From a virus: 37,203 nt of DNA. The notes under the pieces were generated by a model. That model was not told the DNA's origin and did not search any database. It was given only the letters and a program-made list of their open reading frames with translations. The stretch spans positions 1 to 37,203 of IMG/VR virus record IMGVR_UViG_3300027741_001866; one strand, 5' to 3'. Shown here piece by piece: positions 1 to 37,203 of this stretch (position 1 is its first letter; every line of letters starts with the position of its first letter). The translations under genes and the position numbers were made by a program.

Positions 1-1
1 A

Positions 2-2155
2 ACATTCACATCTCAAACTAGCGGTACGTCAAACAATCTACTTGCCATTACAAAACTTAGTACAACAACATGGATTGCGGTTGGAGCAAGTGGTACTGTA
101 ATTACTAGTCCAAATGCTACAGCGTGGACAACTCGAAGTAGTGGAACAAGCGTAGAACTTCGTGATGTTGCAGTTGCTGATTTGGGTGGCGGAACATATA
201 AAGCAATTGCTGTTGGAACTGGTGGCATTGGTATTAGCAGTGCTAATGGTATTGCATGGAGCAGCGCAATTGCCAATAGTGCCACTGATCCAACTGGCAC
301 CACTGTAGCATTAAGTGACCTTAATAATATTATGTACTTGACATTCACACCACCTGGTGGTAGTAGTACAAGTATATGGTTGATAGTTGGTGATCATGGT
401 ATTGTTGCCACAAGTAGTAATGGAACAAGTTGGTTTACAAAAACTACAAAAACCTATAGTGATTTCACAGGTATTACTTTTGTTAGCACTTATTTCTTTG
501 TTGTCGGCAACAATAGTTTAACCTATCTTAGAAGTCAAGATGCAGCAACCTATACCGCAATAAGTGAATATTTTGGTTCTAACGTGTTACAACCAGATTT
601 ATATGATGTTGCAACTAATGCAACTACCAATGTTATTGGTGGACAATATGGTTATCTTTATACTAGTACCAATCAATTTAAGTATTGGAAGAAATCTAGC
701 ACATCGTTGACATATACAAATCGCAACGTTTCATACTTGAATAGTGTATATTATTCTATTGGAGATCAAGGACATATATCTACAAGTACTAATGCTACAA
801 CTTGGTCAACACAAAGTTATAGTTATGGTGGAACAACAACACAGCGTTCAATTCAAAAGAAACTTGATGATTTTGTAAGCGTAAAAGATTTTGGTGCAAA
901 GGGTGATGGTGTTACTGATGATACCGAAGCTATTAACCGTGCAATGTATGAACTATATTGCCGCACAAGTTCATTGGCAGCAAAAAAAATTCTTTGGTTT
1001 CCTGCTGGTAATTATATTGTCAATGGCAGTATCAATGTTCCAAGTCATGCAAGACTTCATGGTGAAGGAAGTTATAATACTCAAATTACACAAACAGCAA
1101 ACCCATACATTTATCCATATATTACTTGGGTTATGTATACTGCTGATAACCTACAACAAACTAGTAACTTGGCTGGATTAAATGGCGCAGCATTGCCAAC
1201 TGATATTGTTATTTCAGATATGGCATTGAGTAGCCTAAACGATGGTGTGGTAATAGACAATGCATCAAGTATTAGTCTTAATAATATCAGATTTATTGGT
1301 CCAAATACAAGTACCGTTTCAATATTAACTGATCCAATAAATGGTTCAACTACTGCTGGCGTTAAATTTCTTGGTAGAAGTTTAAGTTATTCCGATGATA
1401 TAAACATAACTCATTGTTTGTTTAGTGGATATCATGTAGGTGTTTATGTGCCAGCAAGTCAGTATTTGAGTAATACGCTTATTGATAGTTGCTCATTTTT
1501 TAATCTTTATCATGGACTTTATTTTGTTGGAACTAGTAGCATAGGTGTAACAATTTCCAATAGTGTAATGGACCAAGTTTACAATAGTGGCTGTTGGATT
1601 ACTAATTCTACAAATTTCTTAAGTGCCGCAAACTATTATAAAGATGTTGGAAACAAGAGCACTGGTGTGGCAAACCCATTTTATGTGATTGTTTACTTTG
1701 ACAACACTGCAAATGGCTGCGCAAGCGTTGGTGACAGCTTTGATCGTGGTGATACGGCAGCGGATACATATACGTATGTAAGTAAAACTGCATTAACTGT
1801 TGATTGGAATTACACGTATGGTTTAAGATTAGGCACCTTTAATACTTTAATGGGTGATACTCTTGCTCTTGCAAACAATACCACGGCAGTTCTGCTTACT
1901 AACTTAAATTCTATTGGTAAAATTACATTTGGATTTGAATTCCAATATAGTATTGTAAGAAACAACAATGTTCGCAGTGGAAATGCTAAATTTACCTTGA
2001 CAACAGGCGGATTATATAGTATAGATGATGATAGCACACAAAGTGGTGACGTAGGTGTAACATTTGGGTTTAATGGAACCGATTTGACATATACTACTGA
2101 CGCAAATGGAACAGGGCTTATCAACTTTGCTATCAAATACTTCGAAATGTTATAA
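2..2155 (+). CDS. Tail fibre/tailspike protein with BNR-like repeats and a pectate-lyase-type beta-helix (5' partial)
   Basis: The reading frame is open from base 2, so the true start is upstream; the first internal start-like codon is TTG at 182. The N-terminal third has repeats of the type AVGxxGTIxTSxNGTxW (two to four copies, about 40-50 residues apart), the pattern of BNR/Ycf48-like beta-propeller blades. Around bases 875-935 the motif VKDFGAKGDGVTDD marks the start of a pectate-lyase-3/beta-helix domain common in phage tail fibres and depolymerases. The last 400 residues are Asn/Ser/Thr-rich beta structure. The likely role is host receptor binding or surface glycan cleavage; catalytic residues cannot be assigned by eye. 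It lies upstream of other virion genes. The fold call is firm, the enzymatic activity is not. Confidence 0.85.
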   Translation, partial: TFTSQTSGTSNNLLAITKLSTTTWIAVGASGTVITSPNATAWTTRSSGTSVELRDVAVADLGGGTYKAIAVGTGGIGISSANGIAWSSAIANSATDPTGTTVALSDLNNIMYLTFTPPGGSSTSIWLIVGDHGIVATSSNGTSWFTKTTKTYSDFTGITFVSTYFFVVGNNSLTYLRSQDAATYTAISEYFGSNVLQPDLYDVATNATTNVIGGQYGYLYTSTNQFKYWKKSSTSLTYTNRNVSYLNSVYYSIGDQGHISTSTNATTWSTQSYSYGGTTTQRSIQKKLDDFVSVKDFGAKGDGVTDDTEAINRAMYELYCRTSSLAAKKILWFPAGNYIVNGSINVPSHARLHGEGSYNTQITQTANPYIYPYITWVMYTADNLQQTSNLAGLNGAALPTDIVISDMALSSLNDGVVIDNASSISLNNIRFIGPNTSTVSILTDPINGSTTAGVKFLGRSLSYSDDINITHCLFSGYHVGVYVPASQYLSNTLIDSCSFFNLYHGLYFVGTSSIGVTISNSVMDQVYNSGCWITNSTNFLSAANYYKDVGNKSTGVANPFYVIVYFDNTANGCASVGDSFDRGDTAADTYTYVSKTALTVDWNYTYGLRLGTFNTLMGDTLALANNTTAVLLTNLNSIGKITFGFEFQYSIVRNNNVRSGNAKFTLTTGGLYSIDDDSTQSGDVGVTFGFNGTDLTYTTDANGTGLINFAIKYFEML

Positions 2156-2585
2156 TTGGTTTACTGGACGCCCTGATAATAAAATTTTAGAATGGCGTTC
2201 ATATCGTCGCAGTATTGCAAGCGACCATTTGCAAACCGTAGCACGTGATTGGGCTAAATGCCCAATCATTCCAAATTACTTAGAATATGATGATTCACGT
2301 CACTGGCCTGATCCATGGACCCTTGTAAGTGAGGGAAATTACTGTGATTTGGCTCGTGCATTGGGAATGTTTTACACTTTATATTATACTTCTTATCCGT
2401 TTCGTGATACAATGACTATTGAAGTTTATAAAGATAGAGAAAATCATGAATACCTTAATTTAGTCAGATGCGAAAACGGATTATATACGCTGAATTACTC
2501 TTTGGGTGAAGTTGTAAATAACCTCACTGTCCCGACTGCGGCAGAACTCATAAACAGCGTAAACTACAAAACATTAAAAATTTGA
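2106..2585 (+). CDS. Hypothetical protein, probably virion- or fibre-associated
   Basis: 159 residues, aromatic-rich (NWFTGRPDNKILEWRSYRRS near the N-terminus, then many Trp and Tyr). No signal peptide, membrane segment or recognised domain. The only in-frame ATG (2106) lies 50 bases inside the tail-fibre gene. That is a long overlap, so a later non-ATG start (for example TTG near 2124) is possible. The ORF is followed 13 bases later by nrdA, which has its own ribosome binding site. Its position just after the tail fibre suggests a fibre accessory or assembly protein, but this is inference from context only. Confidence 0.6.
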   Translation: MEQGLSTLLSNTSKCYNWFTGRPDNKILEWRSYRRSIASDHLQTVARDWAKCPIIPNYLEYDDSRHWPDPWTLVSEGNYCDLARALGMFYTLYYTSYPFRDTMTIEVYKDRENHEYLNLVRCENGLYTLNYSLGEVVNNLTVPTAAELINSVNYKTLKI

Positions 2586-2597
2586 AAGAGAGATAAA

Positions 2598-4895
2598 ATG
2601 CCAATCAATGTTATTAAGCGTGATGGTCGCAAGGAACCATTGGATATTGAAAAACTTCACAAGGTAGTATTTTGGGCAACCGAAAATTTAAGTGGTGTAA
2701 GTGCAAGTGAATTAGAATTACGTAGTCAAATCCAATTTTATAATAACATTAAAACCAGTGAATTACAAGAAACACTAATTAAGGCTGCTGCTGATCTTAT
2801 TAGTGAAGAAGCAACAAACTATCAATATGTTGCAGGTCGTCTTGTAAATTATCATCTTCGCAAAGAAGTTTATGGTAATTATCAACCATTTCCGCTAATT
2901 GATATTATTAAAAAGAATGTAGGTAGTGGTTTCTATGATGCTAATCTGCTAAGCGATTATACAGAAGAAGAGTGGAATCAGATCAATAAGTTTGTAGAAC
3001 ATGAACGTGATGCTACTCTTACCTATGTTGCAATGGAACAACTTCGTGGCAAATATTTGGTGCAGAATCGTGTCACTGGTGAAATTATGGAAACGCCACA
3101 GGTTGCGTATGCACTTATTGCTGCAACACTATTTGCCAAGTATCCGCAAGAAACTCGCCTAAAGTATGTTCGTGATTATTATGATGCTATTTCCAAGCAT
3201 GATATCTCGCTACCAACGCCGATTATGGCAGGTCTTCGCACACCACAACGTCAGTTCTCCTCTTGCGTGTTGATTGAGACTGGTGATAGTTTAGACAGCA
3301 TTAATGCAACAAGCAGTGCTATTGTTAAGTATGTCTCACAAAAGGCTGGCATTGGCATTGGTGCAGGTTCTATTCGTGCTATTGGTAGTGCCATTCGCAA
3401 GGGCGATGCCTCTCACACAGGCTTAATTCCATTCTATAAGATGTTTCAGGCGGCAGTTAGATCATGCTCACAAGGCGGCGTTCGTAACGGTGCTGCCACC
3501 CTTTATTATCCGCTATGGCATTATGAAGTAGAAGATTTGTTAGTTCTCAAAAACAACAAGGGAACAGAAGATAACCGCATTCGCCAAATGGATTATGGTG
3601 TGCAGTTTAACAAACTTATGTATGAGCGTTTGCTAAGTGGCGGCGACATTACTTGTTTCTCACCTAGCGATGTACCAGGTTTGTATGATGCATTCTTTGC
3701 TGACCAAGACAAGTTCAAAGAACTGTATGAGAAGGCAGAGAAGAATCCAAAGATTCGTAAGAAGACCTATAAGGCAATTGACCTATTCTCACAGTTCATG
3801 GAAGAACGCAAGAATACAGGTCGCATTTACCTAATGAATGTTGATCATGCCAATACTCACGGTGCGTTTATTGAAAGTAAGGCTGTAATCAAGCAAAGCA
3901 ATCTTTGTGTGGAAATTGCGCTACCTACGAAACCACTCAATCATATCTTTGACGAAGAAGGTGAAATTTCACTTTGCACACTCTCTGCAATCAATTGGGG
4001 CAATGTGAAGGAACCAAAAGATTTTGAAAAGATGTGTGATTTGGCTGTTCGTGGACTTGATGCGCTACTTGACTATCAGAACTACCCAGTCATTGCAGCA
4101 CAGATGAGTACCATGAACCGTCGTCCACTTGGCGTTGGTATTATTAACTTTGCTTACTTCCTTGCTAAAAATGATATGAGTTATAGTGATCCTCGTGCGT
4201 TGGCACTCGTTGACGAGTATGCAGAAGCCTGGTCTTACTATCTTATTAAGGCAAGTAATCAACTTGCCATTGAACGTGGTGCTGCACCGAAGAGCAATGA
4301 AACCAAGTATGGCAGCGGTGTTTTGCCTATTGATACCTATAAGCGTGAAGTTGATGAACTTGTTCCACATACGGAGCGTATGGATTGGGAATCACTTCGT
4401 GCAAGTCTTCGTGAACATGGTATCCGCAATAGTACACTTATGGCACTTATGCCAGCAGAAACTAGTGCACAGGTTGCAAATGCTACAAATGGTATTGAAC
4501 CACCTCGTTCACTTATTTCTGTTAAGCAAAGCAAGCACGGTGTATTAAAGCAAGTTGTGCCAGAGTTTCGCAAGTTAAAGAACAAGTATGAATTGTTATG
4601 GGATCAGAAATCACCAGAAGGTTACTTGAAACTAGTTGCAGTATTACAGAAGTATATTGATCAGAGCATTTCAACCAATACTTCATACAATCCAACATTC
4701 TATGCGGATGAAAAGATTCCAATGAGTGTTATGATTGGTCACTTACTGCTATGCTACAAGTATGGTATCAAGACGCTGTATTATTTCAATACTTTTGATG
4801 GACAAGGCGAAGTTGATATTGCAAAATTAGCACAAGAACAACCGCTACTTGCTGCTCTTGATGACCAAGAGAACTGTGAAAGTTGCACTATCTAA
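2598..4895 (+). CDS. nrdA: Class Ia ribonucleoside-diphosphate reductase, alpha subunit
   Basis: 765 residues, normal length for NrdA. It reduces ribonucleoside diphosphates to deoxy forms for phage DNA synthesis. An N-terminal ATP-cone (about residues 3-92) implies allosteric activity control. The active-site set is complete: Cys223 (QFSSCVL), the NLCVE motif with Cys437 and Glu439, Cys460 (SLCTLSAINWG), and the radical-transfer Tyr pair at 728-729 (TLYYFNTFDG). The C-terminus ends in CESCTI, the mobile redox Cys pair that is re-reduced by glutaredoxin or thioredoxin. The start ATG follows the purine-rich site AGAGAGATAAA. It is cotranscribed with or adjacent to nrdB and the glutaredoxin gene. 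No intein or intron interrupts it. Confidence 0.97.
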   Translation: MPINVIKRDGRKEPLDIEKLHKVVFWATENLSGVSASELELRSQIQFYNNIKTSELQETLIKAAADLISEEATNYQYVAGRLVNYHLRKEVYGNYQPFPLIDIIKKNVGSGFYDANLLSDYTEEEWNQINKFVEHERDATLTYVAMEQLRGKYLVQNRVTGEIMETPQVAYALIAATLFAKYPQETRLKYVRDYYDAISKHDISLPTPIMAGLRTPQRQFSSCVLIETGDSLDSINATSSAIVKYVSQKAGIGIGAGSIRAIGSAIRKGDASHTGLIPFYKMFQAAVRSCSQGGVRNGAATLYYPLWHYEVEDLLVLKNNKGTEDNRIRQMDYGVQFNKLMYERLLSGGDITCFSPSDVPGLYDAFFADQDKFKELYEKAEKNPKIRKKTYKAIDLFSQFMEERKNTGRIYLMNVDHANTHGAFIESKAVIKQSNLCVEIALPTKPLNHIFDEEGEISLCTLSAINWGNVKEPKDFEKMCDLAVRGLDALLDYQNYPVIAAQMSTMNRRPLGVGIINFAYFLAKNDMSYSDPRALALVDEYAEAWSYYLIKASNQLAIERGAAPKSNETKYGSGVLPIDTYKREVDELVPHTERMDWESLRASLREHGIRNSTLMALMPAETSAQVANATNGIEPPRSLISVKQSKHGVLKQVVPEFRKLKNKYELLWDQKSPEGYLKLVAVLQKYIDQSISTNTSYNPTFYADEKIPMSVMIGHLLLCYKYGIKTLYYFNTFDGQGEVDIAKLAQEQPLLAALDDQENCESCTI

Positions 4896-4926
4896 AGTAG
4901 TATGATATAATAATAAAAAAGGTAAA

Positions 4927-6036
4927 ATGATGAGTACAGTATTTGACGCAAATGATAAGAGCGACCACACCAAGTCGCTTGCATTTCTAGACCCCAATGG
5001 TGGTGTAAGTATCCAACGTTATGACACGTTAAAGTATAAGCAGTTTGATAAATTAACCGATAAACAATTGGGATTTTTTTGGAGACCCGAAGAAGTTGAT
5101 ATTCTTCGTGATGCGAAAGATTTCAAGGACTTGACAGATAACGAACAGCATATCTTTACAAGCAACTTAAAACGTCAAATCTTACTTGATTCGGTTCAAG
5201 GTCGTGCGCCAGCAGTGGCGTTTGGTCCTATCTGTTCTCTGCCAGAATTAGAAACATGGATTACAACTTGGACATTCAGTGAAACTATTCACTCTCGTTC
5301 TTATACACACATCATTCGCAATGTGTATGCCAATCCATCAAAAGTATTTGATGAGATGATGGATATCCAAGAAATTGTTGATTGTGCTGGCGATATTACT
5401 GCACTCTATGATGAGTTGATTGCATTTAACGCAGAACATGCACAAATGACCGATCCTTCAAAATATGATCATTATGAGCACAAGAAAGCACTTTGGCTTG
5501 CACTTATGAGCGTGAATATTCTTGAAGGTGTTCGCTTCTATGTTTCATTTGCTTGTAGTTGGGCATTTGCTGAATTGAAAAAGATGGAAGGCAATGCAAA
5601 GATTATTAAGTTAATTGCTCGTGATGAAAATCTGCATCTTGCTGGTACACAAACGCTGCTAAAACTTCTACCAAAAGATGATCCAGATTATGCGCAGATT
5701 GAAGTAGAGTGTCGTGAAGATGCAATCAAACTATTTGATGATGCAGTCAAGCAAGAAAAGGCATGGGCGCAGTATCTGTTCAAGGATGGCTCCATGATTG
5801 GTCTCAACTATCAGTTACTTGCTGAATATGTTGAGTTTATTGCTAATAAGCGCATGCAAGCAGTTGGTCTTGGTCAGCCATATTCTACTAAGAATAACCC
5901 ACTGCCTTGGACACAAAAGTGGATTGCTGGCGCAGAAGTTCAAGTTGCTCCACAAGAAACAGAAATTTCATCTTATGTTATTGGTGGCACTGTGCAAGAT
6001 GTGGATAGCAATTCATTTAGTGGATTTAGTTTATAA
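4927..6036 (+). CDS. nrdB: Class Ia ribonucleoside-diphosphate reductase, beta subunit
   Basis: 369 residues; the radical-generating subunit that pairs with NrdA. The di-iron ligands are all visible: Asp65, Glu119, His122, Glu200, Glu234, His237, and the radical Tyr126 in the SETIHSRSYTHII motif. The C-terminal tail (SNSFSGFSL) resembles the NrdB tail that docks on NrdA. Two ATGs are adjacent (4927, 4930); AAAAAGG lies just upstream. The 31-base gap after nrdA contains GATATAATAAT, a possible weak -10 sequence, so a minor internal promoter is possible. Function is certain from motif completeness. Confidence 0.97.
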   Translation: MMSTVFDANDKSDHTKSLAFLDPNGGVSIQRYDTLKYKQFDKLTDKQLGFFWRPEEVDILRDAKDFKDLTDNEQHIFTSNLKRQILLDSVQGRAPAVAFGPICSLPELETWITTWTFSETIHSRSYTHIIRNVYANPSKVFDEMMDIQEIVDCAGDITALYDELIAFNAEHAQMTDPSKYDHYEHKKALWLALMSVNILEGVRFYVSFACSWAFAELKKMEGNAKIIKLIARDENLHLAGTQTLLKLLPKDDPDYAQIEVECREDAIKLFDDAVKQEKAWAQYLFKDGSMIGLNYQLLAEYVEFIANKRMQAVGLGQPYSTKNNPLPWTQKWIAGAEVQVAPQETEISSYVIGGTVQDVDSNSFSGFSL

Positions 6037-6049
6037 AGAGGAATAATCA

Positions 6050-6301
6050 ATGATTACATTATATACAAAAGATAACTGCCCATATTGCGATGGCGCAAAG
6101 CACCTACTTGCCAGTTGGGGCGAAGAATATGTGGAAGTAGATATCAATGATGCGGGCGTTCGTGATTGGCTAGTAGCCGAAGGTCACAAAACTGTGCCGC
6201 AGATTTACTTCAACGACAAACTTTTAGTAGAGGGTGGTTATAGTGGACTAAGTAAATTGTCTATCAACGAATTACAGGAAAGAAAGAATGCTAATCAATA
6301 A
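6050..6301 (+). CDS. nrdC: Glutaredoxin, electron donor to ribonucleotide reductase
   Basis: 83 residues, one glutaredoxin domain. The redox motif CPYC is at residues 10-13, the cis-proline segment TVPQIYF follows at about 54-60, and the GGY glutathione-binding motif is near residue 68. It sits 13 bases after nrdB with a GAGGAATAATC ribosome site, so it most likely recycles the C-terminal CESC pair of the phage NrdA. It is homologous in role to T4 NrdC, though at this length it is closer to cellular Grx3. The gene end overlaps the next start by 14 bases. Confidence 0.95.
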   Translation: MITLYTKDNCPYCDGAKHLLASWGEEYVEVDINDAGVRDWLVAEGHKTVPQIYFNDKLLVEGGYSGLSKLSINELQERKNANQ

Positions 6302-6587
6302 GACTGATAAAAATACTGTCTATACCTTTAAAACTGTCACTGGCGAAGAAATCATTAGTCGTGTAAGTGAAGAAAATGCAACTACATATACACTCCTAAA
6401 ACCGCTAGTTATGATTGCCACACCAAATGGTGGGTTTGGATTAGCGCCTGCAATCTTTAGTGTTGCACCCACCGATCCTGTAGTGTTAAATAAGAGAGCA
6501 GTTGCGCTTTCTGGTAAAACAGAAAGTGACATCGCCACACAGTATCTTGCAAAAACAACAGGACTGACGTTGGCGACCTCTGTATAA
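6288..6587 (+). CDS. Small phage protein, possibly Sm-like beta fold
   Basis: 99 residues starting inside the glutaredoxin gene (14-base overlap) behind AGGAAAG. The segment YTFKTVTGEEIISRV followed by alternating hydrophobics (TTYTLLKPLVMI) predicts a small beta barrel, reminiscent of Sm/Hfq-like proteins seen in phages; this is pattern memory, not a confirmed hit. The middle (PNGGFGLAPAIF) is Gly/Pro-rich. It lies between the nucleotide-metabolism cassette and the baseplate genes, so either an RNA-binding role or a virion role is possible. No catalytic residues are recognisable. Confidence 0.75.
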   Translation: MLINKTDKNTVYTFKTVTGEEIISRVSEENATTYTLLKPLVMIATPNGGFGLAPAIFSVAPTDPVVLNKRAVALSGKTESDIATQYLAKTTGLTLATSV

Positions 6588-6599
6588 AGGAGAGTCGAG

Positions 6600-6881
6600 A
6601 TGCCTATTCCAACTAAGATGGGAAGCCTTAACACTGCTGGTGGCGTAGCAATGATGGGTGATTTTAAAACTTTAATCAACGGAAGACAAGCAAGTCGTAT
6701 CGGTGATTATGTAACTGGTCACCCTGGGTTTGATCCACGTCATCCGCATCCACCAAACCCTATTGTTGTTGGAAGCCGCAGCGTAATTGTCGGCGGCAGA
6801 CCACTTGGTTTTCTTAGCGTGTTAGATGCTTGCCGCCATATAATGATACCACATGAATCAGATGTATTAATAGGACCATAA
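6600..6881 (+). CDS. PAAR-domain baseplate spike tip
   Basis: 93 residues, covering a complete PAAR domain: GGVAMMGDFKTLINGRQA, then TGHPGFD and PHPP, repeated IVVGSRSVIVGGRP, and a C-terminal DACRHIM. PAAR proteins form a cone that caps the trimeric membrane-piercing spike of contractile tails (T4 gp5.4) and bind zinc through His/Cys residues like those seen here. The start has a very strong site, AAAGGAGAGTCGAG. Its stop overlaps the next start (TAATG), so it is translationally coupled to the next virion gene. Confidence 0.92.
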   Translation: MPIPTKMGSLNTAGGVAMMGDFKTLINGRQASRIGDYVTGHPGFDPRHPHPPNPIVVGSRSVIVGGRPLGFLSVLDACRHIMIPHESDVLIGP

Positions 6882-8143
6882 TGCCACTAGGAAGTTATAC
6901 CACAGGCACAGGAACAATTACAGTTTCAACTGGCACAAATGCAGTAAGTGGCAGTGGTACAACTTTCCTTACGCAATTAAAACCTGGCGCAGTTATTGGC
7001 AATACGAATAGCAACTTTGCTGGTTATATTTCTACAGTAACAAGCAACACCACTGCAACCTTGACAGCGGTGAGTGTTATTAATATTGGTGGTGCTGCAT
7101 TTAAATATCGTCCAATGACGGCAAATACTGCCGCATATGTTTATTATACTACTGGAAATATCACAGCAAATAATATTAGTCAGATAGTTACTGGCAATAG
7201 CACACACTTTGCAACAGAATTAAAATATGGTGACACTCTTTATATTTCTAATCTTCAAATTGCAAATGCAAGTGGACCTAATGTTGCTATTGGTATAGTA
7301 GAACTTATTACAAGTAATACAAGTTTATATTTGAGTTCTAATGCATTTGCTAATGTTTCAAATTTACAATATTGGAATGAATCTGTCACATATACAAGCT
7401 ATGCACTTTATGGCGGCCCTGGCAGTCAATCTAGCAGTCCTAATGCATTTACTAGTTTAAATTTAATACATACACCATTATATACTTGGACACAAAGTGG
7501 ACTTATTCCAAACGTTGCTGTTGTTAACAATTATCATCCACCAATTCAAGATAGTGTAACTGGCGTGTTAGTTAATTTACCAGCGAGTATCTATAAGAAA
7601 ACAGGCAATAGTGTTACAAATACATATGTTGTTGGTAGTTCATTGAGTTTTGACGGAACTGATTATAAAGTATTTGATTTTGATGTCAATCAAAATGTAT
7701 TTGGAACAGATTCATCATATGTGTTGGACGGGCTGAATAACGCCAACGATTTAAAAGAAATTGCACTAAGTGGTGATAGCAATCTATATGCTACTAATAT
7801 TAAAAATTTAATTCCACAAACTTCTGCTGATCAGGCTGCGCCATTTGTCGGTGGCACGGTTGCTCGTGTTACAGATAAGCATGATTTGGCTGTTAATTAT
7901 TTTAGTAAGACTAGTCCAATACAACAATTACAAGATAATCCTGCTAATTTTACTGCAAATCAAGATATATTCTTGCGCAAAGAAGCAAAAGGATTGCGTA
8001 AAATTGTTGCAACTGGTGCACCAATAGCGATACCTGGCTTGCTTAATGTTATTGCTGATACATATGTGCCAGGCAATATTGGTTGGACACCGCCACAGTT
8101 TAAACAAAGTGTGGTAAATTTACCTAATGTGAATGTGAGTTAA
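6881..8143 (+). CDS. Baseplate/tail structural protein with tandem beta domains
   Basis: 420 residues, Ser/Thr/Asn-rich. Two tandem copies of a beta-sandwich unit are visible: residues about 5-62 (GTITVSTGTNAVSGSGTTF...LKPGAVI) and about 68-132 (GNITANNISQIVTGNSTHF...LKYGDTLYI). This unit recurs in phage fibre and baseplate proteins. The C-terminal part (about 360-420) differs, with a basic LRKEAKGLRKIV stretch and a Pro-rich end. It is coupled to the PAAR gene by a TAATG overlap and followed 3 bases later by the lysozyme protein. It is probably a baseplate wedge or hub component; the exact T4 equivalent is not identifiable. Confidence 0.75.
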   Translation: MPLGSYTTGTGTITVSTGTNAVSGSGTTFLTQLKPGAVIGNTNSNFAGYISTVTSNTTATLTAVSVINIGGAAFKYRPMTANTAAYVYYTTGNITANNISQIVTGNSTHFATELKYGDTLYISNLQIANASGPNVAIGIVELITSNTSLYLSSNAFANVSNLQYWNESVTYTSYALYGGPGSQSSSPNAFTSLNLIHTPLYTWTQSGLIPNVAVVNNYHPPIQDSVTGVLVNLPASIYKKTGNSVTNTYVVGSSLSFDGTDYKVFDFDVNQNVFGTDSSYVLDGLNNANDLKEIALSGDSNLYATNIKNLIPQTSADQAAPFVGGTVARVTDKHDLAVNYFSKTSPIQQLQDNPANFTANQDIFLRKEAKGLRKIVATGAPIAIPGLLNVIADTYVPGNIGWTPPQFKQSVVNLPNVNVS

Positions 8144-8145
8144 TC

Positions 8146-11100
8146 ATGGCAAACGTAACGCTTAAAGACCCAACCTTATTATCTACTTTTTATATGGCCC
8201 ATGAAGATTTTAAACCAGACACTTATCCTGACTATAACAGTAAAAAACAATTCACTGGCTATGCAATAGGTTACGGCAACCATTACAATGCAGATGGCAG
8301 TCCAGTTACTGCTAACCAAACTATAACACGAGCAGATGCAGTAACTTTAGCAAATCAGCAACTGCCAGGTTATGTTAATCAAGCAGCAGGTCTTATTGGT
8401 GTAGATAATTTTAACAATTTAAATGCATCACAGCAAGCAGCACTTGCAGATATAACTGCAAACTATGGCGTTGGGCGAGTTCCACGTGCTACTATTGAGG
8501 CTTTTAAAAGTGGCAATCAAGATCAAATTGATGCTGCAGTTTTAGGGCAAAATAATAACTGTCCACGTGATGTTGACCGTGTAAACACAATGCACGGACA
8601 AGACCCTGCCAATGTTACCAGAGGCGGAGCAAGTAAAGAAATACCTGCTAATGCAAAAGGTGGTGCAGCAGGCAGTGGCAGCGGTTGCGCTGGTGCAGGT
8701 CTTGGTATACTAGGAGCAATTGCTGGTGCAGGTTTGCTTGGTGGATTAGGCGCAGGTCTAAATGGAATACTTAGTGGGGCAATGGGTGCTCTTGGTCTAA
8801 GCGGTATAACTGGTGCTATGGGTGGTGCATTTGGTGCAATCAGTAATGTATTAGGCGGCGGACTTAGTGGTATTCTAGGTCAAGTTGCTGGTCCACTAAA
8901 TCAACTTACTGGTGGAGTAATGCAGTCGTTAAGTTCAATTGGCAGTGGGATATTGCCAAGTTTAACTGGCGTGTTACCTAGCGGTATTACTAACATTGTT
9001 AATGGCGCACTTGGTGGTGCAGTTGGCAGTATCATGGGTCCACTTAATGGTATCCTACAAAATCCAGCTAATCTTCCAAATGCTATACAACAATTTGCGT
9101 ATAATGGCGGTCTTAATGGCATGATCAACCGTGTTGCTAATAACATGGTTGGTGGTGCTGCTTTTGGTGGTGCCAATGCATTTGTTCAACAGATTGGATT
9201 AGCAAGTGCTTTTAGCGGCATATCAAATAGTGTCGTTGGTGCTTCTGCCGAAGCCGCAGCACTACGATTTGGTGCTAACGTACCAGGCGGCATCGGTGCT
9301 AATTTTCTTAATAATAACGGCGTAGTAAGTTTTGGTATGAGTGCACTTACAAGCAATATACCAGCAGCAGCAAGTAATTTGCAAAACCTTGGAACATTTT
9401 CTACACAGAATATGTTAAGACTACAGCAACCGGCAAATGTTGCTCATCAAATTATTGGTGCAGGATTAGGAAATACAACTGGATTAACACAGCAATTAGT
9501 TCGCAATAATATACCTCTTGCTGGCATTGATAATCCACTATACGATGCGCCTGTTCAAAAAATATTAAACAATATAAGTGATCCAACTGCAATTGGCGCA
9601 GTGAGCAGTAAGTTTAATTTAGGCACAAGAATTTCTCATCTTGGGCAATTAACTGATATGAGTGTTATGACTCCTGACTTGTATGCTACGAGTCCAAGCA
9701 AGAATTTTAAAGATTTAGGACAGCATTTCTTAAGTTTAGGAATTACTGATGCTAAGAACTTTGATCAAATTGGAACAGCATTAAGTAAAACAGATGCTGG
9801 TCTTGACTTAAATCACTTGAGTCAAATGAAGACTCCTATGTATCAACCTGCAGCAGATACACTTAACAAAACATTTGGTTATGGTGGTGGCAGCATTGGT
9901 GAATTGACCATGGCTGATTTTCTTGGAACTCCTGCTGGTTATGTCCATAATGATACACTTCCTGTAATAACAAATGCAAACAATGTTATAATGGGAACTA
10001 GTGATGGTCAAATTTTAAATGGTTTAATTATTCAGTTACAAACATTGCTCACAGGTGGATATCATGTGCCTGGCAGTTCTGCAAGTGGCGATCAGCCAGC
10101 ATCAGCCGATAGCATTAATATAAATGGCACAATATATTATACACTGGACGATGCGGTCATTGCTATGATTGCTGCAATCGAAGCACGATTAACTATTATT
10201 AAAAATAGCAGCGATCCAACTGTTAAAGCAGCCCTACAAGCAAGCGAAGCAGCACATGCTGCAAGTTGTGCACAAATATTAAAAGAAAACCATCATGTTA
10301 CTACATTTGGCATGGATATCTTTGCACCAGTTCAGAACAATCCAGTTCAGGCATATGTATTTGCAGATGGTCTTCAATATTATGGTCAACAAACTGGCTA
10401 TGGTCAAATTGGTGACTATATGGAACGAGTTGCACAAGATAATATCTATGGCGATGCGATTAAGGGAGCAATGCGCCAGGGTCGTAACGCTGCTGCTCTT
10501 GAATCACTTGGCGTTAATGTAGAACGATTTAAATTGCCGCATAGTCAATACTATCGTGATCCTGCAGCATTTTATCTTGCTGCATATAGTGGTGATTTGC
10601 CGCCTGTTCCTGTTAATTTGGTTGATCAAATAATTCCACAAACTCCACAAGATATCTATGTTGATGCACGTAACGCAATGCTCATTGACAATGGCTATGA
10701 TCCAAGCACTATGTTGCCAGCACAAGCAGATGAAACATATTATGACCTACAGTGGAATAATATAAGCACCAATGTTCGTGAAAGCATTGGATTATCTGTA
10801 CTACAACAAGCAGTCGATAGCAATATTATGGTAGTTGGTCCCAATGTTTATATTATTGGGTTAGACCGTAGACAAAATAAATTTGCAACCATCAACCAAC
10901 ATGGTTTAGCAATAGAAAATAGTGAAATATTTGTTGCTACTATGTTAAGCATAGCAAACAAAGTTCTATATGGTGACATTGGTACAACCAAGTATAATAC
11001 GCCATTCTTCACTGACCAAATGGTATATGGCATGTTAGAAATGCTTAGTCAGGTTACGCCTGTTAATATTGATGCACTTGCATCTACATTAATTGGAAAT

Positions 11101-11247
11101 GCCGTATTAACTGGTTTTATGACTAAACTTCGTGTTATATTCCAACAACTTCTGCAACAAGGCAATACAGGAATGGATCGTAACATTGTTGCTCCTTGGG
11201 GCGGCAGTGGACCAGATGGTCAAATGAATACGCTACCACGAAAATAA
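8146..11247 (+). CDS. Large baseplate hub protein with N-terminal GH24-type lysozyme domain
   Basis: 1033 residues. Residues about 10-150 are a phage lysozyme (GH24) domain: Glu20 (MAHEDF), Asp29 (TYPDYN) and the AIGYGNH motif. This matches the E-x8-D arrangement of T4 lysozyme, but Ala40 replaces the third residue (Thr26 in T4). Residues about 170-330 are an extreme Gly/Ala/Leu-rich stretch without charges, which could form a hydrophobic helical or membrane-interacting segment. The remaining 700 residues are unassigned. Together with the PAAR and structural genes upstream, the probable job is local peptidoglycan cutting during tail penetration, like T4 gp5. A tape-measure or internal virion protein is a less likely alternative. 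Confidence 0.8.
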   Translation: MANVTLKDPTLLSTFYMAHEDFKPDTYPDYNSKKQFTGYAIGYGNHYNADGSPVTANQTITRADAVTLANQQLPGYVNQAAGLIGVDNFNNLNASQQAALADITANYGVGRVPRATIEAFKSGNQDQIDAAVLGQNNNCPRDVDRVNTMHGQDPANVTRGGASKEIPANAKGGAAGSGSGCAGAGLGILGAIAGAGLLGGLGAGLNGILSGAMGALGLSGITGAMGGAFGAISNVLGGGLSGILGQVAGPLNQLTGGVMQSLSSIGSGILPSLTGVLPSGITNIVNGALGGAVGSIMGPLNGILQNPANLPNAIQQFAYNGGLNGMINRVANNMVGGAAFGGANAFVQQIGLASAFSGISNSVVGASAEAAALRFGANVPGGIGANFLNNNGVVSFGMSALTSNIPAAASNLQNLGTFSTQNMLRLQQPANVAHQIIGAGLGNTTGLTQQLVRNNIPLAGIDNPLYDAPVQKILNNISDPTAIGAVSSKFNLGTRISHLGQLTDMSVMTPDLYATSPSKNFKDLGQHFLSLGITDAKNFDQIGTALSKTDAGLDLNHLSQMKTPMYQPAADTLNKTFGYGGGSIGELTMADFLGTPAGYVHNDTLPVITNANNVIMGTSDGQILNGLIIQLQTLLTGGYHVPGSSASGDQPASADSININGTIYYTLDDAVIAMIAAIEARLTIIKNSSDPTVKAALQASEAAHAASCAQILKENHHVTTFGMDIFAPVQNNPVQAYVFADGLQYYGQQTGYGQIGDYMERVAQDNIYGDAIKGAMRQGRNAAALESLGVNVERFKLPHSQYYRDPAAFYLAAYSGDLPPVPVNLVDQIIPQTPQDIYVDARNAMLIDNGYDPSTMLPAQADETYYDLQWNNISTNVRESIGLSVLQQAVDSNIMVVGPNVYIIGLDRRQNKFATINQHGLAIENSEIFVATMLSIANKVLYGDIGTTKYNTPFFTDQMVYGMLEMLSQVTPVNIDALASTLIGNAVLTGFMTKLRVIFQQLLQQGNTGMDRNIVAPWGGSGPDGQMNTLPRK

Positions 11248-11250
11248 CGT

Positions 11251-11281
11251 TTGACAAGTTATAACTTTAGGGCTATAAATA
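11251..11281 (+). promoter_or_regulatory. Promoter, sigma70-like plus T4-late-like box
   Basis: TTGACA (11251-11256), 17-base spacer, TATAAA (11274-11279). The -10 region is also TATAAATA (11274-11281), the T4 late promoter octamer. The predicted start is about 11286-11287, only 2-3 bases before the ATG at 11289. Confidence 0.75.
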
Positions 11282-11288
11282 ATATACC

Positions 11289-12128
11289 ATGAAGATTAAC
11301 GAGATTGTAGAAAATATAACCGAAATGAGTATTAATACGGGCGGTTTAGAATATGAAAGTGCTGTTGTAAAATCAGTGCAACAGGCAATTCCACATTTTG
11401 CAGATCGTGTTAAGTTTACAAATCTAAATTTTGCCACTGCGGGTTATAGCAGTGTAGGTATTGATCTTGAATTACAAGTAAATGGCGCACCATTTAATAT
11501 TGAGATTAAAAAAAATAAAGATGCGCAAATGGGCGGCACAAGTATTCGTTATAATCCTTCAACCGATTTGGCTGAGATAGTAAACAGCGATACCATTGAT
11601 GATGAAGCGCAACCATACTTCTTAAATGCGGTTCAATCAAAGAAGCAAGCCATCATTAACTATATCGAATTTGTTCAAAAGCAAGAACCCGTGGAAATGC
11701 ACAGTAGAATCGATAGTTTTCCAATTGGTACAATTACAAGCAAAGCATGGAATAATGCTAAAAGTGCTGGTTTACTCGCAGCACTTGGTGAAAAAGTTAG
11801 TTTTAATGATACATCAATTATCACCAAAGCATACAATTTGAAAAAAGTATATTATATTCAGATCGGTGGTGCTGGTCTATTCTACCTTAATGATAACATA
11901 TACGATCTGCCCGTGCCAAAATTCGAAGGTCACATTCAGATTGAGTTTAGACTTGGACGAAATGGTGGTGTGGTGAAAAAGATTGGCAATGAAACCATCA
12001 AGATATTAAATGCTGGCTATCGTTGCCAGGGTCGTCTTAAAACGAACATCAAGAGCAGTTTGAGCCTTGATAATCCTGCAGAAGCATTTCAAATCCTAGC
12101 CTATATTGACGACCAAACTAAATCGTGA
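11289..12128 (+). CDS. PD-(D/E)XK nuclease-like protein
   Basis: 279 residues. The segment GIDLELQ followed about 10 residues later by FNIEIKKN has the Asp...Glu-x-Lys spacing of the PD-(D/E)XK nuclease superfamily. An upstream helix LEYESAVVKSVQQA carries a Glu that could complete the site. The C-terminal half has beta-rich segments and a basic GYRCQGRLK patch. The promoter lies so close that the message would be almost leaderless; no Shine-Dalgarno is visible. It overlaps the next small gene by 4 bases (GTGA). A role in host DNA breakdown, recombination or DNA processing is possible; the function is inferred only from the motif. Confidence 0.7.
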   Translation: MKINEIVENITEMSINTGGLEYESAVVKSVQQAIPHFADRVKFTNLNFATAGYSSVGIDLELQVNGAPFNIEIKKNKDAQMGGTSIRYNPSTDLAEIVNSDTIDDEAQPYFLNAVQSKKQAIINYIEFVQKQEPVEMHSRIDSFPIGTITSKAWNNAKSAGLLAALGEKVSFNDTSIITKAYNLKKVYYIQIGGAGLFYLNDNIYDLPVPKFEGHIQIEFRLGRNGGVVKKIGNETIKILNAGYRCQGRLKTNIKSSLSLDNPAEAFQILAYIDDQTKS

Positions 12129-12280
12129 AAGCCAACGTAGAAAAAATATGGCATTTTACCTGTGAGTTCTGTAAAATGTGGTTTAGTATCGCCGTAATGG
12201 ACGATTGGAAACCCAAAAAACTATATTGCCCACATTGTGGCAAGCAACAACAAATAACCCTTGACATAAACCCTGAATGA
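12125..12280 (+). CDS. 51-residue zinc-ribbon protein
   Basis: A short gene starting with GTG at 12125, overlapping the stop of the previous gene (GTGA), and ending at TGA 12278-12280. It has two CxxC knuckles: Cys13/Cys16 (FTCEFCKMWF) and Cys35/Cys38 (LYCPHCGK), 18 residues apart, the layout of a small zinc ribbon. There is no other domain. Translational coupling to the nuclease-like gene suggests a joint function such as nucleic acid binding. The promoter of the downstream tmRNA (-35 at 12261) lies inside its last codons. Confidence 0.75.
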   Translation: MKANVEKIWHFTCEFCKMWFSIAVMDDWKPKKLYCPHCGKQQQITLDINPE

Positions 12281-12291
12281 TGCTATAAATA
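12261..12291 (+). promoter_or_regulatory. Promoter of the tmRNA gene
   Basis: TTGACA (12261-12266), 17-base spacer, TATAAATA (12284-12291), giving a predicted start near 12297. Both the sigma70-type hexamers and the T4-late octamer fit, so the tmRNA could be made early and late. Confidence 0.8.
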
Positions 12292-12304
12292 ATATACTAA
12301 TATT

Positions 12305-12600
12305 GTTGAGGCGAAACAGAATAAACATGCTGGACGAGGGTGCAATTCCCTCATGCTCCACCATAGATACACTACCCAGACGTGGGGTATGATACATAGA
12401 TTAGTTAACTCTAATGCTATTATGGTTTGAGTCCATATCGGTGTATCTTTGATGGGGCATAATTAGGATCGACAGGTGTAGTAAAGGTTTTGAGTAGATG
12501 TTAGTAAACGTAATAAATGCTAACGATAATGCATTAATTGAAATGGCTCTAGCAGCTTAATTTCTTGGGTATGGGTTCCACCTCGAAACAGAACGGGCCT
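12305..12600 (+). ncRNA. ssrA: Circularly permuted two-piece tmRNA
   Basis: The acceptor piece comes first: T arm GAGGG/CCCTC (12336-12340, 12348-12352) around a 7-base loop, then ATGCTCC (12353-12359) and ACCA (to 12363). After about 90 bases of spacer the coding piece begins with GGGGCAT (12454-12460). This pairs over all 7 positions with ATGCTCC (one G-U) and continues with the tmRNA-type D-loop sequence AGGATCGACAGG. The tag frame is at 12519-12560 and encodes ANDNALIEMALAA followed by TAA. It starts with the alphaproteobacterial-type AND and ends in LAA, the ClpXP degradation signal. The spacer would be removed to give two RNAs held by base pairing (CCTC 12581-12584 with GAGG 12308-12311 may contribute). 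It rescues stalled ribosomes and tags truncated proteins. Outer ends are approximate. Confidence 0.93.
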
Positions 12601-12618
12601 ACTTTTTTATTGAGGGCG

Positions 12619-13089
12619 ATGAAAAAAATTTTAATCTCTTTGGCGCTGCTCTTAACAGTGAGTTATCCTGTTTTAGCCAAAGACCCCAAACCCCAAAAAC
12701 CTATTGTTACGGAATCTCCTAGCGAGTGTGTTGCCCAAGCCATCTATAATGAGGCTCGTGGTGAAGACTATGAAGGGCAGGTTGCAATTGCCTGGGTAGT
12801 TCGCAATAGATTACAAAGTGGAAAATTTCCTAATTCACCGTGTAAAATTGTTTATGAAAAACATGGTATGGATTGCCAGTTTACCTTTATCTGCTTTCCA
12901 TTCAAGCCAATAGATAAAGTAGATGACCGCAATGATTTTTATAGCATTGCAATGATGGTGTTGTATTCAACCTATATGGTTGATCCAACCGGCGGTGCTC
13001 TATACTTTAATAACAAACCGTTTAAGAACAAACAATTCAAGTTTATTAAAAAGATAGGACACCACTGGTTTTATACAGATAAAGATTAG
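12619..13089 (+). CDS. Secreted SleB-type cell wall hydrolase (putative endolysin)
   Basis: 156 residues from the ATG at 12619. This start was chosen because GAGG precedes it and a clean signal peptide follows (MKKILISLALLLTVSYPVLA, then Lys-Asp); an in-frame ATG at 12565 would lie inside the tmRNA. The mature part is a Hydrolase_2/SleB domain: YNEARGEDYEGQVAIAWV with the likely catalytic Glu45, VVRNRL, and GGALYFNN near the C-terminus. The family cleaves peptidoglycan as a lytic transglycosylase or amidase. The export signal means it could reach the periplasm without a classical holin. It converges with the lipase gene, overlapping its end by 4 bases. A role in host lysis is the simplest reading. 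Confidence 0.87.
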   Translation: MKKILISLALLLTVSYPVLAKDPKPQKPIVTESPSECVAQAIYNEARGEDYEGQVAIAWVVRNRLQSGKFPNSPCKIVYEKHGMDCQFTFICFPFKPIDKVDDRNDFYSIAMMVLYSTYMVDPTGGALYFNNKPFKNKQFKFIKKIGHHWFYTDKD

Positions 13090-13844
13090 TTGATACTTTG
13101 ACCAGTATCACGAATATTGGTCAATTTTTCAATATAAAGACCCATATTATGGTCATATAGTCCATCAAACAACTGACCTTTCTTCCAACAACGCCAGTGC
13201 GCTCTCATGCTATCCTTAAAGCGTTGATAACGACTTAGTGGACGAATATTGCCATAGAAGTTGATATAGCAAAGATTTCCATGATGCTTGAATAGCAATG
13301 CTGCTGGCGGCACATGCGTAACCATGTCATTGCAGTTTACAAAACGATAGTGTTCAGTTTTAACATCGGCAACATAATCAGCATTGCCAAGTCGTGGTTG
13401 TCCAAAGGTCATAAGTTTTGTTGGTGGATAACCAGCAAATTCTAGTTCTTGGGTGATATAAAGTGCCATTGCTGCACCAAGACTGTGACCAGTAACATAT
13501 ATATCTTTCCCCTTATTCTTCTTTGCCCAATCTAATACTGCATCAATAATTTTACGTGCTTCACGACGAAAACCTTCGTGAACCCATCCCTTACCATGAC
13601 GTTTTGGAATAGTATCAAGGTCGGCAAGTAGATCATTTGGTTGTGTAGGTTGTGTTCCACGACAAGCAACAATAACTTCGCTATCACTTGCTGCTACGTG
13701 TCCCTGTGCACCTTCATTATCTAGGAACTTATATTTCTTAAATCCAAGATCAGCATAAATTTGCTTATTGTCATCTTGGTATGCAGAACTGGCAAGGTTT
13801 GCCATAATAACTGCTAATTCGGGTAGGCTTTGGTCTTTTAACAT
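13086..13844 (-). CDS. Class 3 (Rhizomucor-type) lipase
   Basis: 252 residues on the minus strand. The alpha/beta-hydrolase nucleophile elbow VTGHSLGAA places Ser121. Asp173 (NCNDMVTHVPP) and His232 (LYDHNMGLYIE) complete the class 3 lipase triad, and the CRGT element near residue 61 supports the oxyanion region. No signal peptide is visible, so it would act in the cytoplasm or be released at lysis. The start has AAGGGAGATAATC upstream, and a TATTAT-like -10 lies in the intergenic region. It is one of only two minus-strand genes in the window and is convergent with the wall hydrolase. The pairing suggests joint action on the envelope, which is inference. Confidence 0.9.
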   Translation of the reverse strand: MLKDQSLPELAVIMANLASSAYQDDNKQIYADLGFKKYKFLDNEGAQGHVAASDSEVIVACRGTQPTQPNDLLADLDTIPKRHGKGWVHEGFRREARKIIDAVLDWAKKNKGKDIYVTGHSLGAAMALYITQELEFAGYPPTKLMTFGQPRLGNADYVADVKTEHYRFVNCNDMVTHVPPAALLFKHHGNLCYINFYGNIRPLSRYQRFKDSMRAHWRCWKKGQLFDGLYDHNMGLYIEKLTNIRDTGQSIN

Positions 13845-13936
13845 AGTTGATTATCTCCCTTATAATAATATTTATTGGAATAGAAATGTCATAAATGTTG
13901 GGCTAAATATCTCTGTATTCAATTACAACGTAGTTT

Positions 13937-13980
13937 TTCAACGATTCAATTATATTCCGTAATATCGACGAATATAAATC
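13937..13980 (+). promoter_or_regulatory. Promoters upstream of the outer-membrane protein gene
   Basis: TTCAAC (13937-13942), 17-base spacer, TAATAT (13960-13965). A second, late-like box TATAAATC is at 13973-13980, which would start the RNA near 13986, just ahead of the AAGGG ribosome site. A further GCTAAATA is at 13902-13909. Confidence 0.55.
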
Positions 13981-13996
13981 AAATCAAGGGAAAATT

Positions 13997-16261
13997 ATGT
14001 TTAAAAAAATTATTACAGCCATCACTGTGATGGCAGGTTTTGTTGCGACGCCAAACGCACACGCAGCCGATATCTATAATAGTGTAGCAACTGCTTATGT
14101 AACAACAACAATTAGTCAGACAGTTGTGTTTGATAGCACCATGCAAAATGGCGGAACTTTTGAATTTAGCGTCCTAGCACACAATGGTGGCGGACGCACA
14201 GGACAAAGCGATACTGCTAACGTAAAGATTCAATTTTATAATTCTTCAAATACATTAATAAACACTGTCAATACAAGTTACTCAAATAACTTACCACAGC
14301 CAAGTCAAAGTGGAACAGCAAATAGTCAAGGTGTGATGTTAAGTGGCAACCCACAAGCCGATCCTGCTGTGCCTTGGACTACCTTATCTATATCATCAAC
14401 AAACTGCGGTGGCAGTTGTGCTACTGTAGCATACGCAAAAGTATCTATGTATGGTGTTGACGGAAGTTATTGGGCTGGTGATTACGGTCCTTGGTATCGT
14501 GCTCCAACTCTTACATTAAATGGCGGAACCAACTTACTTTACAATCCAGAGTTTGGTCCTTACAATGGCACAAACGCACAGGGATGGACATTAAGTCCTG
14601 CGCTTGGTGCTTGTCAAGGTGCTTGGGGTGGCAGCAATGCTTGTATTGTTGATAATACTGGTACACCAGGACGCAATACAACAGGTCTTGTAGCCAACCA
14701 AAATGGTGGTGGTCCAAGCGCAACTGGTGGAACAACCAGTGGAGCAGCCGGTGGTTATAATTCTACCATGAGTGTGTCTAATCCAAGTGGCGGTGGTGCT
14801 CCTTCTACACCTACTGTTGTAAGTTCAGCAACAGGTACACCAAGTGTGACTACATCCAATTCAATTGGAACGCCTACTACTACAACTGTAACAAATACAA
14901 GCACAGTTACATCTACTGATGCCAACGGTAATCAGGTTGTCACAACATACTATACAGTTACAACTACTGTAACAACACCTACTACAACTACAACTACCAC
15001 AACACCTGTTACTGTAAACACATACAGTGATGGCTCAACCCAAACTGTAAATGGAACACCTGTAACAACAACTACAACCACCAATACAGATGTTGTTTCT
15101 ACAACTCAACCAGCACTACAAAGTGTTGCAACTACTGTTAATGTTCCAACTACAAGTACATCCAGTGGAACAGCAGTAACAACTACTGCAACTACTAATC
15201 TGCCTTCTTCTTCTGTTGATCTTATTTCATTCAGCAAGACCAAAGGTGGAGATACAGTTACTGTAAACAAAAATACAACTACAATTACTGATAATCCATA
15301 TACTGTAACAACTACGGTTACGACACCACTAACAACAACTACTACTGTTACACCTACGACTACTACTGTAGATGCTAATGGCAATGTTATTGGCGTGACA
15401 TATGGAACACCTACATCAACTGATAATACTGTATATCAAGTTGTATCATCTGACCAAACATTTGATTCTTATACTTCTACATCTGTAAACAAAAAGAAAG
15501 ATGTTAATGTTGGCGGCACACAAGCACTGTTTAATTATAATATAGTTAATCCATTTATTATTGATCCACTTACTACAAAAGATGGTAGTTGGGCTAATGC
15601 AAGTGGTTCTATAAGTGGCAATATTGGTGCAAGTGGAATAAACTTTGGCTATCAAAAGACAGTTGACGATATCACGACAGGTGTTGCTGGTCAGGCTGGT
15701 CAATTAGTCAACAGTGCGCTAAACTCAACTATGAGCGGAACCAACTATAGTGCGACTGCTTATGTGTTTAAGAAAATGGAACCACTATGGATTAAAGGTT
15801 CTCTTGGCTTAAATATTGTTGATGTTACTACCAAGAATAGCATTTCTGATTTTGGTTTAAGTTATGTTCAAACATCAGAACAACGCATATCATATGGTGA
15901 TCTAACCTTATATTCAGCAACTGCTTATGCTGGTTGGAGACCATTGATTGGTGCTACTATTGTTAATAGTGAAATTGGTTCTATTGTAGAAAGTGGCACA
16001 AGCCTACTTTCAAACGGTCTTACTAATTCAAAGAGCACACATGTTATGCCATATGTTGGAACTCGCTATGAAGTTGATGAAGATATATCTTTTGAAGGCA
16101 GAGTAACCAATACTGACCAATATGGTGTTGTTGTTGGCGTTCGTTCTACTATCAAGAAGAAAGTATTTGACAATACAAGTATTTTCTTGCGTGGTGGATA
16201 TGATCATGGTAACAATTATAACAATGCCACTGTTATGGTTGGTTTAACTATTGATTTTTAA
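13997..16261 (+). CDS. Secreted Thr-rich protein with C-terminal outer-membrane beta-barrel (autotransporter/adhesin-like)
   Basis: 754 residues. The N-terminal signal peptide ends in NAHA-ADIYN (about residue 23). Residues about 25-230 are beta-rich with two Cys pairs. Residues about 275-490 are extremely Thr/Val/Asn-rich, with runs such as TTTTTTTTPV, like a low-complexity passenger stalk. The last 200 residues alternate hydrophobic and polar residues in strand-length blocks (GDLTLYSATAYAGWRPLIG; IFLRGGYDHGNNY) and end in Phe (VGLTIDF), the C-terminal signature recognised by the BAM outer-membrane insertion machinery. By architecture it is an autotransporter-like surface protein made by the infected cell rather than a virion part. 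No close family is recognised. Confidence 0.72.
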   Translation: MFKKIITAITVMAGFVATPNAHAADIYNSVATAYVTTTISQTVVFDSTMQNGGTFEFSVLAHNGGGRTGQSDTANVKIQFYNSSNTLINTVNTSYSNNLPQPSQSGTANSQGVMLSGNPQADPAVPWTTLSISSTNCGGSCATVAYAKVSMYGVDGSYWAGDYGPWYRAPTLTLNGGTNLLYNPEFGPYNGTNAQGWTLSPALGACQGAWGGSNACIVDNTGTPGRNTTGLVANQNGGGPSATGGTTSGAAGGYNSTMSVSNPSGGGAPSTPTVVSSATGTPSVTTSNSIGTPTTTTVTNTSTVTSTDANGNQVVTTYYTVTTTVTTPTTTTTTTTPVTVNTYSDGSTQTVNGTPVTTTTTTNTDVVSTTQPALQSVATTVNVPTTSTSSGTAVTTTATTNLPSSSVDLISFSKTKGGDTVTVNKNTTTITDNPYTVTTTVTTPLTTTTTVTPTTTTVDANGNVIGVTYGTPTSTDNTVYQVVSSDQTFDSYTSTSVNKKKDVNVGGTQALFNYNIVNPFIIDPLTTKDGSWANASGSISGNIGASGINFGYQKTVDDITTGVAGQAGQLVNSALNSTMSGTNYSATAYVFKKMEPLWIKGSLGLNIVDVTTKNSISDFGLSYVQTSEQRISYGDLTLYSATAYAGWRPLIGATIVNSEIGSIVESGTSLLSNGLTNSKSTHVMPYVGTRYEVDEDISFEGRVTNTDQYGVVVGVRSTIKKKVFDNTSIFLRGGYDHGNNYNNATVMVGLTIDF

Positions 16262-16309
16262 TTGACTTCGCATACGCTCCATGATAGATTAAATATTCAT
16301 GGAGCGTAT
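16262..16309 (+). promoter_or_regulatory. Promoter inside a 13-bp inverted repeat that covers the ribosome binding site
   Basis: Perfect arms ATACGCTCCATGA (16272-16284) and TCATGGAGCGTAT (16297-16309) with a 12-base loop. The loop holds ATTAAATA (16288-16295), close to the T4-late octamer, and TAGATT (16285-16290) 17 bases after TTGACT (16262-16267). The 3' arm contains GGAG, the only Shine-Dalgarno for the ATG at 16311. Read-through RNA would hide it; RNA started at about 16297-16301 would not. Confidence 0.7.
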
Positions 16310-16310
16310 T

Positions 16311-16676
16311 ATGACTGACCAACCTAAACCAAACCTTGAACAAGATTTGTTTGATAGCCAGTATATTCGTGATAAAGCACGAAATAATGACATATATTGT
16401 CAGCATCTTTATGCTACGCTCTGTAATAATGAATTCATCAAGGCAGAAGTTCTATCAATCTTAGCAGCAGAACAGTGGTCTTGTAGTTGGCGTCATAGTG
16501 GTGGTATTGCTGCTGGTTTGTATGATGGTTCTTTCAGCGGTGATTATATGCGTTATTACACAGCAAATTTTAACGATGATACTAACTACATTTCCGAAGG
16601 TATGATTGATGAAGAAATCCGTGAAGATTTGAAAAAAATTGGTTGGTATGTGGTTGAAAACAAGGTAAATATATAA
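16311..16676 (+). CDS. Hypothetical acidic protein
   Basis: 121 residues. The ATG at 16311 is preferred over 16299 because GGAG lies 6 bases upstream and 16299 is inside the hairpin arm. Sequence features: a mixed helical N-terminus, a Cys/Trp motif WSCSWRHSGG at about residues 58-67, then an acidic C-terminal helix (EGMIDEEIREDLKKIGW). No recognised family. The stop overlaps the start of the following membrane protein (TAATG), so the two are probably made together. Confidence 0.75.
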   Translation: MTDQPKPNLEQDLFDSQYIRDKARNNDIYCQHLYATLCNNEFIKAEVLSILAAEQWSCSWRHSGGIAAGLYDGSFSGDYMRYYTANFNDDTNYISEGMIDEEIREDLKKIGWYVVENKVNI

Positions 16677-18226
16677 TGTTCTTAAACATTTTAGCACTGC
16701 TAAGTGCAATCTCTATCAGTGGTGTTGCAGCATATTATAGTATTGCTGGTCTTACTGCTATCTTTAGTGGTGCAGTTATTCCTATTATCATTATGGGAAC
16801 CGTGTTAGAAGTTGGTAAGATTATTACTACAGTATGGCTACACCAAAACTGGACACGTGTAAACTTCATTGTTAAATGGTATCTTGCCATTGCTGTGCTT
16901 GTGCTTATGTTTGTGACATCGATGGGTATCTTTGGGTTCTTATCACGTGCACATATTGAAACTACAAGTTCGGTAGGTGATAATACGCTACTCATTGAGC
17001 AGATTGACCAGAACCTTGCCATTGAACAAAATCGCATTCGTGATAATCAAAAGATTATTGCACAAATGGATGATGCTGTTAATGGACTGTTGAATAGCGG
17101 CGCAAGTAATGCTACCAAAGATAATAATCGCACTGCTACCTTAACTACACAAGCAACTAAGTTACGTGATAGTCAGAAGAAAGACCGTGAGTCTGCTAAC
17201 AAAACTATTGATGACACCAACAAGCGCATTCAAGATTTGAATAGCCAGAAACTTAAACTTAACCAAGCACAATTAAAAGTTGAGGCAGAAGTTGGTCCAA
17301 TTAAATATATTGCACAATTAATATACGGAGATAATGTTGATAAGTCGTTACTTGAGCGAGCAGTTCGTTGGGTTATTATTTTCATTGTCGCTGTTTTTGA
17401 TCCCCTTGCTGTTTCTTTGGTATTGGGTGCAACAATGGGTATCTCTAGTAGACGAAAAGAATCCGCCACAGCAGTAGAATATGTGGAAAAGATTGTAGAA
17501 GTTCCTGTTGAAAAGATAGTCACGGTTTATAATAACGATGCTATTATACGTGCAGAAACATTACAAGCAGAAGTAGAAGAACTGCGCAATCGTGAGCCGC
17601 AAGTAATTGAGCGAGTAATTACACAAGCAGTTCCTATCTATGAAGACCGCATTGTTGAAAAGATTGTAGAAGTTCCAACTACAACTATTGTGGAAAAAAT
17701 TGTAGAAGTGCAAGTTCCTACAGAAACTATTATTGAAAAGATAGTAGAAGTAGAAAAGATTGTTGAAGTTCCTGTTGAGACAATTCGTGAAGTTGAAAGA
17801 ATTGTTGACAATACTGATAATAAAACCTTACTTGAATTAACAGTTGCACTTGATCAATTAATAAAAGAAGTTGATGCAAAAAATCATGAGATTCATAAAC
17901 TTAACGCAGAGAATGAAATTCTACGTGAAGAGAAATCTGGTGTAGATGAAAAAGCATATCTTCTCGACGTAGACACCGATATTGTTGGACCAGATTTTCC
18001 GCCTAACGCTGAGTTAGGGCAACTATTCATACGTGTTCGTGAACCAAATAATCTTTACAAATACAATGGTGAAGGTTGGATTTTAGTTGACAAAGACCAA
18101 AATACGGGCTATACTGATAATATAAATTGGAAGCATTGGCAGTTGGGTCGTCTTCAACGTGCAGAACTTGAGTTTGAAGATATGACCGTGGCTGAACAAT
18201 CTGCAATAGAAAATCATGATAAATGA
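16676..18226 (+). CDS. Membrane protein with coiled coil and EKIVEVP repeats
   Basis: 516 residues. Three membrane segments lie in the first 92 residues (about 3-20, 24-48 and 69-91). A long polar coiled coil follows (about 100-215), then a fourth membrane segment (about 230-258). After this comes a heptad-like repeat array EKIVEVPVEKIV (at least seven units, about 270-380) and a second coiled coil. Near the C-terminus (ELGQLFIRVREPNNLYKYNG then EGWILVDKDQN) is a small domain familiar from tail and surface proteins of marine T4-like phages. The topology suggests an inner-membrane anchor with a long rod. Function unknown; scaffold, superinfection exclusion or envelope-spanning roles are all possible. 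Confidence 0.8.
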   Translation: MFLNILALLSAISISGVAAYYSIAGLTAIFSGAVIPIIIMGTVLEVGKIITTVWLHQNWTRVNFIVKWYLAIAVLVLMFVTSMGIFGFLSRAHIETTSSVGDNTLLIEQIDQNLAIEQNRIRDNQKIIAQMDDAVNGLLNSGASNATKDNNRTATLTTQATKLRDSQKKDRESANKTIDDTNKRIQDLNSQKLKLNQAQLKVEAEVGPIKYIAQLIYGDNVDKSLLERAVRWVIIFIVAVFDPLAVSLVLGATMGISSRRKESATAVEYVEKIVEVPVEKIVTVYNNDAIIRAETLQAEVEELRNREPQVIERVITQAVPIYEDRIVEKIVEVPTTTIVEKIVEVQVPTETIIEKIVEVEKIVEVPVETIREVERIVDNTDNKTLLELTVALDQLIKEVDAKNHEIHKLNAENEILREEKSGVDEKAYLLDVDTDIVGPDFPPNAELGQLFIRVREPNNLYKYNGEGWILVDKDQNTGYTDNINWKHWQLGRLQRAELEFEDMTVAEQSAIENHDK

Positions 18227-18627
18227 ACGATAGTAGAATTGTAACTGCGCCTGATACAGACCTTGATCATAGGTTTAAGATACTGTTAGTTGATGTTGAA
18301 TGGAGCGATATTGAACGCCTTTCACAGTCTATAAACAGTTTAAAGTTTCCTATAACTGTATTCTTGTATGGCAGCAATGATACCGATGATATGTGGTGTA
18401 TTAACACTCAACGTATAGCCAATGCTACGCTTATTAATAGTAGATTTAGTGGAACAAAAGAATTACTCAAGGGATGGTTGCTTGCTCAACGCAATACCCA
18501 TTCACTTGGAGCAAATGAAATTGCAAAAGCAAGCCATAAAGAAATATTTGACATTTATTCTTGGATGCTGTTACAATATAATAATTACTTAAAAGAGGAA
18601 AATAATGACTCATCGACCAGAAATTGA
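18223..18627 (+). CDS. Hypothetical protein
   Basis: 134 residues. A KILLVDVEW strand is followed by DIERLSQSINSLKFPITVFLYG, an alternating beta-alpha-beta start like a small Rossmann-type or PIN-like fold. DTDDMWCINTQRIAN and a helical C-terminus follow. No catalytic motif can be assigned. It overlaps the membrane protein stop by 4 bases (ATGA) and the bS21 gene by 23 bases, so it belongs to the same transcript. Confidence 0.7.
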   Translation: MNDSRIVTAPDTDLDHRFKILLVDVEWSDIERLSQSINSLKFPITVFLYGSNDTDDMWCINTQRIANATLINSRFSGTKELLKGWLLAQRNTHSLGANEIAKASHKEIFDIYSWMLLQYNNYLKEENNDSSTRN

Positions 18628-18853
18628 AAATGTTCGTCAACGTGGATTTTTTGTTGAGGTTCACAACAATGATGTAAACAAGGCACTTCGCAAGATGAAG
18701 AAGATTCTTCAACAAGATGGAATCTTCCAAACTCTTCGTGAACGTGAGCGTTTTGAAACACCAAGCATGAAACGTAAGAAAGCCAAGGCTCGTGCACAGA
18801 AGCGTTGGCAGAAGAAGTTGCGTGAACTTCGTAACAGCGGCATTGCAAATTAA
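18605..18853 (+). CDS. rpsU: Ribosomal protein bS21
   Basis: 82 residues. The core FFVEVHNNDVNKALRKMKKI, then QRERERFE-like and PSMKRKKAKARAQKRW, is the bS21 signature: one beta strand, two helices and a basic C-terminus. bS21 sits on the 30S platform near the anti-Shine-Dalgarno region and affects initiation. Phage-borne bS21 is established for some pelagiphages and other environmental viruses. The start has AGAGGAAAATA upstream. Replacing host bS21 could bias ribosomes toward phage messages; that role is a published hypothesis, not visible in the sequence. The gene lies directly before guaC. Confidence 0.92.
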   Translation: MTHRPEIENVRQRGFFVEVHNNDVNKALRKMKKILQQDGIFQTLRERERFETPSMKRKKAKARAQKRWQKKLRELRNSGIAN

Positions 18854-18867
18854 TCAATAGGTAAAAA

Positions 18868-19971
18868 ATGCGTATTATCAATGATACCAAGTTGGATTTC
18901 TCCGACGTTTTAATCTTGCCTAAACGCTCCACGTTAACAAGCCGTGAAGAAGTATCGCTAGAACGAACTTTTACATTTCGTAATAGTAATCGTTATTGGA
19001 GCGGCACTCCCATCATGGCGGCAAATATGGATGGTGTGGGGACATTTGAAATGGCAGAGAAACTTGCCACTTATAAAATGTTTACCACGCTACGTAAAAA
19101 TTATACAACCGAAGAACTTGTTCTATGGATTGGACGCACGGGTTATAATATCCAAGAATATTGGGCTTATGGACTTGGTATCAAGGACGAAGAATACGAA
19201 AAGTTCAAACTTGTCAAGAGTAAGTTGCCAGAGTATAATATCAAGTTTGTTTGTATTGATGTTGCCAATGGTTATACAGAACGATTTGTAGAGTTTGTTA
19301 AACGTTTTCGTGCCGAAAATCCTGATCTAATTATCATTGCTGGCAATGTAGTAACTGGTGATATGACAGAGGAGTTGCTACTAAGTGGAGCAGATATTAT
19401 TAAAGTTGGTATTGGTCCTGGTAGTGTCTGTACTACTCGTCTCAAAACGGGTGTTGGTTATCCACAGCTTAGTGCTATTATTGAGTGTGCTGATGCTGCT
19501 CATGGGCTTGGTGGACATATCATTAGCGATGGCGGTTGCGTTTGTCCTGGCGATGTGTCTAAGGCTTTTGGGGCTGGCGCAGACTTCGTGATGCTTGGCG
19601 GCATGTTAGCTGGTCATGATCAAGGTGGCGGTGATATTGTATCACATACTACTCGTAGTGACCAAGTTTGGATTAAAGATGATGGCACCCCAGATGATAT
19701 CTTTACTACTAAACAGTTTGTTAAGTTCTATGGCATGAGTTCTAAGTCTGCCAATGAAAAGCATAGCGGTGGATTGAAATCCTATCGTGCAGCAGAAGGC
19801 AAGGAAGTTGCCGTGCCTTATCGTGGCGATGTTGGCGATACCGTTCAGGATATTCTTGGTGGTGTTCGTTCTACACTTACCTATACAGGCAGCAAATCGC
19901 TGAAAGAACTATCCAAACGCACAACATTTATTCGTGTCAATAATCAAGTCAACAATGTTTTTGGAAAGTAA
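18868..19971 (+). CDS. guaC: GMP reductase
   Basis: 367 residues, aligning throughout with bacterial GuaC (about 347). It opens with [16 protein letters not shown] and [17 protein letters not shown] and has no CBS domains, which separates it from IMP dehydrogenase. The catalytic Cys188 is in [12 protein letters not shown], followed by [29 protein letters not shown] and [11 protein letters not shown]. The YRAAEGKEV and [13 protein letters not shown] elements close the barrel. About 20 extra residues ([14 protein letters not shown] region, about 250-272) lie before FYGMSS compared with the E. coli protein as I remember it. It converts GMP to IMP with NADPH, feeding purine salvage toward adenine nucleotides. 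AGGT precedes the ATG. Confidence 0.94.
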
Positions 19972-20960
19972 TGGCATATTCAAAAGATAATCTTCCACAA
20001 GGTTTTTATGTCTATCAATATATCCGTGAAGATGGAACCCCTTACTATATTGGCAAAGGTAAAGGTGCTAGGCTATATGATACTAGTAAGAGAACTATTC
20101 GAGCGCCAAAAAACAAAGATAGAATTATAATTGTTCAAGAAAATTTAAGTGAAGAATTAGCATTTAAATTAGAAAAAGAATTAATTGCCAAATATGGAAG
20201 AAAGAATAATCAAACTGGAATACTAAGAAATCTCACTGATGGCGGAGAAGGTTCTAGTGGCACAATTTGGAGTATAGAACAACGTAAAAAAATATCTATA
20301 GCAAATAAAAATAGAAGTCCAGAACTTCTTGCTAAAATTAAACAAGCAATTCAAGAAAGCAGAACCCCAGAAGTAGGCGCTAAAATATCGGCTGCTAACA
20401 AAAATAGATCACCAGAAATAAACGCTAAAATATCAGCGGCTAATAAAGGTCGTAAACCTTGGAATAAAGGTTTAACGTATAATGAAGATTCTCGAATTAA
20501 AAGAAATTTTAATAGAAAAGTAAGCGAAGAAACTCGTGCTAAATTATCTAATTCATTAAAGGGAAAAAGTACTGGTAAAAAACATAGTCCAGAAACTATT
20601 GAAAAATTAAAAAAAGCAAGAGCCAAACAAATATTTTCAGATGAAACTCGTGCCAAACTACGTGGGAGAAAACTTAGTGATGAAACACGTGCCAAGATAT
20701 CTAGTAAATTAAAAGGAAGAAAGCATAGTGACGAAAGTCGTGCTAAAATGCGTGGAAGAAAGCATAGTGACGAAACTCGTACTAAAATGCGTGGAAGAAT
20801 ACACAATAAAGAAACTCGTGCTAAAATTTCTTGTGCAGTAAAAAACAGAAAAGTTAGCCAAGAAACTCGGCTAAAAATGTCTGCTGCTAGAAAATTATAT
20901 GTATTAAAAAACCAAACTCCAATAGAATTAAATCCAGATTTATTTGAAATAATTAAATGA
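19971..20960 (+). CDS. GIY-YIG homing endonuclease with NUMOD3 repeats
   Basis: 329 residues. The nuclease domain is N-terminal: GFYVYQYI (11-18), YYIGKGKG (25-32), Arg34 and Glu70 in KLEKELIAKYG. A GGEGSSG linker follows. Residues about 100-315 hold roughly ten NUMOD3-like helix motifs (SEETRAKLSNSLKGK; SDETRAKMRGRKHS), a DNA-binding repeat typical of free-standing phage Seg/F-type endonucleases. The start overlaps the guaC stop (TAATG). The codons are much richer in A than in neighbouring genes, consistent with recent arrival. Such enzymes spread themselves by cutting unoccupied sites nearby, so guaC or hsp20 of related phages is a likely target. Confidence 0.92.
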   Translation: MAYSKDNLPQGFYVYQYIREDGTPYYIGKGKGARLYDTSKRTIRAPKNKDRIIIVQENLSEELAFKLEKELIAKYGRKNNQTGILRNLTDGGEGSSGTIWSIEQRKKISIANKNRSPELLAKIKQAIQESRTPEVGAKISAANKNRSPEINAKISAANKGRKPWNKGLTYNEDSRIKRNFNRKVSEETRAKLSNSLKGKSTGKKHSPETIEKLKKARAKQIFSDETRAKLRGRKLSDETRAKISSKLKGRKHSDESRAKMRGRKHSDETRTKMRGRIHNKETRAKISCAVKNRKVSQETRLKMSAARKLYVLKNQTPIELNPDLFEIIK

Positions 20961-20966
20961 AAACCC

Positions 20967-21058
20967 TTGACAAATGACATATGAATTACTAAATATATGT
21001 AGACGATGCCAATGATGGGTCGTCTACAGTATACTCGCTTTAAAAAGGAGAAACAAGC
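20967..21058 (+). promoter_or_regulatory. Promoter and structured leader of hsp20
   Basis: TTGACA (20967-20972), 17 bases, TAAATA (20990-20995); the late-like form is ACTAAATA (20988-20995). The leader contains a 9-bp inverted repeat TGTAGACGA (20998-21006) / TCGTCTACA (21020-21028), of which at least 6 bp remain if the RNA starts near 21001. AAAGGAG (21044-21050 region) precedes the ATG, and GCTT/AAGC flanks that site. Confidence 0.65.
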
Positions 21059-21496
21059 ATGAGTAACCTTCTACAGGTCTTTGACCAGAAATTATTTGAT
21101 AACCTTCACCGTACCACTATTGGTTTTGATCGTATCCTAGATGATATGCTGCGTGTGAACAGCATCCAAGTACAACAGAATTATCCACCATACAATATCA
21201 TCCGCAATGATGAAACCAATTATGAAATTCAGATTGCCGTAAGTGGCTTCTCTGAAAAAGATATTGATATCACCTTAACTGATAATCAATTGGTTATCAC
21301 TGGCGAAAACACCGACGAGGATACCAACGAGTATCTTCACCGTGGCATTGCTGCTCGCAAGTTTATTCGCACATTCTCACTAAGTGATGATGTTGTGGTA
21401 AATGCTGCAAAGGTTAAGAATGGCTTGCTTATCGTATCACTAGAACATGTTGTTCCAGACGAAAAGAAGCCAAAGAAAATTCCAGTAACCAAGTAA
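21059..21496 (+). CDS. hsp20: Small heat shock protein (Hsp20/IbpA type)
   Basis: 145 residues with an alpha-crystallin domain at about residues 45-130. It has YNIIRNDETNYEIQIAVSGF, EKDIDITLTDNQLVITGE, a HRGIAARKFIRTFSL loop and GLLIVSLEH. The C-terminal IPV is the I-x-I/V-type tail that docks between dimers. Hsp20 is widespread in T4-like marine phages, where it is thought to aid folding or scaffold assembly. It has a strong ribosome site and its own promoter, and is followed by a hairpin terminator. Confidence 0.95.
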   Translation: MSNLLQVFDQKLFDNLHRTTIGFDRILDDMLRVNSIQVQQNYPPYNIIRNDETNYEIQIAVSGFSEKDIDITLTDNQLVITGENTDEDTNEYLHRGIAARKFIRTFSLSDDVVVNAAKVKNGLLIVSLEHVVPDEKKPKKIPVTK

Positions 21497-21511
21497 TATA
21501 ATAGCAACAAA

Positions 21512-21537
21512 ACACGGCGGGAATTGTCCCGCCGTGT
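21512..21537 (+). terminator. GC-rich hairpin after hsp20
   Basis: Perfect 11-bp stem ACACGGCGGGA / TCCCGCCGTGT with a 4-base ATTG loop, 16 bases after the hsp20 stop. There is no U run after it (AATAATAG follows), so it may act as an RNA-end stabiliser or a weak terminator. Confidence 0.7.
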
Positions 21538-21645
21538 AATAATAGAAGATGAGCAAAATGAAGCACAGACACCGCAACCAAGTCCAATGTAAAAATTAAG
21601 CCTAAGTTAGACTTAGCACCACCACCACGTTTTAGTGTTATCTTT

Positions 21646-21873
21646 ATGAATGATAATGTAACAACCGTTGATTTTGTTATGGCTGTTCTACAAGAAGTAT
21701 TTGAACATGATGAAGATAGTGCAATGGGACTAACTGCTAAAATTCATGAACAGGGACAAGCAACTGTTGCAGTATTACCTTTTGAAATTGCAGAAAGCAA
21801 AGCAGTTGAAGTAACGTTACTTGCTCGCACCAATAGTTTTCCACTTAATGTAAAGATTGAACCACAAGCCTAA
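21646..21873 (+). CDS. clpS: ClpS-like adaptor of ClpAP, 5' end disrupted
   Basis: 75 residues from the first in-frame ATG. NDNVTTVDFVMAVLQEVFEHD, AKIHEQGQATVAVL and an AESKAVEVTLLAR helix align along the whole ClpS core. The Asn-Asp pair and His34 (His66 of E. coli ClpS) that read N-degrons are kept; the following Asp is Asn, and the gatekeeper Met is Val. Homology continues upstream without a start: codons 21562-21645 read STDTATKSNVKIKPKLDLAP then PPRFSVIF, the normal ClpS N-terminus. A TGA (21559) precedes it. An ATG in another frame (21549, MSKM) would join it if one A near 21561 were skipped. The entry may therefore be a frameshifted gene, an assembly error or a programmed shift. There is no ribosome site before 21646. 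Confidence 0.8.
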   Translation: MNDNVTTVDFVMAVLQEVFEHDEDSAMGLTAKIHEQGQATVAVLPFEIAESKAVEVTLLARTNSFPLNVKIEPQA

Positions 21874-22646
21874 ACTTCTATTAGTTTAGGAAAATAAATC
21901 TGACCAATATTTTCTTCTGGGCGACCACGGGGATGGCACACATAACGTATGCCATCTATTGTCTCATCAAATTCTTTATGAACGTGTCCAAAGCACCAAG
22001 CACGAATTTTCTGATTTGTGTTTGCTAATAGCGTGGTTTGAAATAAACTATTGCCGATACGACCATAGTGAACAGGATTGTAATCAGGCGGCAAATAAGA
22101 AAATCGTTTCATTGGTGCGGTGTGAGTAACAACTACTATATGATTGATGCGTGGATCATTGTTAAACGTTTCAATTTGATTGTATAACATCTTTGCTTCA
22201 TTCTTAGCAATTATAAAGATTTCACTAAGTTTTTCTTCTTCAAATCCTTCAACAACTAAACGTTCCCAACATTCACTGCTGCTCATTTGCGGCATACAAA
22301 AATCATATGTCCACCATCCATTGCAACCTATAAATGCAGTATCATCTAAAACAATACAGCTTTTATGAAGATAGGTTATGTTATTGTGTGGAGAAATTCG
22401 ATCATAAAATTTAGCGCAATTTTCATGAAGATTTGTTTTATGATTGTGTTCATGGTTGCCATCGACAAATATAACATGGCGATAGTTTTTGCCAATTTCA
22501 ATTAATTTTTTATAACTGTAATCCCAATCGTTGCTGATATCACCTGCAACTACGCATACTAAACTTGTTCCCAAACCATCCCAATTTAAATTTTGTTCAG
22601 GCGGCCACCAATTTTCGTGTAAATCACTTACTAAATCAAAATGCAT
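21870..22646 (-). CDS. Calcineurin-like metallophosphoesterase
   Basis: 258 residues, minus strand. All metal-binding blocks of the family are present in order: SDLHE (residues 7-11), AGDISND (about 34), DGNHEHN (about 62), VVTHTAP (about 174) and a C-terminal GHVHKEFDE (about 219). It is a stand-alone phosphoesterase without signal peptide or extra domain; substrates in this family range from nucleotides to RNA 2',3'-cyclic phosphates, and none can be chosen here. It is convergent with the ClpS-like gene (4-base overlap) and divergent from the next gene. Confidence 0.9.
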   Translation of the reverse strand: MHFDLVSDLHENWWPPEQNLNWDGLGTSLVCVVAGDISNDWDYSYKKLIEIGKNYRHVIFVDGNHEHNHKTNLHENCAKFYDRISPHNNITYLHKSCIVLDDTAFIGCNGWWTYDFCMPQMSSSECWERLVVEGFEEEKLSEIFIIAKNEAKMLYNQIETFNNDPRINHIVVVTHTAPMKRFSYLPPDYNPVHYGRIGNSLFQTTLLANTNQKIRAWCFGHVHKEFDETIDGIRYVCHPRGRPEENIGQIYFPKLIEV

Positions 22647-22652
22647 TTTTTA

Positions 22653-22681
22653 TTGAACCTACAGTAATAATTATATATAAT
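22653..22681 (+). promoter_or_regulatory. Promoter of the 22688 gene
   Basis: TTGAAC (22653-22658), 17-base spacer, perfect TATAAT (22676-22681). The predicted transcription start coincides with the ATG at 22688, which implies a leaderless message. Confidence 0.75.
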
Positions 22682-22687
22682 ATCATA

Positions 22688-23047
22688 ATGAACATAATTT
22701 TTAATAAAGAACTTGTCGCAGAACTAAAAGAGAAATACACTATCCTTGAATTAGATACGGTGATGCAACCTAGCTTGGCAGAACCAATTGTTTTACACGC
22801 TGTAGTAGAGATCACCAATATCACTGACTTATCAACGTTGTCATTCTTTCGTGAAATGCATGAAGATATGATTCGTGAATATAAGAGTGGCAATTGGACA
22901 AGAGCGGCAGAACTTACAAGCGGATTGCTTGGACATTTTAATGGTGAATTAGACGAATTTTATAATTTAGTTATTGACTTCTGCGCAGAATCTGTTAAAG
23001 TAAATAGAAGTTGGGACGGTATCAAGCATACGGTTCCTAAAGAATAA
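22688..23047 (+). CDS. Hypothetical protein
   Basis: 119 residues from the ATG at 22688 (MNIIFNKELVAELKEKY). An upstream in-frame start at 22565 was rejected because it lies inside the divergent phosphoesterase gene and upstream of the promoter. A predicted beta strand VLHAVVEITNI lies between two helical regions; the second half is mostly helical and acidic, with a WTRAAELTSGLLGHFNGELDE segment. No motif is recognised. Transcription probably starts at the ATG itself. It precedes tRNA-Thr by 5 bases and may be on the same transcript. Confidence 0.75.
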   Translation: MNIIFNKELVAELKEKYTILELDTVMQPSLAEPIVLHAVVEITNITDLSTLSFFREMHEDMIREYKSGNWTRAAELTSGLLGHFNGELDEFYNLVIDFCAESVKVNRSWDGIKHTVPKE

Positions 23048-23052
23048 CATAG

Positions 23053-23135
23053 GCTGAGTTGGCACAGTGGCGACTGCACCGCTTTTGTAAGGCGGAATAC
23101 AAACAACGGGGGTTCGAGTCCCTCACTCAGCACCA
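23053..23135 (+). tRNA. tRNA-Thr (anticodon TGT)
   Basis: Acceptor GCTGAGT (23053-23059) pairs with ACTCAGC (23125-23131), followed by encoded ACCA. The anticodon stem is CCGCT/GGCGG with loop TTTGTAA, giving anticodon TGT. The T arm is GGGGG-TTCGAGT-CCCTC. The variable region (AATACAAACAAC, 12 bases) is longer than the usual 4-5 and has no obvious stem, so the isotype call is slightly less sure than the gene call. Confidence 0.88.
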
Positions 23136-23152
23136 TTTTTTAGAGGTAGGTT

Positions 23153-23962
23153 ATGTCACGTTATTGGTCCGAAACTGCACTATTTGATTGGCTTCGTGGG
23201 AAGTTTGGTATTGAAAAACCAACTGCTCTTGAATGGGGCGAATGGTCTGTGTGGAAGCGTAATACCAAAGCCGCACATCCTATTGGTTATTGGGTAACTG
23301 AAACTTTTCCTCGTATTGTAGATAAGATTGATCGCAATACTGTTGGACATATTGATAATGCTCGTTATTATCTTCGCAATCGTTTTTGGCGTCAAACACA
23401 CGTTCTTCCAACAGGTTTGCCGCTCGGTGAATATCATGATTTAGATGAGCGTATTCTTCATGGTGTCATGCAAGGTATTGTAGACTATGTTGAAAAAGAA
23501 CTTGCTTGGAAAAGCCGTTGGTTGAGCACAGAGGAAAGCAAGGCGGTTGTGTGGAAGAGCGGTCGTTGCCCCCAACTTGGATTGAAGTATCTTGAATGGG
23601 AAAAAGGTTTGCTCTATGATGAGTCATGGGGAATGGAACCAACCGATGCAAAGTTTGGTGAATTGACTGACCAAGCACAACGTGCCATTGATGTGCTACG
23701 ACTTTATAACTGGTGGAAAACAGAGCGTCCCCAGCGTCCTGACTCACATGACGCAAGTGGTTGGAGCCAGTATTGTGATGATATGGACAAGAAGTATGGA
23801 CGTGATCATTTCTTTGAAAGTCGTGATCAAGAAACTGATGAAGAACGTGCTCGTAGTCGTGCGGCATTGGACAAGTCTCACGAAATTGAAGCAGCATATG
23901 ATGCAGAAGATACTGCAATGTTGATGCTCGTTGTTCGTATAAGAAAAGGATTATGGACATAA
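23153..23962 (+). CDS. Hypothetical Trp-rich protein
   Basis: 269 residues with an unusual density of Trp, Tyr, Arg and Asp (for example EWGEWSVWKRNT, YYLRNRFWRQTH, WGMEPTDAKFGE). It appears soluble and mostly helical, with no signal peptide or recognised catalytic motif. An acidic-basic helix (DQETDEERARSRAALDKSHE) is near the C-terminus. GAGGTAGG precedes the ATG. I recall similar Trp-rich proteins in marine T4-like phages but cannot name a family. It is followed immediately by the structured RNA candidate. Confidence 0.75.
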   Translation: MSRYWSETALFDWLRGKFGIEKPTALEWGEWSVWKRNTKAAHPIGYWVTETFPRIVDKIDRNTVGHIDNARYYLRNRFWRQTHVLPTGLPLGEYHDLDERILHGVMQGIVDYVEKELAWKSRWLSTEESKAVVWKSGRCPQLGLKYLEWEKGLLYDESWGMEPTDAKFGELTDQAQRAIDVLRLYNWWKTERPQRPDSHDASGWSQYCDDMDKKYGRDHFFESRDQETDEERARSRAALDKSHEIEAAYDAEDTAMLMLVVRIRKGLWT

Positions 23963-23965
23963 CAA

Positions 23966-24167
23966 TTTTTAACGGCGGCACGGCTGTGCTAAAAGGTTGG
24001 AGCGAGTATAACTAAAAACCGTCTGTGAAGGCTGCAGACCATATCGGACGGACTGGACAGGTGAGAGACCTGTAAAAGGTAATGGTGATTGTGTCACACA
24101 ATTGAAACCCGAAAATTTGTAGTCCAAACTAAAACCATCGTGGGGATAGCAACCCACCCGTTAAAAA
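23966..24167 (+). ncRNA. Candidate structured non-coding RNA closed by a 10-bp helix
   Basis: A 202-base non-coding segment. Its ends pair perfectly: TTTTTAACGG (23966-23975) with CCGTTAAAAA (24158-24167). Inside are GCAC/GTGC (23978-23989), CCGTCTG (24019-24025) with CGGACGG (24045-24051), and ACAGGT/ACCTGT (24057-24073). There are also ATTGTG/CACAAT (24088-24102) flanked by GGT/ACC, and GTGGG/CCCAC (24140-24157). GTCTG can also pair with CAGAC (24035-24039), giving two exclusive folds. Not tmRNA, RNase P or a tRNA by inspection; the family is unknown to me. Confidence 0.6.
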
Positions 24168-24171
24168 ACTA

Positions 24172-24200
24172 TTGACAAACCGCAGACTATATAGTATATT
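24172..24200 (+). promoter_or_regulatory. Promoter of the 24224 gene
   Basis: TTGACA (24172-24177), 17-base spacer, TATATT (24195-24200), predicted start near 24207, then AGAGAG before the ATG. It begins 4 bases after the closing helix of the RNA candidate. Confidence 0.75.
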
Positions 24201-24223
24201 AATAGAATAAACAGAAGAGAGTT

Positions 24224-24421
24224 ATGACAATGTTAATCATGGGATATAAAGATAAGCCAGAGTGGTCAAAAGTTCGTGCTGCGTTCAAGCGTTGCACAGA
24301 CTTACCTGCCGCTGACATTGAGAAGATTGTCAAGAATGTCAAGGAAGGCAGAACCGAAACCATTCCTAATGACCACACTCTTTACGAAGACTTGAAAGAA
24401 CTTGGCATCCTGATCAAGTAA
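24224..24421 (+). CDS. Small protein, weakly like the C-terminal domain of ribosomal protein bL12
   Basis: 65 residues. The pattern KVRAAFKRCTDLPAADIEKI, then about 20 residues, then LYEDLKELGILIK resembles the bL12 C-terminal domain ([20 protein letters not shown] ... LKKKLEEAG) in helix order and spacing. Identity by eye is low, and the usual Gly-Leu-Gly loop and Lys residues are not conserved. If real, it would be a partial bL12 mimic able to contact translation factors. Otherwise it is an ordinary small phage protein. It has its own consensus promoter, typical of an early gene. Confidence 0.7.
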   Translation: MTMLIMGYKDKPEWSKVRAAFKRCTDLPAADIEKIVKNVKEGRTETIPNDHTLYEDLKELGILIK

Positions 24422-24427
24422 AAATTA

Positions 24428-24465
24428 CCCATCTTTACCTAAATATTATGTTAGGTAATGGTGGG
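24428..24465 (+). promoter_or_regulatory. Late-like promoter box in a hairpin ahead of the 24471 gene
   Basis: Perfect 8-bp arms TTACCTAA (24435-24442) and TTAGGTAA (24451-24458), extended after a 3x3 internal loop by CCCA (24428-24431) / TGGG (24462-24465). CCTAAATA (24438-24445) would start RNA at about 24451, the first base of the 3' arm. The only ribosome-site-like sequence (GGTGGG) is in the 3' arm. Confidence 0.6.
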
Positions 24466-24470
24466 ATTCA

Positions 24471-25169
24471 ATGATTTCTGGTGATTATTGGTTAAAATTG
24501 CAACCAGTTGCAGAACCAACCCGTTGGTTAGAACAAGCACAAGCAAAATTTGATATCATTCAGAGACTCTTTGTTAATCTTGATGTACAACCACAAACTA
24601 TTTTATTAACTCATTTTAATCCACTTGTTTTATTATTAGAACAACATTATGATTGCACCGTTGTTGCAGAACAAGGTGTAAAATATGCATATCAAAGCAG
24701 CAGTAATTTTATAGATAGTATTGGTGATATAAAGGGCAAAGTAGATATTACACTTGCACTTGATGAATACTTCACTTACTGCGATAGTGAAAATGCTCAG
24801 CGTGATCTGATTGCTGAGATTAAAAATTGCACAGATGGATATCTTATAACATCACTGCAAGATTACAAAAATACTGCTCCACATAAGCGCAATCACGTAG
24901 ATGCATCTGTGCACAGCGATATTATACTTTTAGAACAAAATATAGTAGACAAAAATAATAGGCAGAATTGGCAAACTCATATATACTTTATAGAAAATCA
25001 TCATGATCTAACTGTGTTGGGTCCAACTGAACGCCGCACTATGTATTTCAAGCAACTTGCAAAATACAGCAGCGATTTAGAAGGTTCTAACTATGTTATC
25101 CAAAAGAACATGTTATATCGTGGTTTTTTCAAAAGAAATTATGAGCATATTATAACTGTAAAGTTCTAA
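24471..25169 (+). CDS. Hypothetical phage protein
   Basis: 232 residues. A TILLTHFNPLVLLLEQ strand-helix and a later DGYLITSLQDY strand suggest an alpha/beta Rossmann-like fold, perhaps methyltransferase-like, but no SAM-binding glycine motif is clear. The C-terminus is basic and aromatic (YRGFFKRNYEHIITVKF). It is likely expressed late from the hairpin-embedded promoter box and precedes a virion-type gene by 9 bases, so a structural or assembly role is plausible. Confidence 0.75.
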   Translation: MISGDYWLKLQPVAEPTRWLEQAQAKFDIIQRLFVNLDVQPQTILLTHFNPLVLLLEQHYDCTVVAEQGVKYAYQSSSNFIDSIGDIKGKVDITLALDEYFTYCDSENAQRDLIAEIKNCTDGYLITSLQDYKNTAPHKRNHVDASVHSDIILLEQNIVDKNNRQNWQTHIYFIENHHDLTVLGPTERRTMYFKQLAKYSSDLEGSNYVIQKNMLYRGFFKRNYEHIITVKF

Positions 25170-25178
25170 GGAAGCCAA

Positions 25179-26366
25179 TTGGTCGATATTAATATTGAAG
25201 CAGCAATATCTGCAAGCCTACGTAGCAGTGTAGAAGCATATCTGCAAACAGCAGATTTAAGTACCGTCATTGCCGAAACCCTACAAAAACAAATTAATAA
25301 TGTTGTTATCAACCTTACTGGTAAGATTTTCAATGACATTATATCTAAGCGTGATCTACAAAGTGAAGTAACGCATTTAGTTCAAACTATATTGAGTGAA
25401 CAGTTACTATCGGTTGGCACAAAACAAGTCAACGAAGTGCTTCAACAAGCAGATATGCAAAAGATTATTGTTAGCAGTATACAAAGTGAAGTTCATCGTG
25501 CTGCTGGCAGTTATGATTTTCCTGAAAAAAGTATACCATTTAGCAGCATTAAAATGGATGGATGCGAGTTTAATGCTGGTTTTATTAATAACGGTATCTA
25601 CAACAAATTTACAAGTACTGGCATTGCTGATGAGTCAAGCAAAATACAATTGCGTGTAACCGATGAAGGCATCATTACTACCAATAATATTACTGCTGAA
25701 AATTTATTGATTGAGGATAATGCATTCTTTAAAAATGTAACTATTGATGGCGATTTATTTGTTGGCGGCAACGTATTACCAAGCAAAAAATTGGATGATT
25801 ACATTAGTAACGTAAGCCAAGCAGTTGCACGGCAATTAATAGATGATAACAATAACAGTCATATTGACTTAGGTAATCGTCATATTGTAAGCGGTGACCG
25901 ATATGTTATTAATAACGATAGTCTTGGACCGCATATTATTAATAGCAACCTACGCAATGTTGGAAACTTGGTTGAACTTACGGTAAGTGGTCAAGCAATT
26001 ATACACGAAACCTTAGTTGTAACAGATCATCGTGTAGGTATTAATACAGAAAGTGCGGTGGGTGCGTTAAGTGTATGGGATGAAGATGCTGAATTTACCC
26101 TAGTAAAACATAGCCCTAAAACAATGTATGCTGGCAGTACCAGAATTACTGATGTTGTATTAGGCAGTAACAATGCAGAACAAATCAAATTAAAAAGTGA
26201 CGGGACTATAGAATTAAACGGACCTCTACGATTTAATGGTGTATTAATAAACGTTGTAGACCGTATACCAGAACAGGTTGGTGAACCTGGTGAAATTGCC
26301 GTCATGCGTGATGGGAGTGCTATATACAGATGCCTTGGTCAAAATAGTTGGGGGAAGATTCTATAA
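25179..26366 (+). CDS. Virion structural protein, fibre-like
   Basis: 395 residues starting at TTG 25179 behind AAGGA. The N-terminal 110 residues are amphipathic helices (TLQKQINNVVINLTGKIFND) suited to trimeric coiled coil. The middle turns to short beta repeats typical of phage fibres (AENLLIEDNAFFKNVTIDGD, then LFVGGNVLPSKKLDDYISN). The end contains VGINTESAVGALSVWDEDAE and GEPGEIAVMRDGSAIYRCLG, motifs common near fibre C-termini. It is most likely a short fibre or baseplate-decorating protein, by architecture. Confidence 0.78.
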   Translation: MVDINIEAAISASLRSSVEAYLQTADLSTVIAETLQKQINNVVINLTGKIFNDIISKRDLQSEVTHLVQTILSEQLLSVGTKQVNEVLQQADMQKIIVSSIQSEVHRAAGSYDFPEKSIPFSSIKMDGCEFNAGFINNGIYNKFTSTGIADESSKIQLRVTDEGIITTNNITAENLLIEDNAFFKNVTIDGDLFVGGNVLPSKKLDDYISNVSQAVARQLIDDNNNSHIDLGNRHIVSGDRYVINNDSLGPHIINSNLRNVGNLVELTVSGQAIIHETLVVTDHRVGINTESAVGALSVWDEDAEFTLVKHSPKTMYAGSTRITDVVLGSNNAEQIKLKSDGTIELNGPLRFNGVLINVVDRIPEQVGEPGEIAVMRDGSAIYRCLGQNSWGKIL

Positions 26367-26473
26367 TGCGTATTTTTAAATGGATTTATAATATCATTGA
26401 TGATATGATATACAAATATAAGCGTCGTCGTTTGTTGAAAGAACTTAAGGAACGTGACCCATTTATATATTGA
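26366..26473 (+). CDS. 35-residue basic protein
   Basis: The ATG overlaps the previous stop (TAATG) and the frame ends at TGA 26471-26473, seven bases before the carbamoyltransferase ATG. The peptide starts MRIFKWIYNIIDDMIYKYKR and continues RRLLKELKERDPFIY. This is a short amphipathic or membrane-touching helix followed by a basic and charged helix. Tight coupling on both sides and normal codon use support a real gene. Function unknown. Confidence 0.65.
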   Translation: MRIFKWIYNIIDDMIYKYKRRRLLKELKERDPFIY

Positions 26474-26479
26474 GGAAAA

Positions 26480-27943
26480 ATGCTTTTAGGTATCAATGCT
26501 AACAATCATGACGCAAGTATTGCTGTTGTTGACGGGTCTAATATTCTGTTTGCGGGTCACGCTGAACGGTATAGCAGAGTAAAGAATGATCCACATCTTA
26601 ATGAAGCATTGATTAACGATGCGTTACAATATGGTATACCTGATAAAATAGTATGGTATGAACAGCCATGGAAGCGTACTGTTCGTAATCTTATAAGCGG
26701 TCAACGTCCACTACACTATAACTTAAAATCCTATCTTAAGAAATATGGTCTTGACAAGATACCTGTTGTTACTACACCGCATCACGGTGCGCATGCTGCT
26801 ATGGGCTATTATACCAGTGGATTTAGAGATGCAGCCATCGTAGTTATAGATGCTATTGGTGAATTAGAATGCACCTCTGTATGTCGTGGAATTAACAACA
26901 AAGTTAGCAGAGTTTGGCACAATGTTTATCCACAAAGCATTGGGCTATTTTATAGTGCCGTCACAGAATATCTTGGGTTTAAACCTAACGAAGAAGAATA
27001 TATTGTTATGGGCATGGCAGCATACGGCGAACCAAAGCATCTTAAAACAATGCTCAATGAGTTCTTTGGAACATGGTCACCGCCTAATGTAGAGTTTAAA
27101 CATAACCTACATCGTGGTATGCGTTGGTGGAATAAACCTAAAGATGAAGATTGGAAACCAGAAGATATTGCAGCTTCTGCACAAGCAATTTATGAGCAAT
27201 ACTTAATGGCAATTTGCCGCTATGCTCGTGAAGTAGTTGGCAGTGATAATCTTGTATTGGTAGGTGGTTGCGCTCTTAACTGTGTAGCAAATAGCCGATT
27301 GAAAACATTTACTGGATTTAGTAATATATGGGTGCCACCAAATCCTGGCGATGCTGGTTTAAGTTTAGGTGCAGTTACGTATCATACTAAGCAACATGTG
27401 CATTTAGAACATGCATTTCTTGGATATAACATTGATCGTAGGGTTGATGTTCGTGCAGTAGTTGATGCCCTAGAAGGGGGTCAAGTTGTAGGCATTGCCA
27501 ATGGTCGTGCAGAGTTTGGTCCACGAGCGTTGGGTAACCGTTCACTGATTGCTGATCCTCGTGGACCAGATGTAAAAGACCGTGTAAATGCAATCAAGAA
27601 ACGTGAGCCATTTCGTCCATTTGCTCCAATTATATTGAAATCTTGGTTTAGGGAATACTTTTATAGTAAGATGCGAGTAAATCATGATTATATGCAATGG
27701 GCGGATGCGTGTATGGACCCACAATCTTTTCCAGCAATTTGTCACGTAGATGGAACTTCTCGTGTTCAAACAATTGACCATCCTACTCCAAGCATAATGT
27801 ATAAGATATTAGAAGCATGGTATGCTCGTGCCCGTTGTCCAATGTTGCTTAACACCAGCCTTAACATTAAAGGTGAACCATTGGTAAATACATGGGCAGA
27901 TGCTGAACGGTTTTCTGAATTGAACAATGTGGTGGTATTCTAA
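26480..27943 (+). CDS. Carbamoyltransferase, NodU/CmcH/TobZ family
   Basis: 487 residues. The N-terminal ASKHA-type domain starts with GINANNHDASIAVVDG; the metal/active-site motif HHGAHA is at 101-106 (PHHGAHAAMGYYTSGF), VVIDAIGE follows, and GGCALN is at 262-267. The YrdC-like C-terminal part has AEFGPRALGNRSLIADPR and LNTSLNIKGEPLV. The family transfers carbamoyl from carbamoyl phosphate, via a carbamoyl-adenylate, to hydroxyl groups of sugars or antibiotics. Phage members are common in marine myoviruses, and some carbamoylate hydroxymethylcytosine in DNA. No hydroxymethylase is visible in this window, so DNA or glycan is open. Confidence 0.93.
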   Translation: MLLGINANNHDASIAVVDGSNILFAGHAERYSRVKNDPHLNEALINDALQYGIPDKIVWYEQPWKRTVRNLISGQRPLHYNLKSYLKKYGLDKIPVVTTPHHGAHAAMGYYTSGFRDAAIVVIDAIGELECTSVCRGINNKVSRVWHNVYPQSIGLFYSAVTEYLGFKPNEEEYIVMGMAAYGEPKHLKTMLNEFFGTWSPPNVEFKHNLHRGMRWWNKPKDEDWKPEDIAASAQAIYEQYLMAICRYAREVVGSDNLVLVGGCALNCVANSRLKTFTGFSNIWVPPNPGDAGLSLGAVTYHTKQHVHLEHAFLGYNIDRRVDVRAVVDALEGGQVVGIANGRAEFGPRALGNRSLIADPRGPDVKDRVNAIKKREPFRPFAPIILKSWFREYFYSKMRVNHDYMQWADACMDPQSFPAICHVDGTSRVQTIDHPTPSIMYKILEAWYARARCPMLLNTSLNIKGEPLVNTWADAERFSELNNVVVF

Positions 27944-28605
27944 TGCGTGTAGCAATTATTGGTGACAGTTATACATATAGTTATAAAGATACCTATTTAG
28001 AAACCATATGCCATGAACTTAATCTTGAAGTTATCCATCAAGTAGGATTTCGTGGTTTCTCGCAATATAAAATATATCTTGAATTTTTAGAAATTATAAA
28101 AAATAATCCAGAGATAATTATTTGTTGCCATACAGAACATAGTAGATTTTATCATCCTACTGAACAGATTAAAAAAAATTATAATCCTCTAATAAATTAT
28201 AATAAAAATTTTCGCAATGCTGTCAACGAATATTTTATTCATATTTATAATGAAGATTTTTCTAAATTTATTCACAATTTAATTATTTACGAAATGCAAA
28301 AAATTTGTAAAGAAAAAAATATAAAGTTAATTAATATACCATGTTTTGAACATAACCATATTGTTAAAAATTATGGGCTATGGATTTTGGCAAATGACGG
28401 AATAGCTAGTTGTAGCAACATCGATTATAAACGTGAATTTGATCAAGATCGTTGGACACTAATTAATGATGCAAAGTTATTAAATCATTTTTCATCACAC
28501 GGACATCAAGTTTTAGCAAATAATATAATTCCACATATTAAAACGTATATTACAAGCGACCAAGAATTTCATATTTCGTTGCTTTTTCCTGAACTATTTG
28601 CTTGA
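27943..28605 (+). CDS. SGNH/GDSL-like hydrolase
   Basis: 220 residues. MRVAIIGDSYTYSYKD carries the GDS block I at the N-terminus, with Ser9 as the presumed nucleophile. NHFSSHGHQVLANNI near residue 185 resembles block V, though the usual Asp-x-x-His is not clear. The start overlaps the carbamoyltransferase stop (TAATG). The gene is markedly more A/T-rich than its neighbours (long A and T runs between 28080 and 28350), suggesting later acquisition. Probable role: ester hydrolysis or deacylation of a sugar or lipid, perhaps on the same substrate as the carbamoyltransferase; this is inference. Confidence 0.65.
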   Translation: MRVAIIGDSYTYSYKDTYLETICHELNLEVIHQVGFRGFSQYKIYLEFLEIIKNNPEIIICCHTEHSRFYHPTEQIKKNYNPLINYNKNFRNAVNEYFIHIYNEDFSKFIHNLIIYEMQKICKEKNIKLINIPCFEHNHIVKNYGLWILANDGIASCSNIDYKREFDQDRWTLINDAKLLNHFSSHGHQVLANNIIPHIKTYITSDQEFHISLLFPELFA

Positions 28606-28629
28606 CAAACTTTAAAATTGTGTTATATT
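28602..28629 (+). promoter_or_regulatory. Promoter of uvdE
   Basis: TTGACA (28602-28607), 16-base spacer, TATATT (28624-28629). It overlaps the stop of the SGNH gene. The predicted start is at or next to the ATG at 28636, and no ribosome binding site is visible. Confidence 0.75.
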
Positions 28630-28635
28630 CTTAAT

Positions 28636-29661
28636 ATGACACAAAAACGTATCGGCTTTTGCTGCAAATGGATTGACACCGTGGATCAACTTGATGGCTT
28701 TAAGCCTAAAGATGATGCACTCCGCTATAACAACAAGACCACGACAGTGGCTTGGCTAAACCGTCAAACCAAAGCGGTTGCTGAGCAACGACTGTGGGAT
28801 ATTATGGAGCATAATACAGATGCCACATTACGATTGGTGGAGCGTGTGGGAACACTTGCACCAGAACTACGAATGGTACGCCTTAGTAGCGACATACTCC
28901 CTGTTTACACTGAGTCAACTTGGGGCTATTTCTGGACTGATAAACACCTTCGTCAAACCATTGCGAAGCGACTGGCCAAGGTTGGAGATGCTGCTAAACG
29001 TCACGATGTTAGGGTCAGTTTTCATCCTGGCCAATTTTGCGTCCTTGCTAGTGACCGTGAGAATGTTGTCGCCAATTCTATTGCTGAATTTGAATACCAT
29101 GCTGATTTGGCTCGTTGGATGGGTTTTGGTTCTAGTTGGCATGATCACGGTTTTAAGATCAATGTGCATATTAGTGGTAAGGGTGGTCCAATGGCTATAC
29201 GAGCCGTATACTCCCGCCTCTCGCCCGAAGCTAGAAACCTTATTACAATAGAAAACGAGGAATATACCTATGGACTTGATTCTTGTCTCACTTTGGGTGA
29301 TATCTTGCCTATCGTGTTTGATACTCATCATCACTGGATTCATTCGGGAGAATACATCGCACCGTCTGACGACCGTATTAAAATGGTCAAAGACAGTTGG
29401 CGTGGTGTCCGCCCTTCTCTTCATTACTCTCTTAGTAGTGAATCTATGGGTATCACTAATGCTAGTAGACCTGACCTATCCACACTAATGGAGAGTGGTC
29501 ATAAGAAAGGTACTCTACGTGCGCACAGTAATTTTATGTGGAACAGTTCAGTCAACCAATATGTAGGTGAACTGTGGAACGATTTTGATATACAAGTAGA
29601 AGCAAAGGCTAAAAACCTTGCTAGTTTTAAGTTACACGAAGAATTAACCAAAGGAAAATAA
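28636..29661 (+). CDS. uvdE: UV-damage endonuclease
   Basis: 341 residues from the ATG at 28636 (MTQKRIGFCCKWID). An upstream in-frame start at 28618 lies before the promoter -10 and is rejected. UVDE family features: RIGFCCKW at the start, LAPELRMVRLSSDILPV, the metal-site motif VSFHPGQFCVLASDRENVV, HADLARWMGFG, a NVHISGKGG block, ITIENEEYTYG and DTHHHWIHSG. These TIM-barrel enzymes nick DNA 5' of UV photoproducts, which suits a phage of sunlit water. The transcript appears leaderless. It ends directly at the start of metK. Confidence 0.93.
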   Translation: MTQKRIGFCCKWIDTVDQLDGFKPKDDALRYNNKTTTVAWLNRQTKAVAEQRLWDIMEHNTDATLRLVERVGTLAPELRMVRLSSDILPVYTESTWGYFWTDKHLRQTIAKRLAKVGDAAKRHDVRVSFHPGQFCVLASDRENVVANSIAEFEYHADLARWMGFGSSWHDHGFKINVHISGKGGPMAIRAVYSRLSPEARNLITIENEEYTYGLDSCLTLGDILPIVFDTHHHWIHSGEYIAPSDDRIKMVKDSWRGVRPSLHYSLSSESMGITNASRPDLSTLMESGHKKGTLRAHSNFMWNSSVNQYVGELWNDFDIQVEAKAKNLASFKLHEELTKGK

Positions 29662-30777
29662 ATGAGTTATCTGTTTACTAGTGAAAGCGTAAGTGAAGGA
29701 CATCCAGATAAAGTTGCTGATGCTATCAGTGATGCGGTTTTGGATTTGATGATGGCACCACAGGATAAGTCTTATCGCTGTGCGTGTGAGACACTTGTTA
29801 CTACCAATCAGGTTGTAATTGCGGGTGAATATAAGGGTGAACTTGATAATGCGTTGGTTGAAACAGCCGTTCGCAATGTTATCAAGGATATTGGATATGA
29901 GCAAAGTGGATTTGATTGGAGAACTGTAAAGGTTCTTAATCTAATGCATGGACAAAGTGCAGATATTGCGCTTGGGACAGATACGTTTGGTGCTGGCGAT
30001 CAAGGATTAATGTTTGGCTATGCTTCTAATGAAACACTAAGTTATACAAGTAAAGATACGCCAACATATATGCCTAGTGCTATTCAGTATAGCCATGATG
30101 TTGTGAAGGCACTGACGGAGCATCGTAAGAGCGGTCGTGATTGGCTTGGTCCAGATGCTAAGAGCCAGATTACTGTTGAATACAATGATGATAGCAATCC
30201 ATTCCGTATTGATAAAGTAGTATGCTCTACACAGCACAGTGAAAATACTGATATGCATACGGTTCGCACACGGGTAGAACAGCTTATTCGTAGTGTGTTG
30301 CCTGACCGTTTGGTTGATACTCGCACAGAGTTCCATATCAATCCTACTGGACGCTTTGTTATTGGTGGACCAGATGGTGATACTGGTCTAACTGGTCGTA
30401 AGATTATTGTTGATACTTACGGCGGCTATTCCCCACATGGTGGTGGTGCTTTCAGTGGTAAAGACCCTACCAAGGTTGACCGCAGTGCTGCATACATGAT
30501 GCGTTATCTTGCCAAGAATATTGTGGCAAGTGGTCGTGCAGATTGGGCAACTGTTCAGGTATCTTATGCTATTGGTCTTGAACAGCCAATGAGTTTCTAT
30601 GTTGAGAGCAATGGTGATAGCCGTGGTTTGACACATTGGATTCGTGATAACGTTGATCTTACTCCACTTGGTATTATCAACAAGTTTGACCTGTTCCGTC
30701 CTATCTATAGTTCTACTACAAACTATGGTCACTTTGGTAAAGATGGATTGCCATGGGAAACGGTTGATCTTTTCTAA
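29662..30777 (+). CDS. metK: S-adenosylmethionine synthetase
   Basis: 371 residues, near the bacterial length of about 384. Complete motif set: SEGHPDK (His14, Asp16, Lys17), GAGDQGLMFGYA (110-121), and GGPDGDTGLTGRKIIVDTYG and GGGAFSGKDPTKVDRSAAYM (235-280) for ATP and methionine binding. It makes SAM from ATP and methionine. In a phage this could raise SAM for DNA or RNA methylation, or resupply the pool during infection. It starts immediately after the uvdE stop behind AAAGGAAAATAA, so the two are one transcript. Confidence 0.95.
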   Translation: MSYLFTSESVSEGHPDKVADAISDAVLDLMMAPQDKSYRCACETLVTTNQVVIAGEYKGELDNALVETAVRNVIKDIGYEQSGFDWRTVKVLNLMHGQSADIALGTDTFGAGDQGLMFGYASNETLSYTSKDTPTYMPSAIQYSHDVVKALTEHRKSGRDWLGPDAKSQITVEYNDDSNPFRIDKVVCSTQHSENTDMHTVRTRVEQLIRSVLPDRLVDTRTEFHINPTGRFVIGGPDGDTGLTGRKIIVDTYGGYSPHGGGAFSGKDPTKVDRSAAYMMRYLAKNIVASGRADWATVQVSYAIGLEQPMSFYVESNGDSRGLTHWIRDNVDLTPLGIINKFDLFRPIYSSTTNYGHFGKDGLPWETVDLF

Positions 30778-30786
30778 AATAATATA

Positions 30787-30828
30787 TTGACATAATTGTT
30801 GCACTGCGGTATAAATATATGCAGTGCA
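30787..30828 (+). promoter_or_regulatory. Promoter with TATAAATA in the loop of an inverted repeat
   Basis: TTGACA (30787-30792), 17-base spacer, TATAAATA (30810-30817). Arms TGCACTGC (30800-30807) and GCAGTGCA (30821-30828) flank the box perfectly. The ribosome site AAAGGAAG lies 3 bases after the 3' arm, so it adjoins rather than sits in the stem. Confidence 0.72.
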
Positions 30829-30840
30829 GCAAAGGAAGTA

Positions 30841-31224
30841 ATGATGCAACCATACACTGTAGATGAATTAGAATTTATTAACCGTGGCGCAACCGCCACT
30901 ACAAAGGAGAATGAAATGTTTGATACCGATGAATTTATTGATACAGTACAAGATGCTAAGAAAACAATGGTTAAGACTCTTGTGCAAAATGAAGCTATTG
31001 CAAAGAGCCTAACCGCATTTGTGGATGCACAAACTGCTTACACAAAGGATGCTATCAAGGCAACTGCAAGTGCAATGGGTATTATTTCTAATGAAGTAGC
31101 AAAATCAGTTGAAGAAGTAAGTGCTGGCAAGCATTTCAAGAAGATGCAAGAACAGGTTTCAAATGACCTTTATAGCACCTTCTGGAAAGAAGCATTCAAA
31201 TATTATACTCCAAGTTACAAATAA
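30841..31224 (+). CDS. Helical protein, phasin-like
   Basis: 127 residues from 30841 (AAAGGAAG upstream). An in-frame ATG at 30916 has an even better site, AAAGGAG, and would give a 103-residue product starting MFDTDEFIDTVQDAKKTM, so two products are possible. The shorter form is almost entirely amphipathic helix (LVQNEAIAKSLTAFVDAQTA, KATASAMGIISNEVAKSVEE), which resembles phasin-type granule or membrane-binding proteins. That resemblance is by composition only. The N-terminal extension is acidic. Confidence 0.7.
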   Translation: MMQPYTVDELEFINRGATATTKENEMFDTDEFIDTVQDAKKTMVKTLVQNEAIAKSLTAFVDAQTAYTKDAIKATASAMGIISNEVAKSVEEVSAGKHFKKMQEQVSNDLYSTFWKEAFKYYTPSYK

Positions 31225-31225
31225 T

Positions 31226-31254
31226 TTGACATTTTAATTTTAATGTCATATTAT
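31226..31254 (+). promoter_or_regulatory. Promoter with a dyad between -35 and -10
   Basis: TTGACA (31226-31231), 17-base spacer, TATTAT (31249-31254). TGACATT (31227-31233) and AATGTCA (31242-31248) form a perfect dyad across the -35/spacer, an operator-like layout. AGTAAATA (31259-31266) further down is a possible late box, with AGGAG following. Confidence 0.65.
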
Positions 31255-31284
31255 AGATAGTAAATATCTTACAGGAGATAATTG

Positions 31285-31749
31285 ATGAACACTATTATTG
31301 TATTATTTGGACTTTTTGTTCTAATCGCAGTAATCTACAAGTTACTAAATCATAAAGATAAGACACCTGATCCATTGGATCAGATGGAAGCAGATGCTAA
31401 TGCAAAGTTAGCAGAAGCAGAAAAGGCAGCGAAGGCAAAAATGGACGAAGTATTACATGTTGCTGAAACTGCCACCGAAACACCAAAGAAGGGAACCTGT
31501 GGTTGCGGTCGTAGCCCAACAGGAAACTGTGTTGGATTGCACAAGTTGAGCGATGCTGAATGGGCAATGAGTGATAAAAACCCAAATCGTGTTGAAGTAG
31601 CACCAGTTGTTGTAACTGCTGACTCATTAAATGCAGTCGTAATACCAGAAGTAGTTACAGAAGCAGCACCAGTTAAAAAACCTCGTGCTAAAAAAACGGC
31701 TGCTCCAAAGGCAAAGGCTGCTCCAAAGGCACCAAAAAAGTCTAAGTAA
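31285..31749 (+). CDS. Membrane-anchored protein with CDGSH-like Cys/His motif and basic tail
   Basis: 154 residues from the ATG at 31285 (AGGAG upstream; a TTG one codon earlier is less likely). Residues 2-19 are one membrane segment (NTIIVLFGLFVLIAVIYKLL). An Ala/Glu/Lys coiled helix follows (about 30-62). The motif CGCGRSPTGNCVGLH at about 72-86 matches the C-x-C-xx-S-...-C-x-G-x-H order of CDGSH iron-sulfur domains, one residue shorter than canonical. The C-terminal 25 residues are Lys/Ala/Pro repeats like a histone H1 tail and could bind DNA. Parts are clear; the combined function is unknown. Confidence 0.78.
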   Translation: MNTIIVLFGLFVLIAVIYKLLNHKDKTPDPLDQMEADANAKLAEAEKAAKAKMDEVLHVAETATETPKKGTCGCGRSPTGNCVGLHKLSDAEWAMSDKNPNRVEVAPVVVTADSLNAVVIPEVVTEAAPVKKPRAKKTAAPKAKAAPKAPKKSK

Positions 31750-31796
31750 TTCAAAGACTTGCGGCATCGGCACGAGCCAAAACTAAAGATGTCCGT

Positions 31797-31825
31797 TAAA
31801 AACACCGCTTCGGCGGTGTTTTTTT
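31797..31825 (+). terminator. Rho-independent terminator
   Basis: Stem AACACCGC (31801-31808), TTCG tetraloop, GCGGTGTT (31813-31820) followed by five more T; the A run before the stem extends the pairing. Classical intrinsic terminator after the 31285 gene. Confidence 0.95.
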
Positions 31826-31826
31826 A

Positions 31827-31854
31827 TTGACAAATTTTAATAATATGGTATATT
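31827..31854 (+). promoter_or_regulatory. Promoter of the 31904 gene
   Basis: TTGACA (31827-31832), 16-base spacer, TATATT (31849-31854), directly after the terminator. It leaves a leader of about 43 bases with AAAGG before the ATG. Confidence 0.75.
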
Positions 31855-31903
31855 AATAATACGAATCAATATTACTTGGTTCAAACAACAGAAAGGTTAT
31901 CCT

Positions 31904-32074
31904 ATGAGTAAAAAACACTTCGAAGTCCTAGCCGCCGCTATTTCTTGCATTGATAGTCTTGAAAATCGTATCAAGATTGCACAGTCTATTGCAGAGGTTT
32001 GTCGCCAGAGTAACCCACGGTTTCATTATGGTATGTTTATGAAGGCTTGCGGTATTACTACCATTACTAATTAA
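31904..32074 (+). CDS. Small conserved-type phage protein
   Basis: 56 residues, starting MSKKHFEVLAAAISCIDSLE and ending with SNPRFHYGMFMKACGI then TTITN. The pattern of a short helix, a second helix ending in (C)RQSNPRF and a closing F/MxACGI is common in small plasmid and phage proteins of unknown function. It has a GAAAGG ribosome site and its own promoter, the layout of early host-takeover genes. The role is unknown. Confidence 0.75.
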   Translation: MSKKHFEVLAAAISCIDSLENRIKIAQSIAEVCRQSNPRFHYGMFMKACGITTITN

Positions 32075-32088
32075 AAAACAGGTGAACC

Positions 32089-32313
32089 ATGGATAATGTT
32101 ATTGATTGTGAAAACAAGTTCAAAAATGTGCGCATGATGAATCTGGTTAAACGTTATCTTCGTGATAGTGGCAAAGACAGTGAAGCTACTGTTGAGTTTT
32201 ATCCTGATAGCGAGAGTCCAACTGGTGTGGGGCTAATGCTTGTTGATAGTAACGGTTATACTAAAAAAATTAGTAATGATATCATCAATAATTTATTGAC
32301 GAAAGTATCGTAA
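32089..32313 (+). CDS. Hypothetical protein
   Basis: 74 residues, with ACAGGTG upstream. A basic helix (NVRMMNLVKRYLRDSG) is followed by beta strands (EATVEFYPDSESP, GVGLMLVDSNGY) and a short C-terminal helix, predicting a compact alpha/beta domain. It is probably cotranscribed with the 31904 gene, 14 bases upstream. The promoter of the dehydratase gene overlaps its last codons. No family recognised. Confidence 0.7.
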   Translation: MDNVIDCENKFKNVRMMNLVKRYLRDSGKDSEATVEFYPDSESPTGVGLMLVDSNGYTKKISNDIINNLLTKVS

Positions 32314-32324
32314 CCATATATAAT
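32296..32324 (+). promoter_or_regulatory. Promoter of the dehydratase gene
   Basis: TTGACG (32296-32301), 17-base spacer, perfect TATAAT (32319-32324). Predicted start near 32331, leaving a 17-base leader with GGAG before the TTG start. Confidence 0.8.
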
Positions 32325-32347
32325 AATATCAATAATCGGAGAGTAAA

Positions 32348-33382
32348 TTGTCAAAGAACGTATTAGTTACGGGTGGTGCAGGTTTTATTGCTACCCATGT
32401 TATCGACCATATCCTTAAAACTACTGATTGGAATATCATCAGTCTTGATCGTTTAGATTTTAGCGGTAATCTTAATCGACTAAACGATATGATGCAAGAC
32501 CATAGCCCACAAACACGAGCACGAGTAAAGGTAATCTTCCATGATCTTAAGGCAGAAATTAACCCCCTTACGAAGACTCGTATTGGCAATGTTGATATTA
32601 TTCTTCACCTTGCCGCTGGCAGTCATGTGGATCGTAGTATCGATTATCCAATGGAATTCGTCATGGATAATGTGGTTGGAACTTGCAATATCCTTGAGTT
32701 TGCTCGTAAGTGTGATAATTTAGAACGCTTTGTGTATTTCTCAACCGATGAAGTATTTGGTCCTGCACCCGTTGGCGTAAATTATCGTGAATATGATCGT
32801 TACAATAGTGGCAATCCATACAGTGCAGCTAAGGCAGGTGGCGAAGAACTTGCAGTAGCATATGAAAATACCTATGGTTTGCCAATCTATGTAACGCATA
32901 CTATGAACGTATTTGGTGAGCGTCAGCATCCAGAGAAGTTTATTCCTATGTGTATTCGCAAGGCTCGTGATGGCGAAACAATTACGGTTCATAGCGACAA
33001 GACTCGCACTATTCCTGGCTCACGTCACTATATTCATGCAAAGGATGTTGCCGAAGCCTTGATGTTTATTCTTGATCTCAAGGATTTCACAATGCCGCCA
33101 GAGTTTGGTGGAGCAAAGTGTCCTAAGTTTAACATCGTAGGTAAGCAAGAGATTAACAATCTTGAATTGGCACAGATCATCGCTGACAGTCAAAACATGC
33201 CTCTTCATTTTGAAATGGTTGATTTTCATAGCAGCCGTCCTGGTCATGATCTTCGTTATTCATTAAGTGGTGAGTTTATGAAGAGCCTTGGTTGGGAACC
33301 TAAGATTGAACTAACCGAACGCATTAAACAAGTAGTAGATTGGACACTTGCTCGTCCAGATTGGTTGAACCTAGATGTCTAA
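32348..33382 (+). CDS. NAD-dependent NDP-sugar dehydratase/epimerase, RmlB-like
   Basis: 344 residues from TTG 32348 (GGAG upstream; no better ATG). Extended short-chain dehydrogenase: the NAD motif GGAGFI is at 9-14, STDEVFG at 132-138, and catalytic Tyr158 and Lys162 lie in NPYSAAKAGGE. Thr-Asp-Glu at 133-135 is characteristic of dTDP-glucose 4,6-dehydratases, as is the RSIDYPMEFVMDNVVGT stretch. It most likely makes a 4-keto-6-deoxy sugar nucleotide for decorating DNA, virion or host surface. It overlaps the next gene by 8 bases. Confidence 0.9.
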   Translation: MSKNVLVTGGAGFIATHVIDHILKTTDWNIISLDRLDFSGNLNRLNDMMQDHSPQTRARVKVIFHDLKAEINPLTKTRIGNVDIILHLAAGSHVDRSIDYPMEFVMDNVVGTCNILEFARKCDNLERFVYFSTDEVFGPAPVGVNYREYDRYNSGNPYSAAKAGGEELAVAYENTYGLPIYVTHTMNVFGERQHPEKFIPMCIRKARDGETITVHSDKTRTIPGSRHYIHAKDVAEALMFILDLKDFTMPPEFGGAKCPKFNIVGKQEINNLELAQIIADSQNMPLHFEMVDFHSSRPGHDLRYSLSGEFMKSLGWEPKIELTERIKQVVDWTLARPDWLNLDV

Positions 33383-34109
33383 GAAAAAAGAAAAGAAATA
33401 CGGTGTATTCATTACGAGTGCAGTTAATGCAAAGTTTAGTTTGTATAGTCCAGAAGAACGGCTAGAACAAACTCTTGAAACTATTGCAAGTGTTCGTAAA
33501 CATATTCCAAATGCTGTTATTTGTTTAACAGAATGTAGTCAACCAAGTGTTAGCAGTGAGATTGAACAAAAATTAGCTGAGCATATCGATCATTATATTG
33601 ATTTCAGCAATGATGAAAATGTAAAATACATTCATGATACGATTGAAGTTCAAGATATTGTTAAGAACCTTACTGAACTATCAGTTGTTTATAATCTTAT
33701 TGGGTTAGCACAAGATGAAGGTTGGTTTAATGACTGCGAACGTGTCTTCAAGGTAAGTGGTCGTTACGAACTAACAGATAGGTTCAATGTAGTAGATTAT
33801 GAAAACGATATCGTTGGTGACAAATATGTCGTTTCTAAACGTATGTTAAGTCAGTTTGCACCAGGTATCACTGGAGTAGATCAACAATATATGTTGCGTG
33901 TATATAGTTTTGGTGCCAAAAGACTTGGTGAGTTTAAACTTATACTTGAAGATATGATTGAATATATGCAAGACCGTGTTAATAGCGGCGGATATATAGA
34001 TATTGAACATCTTTGGTATAAGTTCTTGCCAAAGTCGGATGTAATTGAATTTGACCGCACTGGTGTTAAGGGTCTTGTAGCACCAAACGGACAAGCAATC
34101 GAGAATTAA
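33375..34109 (+). CDS. Glycosyltransferase-like protein
   Basis: 244 residues, starting inside the dehydratase gene (8-base overlap). KYGVFITSAVNAKFSLYSPE followed by LEQTLETIASVRKHIPNAVI and CLTECS looks like the first beta-alpha-beta of a GT-A-type fold. RVFKVSGRYELTDRFN resembles the segment seen in predicted glycosyltransferases of marine phages. A clear DxD is not present at the expected place. Coupling to the RmlB-like enzyme supports a role in using or transferring the sugar. Moderate confidence in the gene, low in the activity. Confidence 0.7.
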   Translation: MSKKKEKKYGVFITSAVNAKFSLYSPEERLEQTLETIASVRKHIPNAVICLTECSQPSVSSEIEQKLAEHIDHYIDFSNDENVKYIHDTIEVQDIVKNLTELSVVYNLIGLAQDEGWFNDCERVFKVSGRYELTDRFNVVDYENDIVGDKYVVSKRMLSQFAPGITGVDQQYMLRVYSFGAKRLGEFKLILEDMIEYMQDRVNSGGYIDIEHLWYKFLPKSDVIEFDRTGVKGLVAPNGQAIEN

Positions 34110-34115
34110 GTTTAT

Positions 34116-34191
34116 TGGGGAGTGGTATAATTGGCAATACGCCTGACTTTGACTCAGGAGATTCCAGGTTCGATCCCTGGCTCCCCAACCA
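34116..34191 (+). tRNA. tRNA-Gln (anticodon TTG)
   Basis: Acceptor TGGGGAG (34116-34122) pairs with CTCCCCA (34181-34187), then encoded ACCA. The anticodon stem CCTGA/TCAGG encloses CTTTGAC, giving anticodon TTG for CAA codons. The T arm is CCAGG-TTCGATC-CCTGG. Canonical 76-base tRNA with CCA. Confidence 0.96.
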
Positions 34192-34220
34192 CTACAAAAA
34201 AACAGTAAAGTGCCAATATT

Positions 34221-34261
34221 TTGACACCCTTGTAACTTATAAATAATATTAGTTACAAGGG
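34221..34261 (+). promoter_or_regulatory. T4-late-like promoter inside an 11-bp inverted repeat upstream of csgF
   Basis: Perfect arms CCCTTGTAACT (34227-34237) and AGTTACAAGGG (34251-34261). The loop holds the exact octamer TATAAATA (34238-34245), which places a late start at about 34251, the first base of the 3' arm. TTGACA (34221-34226) with TAATAT (34244-34249) at 17 bases also fits sigma70. AAGGG in the 3' arm is the ribosome site for the ATG at 34269. Confidence 0.82.
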
Positions 34262-34268
34262 TATTATT

Positions 34269-34718
34269 ATGCGTAAAATTGGCGTAATTTGTGTATTTTT
34301 AATGACAATGCCTACATTTGCATCTGCAAGTGACATGATTTTTAGTTTTAAAAACCCACAATTTAGCGGTGATGGTTTCTCTAGTCATGTGTTGACTATT
34401 GAGAATGAAGAGTATACTCGTCGCCAAGCACGTGAATCTGCTAAAAAAGCAGAAAAAGATGCAGCAGCCGCAGCAGCAAATAATACAAATTTAAGTAAGT
34501 TTCTCAACAATCTGGAAAGCCGCATCTACGCACAACTTAGTTTGCAGTTAAGCAATGCTATGTTTAGCGATGGCGCATCCACTGGCACAATGCAATTCGA
34601 GGGCAGCACTATAAATTGGGTTAAAGATAGTGTTACTCAAACAATCTCCTTATCTGTAATTGATGCCACTGGTAACCGTACAGACATTACAGTTCCAATA
34701 GGGAGTTTCAAATTCTAA
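34269..34718 (+). CDS. csgF: Curli assembly protein CsgF-like
   Basis: 149 residues. The signal peptide (about 20 residues, ending ASA) is followed by DMIFSFKNPQFSGDGF, matching the start of mature CsgF (TMTFQFRNPNFGG in E. coli as I recall), the part that inserts in the CsgG pore. The middle is an Ala/Lys helix (about 55-80), and the C-terminus is beta (TITVPIGSFKF-like). In curli systems CsgF forms a second constriction in CsgG and couples curlin export to nucleation. The stop overlaps csgG (TAATG). Expression is probably late and hairpin-gated. Confidence 0.88.
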   Translation: MRKIGVICVFLMTMPTFASASDMIFSFKNPQFSGDGFSSHVLTIENEEYTRRQARESAKKAEKDAAAAAANNTNLSKFLNNLESRIYAQLSLQLSNAMFSDGASTGTMQFEGSTINWVKDSVTQTISLSVIDATGNRTDITVPIGSFKF

Positions 34719-35536
34719 TGAATAAAGCAATACTATTATTAATTTCAGCACTCGCACTAGCAGGGTGCCAAACAACCGCACCTTATGAAGCAAGAGTACC
34801 AACTGCTGCAAGCGATATGCCGCAGAAAGTAACTAAGAGTTATTATAATGCACTGCTAAACATGGCACCACCAGACGGTCCACCAATTACTATTGCAATG
34901 TATGGATTTGGTGATAAAACTGGTCAGCGCAAAGAAAATGATAAGTTTTCAGTGCTAAGTAGTGCTGTCACTCAAGGTGGAGAAGTATTTCTTATCAAGG
35001 CACTGCAAGACGCAGGTCATGGTAAATGGTTCCAAGTTGTAGAACGTGTTGGTTTAGATGATCTTATTAAAGAACGTCAACTTATTCGTAATCAACGTGA
35101 AACCTATGAAGGAAAAGATGCAAAGCCACTGGCACCAATGTTGATTGCTGGTGTTATGGTTGAAGGCGGTATCGTAGGATATGATACTAATATACAAAGC
35201 GGTGGTGCAGGTGCTGCACTGCTTGGAATTGGAGCAAGTCAACAATATAGAACCGACGAGGTTACTGTGATTGTAAGATTGATCAGCGTTCATACGGGAG
35301 AAGTTTTAATCTCTGCTGGCGCTACTAAAACAATCTTAAGCACAGGCGGAAGTGGCACCCTAGTCACATTCCTAGATCAGAGCACGATGAGTTTACAAGT
35401 CGAGGCTGGTGCAAATGTCAACGAACCCACCACATATGCTGTGCGTCTGGCAACAGAAGCAGCAGTTGTGGATATGATTAAACAGGGTGCACAAAAGAAT
35501 CTATGGAGTTATGCGACTGCTAAGAAGAAGTCGTAA
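34718..35536 (+). CDS. csgG: Outer-membrane curli secretion channel CsgG-like
   Basis: 272 residues (E. coli about 277). The lipoprotein signal has lipobox LALAGC with Cys17. TIAMYGFGDKTGQRKEND, FQVVERVGLDDLIKERQLIR, LIAGVMVEGGIVGYDTNIQS and VTVIVRLISVHTGEVL follow the CsgG domain order; the transmembrane-hairpin residues and the YDTN segment are visible. CsgG forms a nonameric ungated peptide-secretion pore in the outer membrane. A CsgE gene, the usual plug, is not seen in the window. With csgF upstream and a curlin-like gene downstream this is a coherent secretion operon. Confidence 0.92.
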   Translation: MNKAILLLISALALAGCQTTAPYEARVPTAASDMPQKVTKSYYNALLNMAPPDGPPITIAMYGFGDKTGQRKENDKFSVLSSAVTQGGEVFLIKALQDAGHGKWFQVVERVGLDDLIKERQLIRNQRETYEGKDAKPLAPMLIAGVMVEGGIVGYDTNIQSGGAGAALLGIGASQQYRTDEVTVIVRLISVHTGEVLISAGATKTILSTGGSGTLVTFLDQSTMSLQVEAGANVNEPTTYAVRLATEAAVVDMIKQGAQKNLWSYATAKKKS

Positions 35537-35558
35537 AACTCCTTAAAGGAGTAGGCAT

Positions 35559-36245
35559 TTGAAAAACATTATTAAATCTGCAATTGGATTTGCGGTCATA
35601 ATGCTAGCGAGTCAAAGTTTTGCTGGTACGATAAACAACGTTTATATCGACCAAGTGGGCAGTGGAAGCACGATCACGCTCAATCAACAAGGTTCCAACA
35701 ACGAGATTGGAAATGACACGACCGCAACTACTCTACATGGAAATGGACAAACTGTAAGCATTTCACAAGTTGGTAGTGGCAATACACATGTTGTCAATGT
35801 TCAAGGTGCTAACAGCGTTATTAACAGCGTTGTAACTGGTGATAACAATAATACTACGGTTGCGTGTGGTGCTGCTCCAAGTAGCAGTTGTAATGATACT
35901 GCTATTACTGCCAATGTTAGTGGTAACACTAATAACACAAGCATTACTGCTGGTTCAAAAAGTACGGTTACTGCAGAAGTTAGTGGCAGCACTAACAATA
36001 CTACAATTAGTAGCACAACTACAAACTTAATGGGTGCGACGGTTAACGCTAAAGAAACTGGTGACTCAAACGTGGTAAATATTAATCAGAACGGACCAGC
36101 AGGTGCTAACGGCTTTATCTCAAAAGTTGAAGTAACTGGTGCAAGTAACAACGTGGCGGTGACTCAAAGTGGCACAACTGATAGCACAGTCAATATTAAG
36201 AGTACTGGTTCTAATAACAGTATTGCTGTTACCAGCGGCAACTAA
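35559..36245 (+). CDS. Curlin-repeat (CsgA/CsgB-like) secreted protein
   Basis: 228 residues from TTG 35559 behind AAAGGAG. Signal peptide (MKNIIKSAIGFAVIMLASQS then FAG, about 22 residues). The mature part is Asn/Ser/Thr/Gly-rich with repeats of the type (V/I)xIxQxGxxNxxxVxxxG, for example VYIDQVGSGSTITLNQQGSN and VSISQVGSGNTHVVNVQGAN. This is the beta-strand-turn pattern of curlin amyloid units, though the central copies are degenerate. One Cys pair (CGAAPSSSC, about residue 103) is unusual for curlin. It is a probable substrate of the CsgG/CsgF pair. The last 77 bases overlap the next gene in the +1 frame. Confidence 0.83.
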   Translation: MKNIIKSAIGFAVIMLASQSFAGTINNVYIDQVGSGSTITLNQQGSNNEIGNDTTATTLHGNGQTVSISQVGSGNTHVVNVQGANSVINSVVTGDNNNTTVACGAAPSSSCNDTAITANVSGNTNNTSITAGSKSTVTAEVSGSTNNTTISSTTTNLMGATVNAKETGDSNVVNINQNGPAGANGFISKVEVTGASNNVAVTQSGTTDSTVNIKSTGSNNSIAVTSGN

Positions 36246-37203
36246 TGCTGCTATTGGTGTGGTAACTGAGCAGAACGGAATGGCAGAAATACAACGTGAT
36301 AAAGCAAGTATACCAAGCAATGTAAACAGCGGCGTCGAAATGAACGATGCCGTTGTTACTGCCAAAGCACGTGTTGGTATTACTTTTGAAGATGATACCA
36401 AAGTTGAGATAACAGAGCAGAGCAAACTTGTTATCGATGATTTCGTGTATGATCCTGCACACAGTGATGCTGGTAAGTTAGGTTTAAAAGTTGCAATAGG
36501 AACTGCTCGCTATGCCAGTGGTCAGATTGCCAAAGATAATCCACAAAGTGTAAAAATTGAAACTCCCACTGCTACAATTGGTGTGCGTGGAACAGATTTT
36601 AGTATGACAGTAGATGAGTTGGGTCGCAGTCTTATTATTCTGCTGCCAAGTTGTCCAGTAGGGTATAAAAACATTGATAAAGATTGCGTCACTGGTAAGA
36701 TTGATGTTACGACTGATATGGGTACTGTGTACCTTGACAAGCCATTTCAAGCAACCTCTACAAGTGCCAAAGAACAAAACCCATCCAAGCCTGTTATTCT
36801 TGCGCTAAGTCCAGAACAAATTAACAATATGCTTATTCTACAGCCACCAAAGAAAGTGGTTGAAGAACAGCATGGACAAAAGACAGCACTTGATATCAAC
36901 TTTCTCGACAAAGATTTTTTAAAGTTTGATGAATTAAATATGGATTATCTAACAGCATTTAACAAGTTAAGTATCAATAATCTTGATGTAGAGTTCTTGG
37001 CTAATATGTTGGACCTTGCTAATGCTTCACTGCTAGCAAGTATGTTAGGTGGTGAAAACCAAATGCTGCCACAATATACTGCAAACAAGGCAGCAGGATT
37101 AAAGTATGTCAAGGTAGATACTAACCTTACGCTATATCGTCAAGGCGGTAATAGTTATAGTCAACTAACTGTAGACAAGGATAGCCCAACTACTTTTATT
37201 TTA
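36169..37203 (+). CDS. Secreted FecR-domain protein (3' partial)
   Basis: An open frame of 345 codons to the window end. The start GTG 36169 is the first start codon after an in-frame TGA (36160) and lies inside the curlin gene. Only this start gives a signal peptide: MAQLIAQSILRVLVLITVLL then LPAATNA, cut before AIGVV. A FecR domain follows: GVVTEQNGMAEIQRD, GVEMNDAVVTAKARVGITF, TKVEITEQSKLVIDDFVYDP, ARYASGQIAKD and TPTATIGVRGTDF. FecR domains of this secreted type occur in periplasmic or surface proteins and often bind carbohydrate or peptidoglycan-like ligands; the exact role here is unknown. Residues after about 200 are unassigned. No strong ribosome site, so translational coupling to curlin is likely. 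Confidence 0.8.
   Translation, partial: MAQLIAQSILRVLVLITVLLLPAATNAAIGVVTEQNGMAEIQRDKASIPSNVNSGVEMNDAVVTAKARVGITFEDDTKVEITEQSKLVIDDFVYDPAHSDAGKLGLKVAIGTARYASGQIAKDNPQSVKIETPTATIGVRGTDFSMTVDELGRSLIILLPSCPVGYKNIDKDCVTGKIDVTTDMGTVYLDKPFQATSTSAKEQNPSKPVILALSPEQINNMLILQPPKKVVEEQHGQKTALDINFLDKDFLKFDELNMDYLTAFNKLSINNLDVEFLANMLDLANASLLASMLGGENQMLPQYTANKAAGLKYVKVDTNLTLYRQGGNSYSQLTVDKDSPTTFIL

Follow-up and report, generated by a model that had tools for sequence, protein, structure and literature searches.

The window analysed here, a whole stretch of 37,203 bases that makes up a virus record, encodes phage-type proteins that include a ribonucleotide reductase and tail-spike-like and tail-fibre-like proteins. 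We have found that it carries a permuted two-piece tmRNA gene on the plus strand at 12296-12608, recognised by Infernal with the Rfam models and by ARAGORN (Table 1). The alpha_tmRNA model (RF01849) matches with 100.1 bits (E 2.3e-26; gathering score 50) and the tmRNA_permuted model (RF04321) with 98.3 bits (E 3.9e-18; gathering score 47). A sequence-only reading of the window had proposed a virus-encoded permuted tmRNA at this place and had named the lack of a covariance-model match beforehand as refuting it; the strong matches obtained bear the proposal out, and ARAGORN, which is independent of the Rfam models, returns a permuted tmRNA with the same tag as had been read by eye, ANDNALIEMALAA, followed by TAA. 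In the Rfam scan of the window the alpha model lies above its gathering score and no beta or cyano permuted subtype is listed; several sister alleles exceed the gathering score only with the general permuted model and not with the alpha model. Other details of that reading hold as well: the acceptor piece with its CCA precedes the coding piece, the strands ATGCTCC and GGGGCAT pair at 7 of 7 positions, and 90 nt lie between the CCA and GGGG. The limits that it gave, 12305-12600, are slightly too narrow, in that the promoter begins at 12261, the gene is predicted to start at about 12296 (a 5' end placed from the position of the promoter) and the 3' hairpin with its T run extends to 12608. We did not accept the outer limits of ARAGORN, 12271-12651, as the true ends, since they run into the promoter and the downstream gene. 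The 5' part of the coding piece comprises GGGGCAT (G1-7), a GATCGAC segment, the P2-type 3' strands and the region before the resume codon; the tag frame opens with an alanine resume codon (GCU) and has a hydrophobic degradation end before the stop. The 3' hairpin is absent from a simple terminator scan, which admits only loops of 3-8 nt, shorter than the loop here. The locus is an additional member of an already known class, the permuted tmRNAs of phages.

Table 1. The tmRNA gene, its parts and its flanks in window coordinates
Feature	Position	Strand	Basis or detail
Preceding gene, function not assigned	11289..12128	+	PHROG 26930, unknown function
Promoter	12261..12289	+	TTGACA 12261-12266; 17-nt spacer ending TGC (extended -10); TATAAA 12284-12289
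Acceptor piece	12296..12363	+	Rfam RF01849/RF04321 alignments; helix covariation
5' strands of P2-type helices	12312-12332	+	within acceptor piece
T arm GAGGG/CCCTC	12336-12352	+	within acceptor piece
3' acceptor strand ATGCTCC	12353-12359	+	within acceptor piece
Encoded ACCA	12360-12363	+	upstream of coding piece, which starts at 12454
Intervening segment, 90 nt, presumably removed in processing	12364..12453	+	fold; closing-stem covariation
Coding piece, 5' part	12454..12518	+	Rfam alignments; covariation; allele comparison
GGGGCAT	12454-12460	+	pairs with 12353-12359, third pair G-U
Tag frame ANDNALIEMALAA and stop TAA	12519..12560	+	ARAGORN; tag codons 12519-12557, TAA 12558-12560
3' terminal hairpin of coding piece	12573..12608	+	stem GGGTTC 12573-12578 / GGGCCT 12595-12600
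Loop of 3' hairpin, CACCTCGAAACAGAAC, 16 nt	12579-12594	+	sequence
AC then six-T run after 3' hairpin, possible terminator	T run 12603-12608	+	sequence
Downstream gene, cell-wall hydrolase (SleB-like lysin)	12619..13089	+	Pfam Hydrolase_2 PF07486, 72.5 bits

Using the downstream lysin gene as bait we gathered 22 viral contigs from IMG/VR, one of which (L002) begins inside the tmRNA. In each of the 21 relatives in which the region is intact, a permuted tmRNA that exceeds the Rfam gathering score occupies the same place, and the window and its relatives together hold 16 distinct tmRNA sequences, which we refer to as alleles. Nine distinct tags are found among the 16 alleles, all of them 13 amino acids long and of the form ANDN...L[AV]A followed by a stop. 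In 18 of the 21 relatives the tmRNA, at 55-83% identity to the window, is more divergent than the adjoining lysin gene, at 72-89% (the lysin figure for L019 and L023 is not usable in this comparison, and L003, which has a window-like allele, gives 94% for the tmRNA and 92% for the lysin), so that the RNA gene varies faster than its neighbour while its structure is kept.

The promoter is constant across this variation: the -35 box, the spacing, the TGC and the -10 box (TTGACA-N17-TATAAA) are identical in 16 of 16 alleles. The octamer at the -10 position, TATAAATA (12284-12291), is the T4 late-promoter consensus as well. The combination TTGACATAA-N-TATAAATA has 2 sites in the window versus 0 in 100 shuffles; TATAAATA alone occurs 5 times versus 4.4 expected, which is no enrichment. 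We think it unlikely that the gene is driven by T4 late-promoter control by itself, because the octamer is unenriched and a complete sigma-70 promoter with a -35 box lies at the same site. We note that the arrangement TTGACA-N17-TATAAATA is also found just upstream of two other window genes (11251-11281 and 30787-30817), and it is possible that these sites form a promoter class shared within the phage. A scan of viral contigs with the promoter pattern returned mostly unrelated loci, and no Pfam family was found for the gene that precedes the promoter.

On an alignment of the 16 alleles we named 37 pairs in six helices. The proportion of cells paired is 94.1%, a measure favoured by the use of the window's own structure as reference; 25 of the 37 pairs show changes on both sides, which such a bias does not explain. 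The covariation score is 0.581, compared with 0.195 for shuffled alignments and 0.054-0.144 when the partner strand is slid, and covariation is strong in all six helices, including the spacer-internal stem and the 3' hairpin (100% of cells paired; two-sided changes in five of six pairs). The acceptor stem is paired at 7 of 7 positions, with G-U as the third pair, in every one of the 16 alleles; the alignment view has this G-U in 15 of 16, apparently owing to a gap in L023. G3:U70 is the alanine identity element for alanyl-tRNA synthetase. Single-sequence MFE folding of the whole gene was no better than that of shuffles (z -0.64), as might be expected of an RNA that is pseudoknotted and in two pieces. 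The spacer of the window has a 7-bp closing stem (GATACAC 12366-12372 / GTGTATC 12441-12447) around three predicted hairpins and folds at -24.4 kcal/mol (z -1.82). Although Rfam RF01849 draws what lies between the two pieces as a loop without pairing, at this locus it is closed by a covarying stem, which is paired in 16 of 16 alleles and has two-sided changes in three of its seven pairs; the spacers range from 30 to 90 nt across the alleles and their inner sequences diverge widely. We infer that in the precursor the spacer stem would adjoin the acceptor stem and aid processing.

Phage tmRNAs have been known for years, and in the papers that we found their benefit is only speculated on. Early cases, together with the decoy RNA of mycobacteriophage DS6A, are described in PMC4131195. 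A survey of 18,146 genomes recorded tmRNA in 402 phages (2.3%), with 133 unique structures, of which 53 are two-piece, 50 of these 53 coming from marine or aquatic phages (PMC9004378); a tmRNA database holds 79 bacteriophage sequences, and RF04321 has been defined (PMC11915505). The sequence-only reading had called such a copy uncommon in a tailed phage, which is only partly right given the survey figures and the further permuted tmRNAs that we detected in Mosig, Melnitz, DSS3P8, DSS3_MAL1, RcSimone-Hastad, Cp1R7A-A1, RHph_I1_18 and Phosso. Methylophilales phage Melnitz (MZ577095) and Pelagibacter phage Mosig (MT647606) likewise have a permuted two-piece tmRNA with alpha_tmRNA and tmRNA_permuted above threshold; no smpB was found in Mosig, as in the window's group, and Melnitz-type phages carry the curli genes csgG and csgF, as does the window. 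The tags of Melnitz and Mosig, ANDNYVPVDYALAA and GEDNFALAA, differ from that of the window, however, and the tmRNA adjoins a lysin gene in the window but a late-promoter accessory gene and thyX in Mosig. A glutamine riboswitch is present in Melnitz, whereas the Rfam scan found none in the window, and Mosig has a T4-type Gp23 capsid, whereas a 130-kb relative contig (G002), which may be incomplete, has no Gp23 match. By the Gp23 difference, the window's group and Melnitz/Mosig probably belong to different phage groups. We also considered a relationship to T4 and set it aside on the lack of Gp23 in the 130-kb contig, possibly a fragment; the contig does have a T4-type clamp loader and a baseplate-wedge-like protein.

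Among tailed phages of Alphaproteobacteria, the roseophages and Rhodobacter phage DSS3P8, DSS3_MAL1 and RcSimone-Hastad also have permuted tmRNAs of the alpha type, with tags that differ from the window's (ANINNAPMEMAIAA, ANTNAAPMEMAIAA and ANDNVRMDAQALAA); in DSS3_MAL1 and DSS3P8 the permuted tmRNA is closely preceded by a GOLLD RNA (L221 894-1357 and L218 844-1277). The Sinorhizobium jumbo phage Phosso (PV764938.1) has a permuted tmRNA at about 349553-350242 that its depositors left unannotated (alpha_tmRNA 108 bits), and the 3' hairpin module of this tmRNA is that of the window (89.8% over 59 nt, E 4e-13). A gene for a PAAR protein lies upstream of the tmRNA in both Phosso and the window. 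The intervening segment of Phosso is about 410 nt long (L216 2478-2890), against 90 nt in the window, and its predicted fold is stronger than that of any of 100 shuffles (z -3.33); no Rfam family was found for it, and it is possibly an unknown structured RNA nested in the tmRNA gene.

Chromosomal ssrA genes of Alphaproteobacteria (RF01849) have the gene order, the helices, the ANDN tag start and the CACCTNGNAACAGAA-loop 3' hairpin that we see in the window, but the bacterial 3' stems that we read, e.g. GGAGGC/GCCTCC, differ from the viral one. The 24-letter hairpin pattern GGTTCCACCTNGNAACAGAACGGG, which was chosen from the window and is therefore biased to window-like ends, occurs in at least 118 viral contigs, and among the matches listed 110 of 118 have a tag-like frame upstream of the motif; of the remaining eight listed, seven resemble tmRNA ends that are truncated or variant, and L272 is the exception. 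We note that in L272, near 10744 on the reverse strand, the motif follows an apparent protein reading frame and not a tmRNA tag, and perhaps the hairpin module has been reused there as a terminator. In a sample of 385 Alphaproteobacteria genomes the viral pattern (GGGTTC/GGGCC stem) occurs in none, whereas the shorter alpha-type loop CACCTNGNAACAGAA occurs in 75, on different stems where these were read and in several cases plainly at ssrA ends. This contrast between viral and bacterial hairpins is suggestive, though not proof, of a phage-borne tmRNA lineage. If a virus-only 3' hairpin holds in larger bacterial sets, it would be a marker for tracing the spread of phage tmRNA.

We have also found that the 130-kb relative contig encodes a ClpA-like protein (L032 1172-3409, minus strand), which matches TIGR02639 with 832.6 bits, under the equivalog cut-off of 993, and whose best PDB match is E. 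coli ClpA (E 2.5e-186). The protein has two Walker A motifs and, at residue 607, an IGF loop whose counterpart in the alignment with E. coli ClpA is the IGL loop, by which ClpA docks on ClpP. Neighbouring genes encode a DnaJ-like protein (3440-4318) and a protein with a GTA-type holin domain (4357-5172). Homologues of the ClpA-like protein occur in Phosso, which has two ClpP-family genes, and in Atu_ph07. No permuted tmRNA was found in Atu_ph07, for which we took the 490,380-base record G560, and so the ClpA-like gene and the tmRNA are not always together.

When the blocks of the alleles are clustered at 85% identity they do not share a common history: acceptor types 0 and 1 both occur with 3' type 0, acceptor types 1 and 5 both occur with spacer type 1, and four coding-5' types share tag type 2. 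Judged by these combinations, the alleles are built as mosaics from modules that are exchangeable. The relatives all come from metagenome assemblies and conserved flanks would favour chimaeric joins, and one might therefore take the mosaics, as distinct from the tmRNA itself, for assembly chimaeras from mixed metagenomes. We consider this improbable, since several alleles were recovered in identical form from different data sets (L004, L006, L007 and L010; L011, L012 and L013; and the mosaic of L016 and L017), so that plain assembly error is unlikely to account for all of the mosaics, and since the window's 3' module is present in the isolate Phosso too. Assembly error may nevertheless lie behind some singleton mosaics. 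A limited literature search, mostly without subscription papers, turned up neither module exchange nor a virus-specific 3' hairpin for phage tmRNA, which is not proof of novelty for either. Tentatively, and with more doubt than conviction, we suggest that phages have a tmRNA lineage of their own with a virus-specific 3' hairpin, which would spread between unrelated tailed phages and swap acceptor, spacer, tag and 3' modules while the acceptor stem is kept paired, and of which one large-phage branch would work with a phage ClpA-like unfoldase that sets the fate of tagged proteins.

As to function, we think that the locus very probably (at roughly 0.8) encodes a functional two-piece tmRNA of the alphaproteobacterial type that uses the SmpB of the host. 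A strong sigma-70-type promoter would start a single precursor just before the acceptor piece, and host tRNA-processing enzymes would excise the structured spacer of 90 nt to yield an acceptor RNA that ends in CCA and a coding RNA that starts with GGGGCAU; the acceptor stem and the P2 helices, whose structure covariation shows, would hold the two pieces together. Host AlaRS would charge the RNA through G3:U70, and host SmpB and EF-Tu would bring it to ribosomes that have stalled on broken mRNAs, where translation would resume at GCU and append ANDNALIEMALAA as a tag for host proteases or, where present, the phage ClpA-like unfoldase. No smpB was found in the 23 phage records searched (10 of 14 control genomes were positive), so that host SmpB would have to serve; compatible host SmpB and AlaRS are an assumption of this mechanism. 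The gain for the phage would presumably be freed ribosomes and the clean-up of truncated proteins during infection, as mRNA is cut and host transcription falls, and the gene would be part of a phage-borne tmRNA lineage that evolves by module exchange. It is also conceivable, though in our view unlikely, that the main gain is redirected proteolysis, with an altered tag sending proteins to a phage ClpA-like unfoldase or to a chosen host protease and so recycling host proteins. Recycling has been proposed before (PMC9004378), tags differ between the alleles, and the ClpA-like protein with its IGF loop, its homologues in two large phages and the ClpP-family genes of Phosso fit such a role; however, the ClpA-like gene is found in one relative contig only and not in the window, a search of nine lake-phage contigs for ClpP found none, the ClpA-like gene occurs in Atu_ph07 with no permuted tmRNA, and all of the tags keep ordinary ANDN...L[AV]A ends that should be readable by host proteases. 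That the RNA is a decoy that titrates host SmpB and thereby inhibits host tmRNA has a precedent in the tRNA-like-domain-only RNA of mycobacteriophage DS6A (PMC4131195; PMC11915505), but a decoy would have no need of a tag, and the fact that the coding piece is maintained here in full, with its tag frame conserved and with a stop codon and the 3' hairpin, makes this very improbable. We give scarcely any credence to the idea that the gene is a passenger, a host ssrA copy acquired by recombination and drifting with no role in the phage: ssrA is a common integration site, which makes capture plausible (PMC9004378), but the helices all show compensatory changes, the promoter and G3:U70 are invariant, every allele has an intact tag frame, the gene is present in all 21 relatives, and the 385 Alphaproteobacteria genomes, a partial sampling, hold no close homologue that would point to recent capture, the matches being confined to short blocks (the best with E 5.5e-6 over 48 nt). 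The locus lends itself to direct tests of function, of the choice of tag and of the compatibility of modules, as it offers 16 natural alleles with one promoter at one position, and the ClpA-like unfoldase of the relative is a testable link between tagging and proteolysis by the phage.

The tmRNA had been expected to point to the host lineage, and it does so weakly. The alpha-type features, together with the module shared with Phosso, lean towards an alphaproteobacterial host, but tmRNA type can mislead: Melnitz has a tmRNA of the alphaproteobacterial type and a gammaproteobacterial host (PMC9004378). The helicase of the 130-kb relative is 51% identical to that of Pseudomonas phage PA5oct and 49% to that of Agrobacterium phage Atu_ph07, which gives no clear pointer. 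A search for the host with a tmRNA DNA pattern in bacterial genomes returned six stretches, two of which have an ARAGORN tmRNA; both are from Sphingomonas, with the tag ANDNEALAIAA, and are not close. Burkholderiales were rejected as a source, with 4 of 150 genomes above the cut-off and tags such as ANDERFALAA, unlike ANDN.

Lastly, we note several other genes in the window. Curli genes lie at 34269-37203 and encode CsgF (PF10614, 61.3 bits), CsgG (PF03783, 154.7 bits) and a FecR-domain protein; csgG and csgF are also found in Melnitz and in SAR11 myophages (PMC9004378 for the Melnitz type). A curlin-repeat-like protein at 35559-36245 was recognised by eye, a Pfam search giving no match, and the window may additionally encode a curli fibre subunit. 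At 18868-20960 a GMP reductase gene is directly followed by a homing-endonuclease-like gene (phrog_314), and genes for a NodU/Nol-like carbamoyltransferase and a methionine adenosyltransferase (metK) lie at 26480-30777.
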